Source: Prevotella sp.
GTDB taxonomy: Bacteria > Bacteroidota > Bacteroidia > Bacteroidales > Bacteroidaceae
NCBI GenBank assembly: GCA_017410365.1
Contig: JAFQQY010000015.1
Location: 124,001 to 188,000, forward strand
Direction of reading: 5' to 3'
DNA length: 64,000 nt
In this document: piece by piece, positions 1 through 64,000 of the stretch
How positions within the stretch are numbered: position 1 is the stretch's first letter
Layout: the number at the start of each line of letters is the position of its first letter
The notes under the pieces: generated by a model
What the model saw: only the letters and a program-made list of their open reading frames with translations
Database searches by the model: none
What the model was told of the DNA's origin: nothing
Translations under genes and position numbers: made by a program

Positions 1-977
1 TCGCGGTCGCTGAGGTTCCAGAATGTAACGCACTTAACCACATCCTTATGGTTGCGGAACACACGGAACACGCGTGCATACTGGTCGGCAAGATGCTGCT
101 TGATAGAGTCGCTGACAGTCTGACCCTCACGACTGAAGCGCAACTGACCGCCCATCTCCTCGTTGATACGGATGTCGAGCTCGGTAACGTGGATATGGCT
201 GACTACCTGCTTGTAGAGCTTGATGGCATCGTCAACTTCCTTTTCCGTAGGACCGTAGATATTATAGTGGCCCTGCATACCGATACCGTCGATAGGCACA
301 CCGGCAGCCTTCATCTTCTTTACCATCTCAAAGATGCGCTTGCTCTTCACTGGGTCGCACTCGTTATAGTCGTTGTAGAAAAGCAATGCCTTTGAATCGG
401 CCTCACGGGCATACTCGAAAGCCTTGGCAATGAACTCGTCGCCAGCAATCTTGTAGAGCGGTGACTGACGGTATGGGTCGCTGGCGTTGCGGTCGTCGGT
501 GATGGCCTCGTTGACAACGTCCCAGCAATAGATAACATCCTTATAGCGGTTTACTATAGTATGGATATGGTTGCGCATGCGCTTGAAGAAAACCTCCTTG
601 GTTGGGTTGTCCTCATACATCCACTTACCAATCTGACTATGCCACATCAGACAGTGACCACGCAACTTGATACCGTTCTGGCGTGCGAAGTTGGCGATAC
701 GGTCAGCCGATTCCCAATTGAACTCACCTTCGTGCGGTTCGGTTGGTTCGGGCTTCATATCATTCTCTGCTGTCATACTGTTGAACTCCTGTTTTACAAG
801 AGCCGACTGCGAAGCGTTAGTAACATTGCGTTGGTTTACAGCTATGCCAATCATGAAATAATCTTTGTAGGCATCCTTCAGTCCCTGCGCCCAGAGCGGA
901 GTGCTGCTGCATGACACGAGCAAGGCAAGTGCCATCACTCGCAAACGTTCATCGAAACGTGTCTTCAATCTTTTCAT
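1..977 (-). CDS. Endo-1,4-beta-xylanase, GH10 (partial, C-terminus cut by window edge)
   Basis: Secreted GH10 enzyme that cuts internal beta-1,4 bonds of xylan. The frame has no stop before base 1, so only the first 325 residues are seen. A hydrophobic N-terminus with VSC at residues 21-23 could be a lipoprotein signal. GH10 hallmarks are present: GHCLMWHSQ near residue 107, the acid/base Glu in WDVVNEA (about 157) and the nucleophile Glu in HVTELDI (about 267). The ATG at 977 is the first start after a stop and leads straight into the signal sequence. No clear TAnnTTTG promoter is seen just upstream. It is probably a separate paralogue of the next GH10 gene, which has a different architecture. 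Family assignment is firm; substrate detail is inferred. Confidence 0.93.
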   Translation of the reverse strand, partial: MKRLKTRFDERLRVMALALLVSCSSTPLWAQGLKDAYKDYFMIGIAVNQRNVTNASQSALVKQEFNSMTAENDMKPEPTEPHEGEFNWESADRIANFARQNGIKLRGHCLMWHSQIGKWMYEDNPTKEVFFKRMRNHIHTIVNRYKDVIYCWDVVNEAITDDRNASDPYRQSPLYKIAGDEFIAKAFEYAREADSKALLFYNDYNECDPVKSKRIFEMVKKMKAAGVPIDGIGMQGHYNIYGPTEKEVDDAIKLYKQVVSHIHVTELDIRINEEMGGQLRFSREGQTVSDSIKQHLADQYARVFRVFRNHKDVVKCVTFWNLSDR

Positions 978-1052
978 TAATAATAAGTTTTTAGTTATAC
1001 TGATTCTTTAAATTTATACATTTTTAGGTCGCTGCGCTTTCAGGTTATGAGG

Positions 1053-1117
1053 TTCTAGGCAGTTCTAGGCTGTCCTAGGTTTTCCTAGAATTTCTAGATT
1101 TCCTAGATTTTACTAGG
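1053..1117. repeat. Helically phased CTAG repeat, seven copies
   Basis: Seven CTAG tetranucleotides begin at about 1055, 1065, 1075, 1085, 1094, 1103 and 1113, so the period is 9-10 bases. They sit between two GH10 genes, after the stop of the second and before the start of the first. No terminator hairpin with a T-run is seen here. Confidence 0.6.
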
Positions 1118-1121
1118 TCTC

Positions 1122-3659
1122 TTACCTCACAACCTTCTTTCCACCTTTTATATATATACCCGGTTTCAGACTGTTCTCATCAACGCGACAGCCACGGAGG
1201 TCATAGACGGCATTGCTGTCAACCGGTCTTACATGTACAGACTCAATGCCGGTGTCGTTGACGATAGCACGATGACGAAGGGCAGAGCGCACGGCATAGT
1301 AGGCTGGTTTCTTGCCCAGTTCGGCATTGTAGAGCAACGGGTTGGAGTCGCTTCGCCAACTGTCATTGTCCTTCAGTCCCCAAATCACGAGACTCGGACA
1401 GTTGTCGTGGTTGAGTACAATATCCGTAATGACGCGGTAGTTGCGTGCCTGTTCCTCAAGGTCCTTGTCGGATGTTGACGGCACTCCCATGTCAAGTTCG
1501 GTGATGATGCACTTCAATCCAGCATCGCCAAAGCGCTTGATGGTATTGTCGAGTTTCACAGAATCGACCTCACCGATAGAGAAATGGCACTGCAGACCGA
1601 CACCATGGAGGGGTATTCCCGCTTTCTTCAACCGCATGGCGAGGTTATAAAAAGCGGTAGTCTTGGCCTTACCTTGCAGTTCCACTCCGTAGTCATTGAG
1701 AAAAAGCAGCGCATCGGGGTCGGCACGATGGGCATAGACAAAGGCGGAGTCGATATAGTCGTCGCCAATGGCACGCTGCCATACTGTGGCACGCAGGTCG
1801 TAGCCATCAGGGTTGGAGCGTATGCTGGTCTGGTTGTCGTCAAGACATTCGTTAACAACGTCCCACTCAACAACCTTTCCCTTGAAGTGGTTCATAACCT
1901 GATTGATATGATTCCTCAACAGTTCGAGTGCCTCGGCACGCGTCCAGTTCTTGTCGTTCTTCTTGCCGTCGCTTGATACCCATTCTGGCACTTGCTGATG
2001 CCATGCCAGACAGTGGCCACGCACGGTCATCTTGTTGCGCTCGGCAAAGTTGACGAGGTTGTCGGCTGCCCAGAAGTTGAACTCACCCCTTGCCGGTTGC
2101 AGAGCGTCGAACTTCATCTCGTTCTCTGCCACGAGGAGATTGAACTGAGTGCCTATCTCCTTGGTCTCTGAGAGGTTGTCGTTGGTGATGTCGTTCTTCC
2201 ATGTGGAGATGGCGGTTCCTATCAGTTTGCTATTCTTTGCCGCATAACTGCGCAGTGGGGTGCGGTCAGTATTGTCGTTGATGCCATCGTTATAGAAAGG
2301 TCCCATGACGTCTGCCTCATCGCCGCTACCGCTATCGTCATCACCGTCACCCTGCTCATTGTCAGCCAATGAAACAACACGGGCAACAACTTCGTAACCG
2401 CTATCGGTAATGCGCTCGTCGAGGGCAAAGGTGTATTTAGTTGATTTCAAGGCAAACTGCCACTCTCCTGCCTGCGAGGTCTTGCCTGCTGCAGTGAGCA
2501 ACACGAACTCGTCGCCAACCTTCACTGTGGCATCGTCGGCAACGGCAAGTTCTACTACAGGCATATCGGTGCTCTGTGAAAAGTCCTGACGTATGTTATA
2601 GTATTTCACGTTGCCACTGACGGCAAGGCGGTCGTAACTTTCTGCCGATGAAATCTTGAAACGTAAAACAGAAGCCGGACGAACATAAAGGTTAGCCTTC
2701 TGGGTTAACACTGCGTAGTTCTTTATTGCAAGCTCACCTATTGCGTTGTCGCCCGGTTCAATTATACCATAGTTATCTACTGTTCCCGCGATGTTTCCTG
2801 TACCGCCAAGTTGTCCTTTCTCAAACACCAGCACCACGGCATCGGCATCACTTGCCATCGCTCCGGTAGCACCACGCAGTTTCTTCGCCTCTGCCTCTGA
2901 ACGGTCGTTCATTATAAGCATCTTGCCGCCAAGCACACGCAGAGCACCGCTGATGAAGTTGTTGTTGCCTGTGATGCGGTAGGTTCCGTCACCCTCTTTC
3001 AGCAGTCCCACCTTATGAGAAGCACTGAAATCGGGCGGTGCGATGGTTCCTGCCAGTGTTGCATCGGTGCCCATGCAACCTACAAGGAAATAGGAATTTT
3101 GCGTGCCTTTCTTCATATATCCCTGTATGTTTGAGCCAGCCTCGGTGTTCAGTTCTCCGAAGCGGAATCCTCTCGTACCACTCTCGCAGACAATCGTAGC
3201 ACCTTGGTGGAGGAAGACACGGTTGTTCTCCATCATGATGTTCACCTTGCCACTGCCAAGCGAACCCTCAACATCTTCAACGGAGAATGTCTTTCCGCCA
3301 TGAGCCATGACAATACCGTAGAATCCGGCTGACGGACTCTTCTCCTTGTAGGGGTAGATATGAACGTCGCCGGTGTATTTGGTCCAGTTGGGATAACTTG
3401 CACCCTTGGCCGTACCCAGATAGCAACGTTCGCCACCGGCATGCAGATTAAGCGTACCGCGACCTGTGATATATGAATTGAAATATGAATAGCGTGCCAT
3501 CAGCACGTCAATAGTCTTTGACGACGGCATGGAAATGACTGCATCATAGGTCTTGTAGTCCGACGATGTGTTGTTTCCACTGATGTCTATCGTGTCGCGG
3601 GCACCGAATGCCGTAGCCGACAGCATAAGAAACAGAGAATATAACAGTATTCGTTTCAC
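1122..3659 (-). CDS. Multidomain secreted GH10 endo-xylanase with N-terminal beta-helix-like domain
   Basis: GTG start at 3659 gives VKRILLYSLFLML, a good signal peptide, and an 845-residue protein. An in-frame ATG at 3728 lies inside the terminator hairpin of the upstream gene and upstream of the likely promoter, so it is rejected. Residues about 20-430 are Gly/Asn-rich with autotransporter-like strand repeats (NGAL/GTGN-type turns), then an acidic linker (about 433-450). The GH10 domain spans about 460-800, with acid/base Glu604 in EWDVVNEC and nucleophile Glu721 in IITELDM. The last 30 residues (VYDLRG, then PGIYIKGGKKVVR) match a C-terminal motif shared by several secreted proteins in this window, possibly a surface-sorting signal. 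Xylanase activity is well supported; the N-terminal domain may bind polysaccharide (inference). Confidence 0.92.
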   Translation of the reverse strand: MKRILLYSLFLMLSATAFGARDTIDISGNNTSSDYKTYDAVISMPSSKTIDVLMARYSYFNSYITGRGTLNLHAGGERCYLGTAKGASYPNWTKYTGDVHIYPYKEKSPSAGFYGIVMAHGGKTFSVEDVEGSLGSGKVNIMMENNRVFLHQGATIVCESGTRGFRFGELNTEAGSNIQGYMKKGTQNSYFLVGCMGTDATLAGTIAPPDFSASHKVGLLKEGDGTYRITGNNNFISGALRVLGGKMLIMNDRSEAEAKKLRGATGAMASDADAVVLVFEKGQLGGTGNIAGTVDNYGIIEPGDNAIGELAIKNYAVLTQKANLYVRPASVLRFKISSAESYDRLAVSGNVKYYNIRQDFSQSTDMPVVELAVADDATVKVGDEFVLLTAAGKTSQAGEWQFALKSTKYTFALDERITDSGYEVVARVVSLADNEQGDGDDDSGSGDEADVMGPFYNDGINDNTDRTPLRSYAAKNSKLIGTAISTWKNDITNDNLSETKEIGTQFNLLVAENEMKFDALQPARGEFNFWAADNLVNFAERNKMTVRGHCLAWHQQVPEWVSSDGKKNDKNWTRAEALELLRNHINQVMNHFKGKVVEWDVVNECLDDNQTSIRSNPDGYDLRATVWQRAIGDDYIDSAFVYAHRADPDALLFLNDYGVELQGKAKTTAFYNLAMRLKKAGIPLHGVGLQCHFSIGEVDSVKLDNTIKRFGDAGLKCIITELDMGVPSTSDKDLEEQARNYRVITDIVLNHDNCPSLVIWGLKDNDSWRSDSNPLLYNAELGKKPAYYAVRSALRHRAIVNDTGIESVHVRPVDSNAVYDLRGCRVDENSLKPGIYIKGGKKVVR

Positions 3660-3679
3660 AATTCTTTTATTTTTGTTTG

Positions 3680-3687
3680 CAAAAATA
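3680..3687 (-). promoter_or_regulatory. Bacteroidetes -7 element for the GH10 gene
   Basis: TATTTTTG on the minus strand matches TAnnTTTG, 20 bases before the GTG start at 3659. It supports the GTG start because the upstream ATG would lie ahead of the promoter. Confidence 0.5.
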
Positions 3688-3689
3688 GC

Positions 3690-3728
3690 AAAAAAATGCG
3701 ACACGCTATATAAAATAACGTGTCGCAT
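3690..3728 (-). terminator. Intrinsic terminator of the GH95 gene
   Basis: Perfect 10-bp stem (ATGCGACACG with CGTGTCGCAT; arms 3696-3705 and 3719-3728), 13-base loop, then seven T on the minus strand. It begins 15 bases after the GH95 stop. Confidence 0.88.
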
Positions 3729-3743
3729 ACTTTTCTATTTGTA

Positions 3744-6191
3744 TCATAACCTCACAACCTCATACCTCTTTCCCGCCTGAGTCACAATATCGTACTCATA
3801 AACCTTGCGCAGTGGGAGATGCTTGAAGTCTTTGAGTTCGGATGACTGCAACGGCGACTTCACTTCGGCTGACTGCAACAGGATGTTGTCGCACTTGCCT
3901 TTTGCAGGCACAAGCCCTTTGCCTTTCAACTCCACATACGAGCGCAAGCGGAGTGTGCCTCCGATATCAGACTTGATAACGGCAGATTGCAGGTTGCCAT
4001 CGCTCCACTTCATGCTTACCTCAAAACCGCCACGAGTGCGCAGTCCGCTCACCTCACCCTGATGCCAGTCGTCTGGCAATGCAGGCAACAGGTGGACAGC
4101 TCCGTCGTGACTCTGGACAAGCATCTCGCAGACACCTGCCGAGCAACCGAAGTTACCGTCTATCTGGAACGGCGGATGGGCATCGAAGAGGTTTGGATAT
4201 GTTCTGCCCTCTGGATACTGACCAGCCTTGCTGTCTTCTGGCAGCAGATGGAGCATGTTCTTTATAATCTTGTAGGCATGGTTGCCGTCGAGCATTCGTG
4301 CCCAGAAATTTATCTTCCAACCAAGACTCCAGCCCGTTGCCATGTCGCCACGCTGGCGCAATGTGTTGGCAGAGGCGGTGAAGAGTTCGGGATGGGTATA
4401 TGGCGAAATCTGGTTTGACGGATACAGTCCGTAGAGATGTGATATGTGACGGTGCTCGTCGCGTGGATTGTCGGCATCGATGAGCCATTCCTGCAACTGA
4501 CCGTGACGACCTATCTGCATTGGCGGCAACTGGTTGAGCGCCTTACGCAGGCGGTCTTCGTATGCCTTGTCGTTCTTTCCGAGTATCTCAGATGCCTTCA
4601 GTGCCTGTGTCAGCACGTCGAAGACAATCTGGTTGTCCATAGTCGAACCGGCGGTAACGGTTGTCCCCTTGCCCTGCGGACCATGCTCTGGCGATACCGT
4701 TGGAACGGTCATCAGCCAACCGTACTGCGGATGCACCTGCATATAGTCAAGCAGGAAGTCGGCGGCACCCTTCAGCACATCGTAGTTGTCGGCAAGAAAG
4801 TTCTTGTCGCCAGTATAGAGATAGTGCTGCCAGATATGTGTGGTAAGCCACGAACCGCCAGTAGGGAACATTCCCCATGTCGCTCCGTCTATCGGTCCTG
4901 CCACTCGCCATAGGTCAGTATTGTGATGAGCCACCCATCCGCCGCAACCATACATCTGCCGCGCTGTCTTCTTTCCTGTATTGCTCAGGTCGCGAATCAT
5001 CGAGAAGAGCGGTTGCTGTGTTTCCATAAGGTTGCCCGGCAATGCGGGCCAGTAGTTCATCTCGGCATTGATATTGATGGTGTATTTTGAATCCCATGGA
5101 GCATTGCGCTTGTCATTCCATACGCCTTGGAGGTTGGCAGGCTGACCGCCTGGCTGAGATGAGGAGATGAGCAGGTATCTGCCGTACTGCATCATCAGCG
5201 AAACCATGTCAATGTCCTTGCCGCTGGCGAATGATTCGAGTCGCTTGTCGGTCTGCAAGCCTGAGTTTTCCGACTTCGGCAATGTAAGTGTCACACGGTT
5301 GTACTGCTCTTGATATTTTGCCAGATGGCGTTTCAGCAGTTTCTTATAGTTCATCTGCTCGGCAAGGGCAAGACGTCGGTTGTTTTTCGCTGCAGCCGAA
5401 CCGCTTATGTCGTGGTAGTTAATGAAGTTGGTGGCAGCCGACAGATACAGCGTGGCTTCGGTAGCACCGGTAATGGTGATATTATTGTCGGAGGTCTTCA
5501 CGCTTCCGTTGGTCTTTACGTCAACAACACATTCTGCTTTCAGTCCTGCCTTGATGCCTTCCTGTTCAACGCCGTTTACAGTAGCCACGAGTCTTGGGGT
5601 GCCGTTGTTGGTTGTGGCAACGGTATATGCCAACTGACTGTCATAAGAAATGTTGAAAGACAAGGCACCTTTCTTTCCTGCCTTGATATTTATCACTATC
5701 ACACTGTCTGCAAGCGAAGCAAATACCGTTCTCTCATATCTTATACCTTTATATATATATGAGGTGGTGGCGGTGGCTGTAGCAAGGTTCAGCGCTCGCT
5801 CATAGCCGGTCACATCTTTATGCCCAAGATTGAGCTTCAGATAACCCATCGGCAAATAGCGCATGCCATGAGGACCTTTCACAAAATGCTTGTCAATAAG
5901 TCCGTGGGCATCTTTCTCCTTGCCTGAGAAAATGAGGTCGCGCACCTCTTGCAGATGAGCAAGAGACTCCTTGCTGTCGTTGTTGTGGGGCGAACCCGAC
6001 CAGAAGGTTTCTTCGTTGAGTTGTATCACTTCGGTATCAGTACCGCCATAGACCATTGCTCCGAGAGTGGAGTTGCCTACGGGTAATGCCTCCAACCAAT
6101 GAGTTGCCGGTTGCGAGTACCACAGTCTGTGGTCTTGAGCATTCAATGCCACAAGCGGCATCAGAGCTATCAGAAATAATAATTTTCGCAT
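3744..6191 (-). CDS. GH95 alpha-L-fucosidase / alpha-L-galactosidase
   Basis: An 815-residue secreted glycosidase with signal peptide [19 protein letters not shown]. The N-terminal beta domain opens with [18 protein letters not shown], typical of GH95. Conserved active-site stretches follow: [11 protein letters not shown] (catalytic Asn pair), [19 protein letters not shown] (general acid Glu region) and [11 protein letters not shown] (Asp). GH95 removes terminal alpha-L-fucose or alpha-L-galactose. In xylan loci of Bacteroides a GH95 alpha-L-galactosidase acts on complex cereal xylan, and the neighbouring GH10, GH43 and GH127 genes favour that role here (inference). It is transcribed alone: own -7 element upstream and a strong terminator downstream. 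Confidence 0.92.
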
Positions 6192-6211
6192 AGATTAATG
6201 TATTTTATTTG

Positions 6212-6219
6212 CAAAGATA
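6212..6219 (-). promoter_or_regulatory. -7 element for the GH95 gene
   Basis: TATCTTTG on the minus strand, 20 bases before the start codon at 6191, matches TAnnTTTG. No convincing TTTG box 19-21 bases further upstream. Confidence 0.5.
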
Positions 6220-6303
6220 AGAAAAAAATGCAAGTTTCATGCTTTTGTTATGTAGCACTTTCTTTATAATCTGTATCATTGGGGTGTTTAGCAAAGGATT
6301 AAA

Positions 6304-6335
6304 TTTGGTTTTCTCCTTTTTTTTCCGTTTCTTTG
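6304..6335 (+). promoter_or_regulatory. Promoter for the GH127/GH146 gene
   Basis: TTTG at 6304-6307, 20 bases, then TTTCTTTG at 6328-6335, a one-mismatch version of the Bacteroidetes promoter. It lies 32 bases before the ATG at 6368, in the divergent region shared with GH95. Confidence 0.5.
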
Positions 6336-6367
6336 CATTTAAGAAAAATCAATAACTAAATAGAAAT

Positions 6368-8671
6368 ATGAAGAAATTACTTTCCGTAATGGTGCTGGCG
6401 GCATGCACGCTGACAGTTCCGGCACAACTGAAACAGAAGATTCAGACATTCCCAATCAGTAGCGTACGACTGGGCGACAGTCAGTTTTACAGATACCAAC
6501 AGGCAGACATCAACTATCTGATGGGACTGAATGCCGACCGCTTGCTTGCTCCGTATCTGAAGGAGGCTGGACTGAAACCGAAGGCTGACAACTACACCAA
6601 TTGGGAGAATACGGGTCTCGACGGACATATCGGCGGACACTATCTCTCGGCTTTGGCTTATATGTATGCGGCCACTGGCAACAAGGAGATAGAACGCAGA
6701 ATGGACTACTACCTTAGCGAACTGAAACGCTGTCAGGATGCACGCACCGACGGCTACCTGGGCGGTGTGAGCAACGGCAACAAGATTTGGCAAGAGATAG
6801 CAGAGGGCAAAATCAACGCTTCATCGTTCGGACTCAATGGAGGATGGGTGCCTCTCTATAACATACATAAGATTTATGCCGGTCTGCGCGATGCATGGCT
6901 GATTGCTGGCAGAGAGGATGCGAAGCTGATGCTTGTGAAACTTACTGACTGGATGATAAAGGAGGTAAGCCAGCTAAGTGACGAGCAGATACAGCAGATG
7001 CTGCGCAGCGAGCACGGAGGACTGAACGAGACGTTTGCCGATGTGGCTGAGATAACTGGCGACAAGAAGTATCTGAAACTGGCACATCAGTTCAGTGACC
7101 AGCAGATGCTGCAACCACTACTCAAGGGTGAGGACAACCTAACAGGCAAGCATGCGAACACACAGATACCGAAGGTTATCGGTTACAAGCGCATTGCCGA
7201 CCTTGAGGGACGTGCCGACTGGGACCGTGCCGCCGCTTTCTTCTGGGAGGTGGTTATCGGACAGCGCAGTGTTTCCATCGGCGGAAACTCTATGCGCGAG
7301 CATTTCAATCCTACAAACGACTTCAGCGGACTACTGGCAAGTGAGCAGGGACCAGAGAGCTGTAACACTTACAACATGTTGCGACTGACGAAGATGCTTT
7401 ATCAGACATCGGCAGACAAGGACTATATAGACTACTATGAGCGTGCACTCTACAATCATATCCTATCGATTGTTAACCCTGTGCAGGGCGGTTTTGTGTA
7501 TTTCACCCCTATGCGCTCTGGTCACTATCGTGTTTACTCTCAGCCACAGACAAGCATGTGGTGCTGCGTGGGTACGGGCATTGAGAATCCGGCACGCTAC
7601 GGCGAAATGATATATGCTCACGAGGGCAACGACCTCATCGTGAACCTCTTCATTCCGTCAACACTGACATGGGGTGACATCACAGTGAAGCAGGAGAACC
7701 GCTTCCCGCAACAGCCTTCAACTGACATATCTCTGTCGCTGAAGAAGGCGAAGAAGTTTGCCGTAAAGATTCGCCAACCATGGTGGTGCAACGACATGAA
7801 GGTTAGCGTGAACGGCGAACCTGTTACTGCCAAGGCTGAGGGCGGCAACTTGGTAGTTAGCCGCAAATGGCAGGACGGCGACCGCCTGCATGTGGATATG
7901 CCAATGCACCTCACTGCCATAACAACACCTGACGGCAAACCGCAATATTCGTTCCTCTACGGTCCGATAGTGCTGGCAGCAAAGACTGGCACGGAGCGTC
8001 AGGACGGAATGTATGCTGACGACAGCCGTGGCGGACATATTGCCAACGGTCCTCAGATTCCGCTGAACCAGATGCCGGCAATAATCGGCGACTCAGCAAC
8101 ATTGCTCAGTCATCTTAAACCTGCCAACAGACCAATGCACTTCCGTCTCACCGGTGTGACACTGCCACAGTTTGAGGGCATGACACTGCAACCGTTCTAC
8201 GAACTCTACGAGTGTCGCTATCAGATTTATTTCCCTCTTTATTCTGAAGCACAGTGGAACGAACAGAAGCAGCGTCTGGCAGCGGAAGAGAAGGCTCGCA
8301 TGGAACTGGAACAGCAGACCACAGACAAGGTGTATTGCGGTGAGCAGCAGTCGGAAAGCGACCACTTCTTCTCTCAGCAGAACAGTTGGAACGGTGCCGA
8401 CGGCGGCATCCACTGGCGACGCACACGTCAGGCATTCAGTTATCAGATGAAGACCGACGGGGCACGCACTCTGCGCATAAAGGGATTTGGCGACCGCGAG
8501 CGATTCAGCGTAAGCATCGGCGACAAGCAGTTGGGCACTCACAGCCTAAACCGCCAAGGCGTGGCCATCATCGAACTGCCAGAGGGCATCGCCTCACCGG
8601 CAACAGTAACCATCATGCCTGAGCAGAACCGACAGACACCACGCATCAGCGAGATTAGGTTATGTAAGTAA
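6368..8671 (+). CDS. Beta-L-arabinofuranosidase, GH127/GH146 (DUF1680) family
   Basis: A 767-residue secreted enzyme with signal peptide MKKLLSVMVLAACTLTVPAQ. The family is a zinc-dependent cysteine glycosidase. The metal/nucleophile set is visible as Glu330-x-Cys332 (GPESCNTYN) and Cys399-Cys400 (MWCCVGTG). The alpha/alpha barrel spans about 30-440; C-terminal beta domains follow, including MKVSVNGEPV. It releases beta-L-arabinofuranose from plant glycans. It is the only plus-strand gene of the left carbohydrate block and diverges from GH95. GH127 and GH146 cannot be separated by eye. A shared bidirectional terminator follows. Confidence 0.88.
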   Translation: MKKLLSVMVLAACTLTVPAQLKQKIQTFPISSVRLGDSQFYRYQQADINYLMGLNADRLLAPYLKEAGLKPKADNYTNWENTGLDGHIGGHYLSALAYMYAATGNKEIERRMDYYLSELKRCQDARTDGYLGGVSNGNKIWQEIAEGKINASSFGLNGGWVPLYNIHKIYAGLRDAWLIAGREDAKLMLVKLTDWMIKEVSQLSDEQIQQMLRSEHGGLNETFADVAEITGDKKYLKLAHQFSDQQMLQPLLKGEDNLTGKHANTQIPKVIGYKRIADLEGRADWDRAAAFFWEVVIGQRSVSIGGNSMREHFNPTNDFSGLLASEQGPESCNTYNMLRLTKMLYQTSADKDYIDYYERALYNHILSIVNPVQGGFVYFTPMRSGHYRVYSQPQTSMWCCVGTGIENPARYGEMIYAHEGNDLIVNLFIPSTLTWGDITVKQENRFPQQPSTDISLSLKKAKKFAVKIRQPWWCNDMKVSVNGEPVTAKAEGGNLVVSRKWQDGDRLHVDMPMHLTAITTPDGKPQYSFLYGPIVLAAKTGTERQDGMYADDSRGGHIANGPQIPLNQMPAIIGDSATLLSHLKPANRPMHFRLTGVTLPQFEGMTLQPFYELYECRYQIYFPLYSEAQWNEQKQRLAAEEKARMELEQQTTDKVYCGEQQSESDHFFSQQNSWNGADGGIHWRRTRQAFSYQMKTDGARTLRIKGFGDRERFSVSIGDKQLGTHSLNRQGVAIIELPEGIASPATVTIMPEQNRQTPRISEIRLCK

Positions 8672-8683
8672 TACCTCTCCTAA

Positions 8684-8700
8684 CCTCCCCAAAGGGGAGG
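8684..8700. repeat. Short GC-rich palindrome, REP-like
   Basis: CCTCCCC AAA GGGGAGG, a perfect 7-bp stem just after the GH127 gene. A similar element lies at 43135-43165, and both are followed by a GGTGA-type flank. Confidence 0.55.
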
Positions 8701-8715
8701 AATTGGTGATATAAG

Positions 8716-8755
8716 AAAAAGGAGATAAAGGGCAATTGTCCTCTATCTCCTTTTT
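8716..8755. terminator. Bidirectional intrinsic terminator
   Basis: Arms AAAAAGGAGATA (8716-8727) and TATCTCCTTTTT (8744-8755) form a 12-bp stem with T-runs on both strands. It separates the plus-strand GH127 gene from the minus-strand alcohol dehydrogenase. Confidence 0.88.
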
Positions 8756-8783
8756 CATTCTTCTATCTTCTTTTATCTCCGCA

Positions 8784-9965
8784 TTAGTTAGCCATCTTAT
8801 ATATGTTTACCATATCCTCTGCCTTCAGTACCTTGAGAGCACCTTTGGTTATGGTGTAGTTGCGGGTACACTTGCGTGCCATCTCACTGATTTCCTCGTC
8901 TGTGGCCTTTCTACCTATCAGTTCTGGGATATTGACAGGCATGCCGATGGCACGATAGAAGTCCTCAACTGCTGAAATACCACGAAGAGCTGTGCCTTCG
9001 GGGTCGGCGAAATCGTTGGTGACGCCCATCACATTGACGGCAAAGCGAACGAAGCGACTTACATTCTCCTTATATACATAGCGCGCCCAACTTGGCCAAA
9101 GGGCAGACAAACCGGCACCGTGGGTAACGTCGAACATGCCACTCAGTTCGTGTTCCAACTGATGCGTTGCCCAGTCCTCCTCCACTCCACAACCGGTTAG
9201 TCCGTTGTGTGCCAGACTGCCACCCCACATTATCTGTGCGCGGTTGCGATAGTCTTCTGGATTGTCGAGCACGGCAAAGACACTGTCTTTCATCGTTCTG
9301 AGCAAAGCCTCTGCCAGTTCTGTGGTCAGCGTCATATCGTCGTCATGGGTGAAATAACGCTCCATGGTGTGCATCATTATGTCTGTAACGCCTGCTGCTG
9401 TCTGATATGGCGGCAAAGAGAATGTGCGCACAGGATTCATTATCGCGAACTTCGGGCGCAACTTATTGCTTGAGAATCCGGTCTTTATATCGCCTTCTTC
9501 ATTGGTGATGACAGAACCCCAACTCATCTCACTGCCTGCTGCAGGGATAGTAAGCACTGTTCCTACAGGAAGTACTTTCTCGGGATTGCCGCCATGGTCG
9601 TAGAAATCCCACACATCACCGTCGTAAGGCACACCTAAGGCAATGGCCTTAGACGAATCGATGACACTACCGCCGCCAACGGCAAGGATGAAGTCAACGC
9701 CTTCGGCACGACACAGCGCAATGCCTTCGTTTACCTTTGACAATCGAGGATTAGGCACTACACCGCCAAGCTGCACATAAGGAATGGCGGCATCCGTCAG
9801 CAGACGGCACACCTTGTCCAGCAGACCGGAACGGACTGCACTCTGACCGCCATAATGCACCAGCACCTTGCTGCCGCCGTAGTTTCTTACCAACTGGGCA
9901 ACTTGCTCTTCCGACTGTTCACCGAACACTATTTCGGTCTGAACATTATAATTGAAATCTTTCAT
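8784..9965 (-). CDS. Iron-containing alcohol dehydrogenase, YqhD/butanol dehydrogenase type
   Basis: 393 residues, cytoplasmic, no signal peptide. Group III alcohol dehydrogenase reducing aldehydes with NAD(P)H. The nucleotide-binding motif ILAVGGGSVIDSSKAIA and a metal-ligand set are visible: Asp and His in VTDIMMHTMERYF, His in WATHQLEHELSG and in FDVTHGAGL. The closest family is YqhD/BdhA (MKDFNYNVQTEIVFGE start). It lies 12 bases after the GH43 gene and probably shares its mRNA. Placing a sugar-aldehyde or fermentation enzyme behind a xylan side-chain hydrolase suggests use of released pentose products, but the real substrate is unknown. Confidence 0.88.
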   Translation of the reverse strand: MKDFNYNVQTEIVFGEQSEEQVAQLVRNYGGSKVLVHYGGQSAVRSGLLDKVCRLLTDAAIPYVQLGGVVPNPRLSKVNEGIALCRAEGVDFILAVGGGSVIDSSKAIALGVPYDGDVWDFYDHGGNPEKVLPVGTVLTIPAAGSEMSWGSVITNEEGDIKTGFSSNKLRPKFAIMNPVRTFSLPPYQTAAGVTDIMMHTMERYFTHDDDMTLTTELAEALLRTMKDSVFAVLDNPEDYRNRAQIMWGGSLAHNGLTGCGVEEDWATHQLEHELSGMFDVTHGAGLSALWPSWARYVYKENVSRFVRFAVNVMGVTNDFADPEGTALRGISAVEDFYRAIGMPVNIPELIGRKATDEEISEMARKCTRNYTITKGALKVLKAEDMVNIYKMAN

Positions 9966-9977
9966 TGATTTTGAAAT

Positions 9978-11027
9978 TTATTTCTTCCAATACTTCTCCA
10001 ACCTACGAGCCTCCTTCTTAGTTATCTGTATCACGCAACCGTGCTTAGGACTCTCGAAGTTTGTTGCTTTCATCTTTCCCTCATTAAAACGGCCAAGTGG
10101 CGTGAAGGTCTTGAAGTCGGTTGTTTCCACGAATCCGAAGTTATGAGGATTGACGCTATACACATCATACATTATCACCCATTTGTTCTCCCCTATTCGC
10201 TTCCATGTGTTTGGAGCCTCACAGCCTCTGCGCTCTGTGTCTATCTGCTCGTGGTGATAATCATTATATGAGTTTATTTTGTCGGAAATCATGTACTTTA
10301 TTCCACCGGGATTCTCCTGTGCAACGTATGTCATGAAATAGCGGCCGTCGGGCATCTGGCAGATATCGGCATCAAGCACCTGAATCTTATTGTCGGGATA
10401 TTCGAACAGGAGTTTAGGTTCTGTCTCCAACTTCGTGAAATCCTCGTTGGCATAGCTGTAATACATCTTTGTTCTGCCACCCGGTTTCTGACGGATAGTG
10501 AAATACACCATCGGCTTGCCCACCTCCGGGTCCCATATTGTCTGCGGAGCCCAAGCACAACCCAGTTCACCGAAGTTCTCAGGGAACGCTTCAGTAACAA
10601 ACACCTCGGTATGCGTCCAGTGGATAAGGTCCTTCGACTTCATCAGCACCAGTCCGCGGTTGTTGCCCCATCCATACTTGTCGTCGCGCTCCCACTGTGT
10701 GTCGCGCAATCCCTTCTGCTTTCCAAACACATGAAGGTCAGTCATGGCGATATAGAACCATCCGTTTGGGGCACGACAGATATGCGGGTCGCGGATGCCT
10801 CGCTGAGCAGCAATGCTATCACTGCCAATCACCGGTTTGCCATCGTTAACGGCAGTAAAGGTATATCCGTCGTAACTGATAGCCATATACAGACTATGCG
10901 TAGGGTCGTTGAAGAATGTAAACAGGTATGCGCCCATTCCCTTTTCCGGGTCTCTCTTTGCTGCTGACGGTTGCATGAAAGCGAATGCCAACAGACAGGC
11001 AAGAAGAATTTTCACTGATTTTCTCAT
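9978..11027 (-). CDS. GH43-family glycosidase (xylosidase/arabinofuranosidase)
   Basis: 349 residues with signal peptide MRKSVKILLACLLAFAFMQPSAA; a single five-bladed propeller domain without a carbohydrate-binding module. Likely catalytic residues: base Asp80 in GIRDPHICRAPNG, a middle Asp in WAPQTIWDP or LDADICQMPDG, and acid Glu270 in RRGCEAPNTWKR. GH43 enzymes remove arabinofuranose or xylose from arabinoxylan and arabinan. First gene of a two-gene unit with the alcohol dehydrogenase; a TATATTTG box lies 32 bases upstream. Subfamily cannot be fixed by eye. Confidence 0.87.
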   Translation of the reverse strand: MRKSVKILLACLLAFAFMQPSAAKRDPEKGMGAYLFTFFNDPTHSLYMAISYDGYTFTAVNDGKPVIGSDSIAAQRGIRDPHICRAPNGWFYIAMTDLHVFGKQKGLRDTQWERDDKYGWGNNRGLVLMKSKDLIHWTHTEVFVTEAFPENFGELGCAWAPQTIWDPEVGKPMVYFTIRQKPGGRTKMYYSYANEDFTKLETEPKLLFEYPDNKIQVLDADICQMPDGRYFMTYVAQENPGGIKYMISDKINSYNDYHHEQIDTERRGCEAPNTWKRIGENKWVIMYDVYSVNPHNFGFVETTDFKTFTPLGRFNEGKMKATNFESPKHGCVIQITKKEARRLEKYWKK

Positions 11028-11058
11028 AAGTAAACGTAGTTTTTAATTATTGCAAATG

Positions 11059-11066
11059 CAAATATA
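11059..11066 (-). promoter_or_regulatory. -7 element for GH43 / alcohol dehydrogenase unit
   Basis: TATATTTG on the minus strand, 31 bases before the ATG at 11027, matches TAnnTTTG. Confidence 0.5.
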
Positions 11067-11177
11067 AACATTTTATTTGAAAATCACGGGCATTGGGCAC
11101 AACAATCAGATTTCTATCGAGAAATCATCATTGCAACATCCTTTATCAGCAAGGATATCCATATATACATAAAACAT

Positions 11178-11240
11178 CCGTTTTGTTTAATGGACATGCA
11201 AATTTTGTGGCGTTTTTATTTAATCCATTAAACAAAACGG
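11178..11240. repeat. Inverted repeat, 17-bp perfect arms
   Basis: CCGTTTTGTTTAATGGA at 11178-11194 and its exact complement at 11224-11240, with a 29-base spacer. It lacks an adjacent T-run on either strand, so it is not a simple terminator. Possible recombination or protein-binding site. Confidence 0.72.
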
Positions 11241-11341
11241 GCAATTTTCGCTGTTTTCAACAATCCCATCAGTAGCCATTTGCTTAACCTTTTTGCATGC
11301 AATATTGTATTGCTGCGAATAGAGGAATTAACTGTAAATTC

Positions 11342-11406
11342 CAGTAAGTGGCGTTCTGACTGACAGTTTTTGGCCTACAAACTGCCAGTCAGAACGCCAC
11401 TTACTG
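11342..11406. repeat. Long imperfect hairpin, 21-bp outer arms
   Basis: Arms 11342-11362 and 11386-11406 are exactly complementary over 21 bases (starting CAGTAAGTGGCG). After a single-base bulge on each side an inner 6-bp stem CAGTTT/AAACTG closes a 9-base loop. A hairpin of this length in a gene-free gap is well above chance. Its role is unknown. Confidence 0.75.
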
Positions 11407-11550
11407 AAAATAATCATACAAATAACTATGCTTATTGCAATAGCATAATAAAGAAAAACAACTTATTTTGGACTTTAAGGAGAAATCATCATTGCAACAT
11501 CCATATCCAATAAGGGTACGATTATATATATGTAAAAGACGCAGTTATGA

Positions 11551-12336
11551 TTATGCCTCCACACGCTTTACAATCAATATGCTTATTTCGTAAAGGGCAT
11601 ACATAGGAATTGTGACCAAAACCAGCGTAAATAAATCGGGAGGTGTTATTATTGCAGCAATAATCATTATAACAACTAACGCATGACGACGATATTGCGC
11701 CATAAAGTCTGCATACAGTATTCCCATCTTAGCCAAGAAGAAAGACAAAACAGGAATCTGGAAAACCAAGCCCATCAAAAATGTAAGGGTTGTAAATGTA
11801 GATATATACGAACTTAGATTTATCTGATTTACAACATCTTCTGCCACCTGATACGTACCGAGGAAACGCAGGGAGAAAGGGAATATTACATAATAACTCA
11901 TTATTACCCCTGCTATAAACAAAATGTAAATCGCTATGGTAACATACACAGAATATCTACGCTCATGGTCATATAGTGCAGGAGCAACAAAACGGAATAA
12001 TTCTATAACGATATATGGTGATGCAAAGAGCAAAGCCAAATATACCGATGTTGAAAGATGAGTCATAAACTGACTCGACAATTCCGTATTAATCAGTTGT
12101 ATGCTATATGCATCGAACTTAAAATCAATGTTGAATTGTCGGCACAAATCTTCTATCCATTGATAAGTTGCGAAACCATTATTGCAAGGGGCAAGCAACA
12201 AACCAAATGTAATATCCTTAAAACAGAATATAGCGATGCCCAAAACACACGTTACGCCCAAAATACGGAAAAGCATCTTGCGTAAAACCTCAAGATGCCC
12301 TCCGAATGTTAGCATCTCATTGCTTTGGTTTGTCAT
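11551..12336 (-). CDS. tatC: Sec-independent protein translocase TatC
   Basis: 261 residues with six hydrophobic segments, the usual TatC size. The N-terminus has a variant of the HLxELR signature (GGHLEVLRKMLFRI). Periplasmic loop and helix motifs such as LLFASPYIVIELFRFVAPALYDHERR fit TatC, the inner-membrane receptor for twin-arginine signals. The start overlaps the tatA end by 20 bases, so they are translationally coupled. Last gene of the CXXX-peptide operon, all of whose precursors carry RRxFFKK signals; it is therefore probably their exporter. No TatB is seen here. Confidence 0.95.
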   Translation of the reverse strand: MTNQSNEMLTFGGHLEVLRKMLFRILGVTCVLGIAIFCFKDITFGLLLAPCNNGFATYQWIEDLCRQFNIDFKFDAYSIQLINTELSSQFMTHLSTSVYLALLFASPYIVIELFRFVAPALYDHERRYSVYVTIAIYILFIAGVIMSYYVIFPFSLRFLGTYQVAEDVVNQINLSSYISTFTTLTFLMGLVFQIPVLSFFLAKMGILYADFMAQYRRHALVVIMIIAAIITPPDLFTLVLVTIPMYALYEISILIVKRVEA

Positions 12337-12553
12337 CTTTACAATCCTCTGTTTCTGAATTCACAGTTTCTTCCTCTGCCTTTGCTTCCTCTTGAGGTTG
12401 TGTCACTTCGTTCATTCCTTCTTTGAAGTTCTTCACGCCCTGACCTAATCCGCGCATCATCTCTGGCAATTTCTTACCTCCAAACAGCAGTAGTGCAATG
12501 CCACCGATTAACAGAAGCTCTGTTGTACCAATCATTAATAATATGTTTGCCAT
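12317..12553 (-). CDS. tatA: Sec-independent translocase subunit TatA
   Basis: 78 residues: short N-terminus, one membrane helix (about 5-24: LMIGTTELLLIGGIALLLFG), then the hinge FGGKKLPEMMRGLGQGVKNFKEG and an acidic charged tail. This is the classic TatA/E form. TatA oligomers make the pore through which folded proteins cross the inner membrane. It lies 2 bases after the 91-residue accessory gene and overlaps tatC. Being the only TatA/B-type gene here, it may serve both roles, as in minimal TatAC systems. Confidence 0.95.
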   Translation of the reverse strand: MANILLMIGTTELLLIGGIALLLFGGKKLPEMMRGLGQGVKNFKEGMNEVTQPQEEAKAEEETVNSETEDCKDDKPKQ

Positions 12554-12555
12554 AT

Positions 12556-12831
12556 TTACATTGTTACTAAATAGATTTCACAAGTTTCAAAGTTAATCTC
12601 CCAGTTTCCATTCTCAGCAGACTCCCATTGGTATTTATCTGCCATTCTGTCCCACCAATTCTGAAACTTACTACCTGTTTCACCTAAGTCCTTCACTAAT
12701 TTCTCATATAGTTCAGTATTGTCAGCTGTAACTATTTTCGCCAACTCGTTCAAACCATTGCGACGTTCGAAAAGAATTTGAATTTCATAACTCTCTTCAG
12801 GTGTTACTTGCCCAACTTTCTTTCTATTCAT
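12556..12831 (-). CDS. CXXX-repeat peptide modification system protein (small accessory)
   Basis: 91 residues, soluble, no signal peptide, one Cys. The sequence (start KVGQVTPEESYEIQILFERR, then NGLNELAKIV) matches my recollection of a small conserved protein named in radical SAM CXXX-repeat peptide clusters; its biochemical role is unknown. A leader-binding or chaperone role is only a guess. Its ATG overlaps the stop of the preceding precursor gene (ATGA), tying it to the operon. It sits between the precursors and tatA. Confidence 0.72.
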   Translation of the reverse strand: MNRKKVGQVTPEESYEIQILFERRNGLNELAKIVTADNTELYEKLVKDLGETGSKFQNWWDRMADKYQWESAENGNWEINFETCEIYLVTM

Positions 12832-13202
12832 AAAGAGTCATTTTTAATAATTATCGTATCTGAAATAATTTTAGTGCTTCCACCATGACAGCTCCCTTTG
12901 CAACTTCCACCACATGCTACAGCACACAGTCCTTTGCAACTTCCAGCACAACCACCACATACGTAGCCACACATCGCTTTGCATGTTTGTTGACAACCAC
13001 CCTGACAACCTCTGCATCCCCCCTTGCAACTACCTTTACAGTTCCCCTTGCATGACCCCATGCAACTTCCATTACATCCAATAGTAGGCTTAGTTGGTTC
13101 TGCTTTTATAACAAGTTGCGGAACTACCAATAATGCCATCACAGGTAGAATCCTTGTGAGGCATTTCTTAAAGAACTTTCTTCTTGATTCCAATTTTTCC
13201 AT
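12828..13202 (-). CDS. CXXX-repeat radical SAM target peptide 4, Tat-exported
   Basis: 124 residues. Tat signal ESRRKFFKK, then a hydrophobic stretch ending LVIKA (likely signal peptidase I site). The mature part has 17 Cys, almost all at a strict 4-residue period (CNGSCMGSCKGNC and so on), with two CxxC exceptions. It is rich in Gly, Ser and Lys. Unlike the other three precursors it ends in an 18-residue Cys-free tail (GGSTKIISDT to KNDSL). Predicted substrate of the neighbouring radical SAM/SPASM enzyme. It lies 6 bases after precursor 3 and overlaps the accessory gene. Mature structure and function are unknown. Confidence 0.85.
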   Translation of the reverse strand: MEKLESRRKFFKKCLTRILPVMALLVVPQLVIKAEPTKPTIGCNGSCMGSCKGNCKGSCKGGCRGCQGGCQQTCKAMCGYVCGGCAGSCKGLCAVACGGSCKGSCHGGSTKIISDTIIIKNDSL

Positions 13203-13208
13203 AGAATT

Positions 13209-13556
13209 TCATCTTGATGTATTTGAGCAATCGCCCCAACATGAATTTGAGCAATCACCAGAACATGAATTTTGGCAACTATTAACGCAACCCTGAGAGC
13301 AATTAGTACTACAGTATGTTTGACAAGTACCCTTGCAGGTTCCTTTGCAACCGTCTTGGCATGTTTCTTTGCACGTGTTAAAGCACGTTCCTTTGCAAGC
13401 GTTCGTACAGTCTTGGCATCCGGGATTTATGTCAATCAGAGGGTCATCTTTGTCACATCCTGTAATTACAAATGGTAATGCGAACACTGCCAAAAGTGTA
13501 GAAGAACATTTCCTAAAGAATAACCTTCTAGAAATAATGCTATCAATTCCATTCAT
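13209..13556 (-). CDS. CXXX-repeat radical SAM target peptide 3, Tat lipoprotein
   Basis: ATG at 13556 (MNGIDSIISRR) is preferred over an in-frame TTG at 13568; it gives 115 residues and an AG-rich stretch upstream. Tat motif ISRRLFFRK, hydrophobic core, then the lipobox VITGC, so this copy should be lipid-anchored. After the acidic DKDDPLIDIN come 17 Cys, spaced by four except one initial CxxC, with more Asp, Asn and Thr than in the other precursors. It overlaps the maturase gene by 14 bases. Export by Tat plus lipid modification would place a modified Cys-ladder on the membrane surface. Confidence 0.85.
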   Translation of the reverse strand: MNGIDSIISRRLFFRKCSSTLLAVFALPFVITGCDKDDPLIDINPGCQDCTNACKGTCFNTCKETCQDGCKGTCKGTCQTYCSTNCSQGCVNSCQNSCSGDCSNSCWGDCSNTSR

Positions 13557-14514
13557 TTCGCTTCTCAAAAGGGTCCAAATAGTCTATAGTTGGAATGTTA
13601 ATATCTGGAAGGAAATCTCCATGCTGACGAATTCTTTCTAGTAAAGACTTTGATGCATTTCGCTCTATATGCGACAAAACACACTGCTCATGAGAAGGAG
13701 TGTTGACCTCAAGCGTAGTCTTCCTATTCAGCCAAACACAACGTTTACATTGATATGCATCACAATTGCGACACAGAGGAGAATGAGAGAGTTTGTATAG
13801 TTGCGGATTCTTTATATCCAAACCGTTTTGCAAATCTCCTATGTTGAATTTTGCCTTACCCAATCCGAAATCTTCTTCATCATCTGCAAGGTAGAAAGCA
13901 GGACAGACATAGAACTTGCCATCAGGAGCAAGAGTGATGTTTTCCCAACCTGCATTGCAGTTGTTCATTGAATCAAGCTGCATTCGGTCGGTCAAGATGT
14001 TTAATTGTGGTGATGCGCCAGAGACATAAAGTTGTTCTATTGTTTCTGACAAAGAGTTTAAGCACTCTTTATATTTGTCGAAATCTTCCTTTGTAAAGGT
14101 CTCTACATCAGTAATAACAACATTAATACGGATGGATTTGTCGAGTGCATCCTTAACCAACTGCTGGCAATTGAAAAACAACTCCTTATCTGTTCTTATT
14201 ACATAGGTCGTTTGTTTATCAAAGGTGCAAGCAGCAAAATCTTTCCAACTGTTTATTACAACCACATCTCCGTGCCCTTTGTATTCATACGGTATAATCT
14301 TACTATGGTCAATACTATGAATAGCATCTTTATATTCTTGCGGCAATTCATAATCAGGATAAACAAACTGAATCATCAGATTCTCTTTCATAGCAAAAAG
14401 GATTCCAGCTTTCAAGTCTTCCAATGAAATTGGTTTGCGCTCTGACTTTTTAGTTTCGTAATGACAATACGATGTGCTTGTATCATCCAATAATATTACA
14501 AGGTATTTCAACAT
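13543..14514 (-). CDS. CXXX-repeat peptide maturase, SPASM-like without radical SAM core
   Basis: 323 residues, cytoplasmic. No CxxxCxxC radical SAM motif is present. The C-terminal half has SPASM-like Cys clusters: NNCNAGWENITLAPDGKFYV-CPAF, then PLCRNCDAYQCKRCVWLNR and a final HEQC. These likely bind auxiliary iron-sulfur clusters. The N-terminal half resembles a degenerate barrel (LVILLDDTSTSYCHYE). This fits what NCBI-type annotation calls the CXXX repeat peptide maturase; I infer it pairs with the radical SAM enzyme encoded 4 bases upstream, as a partner or scaffold. The exact reaction is unknown. Confidence 0.8.
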   Translation of the reverse strand: MLKYLVILLDDTSTSYCHYETKKSERKPISLEDLKAGILFAMKENLMIQFVYPDYELPQEYKDAIHSIDHSKIIPYEYKGHGDVVVINSWKDFAACTFDKQTTYVIRTDKELFFNCQQLVKDALDKSIRINVVITDVETFTKEDFDKYKECLNSLSETIEQLYVSGASPQLNILTDRMQLDSMNNCNAGWENITLAPDGKFYVCPAFYLADDEEDFGLGKAKFNIGDLQNGLDIKNPQLYKLSHSPLCRNCDAYQCKRCVWLNRKTTLEVNTPSHEQCVLSHIERNASKSLLERIRQHGDFLPDINIPTIDYLDPFEKRNEWN

Positions 14515-14518
14515 GGCA

Positions 14519-15775
14519 TCAACAGATTACTTCATTAGACATTCGTTTATTCTTTTCAAACTCTTCACGCTCTCCTTCCAACTCTAATTTCCGGAACAAC
14601 TTGTTCCAATAGTAGTTGTTGGCACGCACGCGTGCCTTGTGCATCTTGCATATAGCTGTTGAACGTTGATAAACGGTTGGTGTATCAGCAGCATCATAGT
14701 TTTCACCTTGACACCAAGCACAACCACTTGCCACTTCACAATCAATACATTCTTCTGAATTTTGAGTACATCGGTCAAGGGTTAGGAATGGACGAAGTTT
14801 ATTTTTGTCTATACCATCATGAATATTTCCTATAACCCAAGCCCTTTTATCGCGTAGGGAATACTGTGCAAAGCGAGTACAAGGATAAAAGTTACCTGCG
14901 GCATCTATCGCAAGCATATTCCCTGCACCGCACCAATTTTGATTATGAAGAACACGATCTAAAGGTTTGCCTATATTTTCTGAGAAAAAAGAGCAAGCAT
15001 AATCTGTGTAAAAACCGCCATCAATAATTTCATCTGCCAATTGCATCAATTGCTCTTCAAAGAGTTGGTCATCACCCTCTTGCCATACATCCTCAAACAC
15101 AACATTTATATTTACTTCATGTATTCCAAGAGAATAAAGGTGAAGCACACTTTCTTTTATATAGGGAATATCCGCACTACTTATTGTTACCTTTGTTCCT
15201 GCATTTGGAAATTGACTTTGCCACAAAGGAATATTTTTAACTACATCATCGTATGAACCTTTTTCTTCATGAGGTAACGGCATTTTGCCTTGCTCAATCT
15301 CATGCGTCTTCCAAATGCGATTCAAATCATGCTTTTGTTTTGTACCATCAATAGTTATACCAATGCTAAGATGCTCGCGATTCTTTTTAATAAAATTTTG
15401 GACTTTCTCTGTATCATAATTAATCCCATTTGTTGAAAAAGAAAAGCGATATGAGTTAAACCATTTATGACTGCGATTAAATAATTCAATTTTTATGTAG
15501 TCACAAATTCTATCAATTAAATCTATCTCCAGAAATGGTTCACCACCGATGAAGTCCCAAATAACAGAATGTTCTTTAAATTCTTCAGGATGATCCAGAA
15601 TGTAATCTATTGAACTTTTTGCGACATCCCATGTCATACGTTCTTTAGAATTCTTACCAACAAGGTAACAATATTTACAAGCTAGTTGACAGTCCTTTGT
15701 AACAATAAAGGTTATGTTTTTTGCATTACCAGACTGCCAACTATCTTGATTAGTTCTAATTTCAATATCCTTCAT
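14519..15775 (-). CDS. Radical SAM/SPASM peptide maturase, CXXX-repeat target family
   Basis: 418 residues. Radical SAM cluster Cys29-x3-Cys33-x2-Cys36 (CQLACKYC), SAM-binding GGEPF around residue 77. The C-terminal SPASM region has Cys in NWCGAGN, FYPCTRF, DRCTQNSEECIDCE, SGCAWCQGEN and AICKMH, enough for two auxiliary 4Fe-4S clusters. Such enzymes install thioether or C-C links on ribosomal peptides, often at Cys. Targets are most likely the four Cys-ladder precursors flanking it. It lies 35 bases after precursor 2 and 4 bases before the maturase gene. The AT-rich composition differs from the surrounding carbohydrate genes. The type of bond made cannot be read from sequence. Confidence 0.9.
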   Translation of the reverse strand: MKDIEIRTNQDSWQSGNAKNITFIVTKDCQLACKYCYLVGKNSKERMTWDVAKSSIDYILDHPEEFKEHSVIWDFIGGEPFLEIDLIDRICDYIKIELFNRSHKWFNSYRFSFSTNGINYDTEKVQNFIKKNREHLSIGITIDGTKQKHDLNRIWKTHEIEQGKMPLPHEEKGSYDDVVKNIPLWQSQFPNAGTKVTISSADIPYIKESVLHLYSLGIHEVNINVVFEDVWQEGDDQLFEEQLMQLADEIIDGGFYTDYACSFFSENIGKPLDRVLHNQNWCGAGNMLAIDAAGNFYPCTRFAQYSLRDKRAWVIGNIHDGIDKNKLRPFLTLDRCTQNSEECIDCEVASGCAWCQGENYDAADTPTVYQRSTAICKMHKARVRANNYYWNKLFRKLELEGEREEFEKNKRMSNEVIC

Positions 15776-15810
15776 ATTATAAGGGATGAAAAAATAACAT
15801 AAAAGTATTT

Positions 15811-16137
15811 CTACATATAGTTACTGCTAGTACAACCTCCCATGCATGTTGTCTCACAAGTGCCATAACATGTACCGACACATGTTCCTGTACACGTTCT
15901 ATCACATCCTCCCGAACATGTGTTCTGACAATTTGTTCTACATGCATGATTACTACAACCATAATAACAATCTTGATAACAACTTGCTGCACAACCATAT
16001 TCACAACCCATAGGTGATTTTTCCGCTTTTACAATATTGGGAATATTTGCAGATATAATAACACCTAAAATTGGAAGTATACCTTTTATCGACTTCTTAA
16101 AAAAATCTCTTCTATTATAAATATTTTTCTTTTCCAT
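15811..16137 (-). CDS. CXXX-repeat radical SAM target peptide 2, Tat-exported
   Basis: 108 residues. Tat signal YNRRDFFKK, hydrophobic core, cleavage after IVKA. Mature part begins EKSPMGC and holds 15 Cys at a four-residue period with one five-residue step (CSNHAC). Spacer residues are richer in Thr and Tyr and poorer in Lys than in precursor 1. It ends with the short tail TSSNYM. It lies 51 bases downstream of precursor 1 and 35 bases upstream of the radical SAM gene. Confidence 0.85.
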   Translation of the reverse strand: MEKKNIYNRRDFFKKSIKGILPILGVIISANIPNIVKAEKSPMGCEYGCAASCYQDCYYGCSNHACRTNCQNTCSGGCDRTCTGTCVGTCYGTCETTCMGGCTSSNYM

Positions 16138-16188
16138 AAATTATCATTAAAAATGAGTCATTAATAAATCGCAGAAATTACACCTAAA

Positions 16189-16503
16189 TTAACGATATCT
16201 AGACGATCCTGTACAACCTGTTGCACATGAGTATTTACAAGTATTTCTACATCCTCCCTTGCACCCTCCAGAACATTCATATTTACAAGAGCCCTTACAA
16301 CCTCCGTTACACGTACCTTTGCATGAAGCCATACAACCTCCGCGACATCCATTACATCCCATTGGATCAGCATCAATAGCTTTAGCAATTACAGGAGCAT
16401 TCGCAAGAACAATAGCGCCCAAAATAGGAAGAGCACCTTTCGCAGCTTTCTTAAAGAACTCTCTTCTTGATTGGAGTTCTTCATTCTTTTTATTATTCTC
16501 CAT
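16189..16503 (-). CDS. CXXX-repeat radical SAM target peptide 1, Tat-exported
   Basis: 104 residues; first gene of the operon. Tat motif QSRREFFKK, hydrophobic core, probable cleavage after VIAKA. The mature region starts IDADPMGC and has 13 Cys: one CxxC step, then eleven CxxxC steps. Spacers are Gly, Lys and Ser rich. The tail is TGSSRYR. The near-consensus -7 box TGAATTTG (16538-16545, minus strand) lies about 35 bases upstream, after the terminator of the preceding small transcript, so the operon likely starts here. A metallothionein-like reading is less likely given the Tat signal and the enzyme neighbours. Confidence 0.86.
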   Translation of the reverse strand: MENNKKNEELQSRREFFKKAAKGALPILGAIVLANAPVIAKAIDADPMGCNGCRGGCMASCKGTCNGGCKGSCKYECSGGCKGGCRNTCKYSCATGCTGSSRYR

Positions 16504-16576
16504 AATAATTAGAAGTTTTAATGTGCTTATGAACTCCCAAATTCAGCATTAATAAATTCAGTAAAGTTTAGGAAAT

Positions 16577-16609
16577 AAAAAAAGACGTGGGAGTTTATTC
16601 CTCCGCGCC
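16577..16609 (-). terminator. Intrinsic terminator of the small structured transcript
   Basis: Imperfect GC-rich stem (16584-16593 with 16601-16609) followed by seven T on the minus strand (16577-16583). The stop codon of the 70-residue ORF sits in the loop. Confidence 0.65.
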
Positions 16610-16807
16610 TATCCCTATGTTCAGGCCTTCGCATTGCCCCCAAGTAAGGATAAGCAACGCAAGCCAGCCCACGCCAAGTGATATTATACATATAGAACCT
16701 ACCCTGACGCCATAATTAAAAAAGAATATAATTATAGCATAGAGCAGTAGGTATATAATACACCCACGCAGACGCTTCAGTTGCATTACACCTGTACTTG
16801 GATTCAA
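16595..16807 (-). CDS. Small membrane protein of unknown function
   Basis: 70 residues: a basic N-terminus (MNPSTGVMQLKRLRG), two hydrophobic segments (about 17-33 and 36-54) and a short acidic end. Not assigned to a family. It occupies the 3' half of the structured transcript and its stop lies in the terminator loop. The ORF could be a conserved small membrane peptide or a chance frame within a structured RNA; the discrete promoter and terminator favour a real unit. Confidence 0.45.
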   Translation of the reverse strand: MNPSTGVMQLKRLRGCIIYLLLYAIIIFFFNYGVRVGSICIISLGVGWLALLILTWGQCEGLNIGIGAEE

Positions 16808-16941
16808 AGTTGCGAAGTTTGAACATACAGATAGTAACGTCCGGAAACGTCCTTTCCGAGGCGTGCCCTACAAACGGCATCTGCCTCTTTCCCTCGATGT
16901 CTTGACCCGCCCTGTCCGCTATGGACTGGCTTAGTCAACGG

Positions 16942-16972
16942 CAAAATTAAGAAATATTTCTGAATAAACAAA
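16942..16972 (-). promoter_or_regulatory. Full Bacteroidetes promoter for the small structured transcript
   Basis: Minus strand TTTG (16969-16972), 19 bases, TAATTTTG (16942-16949): an exact match to TTTG-N19-TAnnTTTG. Predicted start of RNA near 16935. Confidence 0.75.
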
Positions 16973-17072
16973 TATTTTGGGAGAAAAAGACTTTAAAGAG
17001 TAAAAAGGGAATCGCCAACAAATCTCCCCCAAACACCGTTTACATTAGTATATTTACGCAAAATCTCTTGCG

Positions 17073-17092
17073 AATCACATCATACTGTGATT
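17073..17092. promoter_or_regulatory. HipB-type operator 1
   Basis: Perfect palindrome AATCACA-N6-TGTGATT. Centre at 17082.5, 61 bases from operator 2. Confidence 0.7.
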
Positions 17093-17131
17093 TTACCATA
17101 ACAAACTATTAAATGTTATTCATATTTCGTT

Positions 17132-17155
17132 AAATTCACAACATAATGTGAATTT
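17132..17155. promoter_or_regulatory. HipB-type operator 2
   Basis: Perfect palindrome AAATTCACA-N6-TGTGAATTT with 9-bp arms, abutting the -33 TTTG of the hip promoter. Centre at 17143.5. Confidence 0.75.
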
Positions 17156-17157
17156 GT

Positions 17158-17189
17158 TTTGTTTTATTCGCAAAAATGCCCTATATTTG
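17158..17189 (+). promoter_or_regulatory. Promoter of hipBST
   Basis: TTTG (17158-17161), 20 bases, TATATTTG (17182-17189). It lies between operators 2 and 3 and places transcription start near 17196, which supports the ATG at 17215. Confidence 0.75.
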
Positions 17190-17194
17190 CAAGG

Positions 17195-17214
17195 AATACC
17201 AATATATTGTGATT
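17195..17214. promoter_or_regulatory. HipB-type operator 3 (degenerate)
   Basis: AATACCA-N6-TGTGATT; right half perfect, left half 5 of 7. Centre at 17204.5, again 61 bases from operator 2. It overlaps the predicted transcription start and ends at the ATG. Confidence 0.5.
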
Positions 17215-17412
17215 ATGACATCTTTGGGAATGCAAATTAAAGCTCGTAGATTAGCCCTTAAAATCAAGCAGCAAGAACTGGCAGATTTGGCAGTTGTGAG
17301 CATAAATACTATTGTTGCCATAGAACGCGGCACTGGAAATCCTCGCATTGATACGTTACTCTCTGTTTGCGATGTGTTAGGATTACAACTTGTAACTAAA
17401 TTAAAGGATTGA
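17215..17412 (+). CDS. hipB: HipB-like antitoxin, HTH XRE family
   Basis: ATG at 17215 (MTSLGMQIKARR) gives 65 residues. An in-frame ATG at 17176 precedes the -7 box and is rejected. A complete Cro/C1-type helix-turn-helix is visible (IKARRLALKIKQQELADLAV, then VSINTIVAIERGTGNP). DNA-binding member of the HipB family; it should bind the three palindromes upstream and repress its own operon. hipS follows after 4 bases. Confidence 0.88.
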   Translation: MTSLGMQIKARRLALKIKQQELADLAVVSINTIVAIERGTGNPRIDTLLSVCDVLGLQLVTKLKD

Positions 17413-17416
17413 TTTT

Positions 17417-17743
17417 ATGAGACAATGTGAGGTCTATCTACACGGAATAAAAACCGGTGTGTTAACCGAAAATGATAGTCGTGAGTTTACGTTTACTTAC
17501 GACAAGGCGTATCTTTTAAGTGAGAATTGTGATGCTGTAAGTCTAACACTACCACTTCGCTCAGAGCCATACCATTCACCATTTCTATTCTCCACCTTCG
17601 CAAATATGCTATCAGAAGGAGATAATCGTCAAATACAATCCCAGCTACTTCGAGTAGATCCTGAAGATGATTTTGGAATACTATTGGCAACTTGTCAATT
17701 CGATACTGTTGGAGCTATTACCGTTAAACCTATTGGATTATGA
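17417..17743 (+). CDS. hipS: HipS-like protein (HipA N-terminal subdomain)
   Basis: 108 residues matching only the N-terminal subdomain of HipA kinases: CEVYLHGIKTGVLTEN, SLTLPLRSEPYHS, FSTFANMLSEGDNR. In three-gene HipBST systems this stand-alone piece (HipS) is the antitoxin that blocks the HipT kinase. Its stop overlaps the hipT start by 4 bases (ATGA), so the two are translated together. The alternative, a hipA broken by a frameshift, is less likely because the split falls at the known HipS/HipT boundary with a proper overlap. Confidence 0.85.
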   Translation: MRQCEVYLHGIKTGVLTENDSREFTFTYDKAYLLSENCDAVSLTLPLRSEPYHSPFLFSTFANMLSEGDNRQIQSQLLRVDPEDDFGILLATCQFDTVGAITVKPIGL

Positions 17744-18735
17744 GAGATTTAACTGTTTGTCCATCTACATTGCAAGAGGGTTATGATACCTACTCTCCTG
17801 ATGCCCGAAAAGCATTGTTTGACGGTCATGCTGTATCGCATATTTTCTCAGAACCAAGCCCTGATTCGGATACAGTAGAGGCGAATGAAGCAGTGAAGAG
17901 CGTTGGGCGCATATCGTTGTCTGGTGCTCAACCAAAATTCTCCATATTAGTTGATGATGACAAACTACGATATATTCGTGAGGGAGAACAAGGAGCATTC
18001 ATCCTCAAACCACGCCCTACAGCATACCAAATAATAAATAGGGATTATTGTGCTGCCAACGAACATATAACCATGCAAATAGCATCTCAGGTATATGGCA
18101 TTGAAACTGCAGCAAATGCTCTTTGTTTCTTTAGTGATGGTACACCTGCATATATCACCCGTAGATTTGATGTCTATAGTAAGGGGAAATATAAACAAGA
18201 AGACTTCGCTGCATTATTGGGTTATACCAAAGACAATGCTGGTTCTAATTACAAATACGACAAAGCCAGCTATGAAGAATGCGCCGAGGTGATTCATCGT
18301 TATGTCAAGGCTTCTTTGATTGATATACGAAGATTCTTTCGCATAATTCTATTTAACTTTGTCACACTTAATGATGATGCACATTTGAAGAACTTCTCTT
18401 TGATAGAGCGTAATGGAGAATATCGTTTATCTCCTGCTTACGACTTGATAAATACATCTTTGCAGCTTCGGGAACCACACATCTTTGCATTGGATAAAGG
18501 ACTTTTTAAGGAGGGAATGGCTTTTTCTGACACCCACACAATCTGTCGTTCAGATTTTGAAGAGTTCGGCAAGCGCATTGGACTTCCTGTAAAAGTAATA
18601 AAACAGGAGATTGATATGTTTGCTACGGAGCAACCATTGGCAAAAGAACTGCTTGGGCATTCTTTTCTCCCAACCTCATTGCAAAAGCAATATTGGATGG
18701 CATTTGATTACCGTCGCAAAATGCTGAAATTCTAA
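17740..18735 (+). CDS. hipT: HipT-like Ser/Thr kinase toxin
   Basis: 331 residues, the HipA kinase core without the N-terminal subdomain. The Gly-rich loop is RISLSGAQPKF with Ser59 and Ser61, equivalent to the double-serine autophosphorylation loop of HipT (SxS) rather than the single Ser of HipA. Other kinase features: Lys90 in FILKPRP, LNDDAHLKNFSL (Asp212/213, Asn218) and SPAYDL with Asp235. In the known system HipT phosphorylates tryptophanyl-tRNA synthetase; the target here is not known. A strong terminator follows. Confidence 0.87.
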   Translation: MRDLTVCPSTLQEGYDTYSPDARKALFDGHAVSHIFSEPSPDSDTVEANEAVKSVGRISLSGAQPKFSILVDDDKLRYIREGEQGAFILKPRPTAYQIINRDYCAANEHITMQIASQVYGIETAANALCFFSDGTPAYITRRFDVYSKGKYKQEDFAALLGYTKDNAGSNYKYDKASYEECAEVIHRYVKASLIDIRRFFRIILFNFVTLNDDAHLKNFSLIERNGEYRLSPAYDLINTSLQLREPHIFALDKGLFKEGMAFSDTHTICRSDFEEFGKRIGLPVKVIKQEIDMFATEQPLAKELLGHSFLPTSLQKQYWMAFDYRRKMLKF

Positions 18736-18822
18736 TGCCGAACCTGAACTGATACGAACTAAACATACCAAGCATATTCTGCGTTAGCAAAATGCATAAC
18801 AAGCAAAAATCTCTTGCAAAAC

Positions 18823-18861
18823 AAAAGTGCCAGTTGCCTCAATCAAGCAACTGGCACTTTT
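18823..18861. terminator. Bidirectional terminator after hipT
   Basis: 15-bp perfect stem (AAAAGTGCCAGTTGC, 18823-18837, with 18847-18861) and 9-base loop, T-runs on both strands. Serves hipT (plus) and the CotH operon (minus). Confidence 0.9.
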
Positions 18862-18875
18862 TTATTCATTCGGTA

Positions 18876-21236
18876 TCAACGGCGCATTATTATTATCTTC
18901 TTGCCATTGCGGATATAGATACCCGGTTTTGGATTATTCACCTCAATACCATTGAGATTGTATAGCTTGCCATCGCTGATGGCTGGTGCTGTGATGTCGT
19001 TAATGCCTGATGAAGCCGAAGGCACAAGATAGATACCACGCACATTGACACTCGAACCACCAAACGCCACCTTCATGGCATTGAGATGCACGAAAGGATC
19101 CGGACGGTGTACGTTCTCATTAGTTGGAGCATTAGCGATATCAGAAATAGGCACAATGATAGCCTGATGCTCTTCGTTCCAGTATGGGTCGTTCTGATTG
19201 AACGATACGGTTATCTGCTTGTACGGGCCATGGTCCTCGTTGCGGTTTGCCAAAATACGTAGATTATTGCCAGTACCACGAATAACCAGTTTGTCATAAT
19301 CAGAAATGTCGGCATACTGATTATATGCAACGCTTACCGTTCCTGCCACAACACCGCCACCGCCAACATTCTGGCCTTTGTTAAGTTCGAAAGCAACAAA
19401 GTCGTCTGTCGGTTTGGCATCCTTGCCTGTACCATCCCACTGATGGAACATATCGACAGTCATCTCTACCCAACCGTCAGGCATCTCCCAACCGTCATAA
19501 CCTGTCTGCGACCCTACAAAAGCCAAAATGCCTTCAAGTGCGAACTCGGAACGACCAGGAAAATAGTTATTTAGCAAACGGTTGCGCTCTGGGAGATAGT
19601 GACCATCTACAGTATATAACTGACCTCTTGACTGATACGGATGAACGTCGCGACGATAATCGCCCCAGCGGGCAGCCTCAACATACACGGCATTGGCGAT
19701 GGTATTATAAAGACTGTCCCAAACCTCAACGGTTGACTTCTGCCCAAGGAAACCGTCTTTACTCAACAACTCTTCTGCACGCTTAACATAGCGGGTGGCG
19801 AAATCACGGTTCTGCAGCAGACTATGGAAGAAACCAGTAGGACAACCATAGTTGTTGGTCTTCATGATATTCTCACGCTCGTTCTCAAAGATCTGCTCAG
19901 TATCCCAACAGAGGAACTTAAAGCCCTTGCTCTCAGGTCCCTTGCGACGGATAGCATACCAGTTATGATGATCCCAGTCGGTATTACCGCCATACTGATT
20001 GATTAGCAGATAATCGATAAAGGCATCAATATCGAGAAGCGGTTCGAGCTCAGAATCGAGCTCTCCCTGTTCGTTCTTGCCTTGCAGACGATTATAATAT
20101 ACAGGGTCGGAAGCCTTAGAGACGGTTGACGTAAGCAAGTCCCATGCCTCAAGGTCGCCCTCAGCTGCCTCGATATGGTTGCCCCCACTCTCCTCTATCT
20201 TCACAACGTCGTACTCGCTCTTCTTTCCGCCGAAGTGCATCTTGCCATACAGGTCGTCAACACGCTCGGCAATATTGTAAAGTCCCCAGTACATGCCATT
20301 CAGGAACACATGAACATAGAGACCGTTGACAGCCGTATGTCCCATGCGGCGCTGCATACGGCGTGCCCACATGTCACGACTATACTGTGCTTTTGTGCGT
20401 CCGCCTTCCAACCAGTGTTGCCATGAGTTACCGAAATGACAACGGAGCACCAACTGGTCGAATTCAGCCGGTTCGTCTTCGCCAAACAAAGGATATTCCA
20501 GTTTTCCTGCACCGTATTCCTTCTTGAACACCAGTCGCATGGAATGCTTAGGGTTCTTCTCTGCCAGACGACCATGACCGCCATGCAGACGTAAACCACA
20601 GTTGATGCTCATATCGTGCTGCATCGGACCGCCTATAAGTTCGGCACTTGCCTGGCGTGTCCAACCGTGACCGGTAGGGTCGCCGACTGGAGGACCAGTG
20701 AAAATGTATATACCGCCCTTGGCTGTGTCGTTCTCGAAAGAGAAGAGATTATCCTTATCTGTAACGATAGAAAGAATTGGCAAGTCTTTCAATCCCTGCT
20801 CTATCTTTGGACGAAGGTTTGCATCACCCGTCATCTCTGGGTCCATTCCGTAATCGGCAATGGCATAACCATTCTCTGTTGCATAGTCGCCCCAGCGCTC
20901 AGGATAACCGGCAGGTTTGTCTGACTGGTTGAGCACCGAATGCATGAAGATATATGATGCTGTGGCTACGGGTGAGACAACCTCACCGTCAAGCACTTCA
21001 ACAGCACGCAGCAATGTTGTTTCCTTAAAAGTAAGCGCACCGCCATAGCGACGACTCTGCGCCGTAGGAGTACTGCCGTCGGTGGTATATCTAATCTCTG
21101 CACCAGGGAAGTTGGCTGTTATACCTACATTTATGCTCGTCTGTGTATAAAGACCGTGCGGTTTGGTGAACTGCGGTTGCGCCAGAGCGGCAAGCGGCAA
21201 CAGAACGAGAGCAAATAGGAATGTTCTTATCTTCAT
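18876..21236 (-). CDS. Secreted CotH-kinase-family protein with sugar-binding-like domains
   Basis: ATG at 21236 (MKIRTFLFALVLLPLAALAQ, signal peptide) is preferred over a GTG at 21245; 786 residues. Residues about 25-95 form a chitobiase/FN3-like domain (PGAEIRYTTDGSTPT). The CotH kinase domain spans about 130-560, with IDYLLINQYGGNTDWDHHN and FKFLCWDTEQIF as the family's catalytic-region motifs. A domain starting MTVDMFHQWDGTG (about 605-745) is shared with two proteins at 31.9-35.3 kb. The C-terminus (LYNLNG, PGIYIRNGKK) carries the shared sorting-like motif. It ends the operon of GH43 and esterase genes, an unusual setting for a CotH protein. Its substrate is unknown. Confidence 0.85.
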   Translation of the reverse strand: MKIRTFLFALVLLPLAALAQPQFTKPHGLYTQTSINVGITANFPGAEIRYTTDGSTPTAQSRRYGGALTFKETTLLRAVEVLDGEVVSPVATASYIFMHSVLNQSDKPAGYPERWGDYATENGYAIADYGMDPEMTGDANLRPKIEQGLKDLPILSIVTDKDNLFSFENDTAKGGIYIFTGPPVGDPTGHGWTRQASAELIGGPMQHDMSINCGLRLHGGHGRLAEKNPKHSMRLVFKKEYGAGKLEYPLFGEDEPAEFDQLVLRCHFGNSWQHWLEGGRTKAQYSRDMWARRMQRRMGHTAVNGLYVHVFLNGMYWGLYNIAERVDDLYGKMHFGGKKSEYDVVKIEESGGNHIEAAEGDLEAWDLLTSTVSKASDPVYYNRLQGKNEQGELDSELEPLLDIDAFIDYLLINQYGGNTDWDHHNWYAIRRKGPESKGFKFLCWDTEQIFENERENIMKTNNYGCPTGFFHSLLQNRDFATRYVKRAEELLSKDGFLGQKSTVEVWDSLYNTIANAVYVEAARWGDYRRDVHPYQSRGQLYTVDGHYLPERNRLLNNYFPGRSEFALEGILAFVGSQTGYDGWEMPDGWVEMTVDMFHQWDGTGKDAKPTDDFVAFELNKGQNVGGGGVVAGTVSVAYNQYADISDYDKLVIRGTGNNLRILANRNEDHGPYKQITVSFNQNDPYWNEEHQAIIVPISDIANAPTNENVHRPDPFVHLNAMKVAFGGSSVNVRGIYLVPSASSGINDITAPAISDGKLYNLNGIEVNNPKPGIYIRNGKKIIIMRR

Positions 21237-21264
21237 GTAGTTCACAGATTATACTTGCAGAAAA

Positions 21265-22163
<899 letters not shown>

Positions 22164-22165
<2 letters not shown>

Positions 22166-24944
22166 ATTTGACAGTCTTCCACCAATCGAAGTGCATCTTA
22201 CCGTCAACACTGTCGAAACAGATATAGAGGTCGTGAACTCCGGCAACGCCATTTAACTTGGTTTTGAACTGACGGTATTTGTCAAGCGAACCGGTTGACT
22301 TTATCTTGATAGTTCCTGCTATATCGCCCTCCGGACTGTCAAGGCGCACTGTCACAGTAGCAGTTCCTTCTGCAGCCGCAGTCATAACAAACTGCTTGGC
22401 ACCATCGGCAAAGTCAACACCACGCAGACGGATATACTCATTGCTGTCGATGTCGTAGATATACATGTTCTTCTTACCGGTTGAATAAGGCATCTTCTCC
22501 ACCACACCTGTATTCTCAATACCCATCTTGGCACTCTTCAAACCATAGCCCCATGCCATGGTCTCTGCCTCGACACGCTGATATGGATTCAATGTTCCTA
22601 CCTGCTTAACAGGATTCTGGTCTAACCAGTAAGGTACCTCCTTGATTGTTCCGTCAGCATTATATTCCATCTCTGTGAAAGTAACGGAACGACGCTCGTA
22701 ATGACGCTGTATATCGATATGCATCAGGTCGTAGTTCTGACCGAAGACGTAGGTCTTGCCTTTAAAGTCAACTACACCCGGATGATTGCCACGGTCGCGG
22801 TTGGTAGGACGCATGATATAACCCTTCGTTTCCCACTTCCCTGTTGGCGAGTCGCTCATGGCATAGCCAAGTCCTTCAGGGCAGCAGGTAGAGGCGAAAG
22901 CAAGATAATACTTGTCCTTGCCCATAGCATTCTTACGTTTGTAGAACCATGGGCCTTCTTGATAGTGCTTTATCTTATAGTCGAGTTTAACAATGTCGCC
23001 CTTAGTAGAAATCATGTCGTCATTCAACTTAACATAATAAGTATTAGGATTGCCCCAGTACATATATGCCTGACCGTCATCATCAACAAAAACCGTAGGG
23101 TCGATATCCTCCCAATGCTCACGCTGCCAAACAAGCGGCTTGCCGAGCGGGTCCTTGAACGGTCCGTAAGGAGAATCTGCCACCAGCACACCTATACCAT
23201 GACCATGAAGCGGAGCATACAGATAATACTTGCCATTACGCTCTACTGTCTGTATTGCCCAACCTCCATTGTCGCGACTGCGCCATGAAAAGTCCTTAAG
23301 CGATGCCACAGCACCATGTTCTGTCCAGTTTACCATGTCTGTGGTAGAATACAACAGCCAGTCGTACATGAAGAAACCTGCCGAACTGCGCTCGTTAGGG
23401 TCAACAATGTCTTCTGGTGATGCGTCGTGAGAAGCAAAGAGGAAGAGGGTGTCGCCAACAAGCAATGGTGACGGATCGGCGGTGAACTTTGTCTGTGTCA
23501 TTGGCATGTTGCACTGCTCCACTCCACGAATCTCCCACCAGTCGAAGTTCATGAGCTTAGGTCCTTTGCGTCCTTTGAAAGCGAAGTAGAGGTCATGAAC
23601 ACCAACCACCTTTGCCTTGAAGTCGGCAACCAATGTCTGCCATTTCTCCCAACCGCCAGTTGCCGGTACGTTGAGGGTAGTAAGCAGTTGACCTCCCAGA
23701 CTGTCGATGCGCACCTCTATGCTACCACCGCGCAAACCACTTGCCACACGGGCAGTAAAAGTGCGTGGGAACATACGGCCGAAGTCAACAGCCTGAAGCT
23801 TGATATAGTCGCCGTTATGAATATCAGTAACATAAACGCCTGTTTCATCGTTCTGTTCTGTCTTCAAACCCTTAGAGAACGCCATGGTCTCTGCCTCAGT
23901 CTTCTGATAAGGGTTGAACGTACCTATAGGTTTAACGCCTTCTTCTGTCGGCATAATCTTAGGGAATGTGCCGTCATCGTTGTACTTGAATTCCTCAACA
24001 GCAACACTACGTCCGAAACCGCCACCGCCAGGCAACTTTCCTGTATGATAGAAGAAATAGTTGTGTCCCTTGAATTCGGCGATACCGGCATGATTGGTAA
24101 ACGAACCGGTGTTGCATAGAGGCATTATCTCGCCCATATATGTCCATGGACCTATAGGTGTTTGCGACTTGCTGTAAGAGATATGCTCTGGCACACCGCC
24201 TGCGGCATAAATCATATAATATGTATTAGGAACGGTCTGGTTTTTCTTTACCTTCTTGGTTGTTGCCGGTTTCGGCGCCTTCATAATCCAAGGTCCCTCC
24301 ACATAACTATCCTTATACTTCTTGCCCTTGATACGCTCTTTCATTGACGGAGAACCGAAGCCCTCTTCAGTCATGTCAACCATACCCAGTTCACCGGAAT
24401 ATGATATCATATCCTCGTTGAGTTTGAGGTAGTAGATACGTGGATTGCCCCAATATACCCATGCCTGACCATCATCGTCGATAAACACCGTTGGGTCGAT
24501 ATGGTCCCAAGAACCGTTTTCAAACAAAGGTTTGCCTATTGCATCGCGGAACGGGCCCGTAGGCGAATCACTGACAGCCACGCCAATAGCCATTCCCTTT
24601 GAAATCTTTGAATGGGCACAGATATACCAATAGAACTTGCCGTTGCGCTCTATACACTGGGCAGCCCATGCACGGTCGTCAGCCCATGAGAACGACTCCA
24701 GTGCCAACGGTGAACCATGGTCGGTCCAGTTTACCATGTCAGCCGATGAATAGACGCGCCACTCCTGCATCCAGAAGAAATCGGCCTTATCTTCATCATG
24801 ACCTGTATAAACATACATCCGGTCGCCATGAACCATCGGTGCAGGGTCGCTCGTATAGCATGTCTGCACAAAGGGGTTCTGCGCCGCCAACTGCATTGAC
24901 GAAGCAAGCAGTATAGATAATGCGGTTGATAATTTTTTATTCAT
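22164..24944 (-). CDS. Tandem two-domain GH43-CBM6 protein (arabinoxylan-active)
   Basis: 926 residues, signal peptide to AQ at 22. Two complete GH43-CBM6 cassettes in one chain: GH43 about 25-345, CBM6-like about 350-475, GH43 about 480-790, CBM6-like about 795-926. Both GH43 units keep the catalytic set: YTSDPAP and FTADPSP (base), WDHIDPTVFIDDDGQ and WEDIDPTVFVDDDGQ, SYVEGPW and HYQEGPW (acid Glu). Both CBM6-like parts end in YF/IC-F-DWW type strands. The two halves differ clearly, so duplication is old and functions may differ. Likely arabinofuranosidase or xylosidase action on xylan. The upstream esterase gene ends 4 bases before its start. Confidence 0.9.
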
Positions 24945-24948
24945 AGTT

Positions 24949-26703
24949 TCATTTTAATATTTTTCTACTCTGACTACTTCCGTCGCTCATTACTCTCTTC
25001 TCAATCTGTAAGCCTTTGGCATCAGAGGCAATGCGCTGACCTGACATATTATAATAATATGTGTATTTCGGCGACTCTGAAGACGCCACATTTTCTATTG
25101 CCGACACGTTGCCCTTGCGACGCAATGCAGCCTGACCGATTACGAGGTCTGCCCATGGTGCGTCTGCCGTATAGAATGTTATGACATATTGTCCCTTGTC
25201 ATTCACATCGAAGGTAAATGACTTCAGGGTTGTGCCGCTGAACTCATTTGCTGCAGAGTTGCCCACGTTTGATGTCGGTGTGAACGTATAAGAATACACT
25301 TCCTTGCCATCTATGGTTTCAATGGCAATGGTAACGGGTGAAAAATTGGGTTGGTTCCAGTTGGAAATGCGATAATACATCTGGTAGTTGCCGGGATACA
25401 TCATCAGTGTCGCTGATGTTCCCTTATCAGCAAAGCGTGCATAACCGGCTTTCTTGCCGCCAGTGGTATTGCGGGTATATAGTCCCCAATCGAAATCACG
25501 CTTTGCTCCGGTAAACTTGAACACACGACTGCCCGAACCATAACCTGAAGAGAAACCTGTACGCTTCTCATTTCCGTCGTAGGTTGTCCATCCTTCCGGC
25601 ACACTGCCCTCTGTGAGGAACTTAGTAAAAACGTAGTTGCCTGTTGGTTCATCTACATTCACTGTAATCTCACTGCTTCCAGTACGTCCTTCGTCGTCGG
25701 TTGCAACGGCACGAATCCGGTGTGTACCCTTTGAAAGATTATCTATCACACAACTGTATGGCGCCTTTGTCTGTTCTGCCAGCAACACATCACCGTCATA
25801 GAAAGCAACACTCTTCACCTCACCGTCAGGGTCGCTTGCCGTTGCCTTTACTGTTATGGCAGGCACTTCGGAAGCACCGCCGAATGTGAGATATGACAAA
25901 CCGTCGTTGGGTGATGTTATTCTGACGCTTGGGTCTTTTAGTACCAAAGAGTAACGCTTGCAGAAATTCCATATCTCCTCACCCGTAAACACGATGTCGT
26001 TTGAGATCCAGTGTCCCTTGCCTTCAAGTTCAAGCAACACCACTTCCACGCCATTCTCTCCAGGTCCCCAGGTGTGCTTCGTAATATGATTGGCACGATA
26101 TGGCTTTACTACCTTCGCCGTGGTCGGGCATCCATTGCGCTTCACCCATCCTGCCATCGTTCCTGACACTCCGCCAAAACCTACCACGTCGTCACCTGTT
26201 CCGTGGGTATGGATGATGGGCACAGGACGAGAACTGGTATAGTTACCGCCGCCCATAGGATAACCGCTGATTGGGGCAAAGGCTGCAAACTTGTCTGCCA
26301 TGCGGTTCATACAGTGATATGTAAACATACCGCCCATGGAGAAACCGGAGATATACACTCGGTTTGGGTCGATATCATACCTTTCCACCATCTTGTCTAT
26401 CAGTGCCTGCATGTAACGCAAGTCACGGTCGCCCCCGATATCCCAACCGCGGTCGATACCGTTAGGAAAAACAGTCACGAACTTCGCTGTATCGGCAATG
26501 GCTTCTATCTTCAGCATGTCGCGCTGATAACCAGCATCCTGATTCATTCCGTGGCACGAAATAAGGAGCGGGCGCTTTGCACCTAAATCTTTAGGGGCAT
26601 AGACAATGTAATTTCTGTTTATGTTGTCAACGACAATGTCATCTGCCTTGACTGCCGTTGTTGTCATCAAAAGGAAAACTACTGAATACAATAATCTTTT
26701 CAT
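24949..26703 (-). CDS. CE1-like esterase with Ig-like and carbohydrate-binding-like domains
   Basis: 584 residues, signal peptide ending VKA. Alpha/beta-hydrolase of the PHB depolymerase/CE1 type at about 22-250: oxyanion LLISCHGMNQDAGYQ, nucleophile Ser122 in SGFSMGGMF, and His in GKGHWISND. Next is an Ig-like domain (about 260-350; DPDGEVKSVAFYDGDVLL) and a beta-rich domain (about 355-530). The C-terminus YYNMSGQRI, then VMSDGSSQSRKILK, is the MSDG version of the shared tail. Expected to cleave feruloyl or acetyl esters on arabinoxylan. It sits between two GH43 genes with gaps of 6 and 4 bases. Confidence 0.85.
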   Translation of the reverse strand: MKRLLYSVVFLLMTTTAVKADDIVVDNINRNYIVYAPKDLGAKRPLLISCHGMNQDAGYQRDMLKIEAIADTAKFVTVFPNGIDRGWDIGGDRDLRYMQALIDKMVERYDIDPNRVYISGFSMGGMFTYHCMNRMADKFAAFAPISGYPMGGGNYTSSRPVPIIHTHGTGDDVVGFGGVSGTMAGWVKRNGCPTTAKVVKPYRANHITKHTWGPGENGVEVVLLELEGKGHWISNDIVFTGEEIWNFCKRYSLVLKDPSVRITSPNDGLSYLTFGGASEVPAITVKATASDPDGEVKSVAFYDGDVLLAEQTKAPYSCVIDNLSKGTHRIRAVATDDEGRTGSSEITVNVDEPTGNYVFTKFLTEGSVPEGWTTYDGNEKRTGFSSGYGSGSRVFKFTGAKRDFDWGLYTRNTTGGKKAGYARFADKGTSATLMMYPGNYQMYYRISNWNQPNFSPVTIAIETIDGKEVYSYTFTPTSNVGNSAANEFSGTTLKSFTFDVNDKGQYVITFYTADAPWADLVIGQAALRRKGNVSAIENVASSESPKYTYYYNMSGQRIASDAKGLQIEKRVMSDGSSQSRKILK

Positions 26704-26709
26704 AACCTA

Positions 26710-28290
26710 TTAATTCTTTATCAATTTATAATCGAAGTTGTCAACATCCACATATCCTCCACCCTGCTTGGTTGCATAATTGAAGATAGCGTAACGTGTT
26801 CCCATGAACAGGCGACGGTAGTCGAAGCGCATCTTGTATGGTTTGCCTATCGGTTTCCATTCGCCCTTACCTGTCTTATAAAAGAATGTCGCCATATCCT
26901 TGCCTGGATTGAAGTCGGCATCGATTCGCAGTTCTATGCGCTTGCCCTTAACCTTCACACTCTCTATTGTCTCCTCGTCAACACTTGTTACTGTCTTATC
27001 GCGGTCTGTAAGGTTGACCACAACATTCGACTGTGTCAATATAAACCGTTTTCCGTCACGGACAACGGTGAGCAGACCCGAATGACCGTTGAAAGCTGCA
27101 AAGCCACAGCGGTCGCCGTCTTTCATCTTACTGATGTCGATAGTAACTGATGCTGTGCAGCGCGGACCTTCCATGCGCTGGCTTACAGTGTTGCGAGCCT
27201 CATAAAGATTTTTTACTATCTTGTTTGTCTTCAGACGCAGATGTCCCTTGCGCTCTGTCAGCGACCAAGCCTCGTCAACAGGATTATGATTCCACTGCCA
27301 ATGACACCCCAGTTCAGTTGTTTCAAAGTCATCAGAAAAGACAAGTCGTGTTCCAGCATCGGCACCCTCGCCCAGCGGCATTGTCTCAGTCACCTTGCCG
27401 TTCTCATCACCGAGGATTGGCCAACCGTCAATCCACTGACATGGCATCACAGTAAGCACTCTGCCCACGGCACCTCTGTCCTGGAATATCACGCCATACC
27501 ACTTGCCGTCTGTACCGTCAACAATTGTGCCCTGGCCTACATAAGGGAAACCGCCGAAGTCACTCTGCAGAATCACCTTCTTCTCGTATGGTCCACGGAT
27601 ATCATCGGCACGATAGCACACCTGACGACGATGACGTCCAGGTGCATAGACATGCGAAATCATCAGAAGATAGTACTTGCCGTTATGCTTTATCATGCGA
27701 GAACCTTCAAGCAACCCAGTCTCGTCTGCCTCACGCTTGAAAATCTTGCAGTCAGAACCGGGCACAACACCTTGCAGGTCTTTAGTCAACTCGCACATCT
27801 CACCAGTGCCATATATAACATACACGCGGTCATCATCATCGAAGAAAAGCGAAGCATCATGAAAGTGGCGCAGCCTTGAATGAATCTTCCAAGGACCGGC
27901 AGCATCCTTTGCCGTCATAATGTATGTGTCACCGCCACGACTATCGTTAGGCGCAAAGAGAGCATAGAATGTTCCCTTGTGATATTTGAGCGAAGTTGCC
28001 CATTGTCCGCGACCGTAAGCGGTACCCTCTTCCATATTGTATTTCGGCGAGTCGGTAAGCTTGTCAAAGAGGAAGCCCACAGTCTCCCATTTAGTAAAAT
28101 CCTTTGAACGCATTATCGGCGCACCTGGCATCAAGTGCATCGTGGTGGTCACCATATAGTAATAGTCACCCACACGGATGACGTCTGGGTCTGGCGCATC
28201 AGCCCATATCATAGGGTTACGCATTGTTGCAAAAAGAACATTAGGCAATAATAACGCAACAGTAATAATCGTAAGTAATATTCGTTTCAT
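26710..28290 (-). CDS. GH43 beta-xylosidase/arabinofuranosidase with C-terminal beta-sandwich
   Basis: 526 residues, signal peptide MKRILLTIITVALLLPNVLFA. GH43 propeller about 24-320: NPMIWADAPDPDVIRVGDYY with the catalytic base Asp, RHFHDASLFFDDDDRVYV and TGLLEGSRMIK with acid Glu. The C-terminal domain (about 330-526; TTELGCHWQWNHNP) is the concanavalin-like module usual in the GH43 beta-xylosidase branch. First gene of the five-gene operon running to the CotH gene; a TACTTTTG box lies 27 bases upstream. Confidence 0.9.
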   Translation of the reverse strand: MKRILLTIITVALLLPNVLFATMRNPMIWADAPDPDVIRVGDYYYMVTTTMHLMPGAPIMRSKDFTKWETVGFLFDKLTDSPKYNMEEGTAYGRGQWATSLKYHKGTFYALFAPNDSRGGDTYIMTAKDAAGPWKIHSRLRHFHDASLFFDDDDRVYVIYGTGEMCELTKDLQGVVPGSDCKIFKREADETGLLEGSRMIKHNGKYYLLMISHVYAPGRHRRQVCYRADDIRGPYEKKVILQSDFGGFPYVGQGTIVDGTDGKWYGVIFQDRGAVGRVLTVMPCQWIDGWPILGDENGKVTETMPLGEGADAGTRLVFSDDFETTELGCHWQWNHNPVDEAWSLTERKGHLRLKTNKIVKNLYEARNTVSQRMEGPRCTASVTIDISKMKDGDRCGFAAFNGHSGLLTVVRDGKRFILTQSNVVVNLTDRDKTVTSVDEETIESVKVKGKRIELRIDADFNPGKDMATFFYKTGKGEWKPIGKPYKMRFDYRRLFMGTRYAIFNYATKQGGGYVDVDNFDYKLIKN

Positions 28291-28316
28291 GAAACATTTG
28301 TTATTGGTTTACATTG

Positions 28317-28324
28317 CAAAAGTA
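28317..28324 (-). promoter_or_regulatory. -7 element for the GH43-to-CotH operon
   Basis: TACTTTTG on the minus strand. The same octamer heads the genes at 33376 and 35330. Confidence 0.55.
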
Positions 28325-28390
28325 GCAAAAAGACACCTATATATATATATACGAATGTTTCTTATATCTTTTAATTTGTTTCAGATACAT

Positions 28391-28429
28391 AAAAAAAGCG
28401 GACTGCAATGCCCTTAGCATGCAGTCCGC
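28391..28429 (-). terminator. Intrinsic terminator of the 1095-residue gene
   Basis: Perfect 9-bp stem GCGGACTGC/GCAGTCCGC (28398-28406 and 28421-28429), then seven T on the minus strand. Confidence 0.88.
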
Positions 28430-28451
28430 CAAACAGTTGATTATAAGTTAT

Positions 28452-31400
28452 TTACTTTTTGATAACTTTCTCTGTCTTGATTGTACCATCGCTCATGTAC
28501 TTCTTAACGAGTACGATACCCTGACGTGCGCTGTTGATGCGGCGGCCGTTGAGGTCGTAAATCTCGATTCCAAGTACCTTTGCAGGTGTAGCTTCTGTTA
28601 CATCAATACCAGCAGCAACCTCATCAAATGCCTTGCCGTAGTCGAAACCAGCAGCTGCAGCAGTAATGAACAATCTTGCTTCATTGAAGAATGTATGAGA
28701 AGCACCGTCTGTCTTAACACCGATAGTCAGTTGACCATCTGTTACCACTACATTGTCGATAGACATGTTAGCGTATGGGAATGTCTGGCCGATTACTGGA
28801 GCGTGCAAGCTGTCTGCACCGTTCTCAAGGCTTGTAGCCTGAACGTAGAAGTATGTAGCCGCTGTCTCAGCACTGCTTTCGCGCTCACCAAGACCAACCT
28901 TCACTGAGTAAACACCAGCAGGGAGGTCAGTGATTGTCTGGTTGATGTCGTATGGGCGTGCCCAGTTAGAAAGCATAGCATCACCTGGGATGTCGTCTGT
29001 TGTAACCTGGCTCCAACCTGTTGTCCATGCAACCTCATAACCGTCACCCTGAGTTACGTTCCAACCTGGAGCGTTGTCCTGTGTCAGGTTCTTGCGGTCT
29101 TCCTTAGTTGTATAGAGGTTAGGATTCTTGATGAATACAGACATGTCGTATGTTGCAGGAACAGTCTCAAGAGTAATGGTATCCATTGTACCTTCGAATA
29201 CCTTGTTGTCAGCATTCTTCAACTGACCATAGAGCAGGTTCTTGATGAGGAGCTTCAAGTTATCAGCAACCTTATCATCGTCACCCAGTGTGTTCTTAGC
29301 CTCAACGATAGCCTCGTTGTCAGCAGCAGCACCAAGTTTCTCGGCTGTCAAGATACCCAAGCGGATGCGCTCGTTAAGAACTGCATAGCCAGTACCTGTT
29401 GTCTTAGACTCACCTTCTGTGAACATCTTGTTGCAGAGTTCGATAGCCTTTGTCAGTTCGTCGATAGCAACCTTGAGTTCTGCGTCGTCGGTAAGAACCT
29501 TACCTGTATATTTCTCTACATATGACTTCAGGTTAGTGAAGTAAGTTGTAGCAGCAAACTTAGTCTCAGCGAACTTGTCAACCAATGTCTGACCGTTGAG
29601 TGGCAGTGGGTCGTAAGTGTCGCAAAGTGTGCGGTGATCCTTCATTACCTTAACAGCAGCATCAAGTTCAGCAGCAGCGTTCTTGTAAGCAGAAGGAGCT
29701 GTGTATGTCTTGCCATCGTAAGCCTCGATAGCAGCCTTCAGTGCGTCGTAAGCAGGACCAGCATATCGCTCGTCAGCATTACCTGCGAGAGTTGCCTTAG
29801 CATTCTCAAGAGCAACGTTCAGAATCTGTGTTTCTTCAACACCAGCAGCATTTGGCAGATACTTAACAAGTACGTTACCAAGGATAACCTCTACCCAACC
29901 GCCACCGTCGCCGGCTTCGTTGATACCTGGAGTCCACTTCAACTTGTAGTTGCCTGTTGCCTCTGGACGGAACTGGAAGTCAACCTTTGTTGAACCCTGG
30001 ATGGCGCCCTTAGCACCGTTCATGTTAGGAAGAGCAGCATCGTTGCGTTCGTAAACGATATTGTCAGCAGCATCGAGGATGTAGAACTTAGCCCATGGTG
30101 TACCCTTCCAAGCAGCCACGTTGTAGCTGATGTTGTACTTCTTGCCTGCTTCCAATGTCAATTCGTAACCATCTGTCTCACCATAGATAACACGACCTGC
30201 GTCTGGGTTTGTATCATTACCGAGACGGAAGTACATTGTACCAATCATATCGCCACCGTCAGCGAACTTGAATGTACGAGGACCTGAACCTGGGTTTGTA
30301 CCCTGTGTAACCATAGCATTCTCTGAATATACGCTCCAACCATTAGGAACAGTTCCCTCACCATTGTTTGTGATTGTCTCAAGGAATGGGTCCTTCAAGA
30401 GAATACGTACAGTATCGTTAGGATCTGCGTTAACAGGACCGATGTTCAATGTCAGTTCTTCCTCACCGAAGATATCCTCGCCGAGCATTCTCTCTGGGAA
30501 GATCTTTGTGATGCTGAGAATATACTCACCGGCAGCCAAGTCAGTTGCAGCGCGTGTCAGAGTGATATCCTTTGCGAATCCTTCTGCAGGAGCAACTGTC
30601 AGAGCCTCACCACCGAGCTTAGCCTCGAGCAGAGAGCAGTCAACGTTCTTGTCGAATGTGAGCTTGAACTCTGAAATGTTCAAAGGAAGGTTGAATGAAC
30701 CGCTTTCTGGGTCAGCCTTCATAAGAACAGGAGTCTCGTATGCGTATGAATAAACGTCAGCAATGTCTGCATCATAAGAAGCTGCGTATGCAGTGAAGTT
30801 AGGAACGTCACCTGTTGCTGTTGCTGCAGCCTGTGCGTATGAGATGCGATATGCTGGATCTGTTGGGTTTGTGAATGTAACCTCAACCTTTGCATCTTCT
30901 GACTCTGGATAGTTCTCATCGATGAAGATGTAGAACTTGCCATCAGCAAATCCTTCTACAGAAAGAATAGTTGCATCTGTACCGTTAACCTTTACATTAA
31001 CACAGTCGTTAGGGAACATGATACGCTTTGCACCTGTAGCCTTAACGAGGTCAGCGATGTTTGTTGGATAACCGAAGTCTACATTAACAACGTCATCGCG
31101 GAAAGTGATGCCCTTGATAGCAGCCTCTTCAACAACGACATCATCAATATAATAGTCACCAGGGCTATAAACATTCAGAGAAAGGAAATACTTCTGCTGA
31201 AGTTCTTCGTCATTAGCGCCATTAGCATCCCACCATGCTTTGTGAGCCTCGTGATTAGTATAATAGAACATTGCTGTATATGTTACAGCTTCTTCCTGGA
31301 AATCTGTAATGTCAGCAAGGAATGTAGAGTTGCCCTGATTGTCAAGGAAAGCCATATCTACATTCTCTGTACCCTGCTGCAAAGAGAAGCGAGCCTTACT

Positions 31401-31739
31401 CATTACAGTTGAAGTACCATCCATAGAATAAGAGTTGTCACCTCTCAAAGTAAGACTTACCTTATAAGATGTGTTCTCCTTCAATGGGAGGTTACGGAAC
31501 TTGACAGCACGCTGCCATGTTGTGCCTTCTGCAGCCAGAGAGTTGTAGAAGTGCAAAACTCCGTCTTTTACTTCTCGTTCATCATCTTCTTGACTGTTGA
31601 TGAACTCATACCATCCTACTTCTGTCTCAGCTTTTGTCTGAGGAGCAGAGAAGTCTTCAGAGAAGATCACGTTCTGAGCGTTCATTGCCAGACATGAGCC
31701 GAAGAGCATTCCCAAACTTAGTAAAAAGTTCTTTTTCAT
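28452..31739 (-). CDS. Large secreted multidomain protein of unknown function
   Basis: 1095 residues, signal peptide MKKNFLLSLGMLFGSCLAMNAQ. Visible parts: an N-terminal beta-sandwich (about 25-205; ends GDYYIDDVVVEE, as in carbohydrate-binding modules), a SbsA-like Ig domain (about 340-430; SGSFNLPLNISEFKLTFDKNV), another CBM-like sandwich (about 440-620), helical FIVAR-like repeats (about 630-840) and a last sandwich (about 890-1050; DLPAGVYSVKVGLGERESS). The tail EIYDLNGRRI, then YMSDGTIKTEKVIKK is the shared C-terminal motif. No catalytic motif recognised. It has its own promoter and terminator. Possibly a surface glycan-binding protein. Confidence 0.82.
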   Translation of the reverse strand: MKKNFLLSLGMLFGSCLAMNAQNVIFSEDFSAPQTKAETEVGWYEFINSQEDDEREVKDGVLHFYNSLAAEGTTWQRAVKFRNLPLKENTSYKVSLTLRGDNSYSMDGTSTVMSKARFSLQQGTENVDMAFLDNQGNSTFLADITDFQEEAVTYTAMFYYTNHEAHKAWWDANGANDEELQQKYFLSLNVYSPGDYYIDDVVVEEAAIKGITFRDDVVNVDFGYPTNIADLVKATGAKRIMFPNDCVNVKVNGTDATILSVEGFADGKFYIFIDENYPESEDAKVEVTFTNPTDPAYRISYAQAAATATGDVPNFTAYAASYDADIADVYSYAYETPVLMKADPESGSFNLPLNISEFKLTFDKNVDCSLLEAKLGGEALTVAPAEGFAKDITLTRAATDLAAGEYILSITKIFPERMLGEDIFGEEELTLNIGPVNADPNDTVRILLKDPFLETITNNGEGTVPNGWSVYSENAMVTQGTNPGSGPRTFKFADGGDMIGTMYFRLGNDTNPDAGRVIYGETDGYELTLEAGKKYNISYNVAAWKGTPWAKFYILDAADNIVYERNDAALPNMNGAKGAIQGSTKVDFQFRPEATGNYKLKWTPGINEAGDGGGWVEVILGNVLVKYLPNAAGVEETQILNVALENAKATLAGNADERYAGPAYDALKAAIEAYDGKTYTAPSAYKNAAAELDAAVKVMKDHRTLCDTYDPLPLNGQTLVDKFAETKFAATTYFTNLKSYVEKYTGKVLTDDAELKVAIDELTKAIELCNKMFTEGESKTTGTGYAVLNERIRLGILTAEKLGAAADNEAIVEAKNTLGDDDKVADNLKLLIKNLLYGQLKNADNKVFEGTMDTITLETVPATYDMSVFIKNPNLYTTKEDRKNLTQDNAPGWNVTQGDGYEVAWTTGWSQVTTDDIPGDAMLSNWARPYDINQTITDLPAGVYSVKVGLGERESSAETAATYFYVQATSLENGADSLHAPVIGQTFPYANMSIDNVVVTDGQLTIGVKTDGASHTFFNEARLFITAAAAGFDYGKAFDEVAAGIDVTEATPAKVLGIEIYDLNGRRINSARQGIVLVKKYMSDGTIKTEKVIKK

Positions 31740-31796
31740 GTTGAAACGTTTTTAGTTAATACTTTATTTGTTTTTAATTAGGTTATATTCTTGCTG

Positions 31797-31804
31797 CAAA
31801 GATA
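31797..31804 (-). promoter_or_regulatory. -7 element for the 1095-residue gene
   Basis: TATCTTTG on the minus strand, directly abutting the hairpin at 31802-31830. Confidence 0.5.
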
Positions 31805-31830
31805 AAGCCCTTCCAAAGAAAGGGCTTTAT
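31802..31830. terminator. Hairpin downstream of the 498-residue gene, overlapping next promoter
   Basis: 11-bp stem ATAAAGCCCTT/AAGGGCTTTAT with a 7-base loop. It lies 50 bases after the stop at 31880. No T-run on the minus strand; instead the end of the stem forms part of the following -7 box. Confidence 0.6.
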
Positions 31831-31879
31831 CGTTTGTTTCATTGTATTTTGTTTTTGTCACATGCGGACTTTTTCAAAT

Positions 31880-33376
31880 TTATCTCACAACAACCTTCTT
31901 TCCGTTTACTATATAGAGACCACGAGAAGGATTCTGAACCTTGCGTCCCTGTAGATCGAAGTATACGTTATCTATTGTTGGCTCTTCTATTTCATTAATG
32001 CCAGTTGAAACACTTTCGCTTAGCAACAAATACCAAACAGTACCCTTGTTATTGTTATCCCATGGCAAACGAATATTGTTCAAATGAGCGTATGGATATT
32101 GTGTGAGGTCAAATGTATATGTACCATCTTCACCTACGACAGCGTCAACCCATACATAGCTCTCGCCCTCTGCATAGTCGCCAAGATTCTCCTTAATATC
32201 TACATCATGATTGAGATTGAGAACAAGCTTCAAACCTGGTGTTGCAACTACAACCAACTGCTTGTAGCTAGAGAGGTCGGCAAACTGAGCCTTATTCTTT
32301 ACACCGTATACCATCTCACCATTACCAATCTTCTTGCCAAGATTAATTACAGGACTAACAGCTGTGGCTGTCTCTGTTGCATCAGCGCCAGTTCCAGTCC
32401 ACTCATGATACATTGATGCAACGAGGTCGATGTAACCCTCTGGCTTTGCAGGGGCTTCCTCTACTTCAATCTCAGGAATATCTACAGACTCGTTTTCCGG
32501 ATATGTTTCAAGATAAACGCTGTTGATCTTCACTTCGCCAGGAGCGACAACATTGTTACCAGAAAGACAAATCTCATCACAAGCGAGAATGTACTCATTG
32601 TAATCATTTGGAGCGATGCTCTTCAATGTGTCAGCAATGATAAACTCGTTCACACCCGACTTAGTAACATAGAGAGTGAGGTTAGAACCGCCCTTATAGA
32701 ACAAGATACGGAACTGCTCGCCTGAAACGATGTCGCAGTCAACAACAAGTTTCTTATACTTAGAGATGTCGCCGTTTGGCAAACCGATGTTTCTAAGCTG
32801 ATTGTACCATGTAGTTGACCATGTGAAAGTCTTTGTTTCAGCATTCCAAGTAGTGTTGGTATTTGCCGGTGCCTCAAAGGTTGCAAAGGTCTTTTCACCT
32901 TCATCATCGTAAGTTTCAAGATAAACCTCATTTATCTTTACCTCACCCGGAGCGGCACCATTGTTACCAGAAAGGCAAATCTCATCACAAGCGAGCATGT
33001 ACTCGTTGTAATCATTTGGAGCAATGCTCTTCAGAGTGTCAGCAATGATAAACTCGTTTACGCCTGACTTTGTAACATATAGAGTGAGGTTAGAACCGCC
33101 CTTGTAGAACAAAATACGGAACTGCTCGCCTGAAACGATCTCGCAATCAACAACCAGTTTTTTGTACTTAGAGATGTCGCCATTAGGCAGGCCGATGTTT
33201 CTAAGCTGGTTGTACCATGTGGTTGACCATGTGAAAGTCTTTGTTGCAGCATCCCAAGTTGTGTTGGTGTTACTTGGTTTCTCAAAGGTTGCATAAACCT
33301 TTTCTGTTTTAGCATTTGCAACAAGTGCTACCAAGCAAAGTGCAAACGCCATGAATAGTTTGGTAAACTTTTTCAT
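31880..33376 (-). CDS. Secreted protein with recently duplicated beta-domain
   Basis: 498 residues, signal peptide ending VANA. Residues 29-156 and 165-292 are near-identical copies (9 differences in 128) of a domain containing WSTTWYNQLRNIGLPNGD and GEQFRILFYKGGSN. A third, more distant relative at about 315-455 starts DLVASMYHEWTGTG and has FADLSSYKQLVV. The tail VYFDLQGRKV, then GLYIVNGKKVVVR is the shared sorting-like motif. No catalytic motif. Domain form suggests a glycan-binding surface protein. It is transcribed from its own TACTTTTG box. Confidence 0.82.
   Translation of the reverse strand: MKKFTKLFMAFALCLVALVANAKTEKVYATFEKPSNTNTTWDAATKTFTWSTTWYNQLRNIGLPNGDISKYKKLVVDCEIVSGEQFRILFYKGGSNLTLYVTKSGVNEFIIADTLKSIAPNDYNEYMLACDEICLSGNNGAAPGEVKINEVYLETYDDEGEKTFATFEAPANTNTTWNAETKTFTWSTTWYNQLRNIGLPNGDISKYKKLVVDCDIVSGEQFRILFYKGGSNLTLYVTKSGVNEFIIADTLKSIAPNDYNEYILACDEICLSGNNVVAPGEVKINSVYLETYPENESVDIPEIEVEEAPAKPEGYIDLVASMYHEWTGTGADATETATAVSPVINLGKKIGNGEMVYGVKNKAQFADLSSYKQLVVVATPGLKLVLNLNHDVDIKENLGDYAEGESYVWVDAVVGEDGTYTFDLTQYPYAHLNNIRLPWDNNNKGTVWYLLLSESVSTGINEIEEPTIDNVYFDLQGRKVQNPSRGLYIVNGKKVVVR
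32501..33292 (-). repeat. In-gene tandem duplication, 408-base period
   Basis: Copies at 32909-33292 and 32501-32884 encode the two near-identical 128-residue domains. High identity at DNA level as well indicates a recent duplication or ongoing gene conversion. Confidence 0.85.
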
Positions 33377-33422
33377 AAATAAATAATGTTTAGTTAATAA
33401 ATAAGATTAATAATTCTGCTGG

Positions 33423-33430
33423 CAAAAGTA
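33423..33430 (-). promoter_or_regulatory. -7 element for the 498-residue gene
   Basis: TACTTTTG on the minus strand, 46 bases before the start. Confidence 0.5.
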
Positions 33431-33542
33431 AATAATAATAATCATTAATGTTTGACTATTCGTTTCTTTAGATTTGCAATATGTATCAAGTAGCAAAAAA
33501 AACAACAGAGATGGCAAACATATAAAAAAATAACATAAAAAT

Positions 33543-33577
33543 ATCGGCAAGTCCCTATCGATAAGGACTTTGCCGAT
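33543..33577 (-). terminator. Terminator hairpin after the 55-residue gene
   Basis: ATCGGCAAGTCC pairs with GGACTTTGCCGAT (one bulged base), followed by ATTTTT on the minus strand. A second small palindrome TTGCCAACATTGGCAA lies just beside it at 33581-33596. Confidence 0.65.
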
Positions 33578-33612
33578 TAAGTTGCCAACATTGGCAAGTG
33601 TTTCAATAGAAG

Positions 33613-33780
33613 TTATTCCCAAACAGAGAAATGGCCTTTAGACATGGCATCAACCTCAGAACCAGTCTCATTTAACTCGCCCTGTCCTGTTGGACCTTCA
33701 AATTCCATACTCGCAGCCAACAACGTCTCGGTTTCAATCAACAAAATCACTGTATTTGGCTTAATATAATTCTTTTTCAT
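33613..33780 (-). CDS. Small 55-residue protein, MKKxYIxP type
   Basis: Starts MKKNYIKPNTVILLIETETL, goes on LLAASMEFEGPTGQGE and ends GHFSVWE before a TAA. Its form (MKK-Tyr-Ile-x-Pro, a short hydrophobic strand, LLAAS, then an acidic Gly-rich end) resembles many short conserved proteins of unknown role in Bacteroidales. It lies 20 bases after the stop of the 509-residue gene and before a terminator, so it is likely the last gene of that unit. No function can be assigned. Confidence 0.6.
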   Translation of the reverse strand: MKKNYIKPNTVILLIETETLLAASMEFEGPTGQGELNETGSEVDAMSKGHFSVWE

Positions 33781-33800
33781 AATAACCTGATATTTAAATG

Positions 33801-35330
33801 TTATTTAACTATGTATTTCTTACCATTAATAATATAAAGGCCCTTAACCGGATTCTTTACAATTCGCCCACTAAGGTCGTATATATTAGTTTCGCTTATT
33901 GGGGCAACTGTTTCAACGTTAACAATTCCTGTTGTTTCTCCATCCAATGAGAAGAATGTAGCCTTGGCACTTGACTCATCAGTCTTACTTACCTTAAGAT
34001 AAGCCTTACCTGAAGCTATTGTCTTGTTGTTAGCCAAATAGAAACCATATCCATTTGCTTCGGTATAACCAAGTATATAGTATTTATAATTTTCATCTTC
34101 TGACGCCTGGCTTGATATAGTTCTTAAGTTACCTATAAATGCATTGCCATCATTGGCAGAAACTTCTCCTTCTGCGTATGGTATACTTTCCGCAACGGAA
34201 CCACCGCCTACCGAACGTACGAGAACACCTTCGCCAGCAGCAACTTTACCTACTTTTGTCAAATTAACAACACCATTGCTAACTGCAGCCTTATATGCAG
34301 CAACTTTTGTTGCAGTGGTAAAATCAAGAGCATATTCGCAAGCGAAAGTAGCAAGACCAGACTCGCTGATTTCTATTCTTTCATTTTCTTTAATCAAATA
34401 CATGCTTGTTACCGTAACATTCGCCCAGTTTGCACCTTTTATACAATTTAGTCGGGCATAACCCTTTTCTTCAGTCATCAACTGTAGGTTGATTGTATAA
34501 ACATTACCCTCAACTGTTTGGTAACGTTCTGTCGCCCATTTAGTATTTGGAATATCTATCAATTTAGATTCTTCCTCATTTTCTGATGTTGCACCTTGGT
34601 CCACCAAACGATTAAAGCAAAAGCGAGGGGTTCCTTCCGATACTGTTACTTCAAGTTTATCGTAGCCTGTGAGATCAGCATAATTTAAATAATATACATT
34701 TGCATCTCCGTATGGAAGACCTGTACTTTCTTTTAGAACATATGCGCAACCTGCACCTTTAGAAGTTGTAGGATTAACTGGGTCATCCCAAGCCTTAAAC
34801 ATTATATCTGTAAGTTTTGAATAATGCTCAGGCAACACCTCTTCTTCAACCTCTTCTTTTATCAGATTAATAGCTGTTATCTGTCCTTTATGTTCCCCCC
34901 AGTTCAACTTTACAGCATTAAGATGCACATATTCAAGGCCAACAAGACTAACCTCTGCTATTCCTGATTCATTGATTGTTACTTGCTTTTCTGTCAGAGC
35001 ACCCTCGTCGGCGACACGGTTCATCATTACACGCAGTGGAAGACCGGCAGTACCTTCAAATACGATTTTGGTATAGCCTGTCAAATCTGCATAGGTTAAA
35101 TAATAGACAGAACCAGTACCACAAACAAGACCACCACCAGACAAATCTTTATTTAAATTTAGTTCAGCCCCTGTGGCCTCTGAGGTTTGTGTTGCATCTT
35201 CATAAACGCTAGTCCATTTATGAAACATGTCCAATGTCAGCGGTGTTGATACCGTCTCTGCCGCAAAGACATTAATCGCACTGCAAAAGCAGAACAATGA
35301 TACATAAAAATACTTAGTAATCTTTTTCAT
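33801..35330 (-). CDS. Secreted protein with two MFHxW-type domains
   Basis: 509 residues, signal peptide ending VFAAE. Two copies of a domain shared with the CotH and 498-residue proteins: about 28-165 (LTLDMFHKWTSVYEDAT, YADLTGYTKIVFEG, YVHLNAVKLNWG) and about 170-325 (LTDIMFKAWDDP, YADLTGYDKLEVTV, YARLNCIKG). A third region (about 330-470) begins ESGLATFACEYALDFTT and resembles modules seen in other Bacteroidales surface proteins. The tail NIYDLSGRIV, then GLYIINGKKYIVK is the shared C-terminal motif. Function unknown; glycan binding is a reasonable guess. The promoter box TACTTTTG lies upstream. Confidence 0.82.
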   Translation of the reverse strand: MKKITKYFYVSLFCFCSAINVFAAETVSTPLTLDMFHKWTSVYEDATQTSEATGAELNLNKDLSGGGLVCGTGSVYYLTYADLTGYTKIVFEGTAGLPLRVMMNRVADEGALTEKQVTINESGIAEVSLVGLEYVHLNAVKLNWGEHKGQITAINLIKEEVEEEVLPEHYSKLTDIMFKAWDDPVNPTTSKGAGCAYVLKESTGLPYGDANVYYLNYADLTGYDKLEVTVSEGTPRFCFNRLVDQGATSENEEESKLIDIPNTKWATERYQTVEGNVYTINLQLMTEEKGYARLNCIKGANWANVTVTSMYLIKENERIEISESGLATFACEYALDFTTATKVAAYKAAVSNGVVNLTKVGKVAAGEGVLVRSVGGGSVAESIPYAEGEVSANDGNAFIGNLRTISSQASEDENYKYYILGYTEANGYGFYLANNKTIASGKAYLKVSKTDESSAKATFFSLDGETTGIVNVETVAPISETNIYDLSGRIVKNPVKGLYIINGKKYIVK

Positions 35331-35374
35331 ACTTTTAAATAATTAGTTAATAAAAAGTTAATTTAATATGGCAA

Positions 35375-35382
35375 CAAAAGTA
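35375..35382 (-). promoter_or_regulatory. -7 element for the 509-residue gene
   Basis: TACTTTTG on the minus strand, 44 bases before the ATG at 35330. Confidence 0.5.
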
Positions 35383-35515
35383 TACAAATAAAAAAAACAG
35401 GCATTACCAAAACGTTTCTTTAGTTTGCATATTTGTATCATAACACAAATAAGCAAACAATAATTCAGTATAAAGGCGATCTAACAATAAAGCAATCATG
35501 GGAGGAAGTAAATTT

Positions 35516-35581
35516 GGTATACAGCCTATATACCTTTGGTATACGCCGTATATACCGATGGTATACGCCGTGTATACCAAA
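35516..35581. repeat. Three tandem 22-bp palindromic repeats (candidate operator array)
   Basis: Units 35516-35537, 35538-35559 and 35560-35581. Each begins GGTATAC, ends TATACC and is itself nearly palindromic around a GCC/GCN centre. The array is flanked by AAATTT on both sides. It lies 134 bases upstream of the -7 box of the 509-residue gene and 119 bases downstream of the regulator gene. The 370-base gap 35331-35700 otherwise holds only the promoter and one hairpin. Confidence 0.8.
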
Positions 35582-35629
35582 TTTGAATGAGTAAACTAAA
35601 ATGCAGAATGAACGGTCTTAAAGCCAAAA

Positions 35630-35663
35630 GCACCACGACCTGTGCAAAAACAAGTCGCAGTGC
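35630..35663 (-). terminator. Imperfect hairpin after the hybrid regulator gene
   Basis: GCAC-CGAC-TGT pairs with ACA-GTCG-GTGC around small bulges; on the minus strand TTTTGGC follows. Possible terminator. Confidence 0.45.
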
Positions 35664-35700
35664 CTATTATTGTAAAATGATGATAAAAAGAAATCTTTAT

Positions 35701-38700
35701 TTAACTTTCACGCTCAACATACTCTGACGGAGACATGCCGAAATGCTTGCGGAAAATGGTTGAGAAGTGGGCAAGATTAGAAAATCCCACGGTATACGCA
35801 ACCTGAGTGACATTTATCTTCTGCTCTCGCAACAGGCGGGCAGCCTGCTCAAGACGTATGTTGCGGATGAACTCGCTGGTTGAGATGCCTGTCATCTCCT
35901 TCATCTTGCGGTGCAACTGGGCACGACTGATGCCCACTTCGTGTGTTAACATATCCACATTGAAGTCACTATCCGACAAGTTCTTATTGATTGCCTTCAT
36001 GATACGCTCCATCAATAGTTCGTCATTGCCCTTCACTTCCGGTTGCTCTACCTTATCAGCCTGCTGTTGAGCACCGGAATACTTTCCCTTTAGTCTTTGG
36101 CGGTTGTGGATAAGGTTGTCGATATTCATGTGGAGTTCTTCCATGTTGAACGGTTTGGCAAGGAACGCGTCAGCGCCACGCTCCAAGCCCTCAAGACGAT
36201 TGCCCACATCGGCCTTGGAAGTAAGCATGATAACTGGTATATGCGAAATGTTCAGGTTTGTCTTAATCATGCGCAGCATCGTAAAGCCATCCATCTCCGG
36301 CATCATCACATCGCTAACCACAAGGTCATACTCATTGGTGAGCAGTTCTTTTAGTCCCTCCTTACCGTTAGCACATATACCAAACTTATAGTAATGACCA
36401 AGTTCGTTTGAAATATAATGAGATATTTCAAGGTCATCGTCAACAATAAGTACACGATATTTGGCACTCTGCTGCTTTATCTTAACTGTGCTTTGCTGCT
36501 TCTCATCTTCTGACTTTTCAATCTCTTCTTGCGAGAAGTGTCTGTTGCCGAGCGGCAAAGTCAAAGTGAACACAGAACCTCGCTGTCCATCTAAACGGTT
36601 GCCTGCCTCAATCGTACCATGATGCATGTCGATAATCATCTTACAGAGGTTCAACCCAATACCTGTACCATCGATATGCATTCTGCGAGAGTTGCCTCCT
36701 TGATAGAATCGGTCGAAAATATGTTTCAAGCTATCAGCATCAAGTCCGATACCCGTATCCATAACCTTTATGCATACATTCTCCTGCTCTTGAGTCAGTT
36801 CTATATCTATTCGCCCACCTTCGTGCGAATACTTAAATGCATTTGACAGAAGATTGGTGATTACCTTGTCGAATTGACGACGGTCAACCCATACAGGCAG
36901 TTCTTTCAGTCCTTCGTGAGTAAAATTGAAAGTGATATTGCGCTCATTGGCATTATATTCAAACATCTTATATATGCCATTGATAAACTTGACCATATCT
37001 GTTTCCTGACAATGCAGGTGCATCTGCTGCTTGTCAATCTTACGTACATCTAGAATCTGATTGACCAGATTAAGAATACGCGTGGCATTATGTTCAATGG
37101 TGTCTATATCACGGATAGCATCTGGCATAGCCTCGGCATCAATGCGACGCTTAAGATTTGCCAGCGGACTCATGATAAGAGTAAGCGGAGAGCGGATATC
37201 GTGGGTTGAATTGATGAGGAACTTCATTTTCTCTTCATTCATCTGCTCGTTGGTACGGCGACGATAAGCTGAAATGATATAAGTGCAGAGCACTAGCAAC
37301 AACAATACATATATTATATAGGCTAGCGGTGTGCGATACCATGGGGCCTGAACATGCACTTCAATTACCTTGACCGGAGAATACTGATTGCCTTGCAATG
37401 CTCTCACCTCAATGGTATATTTTCCAGGTTGCAAGTGGCTAAGCGTAACGTCATTCTTGCCTGCAGCGTTTTTAATCCATTCACTTTCATTTACTCTATA
37501 CTCAAATGTAACATTGAAAGGATTGTCGAAATCCAACTGTGAGAATTGAAGCGTAATATTATTGTCAAGATAAGAAAGCGTGAACTTATCTGATTCCGAA
37601 ACACCTTTTTCTGTAATCCTTACATCATTCAGCACCGTGTTACAATTCACCTGAGTGCCACCTACAAAGAACGATGTCAACAGCAATTCGTGAGGGTCTG
37701 ATTGAGTTGTCTGCACATCTGAAGGATTAAACACTATCAGTCCGTCATTATTTCCGAAATAAATCTTATCGTCGTTGTTGTGCATTCCAACACCATAAAG
37801 ATACTCTTTGCTTGTCAGTCCATTTCCATTAATGTGACCGAGAAAAGTTTTCTTATCTGACTCATACTGCCATATACCCATGGAAGTAGAACACCAAATA
37901 TCGCCATCGTTTGCCTGAACGATATAGTTTATCAGCTTGTTTGACAGTTCTTCACTATTTGGGAATGGAGCCACCTTAGCCGTCTGACGGTCGTAAAGAT
38001 ACAAACCCTGTTCTGTTCCAATAGCGATGTTGCCGTTGCGCAACTCACAGATAGAGAAACACATCATGCCATTGAGCTGTTGATTCCAGCCTTGCGAAAG
38101 GAAACTATCAGTCTTAGGGTCATAGCATGATATGCCAGAAGATGTACCCATCCAAACTAGTCCCTTATGGTCGGTGGTCATCGACATTATCCAGTCGTTA
38201 CATAAGCGGTCGTCACCTTCCTTAGAGTCAAATGAAGTATAATGCTTCAGCGCGCCCGTCTTACTATTATATATGCACAATCCTCGTGAGAATACTGATA
38301 TATAAATATTGCCATTGGCATCGCTTGTCATGTCGTTGAATTTATCGCATTCGAATGTTATCTTTTGCTCGTATGTACCCTTCATAGGATCGTAAGCGAA
38401 CAAGGCTTTGTCTGTTCCCAACCAATATTGCCCATTCCGGTCGCGGAACATGAACTCTACGGCTGCAGGAGCCTTAGGATGAGCTACAACATGACCATTA
38501 ATATCAAAGCCATAAACTCCAACGCCTTGAACAGAACACCATGTGATGCCTTTGTCGCCGGCACAGACTGAAGCGATAGACGAACCGACTTCTATATTCT
38601 GTGCTTCAAAACTCCATTCCTTAAACTGCATTGGCACGAGTGGAACCATAAGCAATCCCTTACGTTGCAAGCCTAGCCACATATTGCCGTGATGGTCGAA

Positions 38701-39594
38701 AAGCATTGCCCACACCTTGGCGGTACTCATATTCACGCCAAAAGCATCTACTTCAACACGTTCAAGCTTGCGTTCACCGCTGCGGATACAATACAGACCA
38801 CTACCACGCGTACCTATATATACATTGCCAATGTTGTCCATCTTGGCTACACTCATAAGGGCATCTGTTGACCTGAGTTCGCTCATGTCTATGTCGGCAA
38901 CTGTCATTTTCCCATTTGAATATGACATAATGCCATGGAGACAGATTATCAGCACTTCGTCAGAGCGCTCAATAAAACCGACAGGAGAACCGACTGTTGA
39001 AGTAAATTTCTTGAATTCGCCATCACTCTTCATCAAGAAGGAGTTATCATACCCACTCTTCCAAAACCTATTCTTAGAATCTACATAGGCATAACTGAAG
39101 AAATGGTCGTTTGGATCTGGCGAGAACTCGCTTGTTGCGCGCACCACATTGTCGTCACCTACAACAAATGTACCATAACCGGCTGTACAGAAAAGGATTC
39201 TACCGTCAGACAACTCTATAATGTCGCTGATACGAGGAAGAACATTCTCTGGGAATGGATAATGTATAAAAGAGTTGCTGTCTGAACAATAGCGATCCAA
39301 GCCACGATTTGTACCTACCCACAATCGGCCCTTGCTGTCTGTCAACAACTCAACAATAGCATTAGAACAGACGGTTGTCGTATCTCTGTCGTCATGCAGA
39401 AATGATTCAAATTGATAACCATCAAATTTATTCAGTCCATAGTCTGTGGCAATCCAAATATTGCCAAATTTATCTTGACAGAGGTCGGCAATAAGACTAT
39501 TAGAGAAACGATCTGACGAAAAGAAATGTCCTGTCTGACCATAACTCATGGCAGACAAAATCAGACACAATGTTAGTATTATTCTTCTTATCAT
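35701..39594 (-). CDS. Hybrid two-component system regulator (HTCS)
   Basis: 1297 residues joining sensor kinase and response regulator in one chain. Order: signal peptide (1-20); two beta-propeller blocks in the periplasm (about 25-670; repeated D-x-x-G-x-x-WxGT motifs); Y_Y_Y domain (about 685-755); membrane helix (about 767-786); histidine kinase with His808 in NSTHDIRSP and an ATP-binding domain (NLLSNAFKYS, DTGIGL, GTGIGL); receiver (about 1046-1165) with Asp1095 in VVSDVMMPEMDG; AraC-type DNA-binding domain (about 1190-1297). In Bacteroidetes such proteins sense oligosaccharides in the periplasm and activate polysaccharide loci. Here it probably controls the xylan genes on both sides (inference). 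Confidence 0.96.
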   Translation of the reverse strand: MIRRIILTLCLILSAMSYGQTGHFFSSDRFSNSLIADLCQDKFGNIWIATDYGLNKFDGYQFESFLHDDRDTTTVCSNAIVELLTDSKGRLWVGTNRGLDRYCSDSNSFIHYPFPENVLPRISDIIELSDGRILFCTAGYGTFVVGDDNVVRATSEFSPDPNDHFFSYAYVDSKNRFWKSGYDNSFLMKSDGEFKKFTSTVGSPVGFIERSDEVLIICLHGIMSYSNGKMTVADIDMSELRSTDALMSVAKMDNIGNVYIGTRGSGLYCIRSGERKLERVEVDAFGVNMSTAKVWAMLFDHHGNMWLGLQRKGLLMVPLVPMQFKEWSFEAQNIEVGSSIASVCAGDKGITWCSVQGVGVYGFDINGHVVAHPKAPAAVEFMFRDRNGQYWLGTDKALFAYDPMKGTYEQKITFECDKFNDMTSDANGNIYISVFSRGLCIYNSKTGALKHYTSFDSKEGDDRLCNDWIMSMTTDHKGLVWMGTSSGISCYDPKTDSFLSQGWNQQLNGMMCFSICELRNGNIAIGTEQGLYLYDRQTAKVAPFPNSEELSNKLINYIVQANDGDIWCSTSMGIWQYESDKKTFLGHINGNGLTSKEYLYGVGMHNNDDKIYFGNNDGLIVFNPSDVQTTQSDPHELLLTSFFVGGTQVNCNTVLNDVRITEKGVSESDKFTLSYLDNNITLQFSQLDFDNPFNVTFEYRVNESEWIKNAAGKNDVTLSHLQPGKYTIEVRALQGNQYSPVKVIEVHVQAPWYRTPLAYIIYVLLLLVLCTYIISAYRRRTNEQMNEEKMKFLINSTHDIRSPLTLIMSPLANLKRRIDAEAMPDAIRDIDTIEHNATRILNLVNQILDVRKIDKQQMHLHCQETDMVKFINGIYKMFEYNANERNITFNFTHEGLKELPVWVDRRQFDKVITNLLSNAFKYSHEGGRIDIELTQEQENVCIKVMDTGIGLDADSLKHIFDRFYQGGNSRRMHIDGTGIGLNLCKMIIDMHHGTIEAGNRLDGQRGSVFTLTLPLGNRHFSQEEIEKSEDEKQQSTVKIKQQSAKYRVLIVDDDLEISHYISNELGHYYKFGICANGKEGLKELLTNEYDLVVSDVMMPEMDGFTMLRMIKTNLNISHIPVIMLTSKADVGNRLEGLERGADAFLAKPFNMEELHMNIDNLIHNRQRLKGKYSGAQQQADKVEQPEVKGNDELLMERIMKAINKNLSDSDFNVDMLTHEVGISRAQLHRKMKEMTGISTSEFIRNIRLEQAARLLREQKINVTQVAYTVGFSNLAHFSTIFRKHFGMSPSEYVERES

Positions 39595-39640
39595 GGTAAA
39601 ACTATATATATAATGCTCAATGCATGATTAATTTAATATT

Positions 39641-39735
39641 AGGAGTTCAGGAGTGTAGGAGTGAAGGAGTTCAGACGTATGCTTTGACAGCAATCTTTAA
39701 TCCTTCAACTCTTCAATCTTTCAATCCTTCAATTC
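39641..39735. repeat. Intergenic repeat element, copy 1
   Basis: Degenerate GGAGTTCAG tandem units, then a 40-base core (39666-39705) that recurs at 48082-48121 with two mismatches, then TTCAATCC-type units. It lies between the regulator and GH5 genes and covers the last codon of GH5. Confidence 0.7.
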
Positions 39736-41141
39736 TTCCAAACCTTCCTAATCCTCACAGTTCCGTCTGCATCAACAGTACGAATGATGTTTAGTCCGCG
39801 TTGCAGACTGTCATGACGACGACCTTGGAGATCGTAAACAGATGAGTTGTCTTCTATTGCCACATCTTCAGCCTCTATCCCCTCGATGCCCAAGGCAAGG
39901 TGGTCGGCATTCATCTGCATAGCATACTCCTTGTACCACTCAAAGCATGCTGCTGCGCACGCCTCAGGATGACCGCCAAAGGCTGGGCGTACCTCGCCCG
40001 TTGACAGATAGTGGTCTATGTCAATATATGTTGATGTACCAGAAAGGGTCATCGAGATGTTTCCGAAATAGTCGAGAATCTTCTTGAAAGCCTGTCCCCA
40101 TTTCGATGTGGAGGCAGTGGCCCATGTGCCCATATTGCTCACTACCCATTCGCCATGCTCGTTGTAATGACCGCTACCTGGTTGCTCAGGACTCCAGTCA
40201 ACCTCGGTGATAACTATCGGACTCCTGCCCACTATCGGCACCTGGGTACGGAACTGGGCGGTCACTCCGCTCATGTTAGGGTTCTGGTCGCTACTGTTAT
40301 ACCATCCCGGATAGTCGTGAACGGCATAGCCTATCTGCTCGCCCCACTCAAAGGTATCTTTCGCAGGGTCTTTGATTGGATAACGCCAGTAGCCTTTGTA
40401 GTTTGACTGCCATCCTGTTCCCGGTACCCAGATGATGCCACGGAATCCGTTTTCGCGTATCTTATCCACAATGGGCTGGAAATAGTCGCGCATGGTCTTG
40501 TCGTCGGTGGTTCCGTCGGCATTAGTGATGTTCACGGGTTCGTTGGCAAGTTCAATGCTTACATAGTCAGAATTTTCAAGCATCTTCTTGTTCTGTGTCA
40601 CGATGTCCCAAACGGTGAGGAGATACTGCTGGTAGTAATCGCCCACCTTCAGATTCTGCGGACATACTCCCGGCGGACGCATGATGACATAGAGTCCGTG
40701 GTTGAGCGCACGCTTTGCTATTGGCCAATAGAGCGACTGCATGAGTGTCTTCAATCGGCTACTGCTAAAACGTGAAATGTCAGCCTCTCCGCTCTCCTTG
40801 CCATCGCTCTGCTTGTTCGGATCGTTGGTCCAGCAAGGGTCGAGGTGCAGACGGAAAAGGTTGCAATATGCTCCCTGAGTTGTATCGGTGAGGGCGGTAA
40901 ACAGTTTTTCGAAATATTGTATACATGGCTGGATGTTCTGCGTAGAGCAGTCGCGCCCCCATCGCCAATTGTTGAAATAAGGGCTTGGGGTATCCATCAC
41001 ACCGTGTAGTGTAACTATCTGACCATGGTCTGTTACCAGATTTTTACCTTCAACATGCAACGGGCGCAACGTTCCAAACTGTGCTCGTATAGTAGTTGAA
41101 ACAAATAAAAAAGCGACAATAAAAAAGATTGTTCTTTTCAT
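39729..41141 (-). CDS. GH5 endo-glycanase
   Basis: 470 residues, signal peptide MKRTIFFIVAFLFVSTTIRAQ. TIM-barrel hydrolase of GH5: LHGVMDTPSP near the start, acid/base Glu201 in IELANEPVN, nucleophile Glu313 in VITEVDWSPE, and GYAVHDYPGW. A short beta region and the shared tail (VYDLQGRRHD, DADGTVRIRKVWKN) end the protein. GH5 covers cellulases, mannanases and xylanases; the xylan locus suggests a xylanase subfamily but the subfamily cannot be set by eye. It has its own strong promoter, separate from the SusC/D operon. Confidence 0.87.
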   Translation of the reverse strand: MKRTIFFIVAFLFVSTTIRAQFGTLRPLHVEGKNLVTDHGQIVTLHGVMDTPSPYFNNWRWGRDCSTQNIQPCIQYFEKLFTALTDTTQGAYCNLFRLHLDPCWTNDPNKQSDGKESGEADISRFSSSRLKTLMQSLYWPIAKRALNHGLYVIMRPPGVCPQNLKVGDYYQQYLLTVWDIVTQNKKMLENSDYVSIELANEPVNITNADGTTDDKTMRDYFQPIVDKIRENGFRGIIWVPGTGWQSNYKGYWRYPIKDPAKDTFEWGEQIGYAVHDYPGWYNSSDQNPNMSGVTAQFRTQVPIVGRSPIVITEVDWSPEQPGSGHYNEHGEWVVSNMGTWATASTSKWGQAFKKILDYFGNISMTLSGTSTYIDIDHYLSTGEVRPAFGGHPEACAAACFEWYKEYAMQMNADHLALGIEGIEAEDVAIEDNSSVYDLQGRRHDSLQRGLNIIRTVDADGTVRIRKVWKN

Positions 41142-41182
41142 TTTTAGTTATCAGTTAACATTGATACATTGTTTTTACGCTA

Positions 41183-41214
41183 CAAAGTTAACCAAATTAG
41201 CAACAAACAACAAA
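41183..41214 (-). promoter_or_regulatory. Full Bacteroidetes promoter for GH5
   Basis: Minus strand TTTG (41211-41214), 20 bases, TAACTTTG (41183-41190). Confidence 0.75.
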
Positions 41215-41396
41215 CATTTTACGTTTCATCGAGTTTTCTATTTGTTTCATCGCTTCACAATATCATACAATAATATATTACATATTGCATTTTTCTTAGA
41301 ATAATCACATATATAGTAAACGGCATACCAAATAACCATATATTTCCAAACACACATGATATATATTAGAAGACTGCAATAATCAAGTTCTTATAA

Positions 41397-41436
41397 AAAA
41401 ACGGCTGCCGATATTCTCATACAGGCAGCCGGTTTT
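41397..41436 (-). terminator. Intrinsic terminator of the SusC/D-GH30 operon
   Basis: Stem CGGCTGCC/GGCAGCCG (41402-41409, 41424-41431) extended by A/T pairs, then TTTTTT on the minus strand. It is the first strong terminator after the GH30 stop at 41619. Confidence 0.85.
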
Positions 41437-41524
41437 ATTAGTTTTACCATAAACTAATATGACATAAAAAAATTAACTACTAACTATTACCTTGAAACTA
41501 AAATAACTCCACTAATTTTAAATG
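41397..41524 (-). ncRNA. Candidate small RNA after GH30
   Basis: A TACCTTTG box on the minus strand (41531-41538) could start a transcript of about 130 bases ending at the terminator. No TTTG box is seen at the right spacing and no ORF of note lies inside. The 41142-41618 gap otherwise holds the GH5 promoter and the terminator. Weak evidence. Confidence 0.25.
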
Positions 41525-41618
41525 ACAATGCAAAGGTAGTGGTTATTTAGGAATCTGATAATAACATTTGTTTCGTTTTGTTTTATTTTCGTATTCGTTG
41601 CAAAAAAATGCAATCTGC

Positions 41619-43109
41619 TTATCTCTTAAAATGTTTAATAATTGTGCCATCAGAGCGCTTTTCAATGTAAAGGCCCTTAGGTTCGAGCATTTTTCTGCCA
41701 TGAATATCGTAATACACACTTGTTGTTTCTGGTGTTGCTACAGGCATTTCTGATATGCCTGAAGCCTCACGGTCTATCTGGAAGATATAGGTGTTAAGAC
41801 TGCGTGCCGGCAGATTGACGGTGATTGTCTGGGCAGACTCCGACATTTCTATAGGCAACTTCTCGCAGTTCTTGTCGCTTGTTGACAGCCAATGGATGCC
41901 ACTCTTTACCTTATAAGGCAGGTTGAGACGCAGGTCGAAGGCATTCTTTGTAGTGTCGATAGCCATAACGATGAGCGAATCGCCCTTGATATAGGCTGAA
42001 GCTTGAAATGCACTGTTGGTACCTACATGAACACTGGCTTTGCTGCCAAGACGGGTGGACCCGGTGATGTTCTTTGAGAAGTGCGACATTACATAGCCAC
42101 GACGCAACAGTTTGCCGTAGTCGTTGCCTGGCTGATATTGCGACTCACCAGTACCGATGAACGCCCAGTGGGCAATCATATACCAATAAACATAGGCATT
42201 GGCACCGGCAAGCATCGACTCATGCACCTCTTCGGCAAATATCAGTTCGTCGTGCCAGTTAGGCAGGCGAGGTCCGTTCTCCACAGAGTGCTCCGTCATC
42301 CATGTTCCCTTGCCGTACTTCACGGCTGCCTTATTTGAACGTGCCATCTTGTCGAGCGGCGGATTGCCGTAAAGGTGACCGCCGATAATGTCGATATGCT
42401 CTCGTGTCTCAGGGTCGTTGAGCAGAATGTCTGAGTATTCTGGTTGGAAACAGAGACTCTCGCCACTCATCAGTTGCACGCCATACTTCTCCTTGTCAAG
42501 ACGATAGGCGTAATCCTTAACCAACTTGTGCAACTGCTCCGGCGTATAGAGACAACCGGAATAGTTTACCCACCAGTCGGGTTCGTTCTGCAAAGATACA
42601 ACATCCACGGCGGCGTTGTTGTTCTTCATATAGGCAAGGAACGTGTTGAGCCATGGGAAGAACTTGCGGTAGGCTGATTCTGCCAGTGTTCCGCGCTGAT
42701 AGCCCTGGTCCTCGCTGTTACCGCCGCCGGCAATGCCGTTGGTCTTATACTCGCCTGGAGGCGACCATGGAGTTCCGAAGATGATTGCACCGCGGCGCTT
42801 TGCCTCCTGAATAACGGGCAGATAGCCGTGCCAGTCGTAAGGAGTGTCCCATGGTGTCTTCACGTCACCGATAAGGTTAGGCGAAATTTCCATTCGCACA
42901 ATATTCAGACCAACAGGCGAGTCCTCGCCGTAAAGCGTTTTTATAACATTAACGTCGTCTATCGGACGCATTGCTCCCCAGCAGGCAGCAGCACCAAAAC
43001 CAGTTACCGTCTGATAGCGGGTGCTATCGACGGTAACGGTAATGGTAGCGGCTCTGGCAGACGTCAAAGCCACCAATAAACAAACTAAAACTATAATTCT
43101 ATTTCTCAT
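41619..43109 (-). CDS. GH30 glucuronoxylanase/xylanase
   Basis: 496 residues, signal peptide ending ARA. GH30 (beta/alpha)8 barrel plus side beta-domain: TVTGFGAAACWG at the start, acid/base Glu176 in SLQNEPDW, nucleophile Glu273 in TWMTEHS. The short GESLCFQPEY and GHLYGNP loops fit the bacterial xylan-active branch, which cuts xylan near glucuronic acid side groups (inference). The tail VYYDIHGRKM, then RSDGTIIKHFKR is the shared C-terminal motif. Last gene of the big SusC/D operon, 62 bases after the SusD gene with a GC-rich palindrome between. Confidence 0.9.
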   Translation of the reverse strand: MRNRIIVLVCLLVALTSARAATITVTVDSTRYQTVTGFGAAACWGAMRPIDDVNVIKTLYGEDSPVGLNIVRMEISPNLIGDVKTPWDTPYDWHGYLPVIQEAKRRGAIIFGTPWSPPGEYKTNGIAGGGNSEDQGYQRGTLAESAYRKFFPWLNTFLAYMKNNNAAVDVVSLQNEPDWWVNYSGCLYTPEQLHKLVKDYAYRLDKEKYGVQLMSGESLCFQPEYSDILLNDPETREHIDIIGGHLYGNPPLDKMARSNKAAVKYGKGTWMTEHSVENGPRLPNWHDELIFAEEVHESMLAGANAYVYWYMIAHWAFIGTGESQYQPGNDYGKLLRRGYVMSHFSKNITGSTRLGSKASVHVGTNSAFQASAYIKGDSLIVMAIDTTKNAFDLRLNLPYKVKSGIHWLSTSDKNCEKLPIEMSESAQTITVNLPARSLNTYIFQIDREASGISEMPVATPETTSVYYDIHGRKMLEPKGLYIEKRSDGTIIKHFKR

Positions 43110-43134
43110 ATATATTTCAGGAGTTCAGAAGTTC

Positions 43135-43165
43135 CCACTCCCCTCCCTTATGGAGGGGTTAGTGG
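43135..43165. repeat. GC-rich palindrome between susD and GH30, REP-like
   Basis: CCACT and CCCCTCC pair with GGAGGGG and AGTGG around a two-base bulge. Related in core to the element at 8684-8700. It may stabilise the upstream mRNA or limit read-through. Confidence 0.55.
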
Positions 43166-43171
43166 TGACTC

Positions 43172-44851
43172 TTATGGTAAAGGTAAATACCAGTTATTGG
43201 TATTCATAAGCAACTGGCGGAGATTGTCGTCAGTCTCGCCGTTACGCTTTGAAACAGGATCGGCAAGATAAGCAGCATCGCCACGGCGCAAAGCCACACG
43301 CATGAGGTCGTAGTAGCGATAGCCTTCGAATGCTCCTTCAAGTGCCATTTCATTGATAATCAGGTCCTCAACAAGCGGAATCTGATAGTCAATGGTATCC
43401 TGGCGTGTTGCAAGTGAATCCTGTGGCTGTGGCAATACATAGTATTCGTTGGCAGGACTGTCACCAGAACCGAACGAATGGATACCGATTGCACGCTCCT
43501 TAGGGAACAGAGTCTGGTCGAATGCAATCAAATCGCCTGCTGCCTGCTGCTCAAGACTGTCAACATACTGCTTTACATTGTCTGAACAAAGACCGTATTT
43601 CAGTACGGCGAATGCTGACTGTGGAAGACCTGAACGGTTGAGTGCCTCAGCATAGCGAAGATAAATCATCGGAGTGCGGTAGGTTACAATTCGGTTGCTC
43701 ACAATCTTGTTTATTGTCTGGCGCATGTTGTTGTCTTCAGAATACTCATCCTGACCGCCCGCTGCTCTAAGATTATAGATAAAATACAGACGGAGGTCGC
43801 CAACCAACAGTTCGTCAGCAAGACCAGCGGTAGGCGCATAGAGTGTGTCGGTTTCTGTATCTGTCTTATACTCCATGCAGTAAACCTGAGAAGCAGAGAG
43901 GTTGCGCATTGCCTTTGAAGGAATTACCTGATAGTAATACTTGTTCTCGCGTGTAGATTCAAAGATGTTGCTCAAATCACTTACAACACCGTCAAACACT
44001 CTTGCTTCCATCGGGATGAAGGTTTGGGCACCTGTATTACCAGAATAACCGCCAGAAGTGTATTGGAACTCTGTATTGTACCATGTTGCGCGACCAGAAC
44101 CGAGGGTTACCGGAGCATCTCTATCTGAGAGATAGTCATGATACCAGCGTGCTGCTTCCTCATAGCGGCCTGCCCAGAGACAGAGGTCGCCAAGGAGTGC
44201 CTTCACAGGAATGAAGAAAGAGGTTGATTGATATCCGTCAACGACACCCCAGCGTGGAAGTTCTTCTTCTGCGTATGGAGCGATGTCGGCAATGAAGTAT
44301 GAGCAGATGTCTGAGATAGAAGACTTAGGCATGTTCATTGCCTCGCGTGCCTCAATCTCTGTGAGCAGAGGCTTGGTTATGAGAGGCACGTTGCCGTAGG
44401 CCTGAGCCACCTGAAGGTAAGCCCAAGCACGGTAAGCCTTTACGACTGCATATTCTGCCTTGAAAATCTTATGTCCACGACGCTCAAGTGTGGTGTCTAC
44501 ATGATTCAGGAAGTAGTTGCAGTTGTTGATAACGGCATAGTAGTCGCTAACAGCATTGTACTTGTTTTCCTGTGAGAAGTCGAAAGCAGCAAGTCGCTTG
44601 AGGTCAGAATTGGCAGCCTCGGTAGTGGCAAGAAGGTCACCGCGCATCTCACCGAGCAGTACCACTCGGTCGGCAATAATCTGCATCTTGCCAATGATAC
44701 CCATGACACTGTAAACAGAGTCGGTTGGCTGATTCAACTGATTATCCTTCTCATACATTACAAGTTCAGAGTCGGTTTCCAGCATATCGCCACACGATGT
44801 GAAAACGCCCATTGCGCAGATGGCGCAAACTAACTTATATATATATTTCAT
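43172..44851 (-). CDS. SusD/RagB-type surface glycan-binding lipoprotein
   Basis: 559 residues. Lipoprotein signal with FTSCGDMLE (Cys20). SusD-like TPR core: YAVVNNCNYFLN-like, KAEYAVVKAYRAWAYLQVAQAYGNVPLI, LCLWAGRYEEAARWYHDYL; C-terminus with DLIINEMALEGAFEGYRYYDLMR. SusD partners cap their SusC pore and bind oligosaccharide at the cell surface. The gene lies 15 bases after its SusC partner. Confidence 0.94.
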   Translation of the reverse strand: MKYIYKLVCAICAMGVFTSCGDMLETDSELVMYEKDNQLNQPTDSVYSVMGIIGKMQIIADRVVLLGEMRGDLLATTEAANSDLKRLAAFDFSQENKYNAVSDYYAVINNCNYFLNHVDTTLERRGHKIFKAEYAVVKAYRAWAYLQVAQAYGNVPLITKPLLTEIEAREAMNMPKSSISDICSYFIADIAPYAEEELPRWGVVDGYQSTSFFIPVKALLGDLCLWAGRYEEAARWYHDYLSDRDAPVTLGSGRATWYNTEFQYTSGGYSGNTGAQTFIPMEARVFDGVVSDLSNIFESTRENKYYYQVIPSKAMRNLSASQVYCMEYKTDTETDTLYAPTAGLADELLVGDLRLYFIYNLRAAGGQDEYSEDNNMRQTINKIVSNRIVTYRTPMIYLRYAEALNRSGLPQSAFAVLKYGLCSDNVKQYVDSLEQQAAGDLIAFDQTLFPKERAIGIHSFGSGDSPANEYYVLPQPQDSLATRQDTIDYQIPLVEDLIINEMALEGAFEGYRYYDLMRVALRRGDAAYLADPVSKRNGETDDNLRQLLMNTNNWYLPLP

Positions 44852-44866
44852 AATAGTAACAGGATT

Positions 44867-47800
44867 TTAGAGATTAATGTTTATACCCATTGAGAATGAA
44901 CGGCCGGCAGAAAGGAGTCCGCGGTCGATGCCCTGATACAGTACACCATTTGACATTGCTGTCTCTGGATTAGAACCGAGATACTTAGAGATGGTGAACA
45001 GATTTGAAGCATTTCCCCAGATAGTTATACCCTGCAGGTATGTGCTGTTGACAGGGATATGGTAGCTGAGGGTAACAGAGCTGAGACGTAGATAACTGCC
45101 ATCCTCTATCCAGCGGTCACTGAAACGTGAGTTGCCCATTGGGTCGGTGTAGTTCACGCGTGGCATATTTGTAATCTGTCCTTCTGTTGTCCAGCGGTTG
45201 CCCATGGCTGTTGTCTGGTTCATGAAGTATGTACCGCCTTCGAGCAGTGAGCGCTGATAGTTATATACATCATTGCCCAGAGAGTAGTTGAAGGCTGCAG
45301 AGAGTGTCAGGTTCTTCCAGTTAACGGTTGTAAAGATGTTACCGTAGATGTCTGGGTTAGGATCGCCGATGATGGTACGGTCGTTCTTGTCGATTATGCC
45401 ATTGCCGTCGAAGTCCTTGAACTTAACATCGCCTGCCTCGAAATAAAGGCGGTCACCATTGGTTTGAACAATATACTTGCCTGCTGCCTTTGCCTCGGCA
45501 GATGTTGCATATACGCCTTCTGTCTTCCAACCGTAGAAGAGACCTACCGGTTGACCAACCTTTGTCTGGATGGCTGCGCCATAGATTTCTGTCTCGAAAG
45601 AACGGTTGTCGTTTGGCAGAGCTGTCACCTTGTTCTTATAATGACCGGCAGAAGCACCGAGTTCCCAGTTGAAGTCTTTCAAACTGAGCACCTTAACAGA
45701 TGCACGGGCATCGAAACCTTCGTTCTCAAGCTTGCCATCGTTGCTCCAGTTTTCCTTCAAGCCGCTGGTCCATGCCAACTGACTAAGTGAAAGGAGATTT
45801 GATGTCCAACTCTTGAAGTAGTTGAGTCGTACGTTCAGACGGTTGTTGAAGAAGTTTCCTTCAAGACCTGCTGTCAGGCGACTTGTTGTCTCCCACTGCA
45901 ACTCTGTGTTACCGATATTGCCGAGGGTAAGGCCTGTTACGTTGCTGCCAAGCATGCGGTTGGCAACGAAGTAGCTGCGTGATGCAGTATAGTCGATATC
46001 ATCGTTACCTGTCATATCGAAACCTAAGTTCAGACGCAGATAGTCAAGACCTCTGATGCCTGACAACCATTTCTCGTTGGTCATCACCCATGCACCTTCT
46101 ACGCTTGGGAAGATTCCCCATGTTGCACCGAGAAGGTCGAGTCCTGAAGCATCTTCACCGAAACGTGAAGAAGCGTGAGCAGAAACACCGGCATTAAGAT
46201 AGAAACGCTCTGCATAGTTGTAGCCAGCCTGAGCATACCACATCAGTTCGCGTGTCTTGTCGTCGGCACCTGTGGTCTTCTTGAACTGCAATGAGTTGTT
46301 CATGTTAGGTGTCTTGTCGTTACCTGTATTATAACCGCGCTGTGTTGTAAGGTTATAATCGTTGCTCAGATAGCGGAAACCTCCTATAAGGTTAATGCTG
46401 TTGGCGCCATAACGGTTGTTCCATGCCACTCGGGTGTCGCTCTGGATGGCTGTCTGGCGTGAAGCAAGACTCTGTGCATAGTTCTGGAGTGTTGTTCCTT
46501 CATCAAGTCCTTCTACTGTAAACGTAGGCACACCGTGGATTGGCAGATAGTAGTTCTCGTTAGTGTTTACGAGTCCGAGTGAGAAGTGCTCACTGATAGT
46601 GAGGTGCTTGTTCACCTTGTACTGTGGAGTGATAGAGAACATGATGATACGATTACCGTGTGAGTTACGGTTCTTGCCATCACCGTAGTGAAGGATTGCC
46701 GTAGGGTTGGCCAAGCGGCCCTTACCCTGGAACATTCCTTGCAGATAGTCGTCGGCCTCAGCGAAATACTGGCTTACGTTACCGTTCTTATCATAAGCGT
46801 ATGGAGAGAGGAACGGAGCCTTGGTAAGACCGAGGAATCCTGGTGATGTGATTACGCCTGACATAGGGTCGAGCGGAGCACCGTCGTCGAACAGGCTACG
46901 GTCAACATCGCTGTAAGACGCATCGAAACGCACGTCAAGGTTTCTTACCACCTCGATATCAGAGTTAAGGCGCATGCTAAAACGTGAGTAGTCGTTGCCT
47001 TTCAATGTGCTGTTGCCAAGTGAGTAGCCAACAGACAGGTTGTAAGATGCCACATTGTCACCTCCCTGAACATTGATACCGTAGTTCTGAGAGAATGCGT
47101 TCTCATAAACCTCATCCTTCCAATCGGTATTGTTGTGATACTGATTATAATAATAATAGTTAGGGTCGGTGTTGAGATACTTCATTGTTCCAACGTTTGC
47201 CATCTTGTCGGCGAGCATTTCTGTGGTGTAGAGTCTGTAGTCTTCTGCACCCATCATCTCCGGCAGACGAGGAACGAGCTCGTAGCGTCCGCTGATGTTA
47301 ACGTCAATCTTGGTTGCCATGCTCTTGCTGCGCTTAGTATTAATGATAAGAACACCGTTGGCACCCTTTGCGCCATAGAGAGCAGTACCGTTCTTCAATA
47401 CCTGAACGCTTTCGATATCATTGACATTGATATTGGCAAGCATGTTGTTGTAGTAACCGTCGTGAAGCATTTCACGGTTGTACTGCATATCCATAATCAC
47501 ACCGTCGATAACAACGAGCGGCTGAGAATTGGCATGTAGTGAGTTGATACCTTCAATAAGCATTGAGTTTCCGACACCAAGCAGTCCGCTGCGGTTTACT
47601 GTGCGGATATCGCCACCAAGACGCTGCTGGATGAGCGGGTCAACGCTTACTTCTGCCGTATTGTCAAAACCAACGGCCTCGGCACTGATGGTGGCAGATG
47701 TAGAAGCCTTATAGTCCTGACTGAAAGCAGAATGAAACATATTGGCATCAGCCTTGCCGTCAGAAATGGCACGCTGCTGTATATTGTATCCGTCAACGCT

Positions 47801-48037
47801 CATAGAAACGGAACGTGTATAGTCGGGAACCTTCAGTTCGTAGTTACCCTTCTCATCGGTCATGGCAGTATAGCGGGAATCGCCGTAGGCAGAAACAATA
47901 ACACCAGCCAATGGCTTGCCTGTAGATGCATCTACCACTCTACCTGTCACAGTATTCATTTTATCCTGTGCCGCAACTGCGACTGAGCCACACATTGCCA
48001 GTGCCACACAGGCTGTCTTATAGAATTTACTAATCAT
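44867..48037 (-). CDS. SusC/RagA-type TonB-dependent outer-membrane transporter
   Basis: 1056 residues, signal peptide ending VAAQ. Carboxypeptidase-regulatory-like domain at about 30-110 (VTGRVVDASTGKPLAGVIVSA), plug domain at about 140-235 (NDIESVQVLKNGTALYGAKG, ANGVLIINTKR), then a barrel ending GININL. It imports glycan fragments across the outer membrane with TonB energy, together with the SusD product next door. A 126-base gap with a repeat element separates it from the fasciclin gene upstream. Confidence 0.95.
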   Translation of the reverse strand: MISKFYKTACVALAMCGSVAVAAQDKMNTVTGRVVDASTGKPLAGVIVSAYGDSRYTAMTDEKGNYELKVPDYTRSVSMSVDGYNIQQRAISDGKADANMFHSAFSQDYKASTSATISAEAVGFDNTAEVSVDPLIQQRLGGDIRTVNRSGLLGVGNSMLIEGINSLHANSQPLVVIDGVIMDMQYNREMLHDGYYNNMLANINVNDIESVQVLKNGTALYGAKGANGVLIINTKRSKSMATKIDVNISGRYELVPRLPEMMGAEDYRLYTTEMLADKMANVGTMKYLNTDPNYYYYNQYHNNTDWKDEVYENAFSQNYGINVQGGDNVASYNLSVGYSLGNSTLKGNDYSRFSMRLNSDIEVVRNLDVRFDASYSDVDRSLFDDGAPLDPMSGVITSPGFLGLTKAPFLSPYAYDKNGNVSQYFAEADDYLQGMFQGKGRLANPTAILHYGDGKNRNSHGNRIIMFSITPQYKVNKHLTISEHFSLGLVNTNENYYLPIHGVPTFTVEGLDEGTTLQNYAQSLASRQTAIQSDTRVAWNNRYGANSINLIGGFRYLSNDYNLTTQRGYNTGNDKTPNMNNSLQFKKTTGADDKTRELMWYAQAGYNYAERFYLNAGVSAHASSRFGEDASGLDLLGATWGIFPSVEGAWVMTNEKWLSGIRGLDYLRLNLGFDMTGNDDIDYTASRSYFVANRMLGSNVTGLTLGNIGNTELQWETTSRLTAGLEGNFFNNRLNVRLNYFKSWTSNLLSLSQLAWTSGLKENWSNDGKLENEGFDARASVKVLSLKDFNWELGASAGHYKNKVTALPNDNRSFETEIYGAAIQTKVGQPVGLFYGWKTEGVYATSAEAKAAGKYIVQTNGDRLYFEAGDVKFKDFDGNGIIDKNDRTIIGDPNPDIYGNIFTTVNWKNLTLSAAFNYSLGNDVYNYQRSLLEGGTYFMNQTTAMGNRWTTEGQITNMPRVNYTDPMGNSRFSDRWIEDGSYLRLSSVTLSYHIPVNSTYLQGITIWGNASNLFTISKYLGSNPETAMSNGVLYQGIDRGLLSAGRSFSMGININL

Positions 48038-48055
48038 AATCTTTATTATTTAAAT

Positions 48056-48172
48056 TAGGAGTTCAGAAGTTCGGGAGTTCAGGAGTTCAGACGTATGCTT
48101 TGGTAGCAATCTTTAATCCTTATTCTTTAATCCTTAATCCCCAATCTTCAATCCTTCAATTCTTCAATCCTT
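48056..48172. repeat. Intergenic repeat element, copy 2
   Basis: GGAGTTCAG-type units, the 40-base core at 48082-48121 shared with 39666-39705, then TTCAATCCTTAATCC-type units. It fills the gap between a fasciclin gene and the next susC. Confidence 0.7.
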
Positions 48173-49780
48173 AGATACATCACTTCTTGGCCTGAGATAA
48201 ATACAATCCAGATACATCTCGCGTGAATACTTAGAGTTTTCACGGGCAAGGATAGAGCATGTGAGCTTAACACTTACCTTCAACTCGGTGTTGTCGTAGT
48301 TGCAGGCAGGGAGGTAGAATGACTCGGCGAGCACTACTGTATCAACGCGTGCCGGGTCGGTCTTGAACTGGGTGTTACCGCAATTAAATGTCTTGCTGTT
48401 ACCCAAAGTGTCAACATAGTTTACTGTTGCCTTGAACTTGCAAGGATTAAACTCCTGGTCCTTATGGGTAATGGTGCGTGGCAATACTATGGCACAGATG
48501 TCATAGTGACCGCTTAGGGTATTGTCAAGACGGAAAGTCATCTCCCAGTTTGAAGTTGCCTTCTCTGGGATAATCTGCAGATAACCGCCATCAGAAATAC
48601 TGTCGCCTGCTATACGGCGTGAGTTGTAGCTGCAAAGCTTGTCTTCTGTAACATAGTACATGTTCTCCGCCTCACTCCATATAGGACGGAAGTAGGTCTG
48701 CTCTGGTGTGAACGGCCACAGGTTAACCTTATAGAGAACACCGTTGCTGGCATCAACTGGAGTTGCCTGACTGAGAATACCGCCTGCCTCAAACGGTTTC
48801 TTGAACACGTGATAGATTGGCTTGTTGTTGGTAACGTTGCGACGAACATACTGAACAGAAGTAAGCGAGTCGTTAACAGACAACTGGTCGGTCATATTGA
48901 ACACAGCATCGTCGATGAGTGCACGGTGAGCCCAATACTGCTGTATTGAGTCGCGCTTAGCCACCTTCTTGTCATAAACGAAATACTTGGCTGCTTCATC
49001 GTATGCCTGCTGCCATGCTATTTTAGTTGGAGCGATGAACCAATACATTGAGTCCTCGGCATTGATATAGCCAACGCGGTCAAGGAATCGGTTGCGCTCA
49101 ATGATAACTGAGTCAACATATACTGGCACACCCTCTATAATGCCGCTTGAAACAGAGTTGTCGGCATCGAAGAAGTCTTCGTCGTACTTACGGATAAATG
49201 CTCCGATAGTACTGAACTCAGGTATGTCGCAAAGCATTTCAAACAGACTGCGCTCGTAAGGCAGTGGCTGTGCTGCGATATGAAGAACACCATTCTTTGT
49301 GTAGATGTTTGACTTTGTTATTGAAACGCCCTCAATGGTATTGCTGCCAATCTCAACGTGCTTCTTGTTGAGCAGAAGCATACGGTCGCTCTTGGCTGGG
49401 ATAGAAACCAATTTGCGTGAGATGTGGTTCAGTACAAAGAACTTCTCAACGACAGAGTCGCCCTGTGCTGTCTGCACGAGCTGAAGAAGAGAGTCTTTAT
49501 TGAATGTACCGTTAACAGGTGCCACAACAGTAAACGACTGACCGCCATCAAGCAGTTCAGCATAGCTTACCGGAGTCTTCTTGTGCTGACGGAATATCTT
49601 TGTTTCCTCAAGCACTTCGCAGAAATCGCTCAGCTGCTGTTCTGACTTCAGCTGCTGCCACAATGTGAGATTGTTGCCGCCAGAAGTGTTTGTGCCATTA
49701 TAGTGGTCATCCCAATCAGAACAACCATATAGTCCGCAGACTATTCCAATGGCGCATATTGCTTTATAGAACTTATTCAT
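48164..49780 (-). CDS. Fasciclin-domain surface lipoprotein (538 aa)
   Basis: Lipobox YGCSDWDD (Cys20). Fasciclin-type stretches: SFTVVAPVNGTFNKDSLLQ, KFFVLNHISRKL and GVLHIAAQPLPYERS in the first domain, and a second weaker one (YWFIAPTKIAWQQAYDEA, NGVLYKVNLWPF). The C-terminal beta-sandwich (about 390-530) resembles a ligand-binding domain (MTFRLDNTLSGHYDICAIVL). It takes the place usually held by surface glycan-binding proteins of Sus-like operons. It lies 40 bases after the 642-residue fasciclin gene. Confidence 0.82.
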   Translation of the reverse strand: MNKFYKAICAIGIVCGLYGCSDWDDHYNGTNTSGGNNLTLWQQLKSEQQLSDFCEVLEETKIFRQHKKTPVSYAELLDGGQSFTVVAPVNGTFNKDSLLQLVQTAQGDSVVEKFFVLNHISRKLVSIPAKSDRMLLLNKKHVEIGSNTIEGVSITKSNIYTKNGVLHIAAQPLPYERSLFEMLCDIPEFSTIGAFIRKYDEDFFDADNSVSSGIIEGVPVYVDSVIIERNRFLDRVGYINAEDSMYWFIAPTKIAWQQAYDEAAKYFVYDKKVAKRDSIQQYWAHRALIDDAVFNMTDQLSVNDSLTSVQYVRRNVTNNKPIYHVFKKPFEAGGILSQATPVDASNGVLYKVNLWPFTPEQTYFRPIWSEAENMYYVTEDKLCSYNSRRIAGDSISDGGYLQIIPEKATSNWEMTFRLDNTLSGHYDICAIVLPRTITHKDQEFNPCKFKATVNYVDTLGNSKTFNCGNTQFKTDPARVDTVVLAESFYLPACNYDNTELKVSVKLTCSILARENSKYSREMYLDCIYLRPRSDVSKD

Positions 49781-49820
49781 AATTCTTAAGTTTATAAGTT
49801 TTTTATATTTCTCCCTTTAA

Positions 49821-51749
49821 TTAATGAGTGTCTTCACCTTCAGGACTTCCATAAACACTCTTAGGACAGAGTTCGATATAGTCGAATGACCAGTAACGCT
49901 CTGAATCATCGAGTACCTGACGGAAACGCAAGTAGTATGTCTGTTCTGAATCGAGATACTTGGTTGTGAGCACACGGCGCAGGTTCCAGTTGTTGTTACG
50001 CAGCGGACCTTCGGCATCCCATGGGCGGTAGCTGTCCATAGCCTTCATATATCCCTTGTTGTGCATAGCCTTGTCGTTTGCTACATTCTCGTCAGGATCG
50101 TCGGTATCCTCTACCCAACCGATGTTTGGATCTGGTCCATAAACACGGAGGTCAACAGGAATACCGCAAGGTTCGTTGTTCAGATAAACCTGAACTACAC
50201 CACGCTCCTCACCTACTGTATAGCCGAGACGAACCTCGTATGTGCCTGATGGTACTGGAGGGAGTTTGAATGAAACGTCGAAGATACCACTGATACAAAC
50301 GGCATTTGCCTGGTATGAGTTCCAATAACCTACGTCACTGTGAACACCTACGTATGTCTCATCGCTTACAATCCAGTCGGTGATATACTGGTTCTTGAAT
50401 CCTGTAAGAATATCCTCACCATAACGGCCACGGCCATTACAATTCATGAAGTCAGGGCTAAGCACTGTTGCATCGATACGGATGCGGCAGTTAAGAACAA
50501 CGTCGCGAACCTGTGTGGTATAGGCAAGGATGTTGTCGAGATAATGATAAACACCATTGAGCGCATTCTGGTCGGTAGAACCTGACTCTGATGGTGAAAG
50601 CACCTTTACACCACGAACCTTAACATTGTTCTGCAGGCCCTTGCGGTTGATGAATAGACCGGCAGAAGGACCAGCGAAACGCATGATTGTACCAGGACAC
50701 ATTGTCTCGTAGAACTCTTCTGGGTCACTGATAGATGTGTACCAGCAGTGCTCACGAAGCTCGCCCGACATTACCCAGCTGTTATACTGGCCAATGCGTG
50801 GCAACAAGTGGTAGCTGATAAAGCGGTTGAGCGGATTCTTGCGATGACGTGGATTGTCGTCGTAAAGTCCAGCATCTTCTGGATAGGTCTGATCGTAAAC
50901 CTTCTTTGCATATGCTGTAAGGTCTTCGATGGTGTAGATACCGTGCTTTGCATATACAGAGTCAGTCTCAACAAAAGCAGTGTATTTGAAGAAACGCTTC
51001 TCCGGCCAGAAAGAACGGGTGTAGAGTGCAGAACCTGATGTACAGCGTACCATAGCACCTGTGTGAACAGAATCTATACCGCAAGAATAAGTCTCGTCGA
51101 TATACTTAACCAATGAGTCTGCCATACCTGTGAGCTCCAATGCCTGTGAGAAGAGGGTCAGGGTTGAGTCTTCTGCAATCTTGTCAGGCAGGAGAAGGCT
51201 GCTTGAGGTGATAACGTTGTCGATAACATGAACAACACCGTTGGTAACAGAGTCGTCACGCTCAATAATACGCGCGTTCTTATTTATATAATATATAAGA
51301 GCGTTATTGTTATAAACGTCAGAGTCACTTGACAATACGATATAACCATCGTCCATGTTAAGTTCAGGAAGCGAACCTTCACTGATATCGGTTGTGAAGA
51401 AAGCACCTTTCTTGATGATGTGGGTACGGGCGAGAGTGTCGCAGGTCTCGGTAGGAATATCTGCAACAGACATATAGCCCATCTTTGTCACATACTTGTA
51501 CATAGCATCGTTTGTAGGAGCAAACAATGTAAAGTTACCGTATGTAGAAAGCAAAGAGAAATAAGGTGTGCGCTTCAACACATCGATGAAGTCGCTAAAC
51601 TGCTCTGGGTTCTCTTCAAGCAATCCGGCTGCTGTGAGTTTTGTTGATGTATAATAGTTCATAGGAACATCATCATCATTATCAACACATGCCGCAACAC
51701 TGAAGATTACGCAAAATGCGCAGATGATATATTTAAATTTTGCAATCAT
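49821..51749 (-). CDS. Fasciclin-domain surface lipoprotein (642 aa)
   Basis: Lipobox VAACVDNDDD (Cys21). First fasciclin domain about 40-190: NFTLFAPTNDAMYKYV, CDTLARTHIIKKGAFF and NGVVHVIDNVITSSS; a second at about 195-410 (YHYLDNILAY). A C-terminal beta-sandwich (about 460-630: FDVSFKLPPVPSGTYEVRLG, ERYWSFDYIELCP) looks like a carbohydrate-binding fold. Likely attached to the outer membrane and working with the adjacent SusC/D pairs. It lies 38 bases after the SusD gene. Confidence 0.84.
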   Translation of the reverse strand: MIAKFKYIICAFCVIFSVAACVDNDDDVPMNYYTSTKLTAAGLLEENPEQFSDFIDVLKRTPYFSLLSTYGNFTLFAPTNDAMYKYVTKMGYMSVADIPTETCDTLARTHIIKKGAFFTTDISEGSLPELNMDDGYIVLSSDSDVYNNNALIYYINKNARIIERDDSVTNGVVHVIDNVITSSSLLLPDKIAEDSTLTLFSQALELTGMADSLVKYIDETYSCGIDSVHTGAMVRCTSGSALYTRSFWPEKRFFKYTAFVETDSVYAKHGIYTIEDLTAYAKKVYDQTYPEDAGLYDDNPRHRKNPLNRFISYHLLPRIGQYNSWVMSGELREHCWYTSISDPEEFYETMCPGTIMRFAGPSAGLFINRKGLQNNVKVRGVKVLSPSESGSTDQNALNGVYHYLDNILAYTTQVRDVVLNCRIRIDATVLSPDFMNCNGRGRYGEDILTGFKNQYITDWIVSDETYVGVHSDVGYWNSYQANAVCISGIFDVSFKLPPVPSGTYEVRLGYTVGEERGVVQVYLNNEPCGIPVDLRVYGPDPNIGWVEDTDDPDENVANDKAMHNKGYMKAMDSYRPWDAEGPLRNNNWNLRRVLTTKYLDSEQTYYLRFRQVLDDSERYWSFDYIELCPKSVYGSPEGEDTH

Positions 51750-51787
51750 ATCTTTTCGTATTTACTTATTACTTAATCAAAAAACTC

Positions 51788-53473
51788 TTATTTTGTCAGC
51801 TCAGAGTCTTCATCCTTACCGTATGCCGGATTCTGAACGAGCAGCGGATTGACCTTCAACTCGCTCTTTGCGTATGGGAAGTAGATGATGTTAGGGTCTG
51901 CCAATTTAATCTTGATGGCGTTAACATTCTCTATGTACTTGCGTGACGCGAGAGTAACAAGGCGGTTGGTGTTGCCGTCGCGGCGTGATACGCGGACGAG
52001 GTCGAACCAGCGCTTACCCTCGAAGAGGAACTCACGATGACGCTCTTCCATAAGGAGGTCTTCCATAGCAGCCTTGGTCTGGATGTAGTCAGCCATCTTC
52101 AAGGTGTCTGAACGAGAAACGCTTGTTACGTCGTTGGCACGCTTGTTGACGATATTAATCATTGTGAATGCTGCCGGATAGTCTTCTGGACTGCGCTGTA
52201 TGAGAGCTTCGGCCTTGATAAGCAACATATCGCTCAGACGGTAGAAAATCCAGTTGGCATAACTGTTGGCACGCATGCTTGTTGCCAACTTAAGAGATTT
52301 CTCGTCTGTTACATTCTGTGTTGTATAGCTAACATTGGTATAAGCATACTTTCTAACAAGATAGCGAGACGCGTCTTCTTCAACACTTTCGTAAGCACGG
52401 CCGTCGGTCTTCTTGAACAGGATGTTTGTACCTAAGGCAACATCCTTGCGCAGGAAGTCAGGAGCGCTTAAGCGACCTACAGGATTGTTTGAGTTTCCGT
52501 AATAGTTGCTTACCCATGTGTTCTGACGGGTCTGGTTGTCCTGGAAATACAACTCGAAGATGCTTTCGAAAGAGTTGCCTTCGCCGAAAGTCAGGTTATA
52601 GGCATTGCCGCAGTTTGTACTACCTGTTGGCTTGGTGAGCAACATTGGTATTTCACCGAAGAGTCCGATGGTGTTTACGTTACCCTCACGCTCAATCATC
52701 TCATCGTATTGCTGACGTTTGTAGTTGATAACCATATCGCAATACTTGATAGAGTTGTCCCAGTCGCCCTTCCAGAGGTAGAGGTCGGCAAGCAGTGCAT
52801 AGATAGCATAACGTGTAATCTTGCATGAGTTCTGCCACTGATTTGCACTCTCATCTGTATAATAACGGCGAACAGCATCGTCCTTTACACTCTCCAGATT
52901 TACGATGAGCGAGTCGAGCACGTCATTGAACGGAGTTGCTGGAATTACGTAGTTCTGGGTGTCGTCATCAAGACTCGGACGTGTTGTATAAGGCACGTCG
53001 CGGAATGTACGGATGAGGTAGAAGTAGCACAATGCCCTGATGGCAGATGCTTCTGCTACGTTTGCCTTCATCTCGGCTTCTGTATAGTTAGGGTCTATCT
53101 TCTGAACCTGTGGAGCATAATAGCAAACAGTGTTACAATAGTTGATAGCCTCATAGAAGCTTGACCAGTTGCACATCGGGTTAGAAGGAAGGATGTTCTC
53201 CTTGAGAATCTCATTTATTTCATTTGGCACGTTGCTTCCCAAACGAAGGTTGTCAGAACGCAACTCGCCCCATACGCCCATTCTTACAAGACAGTTCTCT
53301 TTTTCCAAAGCCTCGTAACAGCTGTTCATAACGCTGGTAACGTCGGCCTTTTCTGTCCAGTAGTTTTCAAGCACAACCTCGTTCATCGGCAGGATTTCAA
53401 GGAAATCATCACAGCTTGACAAACTGCAGGCAATGCAGATGGCGCAGAATATGTTTTTTATCTTGGTAATCAT
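51788..53473 (-). CDS. SusD/RagB-type surface glycan-binding lipoprotein
   Basis: 561 residues. Lipobox LSSCDDFLE (Cys20). SusD hallmarks: SVMNSCYEALEKE, EASAIRALCYFYLIRTFRDVPY, YALLADLYLWKGDWDNSIKYCD, and MEERHREFLFEGKRWFDLVR near the end. Partner of the SusC protein encoded 37 bases upstream. It differs strongly from the second SusD, so the two pairs probably bind different glycan fragments. Confidence 0.95.
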   Translation of the reverse strand: MITKIKNIFCAICIACSLSSCDDFLEILPMNEVVLENYWTEKADVTSVMNSCYEALEKENCLVRMGVWGELRSDNLRLGSNVPNEINEILKENILPSNPMCNWSSFYEAINYCNTVCYYAPQVQKIDPNYTEAEMKANVAEASAIRALCYFYLIRTFRDVPYTTRPSLDDDTQNYVIPATPFNDVLDSLIVNLESVKDDAVRRYYTDESANQWQNSCKITRYAIYALLADLYLWKGDWDNSIKYCDMVINYKRQQYDEMIEREGNVNTIGLFGEIPMLLTKPTGSTNCGNAYNLTFGEGNSFESIFELYFQDNQTRQNTWVSNYYGNSNNPVGRLSAPDFLRKDVALGTNILFKKTDGRAYESVEEDASRYLVRKYAYTNVSYTTQNVTDEKSLKLATSMRANSYANWIFYRLSDMLLIKAEALIQRSPEDYPAAFTMINIVNKRANDVTSVSRSDTLKMADYIQTKAAMEDLLMEERHREFLFEGKRWFDLVRVSRRDGNTNRLVTLASRKYIENVNAIKIKLADPNIIYFPYAKSELKVNPLLVQNPAYGKDEDSELTK

Positions 53474-53510
53474 ATATTTGTTATATTTCTAATTACACAT
53501 TATATATTAT

Positions 53511-56500
53511 TTAGAACTGTATGGTTACACCCGCAGTAAACGACTTGGCACGTGGTGTCTTGGCGTTGTCGGTTACAATACCGAGGTTACCATATCCAAC
53601 TTCAGGGTCTGCACCTGAATATTCTGTCAAGCAGAACAGGTTGTTGGCTGATACATACAGATTAAGCTGACTCAAACCGAGACGCTTGATAAGCTTTGGC
53701 TCGAAAGAGTAACTTATCTGTGAGTAGTTAAGACGGATGAAAGAACCGTCTTCTACAAAGCGGTCGCTACCCAACCAGTTGTAACCATGCTGACGCAATG
53801 CTCGTGGAATGTCAGTAATGTCGCCTTCAACACGCCAACGCCAGTTAACGGCACGGCTCTGGTTGTTGTTAGAATACATATTCTCAACATTCATGCGAGC
53901 CTGGTTGATAATCTTGTTGCCATAACGGAAGTTAAACTGGTTGTTCCAAGAGAAACGTCCCCATCTGAGTTTGAAACCGAAACCACCAGTGAACTTAGGC
54001 AGTGAAGAACCTAAATAAACGATGTCGAGTTCGTTGATAGAACCGTCGTGGTTTACATCCTCATAGATGGCATCACCACCGCGGAACTCATAGTCAACGC
54101 TTCCGGCACAGAACATCATCGGTTTTGTCATACCGTTCTCATCGAGAATAACTACACCGTTCTTGTCGCGGACAACAGGGGCATTAGGACCACTTACGCC
54201 CTTGATTTCCTCTGGTGAATACTCAGAATACTGATAAACGCCCTTATAGCGGAAACCATAGATACTACCCAAGGCACGCTTCAACTCTACGCGTGAGAGA
54301 TAAGAACCATTGTTACGGTTGAACTCATTGTTAAGACTGGTGAGACAAGTCTCGTCCATCTTTGTTATCTGGTTCTTGTTGTTAGCAAAAGTAATGTTGA
54401 AGTCCATACCGAACTTGCCAGCCTTGATGATGCTATTACCATTGAGGTTGAACTCCCATCCGATATTCTTCATGTTACCTACGTTCTGCCATGCAAGACT
54501 TGGATAACCTGATGATGTAGGAATACCGCGACCGCCCATGAGCAGGTCGGTAGTAAACTGCCAGTAGAGTTCAACGTTACCGGTGATTCGCTCGTTGAAG
54601 AAACCGAAGTCGGTACCAATATTAAAGGTTTCCTTCTCTTCCCACTTCAGATTCTGAAGGCGGATGTTCTGAGGATAAACAGAACCCTGTCCCATATAAC
54701 CGCTACCGTTGGCATACTTACTGAAGAACAGGTATTCTGCACCTGGCTGACGACCTACGATACCCCAACCTGGACGAATAGACAGTGTAGAAATCCATGG
54801 CAATGCTTTCTGGAACCATGGTTCCTTATGGATATTCCATCTTACAGAGAATGCAGGGAAGTTACCCCAACGCTGGTCGCTACCGAACTTGGTGCTACCA
54901 TCACGGCGTACAGAGAAGTCGGCCATGTACTTACCCTTATATGCGTAGTGGGCAGAATATGTGAAGTAGATGCTTCTCCACTGTCCGCTGCCTGTACTCA
55001 TGCCGTCGATAATACCTTCTGCACCAACACCCTGGATAGTTCCTGAAGGCAGGCCCCATGTTACGGTGCTCTGCGAACTTGACTGGCCACTTGTCAGCTG
55101 GCCACGAAGCAACATTGTGAGGAAATGGTCTTTGTTCTTAAATGCCGGAGTGAATGTAAGGGTGTGGGTTGTTGTCACACCGAGACTCTTAGAAGAGTTT
55201 GCTGTAGAGCGGTTACTCTGCTTATTCTGTGAATCATTCCATCCGGCTGTACTCAATGACAAAGGCATGAACTGATCTTCATAGCGGTTGAAGATGTTGA
55301 ACATCACCTTACCTTCATACTGCAGGCGAGTCTTGTCCTCATCAAGTCCGAGAAGGTTATAACGTAGTTTGAACTCAGGTTCGATGTTGTAACTTGTCTC
55401 GTGGTTCTTTGCCTGATGTGCCAAAGCAACAGGGTTTCTGTTGTTTAGCTGGTCGCGCAAAGCCGGTGTGATGGTTGGCAACATATTATAATAGTCTTCA
55501 AGATTGTTGCCCTGTTTGTCCTGTTCATAAACAGAAACGTTAGGCATGCGCACATAAGCAATAGAAAGCAAGTCGCCGTTGTTCTTCTGATTGCGTGTAT
55601 ATGTAAGCGCAATGTTTGTCTCAATCTTGATACGGTCAGAAACGAAGTAGTCGAGGTTCACACGAGAGGTGAAACGGTCGAGCTGCTGCTTGATGATAGA
55701 ACCGGTTTCATGGTCGTAACCTGCACCGATACGGAAGTGGGCCTTCTCACCACCACCGCTCAAAGCAACATAGTGGTTCTGGCGCCAACCGGTTTGCTTT
55801 ACTTCCTTCAGCCAGTCGGTATTGTTGTTGTACATCTCATACTCTGGGAAGCTTGGAGTATAGTTCAACTCAGGAATGTTACTTGCCTCATCACTAAGCT
55901 GCGGGTTGAAATACTCTTCCTTGAGAAGCATGGTATATTCGTCACCATTGAGCAGTTTGTAACCCTCTGGCTGATAAGTTCCAGTAAGGCGGAAGCTATA
56001 GGTAACGCGAGTCTTACCGCGAGTACCACGCTTGGTCTTGATTTCGATAACACCATTAGCACCCTGTGAACCCCAGATAGCTGTTGCGGCAGCATCCTTC
56101 AAAACCGAGATGCTCTCAATATCCTCTGGGTTTACATTAAGCAACTGGGCGAACTTCTCTTCGTTGGCTGATGAGAAGTCGAAATCTTCAGTACCCGACG
56201 ACCATACATTGCCATCGACTACGATGAGCGGTTCGGCAGAACCATTGATGTTTGACACACCACGCAGACGCATTGATGTTCCGGCACCAAGGTTACCAGA
56301 GTTGGCAACGATGTCAAGACCGGCGATACGTCCCTGAAGAGCCTCATCGACTGTTGTCATTGAAAGTCCTTCAAACTCTGACATGTCAATGCTCTGGCGT
56401 GCAGTAGAGATTTCATCCACAGGAATAGCAAGACCTGAACCCTCGGCACGCTTCTTTGAAGTAACGGTAACTTCTCTGATTTGCGTTGCATCGCGCATTG

Positions 56501-56804
56501 TCACTGAATACTTGAACTTGTTCAATGGCAATGTAACAGTCTTGTATCCTACAAAAGAGATGCGGAGCTTGTTCTTAGGATTCTTCAACTTGAAAGAGAA
56601 GTTTCCGTTTATATCCGTTACGGTAGATGCCACTATACGATTGGCAGCATCAATCTCCACAACGTTTGCCATAGTAACAGGTCCAAAAGCGTCATTGACT
56701 GTTCCGCTGATGATATCACCTGCTTTCTGGGCAAATGTATTGATTGACATTTGACTTCCGACAAAAATCAATCCTATTGTTCTTAATAAATTCTTTGTTT
56801 TCAT
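53511..56804 (-). CDS. SusC/RagA-type TonB-dependent outer-membrane transporter
   Basis: 1097 residues, signal peptide ending TFAQ. Carboxypeptidase-like domain about 28-110 (ISGTVNDAFGPVTMANVV, FVGYKTVTLPL), TonB-linked segment REVTVTSKKR, plug with DALQGRIAGLDIV and DIESISVLKDAAATAIWGSQ, and a beta-barrel ending FTAGVTIQF. Imports glycan fragments with its SusD. It lies 29 bases after the 848-residue fasciclin gene. Confidence 0.96.
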   Translation of the reverse strand: MKTKNLLRTIGLIFVGSQMSINTFAQKAGDIISGTVNDAFGPVTMANVVEIDAANRIVASTVTDINGNFSFKLKNPKNKLRISFVGYKTVTLPLNKFKYSVTMRDATQIREVTVTSKKRAEGSGLAIPVDEISTARQSIDMSEFEGLSMTTVDEALQGRIAGLDIVANSGNLGAGTSMRLRGVSNINGSAEPLIVVDGNVWSSGTEDFDFSSANEEKFAQLLNVNPEDIESISVLKDAAATAIWGSQGANGVIEIKTKRGTRGKTRVTYSFRLTGTYQPEGYKLLNGDEYTMLLKEEYFNPQLSDEASNIPELNYTPSFPEYEMYNNNTDWLKEVKQTGWRQNHYVALSGGGEKAHFRIGAGYDHETGSIIKQQLDRFTSRVNLDYFVSDRIKIETNIALTYTRNQKNNGDLLSIAYVRMPNVSVYEQDKQGNNLEDYYNMLPTITPALRDQLNNRNPVALAHQAKNHETSYNIEPEFKLRYNLLGLDEDKTRLQYEGKVMFNIFNRYEDQFMPLSLSTAGWNDSQNKQSNRSTANSSKSLGVTTTHTLTFTPAFKNKDHFLTMLLRGQLTSGQSSSQSTVTWGLPSGTIQGVGAEGIIDGMSTGSGQWRSIYFTYSAHYAYKGKYMADFSVRRDGSTKFGSDQRWGNFPAFSVRWNIHKEPWFQKALPWISTLSIRPGWGIVGRQPGAEYLFFSKYANGSGYMGQGSVYPQNIRLQNLKWEEKETFNIGTDFGFFNERITGNVELYWQFTTDLLMGGRGIPTSSGYPSLAWQNVGNMKNIGWEFNLNGNSIIKAGKFGMDFNITFANNKNQITKMDETCLTSLNNEFNRNNGSYLSRVELKRALGSIYGFRYKGVYQYSEYSPEEIKGVSGPNAPVVRDKNGVVILDENGMTKPMMFCAGSVDYEFRGGDAIYEDVNHDGSINELDIVYLGSSLPKFTGGFGFKLRWGRFSWNNQFNFRYGNKIINQARMNVENMYSNNNQSRAVNWRWRVEGDITDIPRALRQHGYNWLGSDRFVEDGSFIRLNYSQISYSFEPKLIKRLGLSQLNLYVSANNLFCLTEYSGADPEVGYGNLGIVTDNAKTPRAKSFTAGVTIQF

Positions 56805-56833
56805 AATTCTTCGTTTTTACATCAAGAACACTC

Positions 56834-59380
56834 TTAATTATTTATCATCAGAGGTTTGTCGATAAGATGGATAACAGCTGATGAGCTTGTCTCGATGTTC
56901 ACGGCTTTTGAAACGTCCTTGTCGTTATAGAGGTATTCTCTTGACATGAGGTTATAGAGTCTATCATCTGATGTTATTACCTTACGGGTATTGCCTGCAT
57001 AGTCCTTTAGCGTAATACCATTGTCTGTAAGCTCGGCTAATACGCGATAGAAGCGTCCTGTTGACGGGTCAATAACAGAAGTCTCGAAGTCTCCCTCTTC
57101 TGGCGTGGCACCTATGAACAGGGCATTATCTTGGATATGATACTTCAGGAAGTTTACGATGTTGAGCGAGTCCTTGGTCTTTGCCTCATAGTTGCCTGCC
57201 TCTTCGTGAGCTGCAACAACATCCCAGTTAGACAGTTTGCCACTGTTCTGCAACTCCTCGATACTCTCGTTTGTCGGAACATATACGGTGTAGTGATATG
57301 TATTGAACACAGAGATATTCTTACCACCGGTTGAATGGCGGTTGTTGCGGATAGTCTCTGTCAGGTCGCTACCGTCAAGGAGTTCAAAGAACTTAGAGAA
57401 CTCAGGTGTGTTTGCAAGGATATCGTATGTTGTCATGCGTGTACCCATGATTGGCTGACTCTCCAAGATATAAGCCTTACCGTTACCGCCTTCTGTCTGG
57501 TCGTAGATATAGCTAACGTTGATTGGAGCACCTTCGTTAATCTGGAAACTGCCTTCTACTGTCATGCCGTTAGCTCCGGCAGAAGCATTGTTGACACGAA
57601 TCTCCGTGCCTCCCTTTGTGCGATAGTACTTATGACCGTCCTCTACATTTCCAATAACAATATGTGTGTCGAGGATATCCTTCAGACGGTTGCGAATCTG
57701 ACCAGCATCTCTAACCTCACCGATACTGTCAGTTACCTCACCGGCTACAGTGTCGTAGTTCCAAACACTTGCCCAAACACGATTGTTCTCGTCAACCTGA
57801 GACGGGTCGTAGTGGAAACGATAGAGCTGAGTCTGGCTCTTGCCATAAGAAACAGGGTCGATATACTCCAACAGCGAATTGTTGGTAGGGATGAAGAAGC
57901 TGTAATATGAGTTGAGCGAGTTCAGATATACATTATACTGCAACTGCTTGATACCCCAATACAATATGTGCATTGTCTCGTTAATCATCGCAGGGTAAGA
58001 AACGCTGACGTATGATGTTGGAGAATAAACACGGTTTGTAAGGTAGATAGCTCCATTACATCCGAGCCATACAGAGTCGATAGCTGCCAACTCTACACCC
58101 ATTGGGTCGTTGGCGTCGTTAAGGATGTTGTCGAACTTTGATGGAACGTATGACAATAAAGAAGGGAGCATATTGTTGTTGATAAGTTCTGAGATTACCT
58201 CGTCAGGAACATTATCCCATGAACCGTAGTAATCTTTCAACACTTTACCAGGACCATTGTTCCAATACTCCTCAAGCGCCTCGTTGCTTGGAACCATCAT
58301 CAGCGCCATGTCTTTCTGCATAGCCACTGTACTACCCTGCTCGTCGATACCTGCATAATAAGCATTCCATCCTGGGTCGAACTTCAAAGTACCAGTTACA
58401 GGACCGCCATCGGGAGTTTCTGTAACGGCTACACCACCTTGAGACTTTCTTGAGAAGAAACGCTTTACATATACTGTATCAACGTTAGTATTATAAAGAT
58501 AGTTGTAACGCTCGGTTATTGAACCTTCTTTGTCAGGATATGGAGCACAGAAACGCTCGAGCAACTTGTAATAAAGGCTAACGTTTGGCTTGCTGGCAAG
58601 AAGGTCGGCCATGTTAGGAAGCGGAGTGATAACGTCTTCCATCTTGTGGATAAATCCATTTGAACACTTGATATTGCCTTCCTCAACCACAATACCGTTG
58701 ACACTGGCATCACCAGGCTGACGCTGAGTGGTCTTATTGAAAAGGAAATCATAGTCTTCATTGGTGATGCGCTTGTTCACAAGCAGTTTCTCAATGAAAT
58801 AAACGAGTGGCACAACAGAATTGTCCTTCATGCAAACCATCGGTTCGCCGCTTTCCTTGTGGCGTGCCCAATAAGGATTGTCAGGCATCTGATCCGGCAT
58901 AACAACGGCCACTGAATCATAAACCGAGTTTGAAGCATAGCGACGCATTGTCTGACCTTCGTTCTCAGGCGGTGTTCCCTGAACGCTTGGCAGAATGCTC
59001 AGCTGCATTGAGTTGTCAAGCATGCTTCCGAAGAGCAACTGCTTCTTCTGAGGTTCTGACAGTTTGCTATAACTTGTCACGCCCCACTTGTTGTTGCGAT
59101 AGAAACGCTCAAACGCTGCATCGTCTGCAACGAAAAGCGTCTTCGAACCTGTCTTGGCCAACACTTCGCGATAGCCAAGCTCATCAATCATCTGCACTGT
59201 GTTAGTGTAGTTGCCCTGATCGTCGAGCCAACTGTAGATGCTCGCTCCCCAACCGTCAGGGGTACGCTCATCCAAATCGTACTCAGAACAAGCAGTGAAT
59301 GCACTACCACCAGCCAACAGAATTCCGGCTGCCAGCATCAAATGCCGTCCACGCCTCCAGATTTGTTTTTGGGTTTTCAT
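56834..59380 (-). CDS. Large fasciclin-domain lipoprotein (848 aa), first gene of the SusC/D operon
   Basis: Basic N-terminus (MKTQKQIWRRGRHLM), hydrophobic stretch and lipobox FTACSEYD (Cys31). Several fasciclin-like domains in tandem: KTLFVADDAAFERFYRNNKW and GFIHKMEDVITPL in the first; LMMVPSNEALEEYWNNG; YSFFIPTNNSLLEYIDP; YTVYVPTNESIEELQNSG with AVIHLIDKPLMI at the end, so about four. Fasciclin domains mediate adhesion; in this operon position a glycan- or partner-binding role is likely (inference). A TATCTTTG box lies about 65 bases upstream. Confidence 0.87.
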   Translation of the reverse strand: MKTQKQIWRRGRHLMLAAGILLAGGSAFTACSEYDLDERTPDGWGASIYSWLDDQGNYTNTVQMIDELGYREVLAKTGSKTLFVADDAAFERFYRNNKWGVTSYSKLSEPQKKQLLFGSMLDNSMQLSILPSVQGTPPENEGQTMRRYASNSVYDSVAVVMPDQMPDNPYWARHKESGEPMVCMKDNSVVPLVYFIEKLLVNKRITNEDYDFLFNKTTQRQPGDASVNGIVVEEGNIKCSNGFIHKMEDVITPLPNMADLLASKPNVSLYYKLLERFCAPYPDKEGSITERYNYLYNTNVDTVYVKRFFSRKSQGGVAVTETPDGGPVTGTLKFDPGWNAYYAGIDEQGSTVAMQKDMALMMVPSNEALEEYWNNGPGKVLKDYYGSWDNVPDEVISELINNNMLPSLLSYVPSKFDNILNDANDPMGVELAAIDSVWLGCNGAIYLTNRVYSPTSYVSVSYPAMINETMHILYWGIKQLQYNVYLNSLNSYYSFFIPTNNSLLEYIDPVSYGKSQTQLYRFHYDPSQVDENNRVWASVWNYDTVAGEVTDSIGEVRDAGQIRNRLKDILDTHIVIGNVEDGHKYYRTKGGTEIRVNNASAGANGMTVEGSFQINEGAPINVSYIYDQTEGGNGKAYILESQPIMGTRMTTYDILANTPEFSKFFELLDGSDLTETIRNNRHSTGGKNISVFNTYHYTVYVPTNESIEELQNSGKLSNWDVVAAHEEAGNYEAKTKDSLNIVNFLKYHIQDNALFIGATPEEGDFETSVIDPSTGRFYRVLAELTDNGITLKDYAGNTRKVITSDDRLYNLMSREYLYNDKDVSKAVNIETSSSAVIHLIDKPLMINN

Positions 59381-59444
59381 ACGTTTTTTGGTTTTTGTTT
59401 ATATTTGTTACTCAATTTTTGGCAAAATTTACACTTTTTCAGTG

Positions 59445-59452
59445 CAAAGATA
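59445..59452 (-). promoter_or_regulatory. -7 element for the fasciclin-SusC/D operon
   Basis: TATCTTTG on the minus strand, 64 bases before the ATG at 59380. The 59381-59660 gap holds this box and the terminator below. Confidence 0.5.
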
Positions 59453-59602
59453 TAAATAAATCACGTGCACGACTTGTTTTTACGTCCGCACGGCTTTTCA
59501 GTTCGTAAATTCATCTTTTCACTATGTATCATGTGTTTTCATATTTGTTGCATAAGGAAACATAAGGCCCGCAAATACATATAAATCAAATATATATAAC
59601 GC

Positions 59603-59634
59603 AAAAAGCCCCCGCAACGATTGTTGCGAGGGCT
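59603..59634 (-). terminator. Intrinsic terminator of the TonB receptor / BACON lipoprotein unit
   Basis: AGCCCCCGCAAC pairs with GTTGCGAGGGCT (one mismatch) over a 4-base loop, then TTTTT on the minus strand. Confidence 0.85.
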
Positions 59635-59660
59635 AATATTAAAACTTGTAAAACGACCGA

Positions 59661-61235
59661 TTACTGTGCCTTTTCAATGGCAACGCAGCAACCGTTCTTC
59701 ATCTGTGGAGAATCCTTATATGAAGTCTTGATGCCGACAACTGTTATCTTGTCGCCTACAGCAAGACCTGCTGTTGCTACGAAGTTCTTCTTGTCGTCGC
59801 CTTGAGCATTCCAGATACCATAAGTACCATAGATATACATTTCAGCTCCTGTTTCATCTACAATGTAGATATTACCATAGAGGTCGTTTGCAATCTTGCT
59901 AATTGTACCAGAAACCATATAGAACTTATCGTTAGAATCTTCAAAAGCATTGAACTCTGTGATGCTTACTGGTGTTGAAGCAACGAGCACTTCCTCACAA
60001 ACAGCATTCTTCATCTGAGCTGTACCTTTGTACTCTGCACGAGGACCAACCAGTGTCACAATGCTACCAACAGCGATGTTGCAATCAGCAAAGTTGGTTG
60101 TACCATAAACGTAAACACTTCCAGTCCAGTCGCTAATGTAAAGGTTGCCATACTTTGTGTTGGCAATATCTGTCACAACACCTGTCACACGATACTGTGC
60201 ATCGCCTACCTGTGCAGCCAAGAACTCAGCCACGGTAACGTTGGCGATTGCACCTTCCTGTGAGAAGGTATAAGAAACAGTAGACGAGCCTGAAGTGAAC
60301 TCCATAGAACCAGTACGTGCACCAGCCTCGTTTGCCATGATGTTGAATGTAAAGACTGCTGTGTCTGCTGGGTTTGGTTCAATCTTTGTTGCCTCACCTG
60401 CTACATACTCTGTGTTTGCAAGGTGTACCCAGCTCTGGCATTCCTCTGGAACTGACACGTATGCACCGTTGCCCTTGAAAGCTACCTTAACTTCAAGCTC
60501 ACCACCTTCCTTAGCAATGTTTGCCTCTTCGGTAACAACCTTAACGAGCGACTTGGTTATCTTGATGATTGTAACGTCAACAAGCTCTACTGTAGAACCG
60601 TAGGTTGTACGTGGACCTTCAAGTTCCACTACGTCACCAACCTCAAGTCCCCAGCTTGCGAAGTTCTTAGTAGCACCCTTAGAGTCGAGTGTACCATAGA
60701 TATAAACCTCGCCAGTGCCGTCGTTGATATACCAGTTACCGTAAGTAGTATTGGCAATAGACGTACAAGTACCCTTAATCTTATAGGTCTTGCCGTCTGT
60801 ACCTGCAAGCACCTCAGCACAAGTAGCCATCACTGCCTTGGCTGTACCCTGGCGCACCATCAGGAACTGAATGTTGCCACCAACATTAATCTGTAGTTCA
60901 ACTTCACGACCGCCTTCGAAAGCGTCGGCAGAGAAAACAAGCTCTGACTGACCAGCTGTGCCTGATACATGTGATACTGTAAACCATGCGTCAACCGTAT
61001 CTTTCGTAGTAACCAACTGAGTCTTGCCCGTTTCTGAACTGAAGATAACATTCTCGAACTTCCAATCCTGCGTTGCAGATACGGCAACCGTTGCGCTACC
61101 GCCTTCAGTTGGAAGTGACACGTAGGTCTCAGACAGACTGATACTGCCAAGATTGCCTGCCGGCTCATTATCCTCAGAACAGCTTACAAAAAGCAGAGCC
61201 GAGATAATAGCTGTAAACAAATATCTTAATTTCAT
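59661..61235 (-). CDS. BACON and OB-fold domain lipoprotein
   Basis: 524 residues, lipobox FVSCSEDNEP (Cys19). Domain order: BACON (about 30-130; ATQDWKFENV, LMVRQG), OB-fold 1 (133-228; GNWYINDGTGEVYIYG), BACON 2 (230-330; SQEG end), OB-fold 2 (332-420; GNLYISDWTGSVYVYG) and OB-fold 3 (421-524; GNIYIVDETGAEMYIYG). BACON domains are linked to mucin or carbohydrate binding; the OB-folds match a class found in Bacteroidetes surface lipoproteins with unknown ligand. It lies 14 bases after the Oar-like receptor gene, suggesting the two act together at the cell surface. Confidence 0.83.
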   Translation of the reverse strand: MKLRYLFTAIISALLFVSCSEDNEPAGNLGSISLSETYVSLPTEGGSATVAVSATQDWKFENVIFSSETGKTQLVTTKDTVDAWFTVSHVSGTAGQSELVFSADAFEGGREVELQINVGGNIQFLMVRQGTAKAVMATCAEVLAGTDGKTYKIKGTCTSIANTTYGNWYINDGTGEVYIYGTLDSKGATKNFASWGLEVGDVVELEGPRTTYGSTVELVDVTIIKITKSLVKVVTEEANIAKEGGELEVKVAFKGNGAYVSVPEECQSWVHLANTEYVAGEATKIEPNPADTAVFTFNIMANEAGARTGSMEFTSGSSTVSYTFSQEGAIANVTVAEFLAAQVGDAQYRVTGVVTDIANTKYGNLYISDWTGSVYVYGTTNFADCNIAVGSIVTLVGPRAEYKGTAQMKNAVCEEVLVASTPVSITEFNAFEDSNDKFYMVSGTISKIANDLYGNIYIVDETGAEMYIYGTYGIWNAQGDDKKNFVATAGLAVGDKITVVGIKTSYKDSPQMKNGCCVAIEKAQ

Positions 61236-61249
61236 AATTATTCTTTTAT

Positions 61250-64000
61250 TTAATTAAATATATACTTAATACCTACTGATGCATACCAGCATTGACCGAT
61301 GGCATGGTTACGAATCCATGTCTTGGTGTCACCGCTTACAGCAGATGGTGTAGAGAATGTAGGATAACCCTGTGCGTCTGTACCTTCATACTTCAATATG
61401 CGGCCAGAGTTCAGAGAGGTGTTCATAACCTTGCTTACTCCCCATTCTGAGTTGAAGAGGTTCAGCACATTCTTGATGTCGCAGCTGAGCTGGAGCTTGT
61501 GTGTGCTCTTGCCAACGTTAACCTTGAAGTCGTGCTTGTAGCTCAGGTCAACACGGTGTACCCATGGAGAATATACGCTATAAGCCTCAGCATACTCACC
61601 CTGATTGTCTTTCAGGTAGTCGTTGTTGTGAACATAATCCATGAAGCGTGTCTTGTCGTTTTCTGAAACGAAGCGGAACAGACCGTTCTCAACCTCAGCG
61701 TCTGTCGGGATATAAAGAGCGTCGTAGTTGTAGCCGTCGCCGTTCATATCGTTAGCCATCATGTAAGAGTAGTTATAGCCGCCGCGCCATGCCTCATAGA
61801 TAAGGCTGAGGTGGTTGCCATGCTTGTCGCTGTGAGTAGCAGAAGCCACGAAGCGGTCTGGAGTAACATACTCTGAGTTGTGCAGACCGATGTTGTTAGG
61901 ACCGTTAACGGTTGGAACGTATGTAAATGCAGACTCAGCATTTGAACCTGGCATACCTGTCAGTTCCTTAGATACGGTGTGTGTATATGCAGCCATCAAG
62001 CTCAATGTCTCGATAGGCTTCATGTTTACTGTTACGTTTGCAGACCATCCGTAACCCTTGCTTGTGTTCTCGAGTACGAATGCCTTGGTGTTGTTTCTGA
62101 AGTCTGATGGATACATCGGACGGCTGTCTGCACCGTTGAAGCGTGCAAAGCCTTCTACTGGAATCATACTCCAGTCTGACAGAGTCACACCGTTGAGTGT
62201 CTTGTTGAAGATACCCTCGGCTGTGATTGTGAATGGGAATGACACTGGCAGTGAGTAGTCAACAGCGATAGATGTCTTCCATACCTGTGGCATCTTGAAG
62301 TCTGGGTCAACAGCAGAGATTGAACTTGGAACAGTTCCGTCTTCTGGTGTAATGTCCTGTGGATAGCCAAGGCTGAACAATTTGTCTTTCAGAGCAGCGA
62401 TGGTTGGCTTGCCGTTGGCATCGCAAACAAGACCACCCTTAAAGTCATCCATTGAGAAGCCCATCTTGTTGGCATTCTTCTCGTTGATCTGTGCCTGATA
62501 CTGAATCATACCGCTGTTGGTTGGCATGTTGGTGAAGAACACCAATGGCAGACGACCAGAGAACAGACCTGTTCCTCCGCGTACCTTCAGACTCTTGTCG
62601 CCGAACACGTCGTATGTGAAACCAACACGTGGAGAAACGGTCAGACTGTTGCCTGGCCACTTGCCTGTGTCGATGTGACGACCGTTATAGTCAAGTTCGT
62701 AGATAGCCTTGTTGGTCATCAGGTCACCGTTGTTGAAGAACAGACCGTCAAAGCGGATACCGCCAGTAACCTTCAGTTTGTCGTTAACAGTCCACTCATC
62801 CTGAGCATACAGACCGAACTTGCTGAACTGAACGCGTGCTGCCGGCTTTGTCTCGCCACCGTAACCATAGGTCAGACAAACAACCTCTGGAGCAGCTCCG
62901 TTGATGAAGTCGTCAACACTCTGGTAGCGGTAGTAACCTGTACCGTTACGCATATACTGGTTGTCGGCCATCTGATACTCATAGCTGATACCACCGATAA
63001 TCTTGTGGTTGCCCATGTAGTATGTCAGGTCGTTCTTAACATTGAAGATAGTGTTGTGAACGGCGTTGTTGTGTGTAAAGAGCTCATAACCCAGCGACAT
63101 GTACTGTGTTGTAGTGTTTGTGCCGTCGAGGATGTCGATGAATGGGAACTCGCTTGACTCTGAGTCGCGAACGTCGTCGAGCTTAGAGAATGTTGCGAGG
63201 AACTGGTTTGAAAGCTGGTCAGAAAGACGGCTGTTCAAATCGAGTGAGAAAGAATGAACCTTATTGTTCATTGAGTACATAGAGTTGGCAAAAGCCATTG
63301 AATATAAAGATGTACGCGCGTAAGCAGAACGTGTACCACCGTCCATTGATGTTGCGCTAGGTGGATTCCATGCTGTGTTGTTAGTATGGTTGTATCGCAA
63401 AGCCAACTTATGGTTCTGGTTGATGTTCCAGTCTAAACGAGCAAGAATCTTCACGTTGTCCTCATCAGCGGGGAAGCTGTTGTAAGAACCGGTGTTGTAG
63501 CCGTACTTCTGCAATACATGCTCGCTCACGCGCTCCATGTCTGCAATTGTTGTGTATGACTGATAATTGTCTGCATCACCCTGGCCGTTTTCTGTCGCGC
63601 GCCAGCGTACAGCAACAGAAGGAGTCTCTGAATACTCACCGTTAACGAAGAAGAACAGCTTGTCCTTGATGATTGGACCACCGAGTGTGAAACCGTAGAG
63701 TGTGTTGCGGTCTTTCTCGCGAGCACCGGCAATCTGCTCACCCTCGATAGCATCACCACGCATGTTCTCGTTGCGATGATAAACGTAGGCTGTACCCTTG
63801 AATGTGTTTGTACCCGACTTAGTGATAGCGTTTACACCACCACCGATAAAGTTGGTCTGACGTACATCAAATGGAGAAATTACCACCTGGAGTTCTTCGA
63901 TAGCATCGAGAGAGATTGGGTTGCCGCCACCAGGGAGATTGTCTGAAAGACCGAAGTTGTTGTTGAAGTTAGCACCGTCAACAGTGAAGTTGGCTGTACG
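61250..64000 (-). CDS. Oar-like TonB-dependent receptor (partial, N-terminus beyond the window)
   Basis: At least 916 residues; the frame is open to base 64000, so the GTG at 63886 is only an internal codon. The visible part begins inside the plug (RTANFTVDGANFNNNFGL, then NPISLDAIEELQVVISPFD, GGVNAITKSGTN), which is the TonB receptor plug of the Oar/carboxypeptidase-regulatory type. The barrel ends with WYASVGIKYIFN. It lacks a SusD neighbour and is instead paired with a BACON/OB lipoprotein. Substrate unknown; protein- or peptide-related cargo is as possible as glycan. Confidence 0.9.
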   Translation of the reverse strand, partial: RTANFTVDGANFNNNFGLSDNLPGGGNPISLDAIEELQVVISPFDVRQTNFIGGGVNAITKSGTNTFKGTAYVYHRNENMRGDAIEGEQIAGAREKDRNTLYGFTLGGPIIKDKLFFFVNGEYSETPSVAVRWRATENGQGDADNYQSYTTIADMERVSEHVLQKYGYNTGSYNSFPADEDNVKILARLDWNINQNHKLALRYNHTNNTAWNPPSATSMDGGTRSAYARTSLYSMAFANSMYSMNNKVHSFSLDLNSRLSDQLSNQFLATFSKLDDVRDSESSEFPFIDILDGTNTTTQYMSLGYELFTHNNAVHNTIFNVKNDLTYYMGNHKIIGGISYEYQMADNQYMRNGTGYYRYQSVDDFINGAAPEVVCLTYGYGGETKPAARVQFSKFGLYAQDEWTVNDKLKVTGGIRFDGLFFNNGDLMTNKAIYELDYNGRHIDTGKWPGNSLTVSPRVGFTYDVFGDKSLKVRGGTGLFSGRLPLVFFTNMPTNSGMIQYQAQINEKNANKMGFSMDDFKGGLVCDANGKPTIAALKDKLFSLGYPQDITPEDGTVPSSISAVDPDFKMPQVWKTSIAVDYSLPVSFPFTITAEGIFNKTLNGVTLSDWSMIPVEGFARFNGADSRPMYPSDFRNNTKAFVLENTSKGYGWSANVTVNMKPIETLSLMAAYTHTVSKELTGMPGSNAESAFTYVPTVNGPNNIGLHNSEYVTPDRFVASATHSDKHGNHLSLIYEAWRGGYNYSYMMANDMNGDGYNYDALYIPTDAEVENGLFRFVSENDKTRFMDYVHNNDYLKDNQGEYAEAYSVYSPWVHRVDLSYKHDFKVNVGKSTHKLQLSCDIKNVLNLFNSEWGVSKVMNTSLNSGRILKYEGTDAQGYPTFSTPSAVSGDTKTWIRNHAIGQCWYASVGIKYIFN

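Follow-up and report, generated by a model that had tools for sequence, protein, structure and literature searches.

A CXXX-repeat radical SAM peptide operon in Prevotella with a candidate Tat exporter of its own

Within the window, a 64,000-nucleotide stretch of a Prevotella sp. genome (assembly GCA_017410365.1, contig JAFQQY010000015.1), nine open frames lie on the minus strand between positions 11551 and 16503, and adjacent frames overlap or are no more than 51 bases apart. Judging from their sequences, we consider it probable (roughly 0.6) that they encode a peptide modification pathway of the radical SAM RiPP type that is coupled to its own folded-protein exporter. The first-pass annotation of this DNA had described nine genes on one strand and had assigned their parts and families correctly. 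All nine frames are present, and the radical SAM enzyme, its partner, the accessory protein, TatA and TatC each score above their family cut-off. The frames, in order of transcription, are as follows.

16189 to 16503, minus strand: precursor 1, 104 aa, RREFFKKAAKGALPILG leader, 13 ladder Cys
15811 to 16137, minus strand: precursor 2, 108 aa, RRDFFKKSIKGILPILG leader, 15 ladder Cys
14519 to 15775, minus strand: radical SAM/SPASM maturase, 418 aa, TIGR04115
13543 to 14514, minus strand: SPASM partner without the radical SAM motif, 323 aa, TIGR04119
13209 to 13568, minus strand: precursor 3, RRLFFRKC leader, lipobox-like VITGC followed by DKDDP (start uncertain: TTG as called, with an ATG four codons further on)
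12828 to 13202, minus strand: precursor 4, 124 aa, RRKFFKKCLTRILPVMA leader, 17 ladder Cys
12556 to 12831, minus strand: accessory protein, 91 aa, TIGR04116
12317 to 12553, minus strand: TatA, 78 aa, TIGR01411 and PF02416
11551 to 12336, minus strand: TatC of an operon-borne clade, 261 aa, TIGR00945

The CXXX-repeat families are already named by NCBI. The radical SAM enzyme scores 620 bits against TIGR04115 (cut-off 350), the partner 243 bits against TIGR04119 (cut-off 150) and the accessory protein 101 bits against TIGR04116 (cut-off 50). Among the precursors, numbers 4 (26 bits) and 2 (20.4 bits) exceed the TIGR04114 cut-off of 20; scores for the remaining pair are 15 and 10.2. All four stay below the cut-off of 50 for TIGR04117, a model of the type 'paralog' rather than a required part, with 44.6 (precursor 1), 32.1, 21.5 and 34.9 bits. 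What the window operon shares with the NCBIfam CXXX-repeat system is the three modification proteins and two of the four precursors, and it differs in that all four precursors fall short of TIGR04117. Furthermore, Tat goes unmentioned in the available parts of the NCBIfam model names and descriptions, whereas the window operon also encodes TatA and TatC, a precursor of lipoprotein type and a leader that appears to combine a Tat signal with a recognition element.

We propose that the precursors are made ribosomally with a bifunctional leader. A Leu-Pro element and nearby basic residues would direct the precursor to the radical SAM enzyme, whose action would involve the SPASM partner and the accessory protein, the three probably forming a single complex. 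Modification of the CXXX ladder would take place in the reducing environment of the cytoplasm and would most likely consist of short-range thioether links via the Cys sulfurs, and the twin-arginine part of the same leader would then bring the compacted product to the operon's TatA and TatC. Signal peptidase would cut most precursors, which would then be set free in the periplasm, and a minority with a lipobox-like site would be lipid-anchored and perhaps outward-facing. We infer both the cross-linking of the peptides and the inability of Sec to thread the product.

The radical SAM enzyme carries CX3CX2C (residues 29-36), a SPASM-like arrangement of seven Cys and a C-terminal Cys. Its best relative among solved structures is 5wgg (E 5.4e-31), which we take to be the thioether-forming CteB, and the alignment starts only at residue 93 of the 5wgg chain. 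CteB possesses an N-terminal leader-recognition domain according to the accessible text of PMC8326336. Because of the late start of the alignment, this domain has no counterpart in the window enzyme, whose N-terminus seems too short to hold one. The window system also differs from sactipeptide and ranthipeptide maturases (CteB, SkfB) in having a separate partner and accessory protein. CX3CX2C is absent from the first 140 residues of all 73 aligned partner proteins, that of the window included, and eight Cys are invariant across the same 73 (Cys17 plus seven in the SPASM part). For the window accessory protein, Pfam gives no match with an E value of 1 or less. Across the accessory family, HTH_38 is matched by 57 of 73 members at E up to 1 (best 8.5e-5), and a PqqD-type model is absent from the matches listed (25 of 33 families). 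In both genomes of the distant lineage f27 (one of the loci being L146), an accessory homologue is fused to the C-terminus of the partner. Given this fusion, it seems reasonable to suggest that the radical SAM enzyme, partner and accessory protein probably form one complex.

Cys-to-Cys spacings of exactly four residues make up 11 of 12, 13 of 14, 15 of 17 and 14 of 16 spacings in the window precursors. The same spacing occurs in 2248 of 2611 cases among 141 precursors, compared with a mean of 10% after shuffling. The 141 were chosen by a ladder criterion plus the motif [RK][RK]xF[FLIMV] (16 further ladder frames without the motif were left out), so the window's own four counts weigh more. Since the set of 141 was drawn from the window plus the 80 best among 505 relatives, it leans toward close kin. 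Each contains 8 to 74 Cys (median 15). Within the 2248 rungs, S/T occurs in 72%, G in 56% and D/E in 19.6%, and 20 of the 141 precursors have no D/E in any rung. No residue in the rungs is a universal acceptor, and the +4 position is Cys.

These compositions bear directly on the chemistry that the radical SAM enzyme might perform. The best-scoring other family for this enzyme is that of the PapB ranthipeptide maturases (NF047865), with which it shares radical SAM and SPASM homology (E 6.7e-55) and a four-residue repeat spacing. PapB acts at CX3D, as described in the consulted portion of PMC9413430, which makes no mention of Tat. However, the enzyme reaches only 186.6 bits where the PapB cut-off is 340, and the ladder offers Cys rather than Asp or Glu at +4. 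We therefore rejected Cys-Asp/Glu thioethers of the PapB type as the general chemistry on rung composition, and regard them as exceedingly improbable. Another arrangement is compatible with the evidence, because only Cys is conserved at +4. The sulfur of every Cys would be linked to the beta-carbon of the Cys that follows, in the i to i+4 register that PapB uses, and the ladder would become one unbroken, rigid thioether (dithioacetal) rod, exported folded by a private Tat translocase and displayed on the surface in its lipoprotein versions. This specific structure seems very unlikely.

The ladder could instead be a metal- or Fe-S-binding polymer, in which case the radical SAM enzyme would alter a few sites or no Cys at all, and metal loading in the cytoplasm would create the need for Tat. 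The Tat pathway classically exports cofactor-loaded proteins, and both the abundance of Cys at mostly constant spacing and the resemblance of the enzymes themselves to Fe-S proteins fit such a polymer. Yet none of the four window precursors hits a Pfam family with an E value of 1 or less. Moreover, 79 of 80 named loci contain both the radical SAM gene and its partner, and the two are also paired when the ladder consists of only five Cys and has no Tat signal. We consider this polymer unlikely, and favor modification of the ladder by the enzyme pair.

The proposed dual role of the leader draws on two elements. All four window precursors have RRxFF, followed by a hydrophobic stretch identified by eye, and two arginines are present in 140 of the 141 precursors. 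As a DNA pattern, RRxFF[K/R/N/S/Q/H]K occurs at four places in the 3.28 Mb window genome, all of them in the four precursors, and its reversed form occurs at seven; the broader RRx-F-[LF]-K is found at 19 places versus 27 for its reversal and is thus uninformative by itself. The second element, [LIM]P at positions 12-13, is present in 132 of the 141 precursors and was no selection criterion. In precursor 3, the Leu-Pro is displaced (offset 17), and leaders like this one, encoded between the partner and accessory genes, recur in L066, L055 and L061. Some precursors look like Tat lipoproteins, and precursor 3 is predicted to be one, perhaps with exposure at the surface. In all three relatives without twin arginines, Leu-Pro stands in a like register when aligned by eye. 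The recognition and export signals consequently look separable.

The first-pass annotation had credited the operon with its own Tat exporter, and comparative genomics, including the co-occurrence of tat genes with the system, supports this claim well. TatA scores 66 bits against TIGR01411 (cut-off 53.9) and TatC 155.6 bits against TIGR00945 (cut-off 132.7). The order precursor(s), radical SAM enzyme, partner, accessory protein, tatA, tatC is conserved in the named relatives. The accessory gene is present in all 69 named loci with 2.5 kb of downstream sequence. Rather than consistently lacking Tat signals and tat genes, homologous clusters have tatC adjacent in 50 of the 61 named loci with 4.5 kb downstream, and 11 are without it. 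Of 151 genomes, 18 have the system, and 13 of these carry two tatC genes over the cut-off; among the 133 lacking the system, 3 do (Fisher p 2e-12, without phylogenetic correction and with overlapping genome samples). At least one tatC is present in all 18 of the former and in 106 of the latter. The second tatC of genome G134 was considered as an orphan, an idea that we rejected because the gene sits in a second, partial CXXX cluster (L151). This cluster, at a contig end, comprises partner, precursor, accessory protein, tatA and tatC, and the piece ends before any radical SAM gene.

It is also conceivable that the operon's TatAC is not dedicated, but just duplicates the general Tat machinery and serves every Tat substrate of the cell. 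In the tree, 16 operon TatC proteins and the second TatC of the window genome form one clade (support 100/100, stem 1.51), a placement that led us to reject a housekeeping type for this second copy. Its tatAC genes (contig C46) adjoin a gene with an ordinary RRDFLK signal, as might be expected of a shared exporter; among the places of the broader arginine pattern, this is the one that we inspected. We had also considered that an operon lacks tatAC where its host has no Tat, and rejected this because tatC lies elsewhere in the genome in all nine cases checked of the 11 (all but L059 and L069); a general Tat system can therefore suffice. Against a shared exporter stand the separateness of the operon clade with its long stem, the adjacency of tatC at most judgeable loci, and the confinement of the RRxFFxK-type pattern to the four precursors in the window genome. 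Furthermore, the operon tatC is the only tatC seen in G099, G125 and G085 (97, 87 and 93% complete), and the other seven of eight listed members of the genus of G099 all lack tatC. We find a non-dedicated exporter quite unlikely, and continue to prefer a Tat pair dedicated to the operon's own peptides.

Tat is not an inherent feature of the family. Outside the class of the window, three related clusters adjoin an ABC exporter and have precursors without twin arginines, and this, together with the 11 loci lacking adjacent tatC, leads us to that view. Twin arginines are likewise missing from the precursor in three f18-lineage genomes, each of which has a tatC. Proposals for a recurrent neighbor beyond the core operon proved too weak, as the three largest clusters of neighboring proteins cover only 12, 9 and 7 of 80 loci. 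In the largest, precursors are grouped with BACON and weakly Lcl_C-like proteins by way of a single frame containing both, and the second includes one SH3/beta-barrel protein.

There is a precedent for part of this plan in the maturation of the quinohemoprotein amine dehydrogenase gamma subunit (QhpD, QhpE, QhpF). There, a radical SAM enzyme cross-links a polypeptide in the cytoplasm and an exporter from the same operon then moves the product, as set out in the available part of PMC7876137. A radical SAM enzyme and an exporter in one operon are common to both systems; the Qhp exporter is an ABC transporter and the product an enzyme subunit, whereas the window combines TatA/TatC with repeat peptides. 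Those f18 relatives that have an ABC transporter next to them come closer to the Qhp plan than the window operon does. Among the open-access papers listed, we found no description of the CXXX system or of its link to Tat, an absence that is weak given that subscription journals mostly lie outside this coverage. The main text of a RiPP mining study of Bacteroidales (PMC10352776) contains neither the term 'Tat' nor 'CXXX', and the accessible passages of PMC10434189 deal with other maturases. New here are the conserved gene order, the co-occurrence with tatC, the clade of operon TatC proteins, the Leu-Pro leader element, the Tat-lipoprotein-like precursors and the fusion of accessory protein and partner.

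RiPP products are usually thought to exit by ABC transporters. If our reading is true, then one leader would serve maturase recognition and Tat targeting at once, and modified peptides would have a distinct way of export, with private Tat genes in most of the 61 judgeable named loci. The operon of this gut-type bacterium would offer a testable case of a modified peptide that uses the folded-protein route. Culturable carriers include Leyella stercorea DSM 18206 (L085), Xylanibacter rarus (L105) and Bacteroides congonensis (L079), in whose operon no tatC was found. Two questions become testable in culturable strains, namely what TIGR04115 enzymes do and whether Tat can carry cross-linked peptides, and the variants that nature supplies, with an ABC exporter and with leaders that lack twin arginines, would provide a built-in control.

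The first-pass annotation had placed nine frames of a CXXX-repeat peptide operon on one strand at 11551-16503, and we confirmed this arrangement on the minus strand, where neighboring frames overlap slightly or lie no more than 51 bases apart. In transcription order, they encode precursors 1 and 2, a radical SAM/SPASM maturase, a SPASM partner, precursors 3 and 4, an accessory protein, TatA and TatC. Each of the five non-precursor proteins scores above its curated NCBIfam cut-off:

14519-15775, minus strand: radical SAM/SPASM maturase (TIGR04115)
13543-14514, minus strand: SPASM partner (TIGR04119)
12556-12831, minus strand: accessory protein (TIGR04116)
12317-12553, minus strand: TatA
11551-12336, minus strand: TatC

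The system is already known in silico, since its families carry NCBI names, as the first-pass annotation had also stated. A search of the open-access literature, outside which most subscription journals lie, yielded no description of the system or of its Tat link.

The operon is real, widespread and strongly conserved. Among 80 loci from named genomes (L054-L133), the SPASM partner is present in 79, the accessory gene in all 69 that extend 2.5 kb or more downstream, and tatC in 50 of the 61 that extend 4.5 kb or more. An upstream precursor passes the set threshold in 67 of the 69 loci with 1.5 kb upstream, and the other two (L057 and L096) have a sub-threshold one. Record titles name Bacteroidales or its families, apart from a handful of wider ones and those of three records from metagenomes (Clostridium, Clostridia and Ruminococcus), which are probably wrong. 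Isolate carriers include Xylanibacter caecicola, X. rarus, Leyella stercorea, Bacteroides congonensis and Bacteroides sp. GM023. One operon (L051:8371-10703) encodes two TIGR04115 enzymes in tandem, which share 52% and 70% identity with that of the window. Another locus (L105:8739-9461) joins a ladder precursor and a weakly Lcl_C-like stretch in a single open frame, and a protein near L076 combines weak Lcl_C likeness with BACON domains. Downstream of tatC in the window is a 31-base inverted repeat (11339-11409, 94% complementary), which may be a terminator or a small element. It is flanked by a 52-base direct repeat (77% identity; 11119-11170 and 11480-11531) beyond the tatC end.

The precursors were compared as a set of 141, drawn from the window and the best 80 of 505 relatives from named genomes. 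Because they were selected by a ladder plus [RK][RK]xF[FLIMV], their spacing measures regularity rather than discovery: 2248 of 2611 Cys spacings equal 4 (shuffled mean, 10%), including 11/12, 13/14, 15/17 and 14/16 in the four window precursors. As a DNA pattern, RRxFF[K/R/N/S/Q/H]K occurs at four places in the 3.28 Mb genome, which are only the four precursors, and the reversed pattern occurs at seven.

The maturase carries CX3CX2C at residues 29-36 and further Cys residues positioned as in a SPASM domain. The CX3CX2C motif is indeed absent from the partner, as had been noted. Eight partner Cys residues, Cys17 and seven of the SPASM part, are shared by all 73 proteins aligned. Cys17 lies outside the SPASM part and might serve as a catalytic thiol or ligate a cluster. 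A Cys at the maturase C-terminus (residue 418 in the window), on an otherwise variable tail, recurs in 76 of the 80 named loci and in none of five relatives from two distant lineages, f18 and f27, although in one of these a Cys stands two residues from the C-terminus.

The nearest other family to the maturase is PapB, which forms links from Cys to Asp/Glu within CX3D (PMC9413430). Asp or Glu occurs in just 19.6% of rungs (Cys-to-Cys steps of spacing 4), and 20 of 141 precursors have neither in any rung, which rules out PapB-type chemistry as a general rule. Ser, Thr or Gly occurs in 91% of rungs, with no fixed acceptor. A putative cross-link is plausible and may consist of alpha-carbon thioethers or Cys-to-Cys links; the ladder may instead bind metal. 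The nearest working precedent for cross-linking ahead of export is the QHNDH pathway, in which three thioethers are formed in the cytoplasm before translocation; the exporter there is an ABC transporter, QhpF (PMC7876137).

Conservation of the leader extends past the Tat consensus, as RRxFFKKxxKxxLPILG. Two arginines stand at the motif in 140 of 141 precursors (Phe at position 3 being a selection criterion). The [LIM]P pair, not a criterion, occupies positions 12-13 in 132 precursors and 11-12 in five; it is shifted to offset 17 in precursor 3 of the window. By eye, LP also appears in six of seven extra frames with a readable but divergent motif. Four Tat signals from unrelated proteins, met by chance and no proper control, lack LP at that site.

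Five more carriers were found outside the class of the window in a phylum sample of 395 genomes. Ladders in the two f27 genomes comprise 35 and 45 Cys, on leaders with RRRFI and, by eye, a lipobox; these genomes lack tat genes within the 20 kb read and have one tatC elsewhere. The three f18 genomes have a five-Cys core, CDGGCGGQCLSGCKDEC in two of them and almost identical in the third, and no twin-arginine motif was found in any of their precursors. A transporter gene lies directly 3' of the partner gene; that of L148 encodes an MsbA-type ABC exporter, which scores under the MsbA cut-off, and the remaining two are similar by eye. The f18 leaders nonetheless retain basic residues and KTLPG in like register (aligned by eye). 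On the simplest reading, the leader may thus hold two signals in one, with Leu-Pro for maturation and twin arginines for export.

Leader recognition itself might be supplied in trans by the accessory protein, but this is a guess. The maturase has no N-terminal recognition domain, since the alignment with its nearest solved structure begins only at residue 93 of that chain. Both f27 genomes encode a partner that carries the accessory domain as a C-terminal fusion (residues 419-507 of 510 in L146), which argues that the two act together. A search of the three f18 loci revealed no accessory protein. A helix-turn-helix model is matched by 57 of 73 family members with E values no higher than 1, the best being 8.5e-5, although the window protein has no Pfam match at that threshold.

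Some precursors might have a distinct destination. By a loose site test, 29 of 141 have a lipobox-like site at the signal end, and 18 of these 29 have at least two acidic residues at +2 to +6, versus 12 of the 112 others within a fixed stretch. Acidic residues behind the lipid-bearing Cys resemble the Bacteroidetes surface-export signal. This test also finds lipobox-like precursors more often in named loci without tatC (7/13) than in those with it (16/92). Precursor 3 of the window is lipobox-like (VITGC-DKDDP) and has a close relative in the same gene place in L066.

Co-occurrence with tat genes, the comparison proposed in the first-pass annotation, supports the coupling. Among 151 genomes sampled from the family of the window, 18 pass the TIGR04115 cut-off and 124 have tatC; no hit reaches the TIGR04115 cut-off in 14 control genomes. 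Two tatC genes over the cut-off are present in 13 of 18 carriers versus 3 of 133 non-carriers (Fisher p 2e-12, kinship ignored), two more non-carriers having a second tatC fragment below it. Any tatC is found in 18 of 18 versus 106 of 133 (p 0.02), and in 12 of 12 named genomes queried via their loci, two of which duplicate sampled genomes. In 15 of the 18 carriers, tatC shares the locus of the maturase; a sixteenth (G134) has it in a further, incomplete CXXX cluster that lies at the end of a contig, and in G011 and G110 the tatC copy is solely non-operon.

In a tree of 43 TatC proteins (16 from operons, 20 other hand-chosen ones, six from genomes that lack the system but have two copies, and the second copy of the window genome), the operon proteins and that second copy form one clade (support 100/100, stem 1.51 changes per site). 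The second copy, on another contig (tatAC at L053:9970-10986), adjoins genes for a weakly aldo-keto-reductase-like protein of 461 residues that bears an RRDFLK signal (L053:6878-8263) and for what is, by eye, a 4Fe-4S-type membrane protein. In this host, the operon-type Tat may have replaced the ordinary Tat genes there too, a reading that likewise speaks against its strict dedication. The X. caecicola genome (L063), outside the tree, has three tatC genes.

As a genomic fact, Tat coupling has good support, and the putative functional coupling is likely. The operon tatC is the sole copy seen in G099, G125 and G085, assemblies 97, 87 and 93% complete from which a second copy may be missing. Among the genomes listed, which omit some without matches, tatC occurs only in G099 of eight members of its genus and in two of eight in that of G085. 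Given these tatC-poor genera, the exporter seems to travel with its peptides, even into hosts otherwise lacking Tat.
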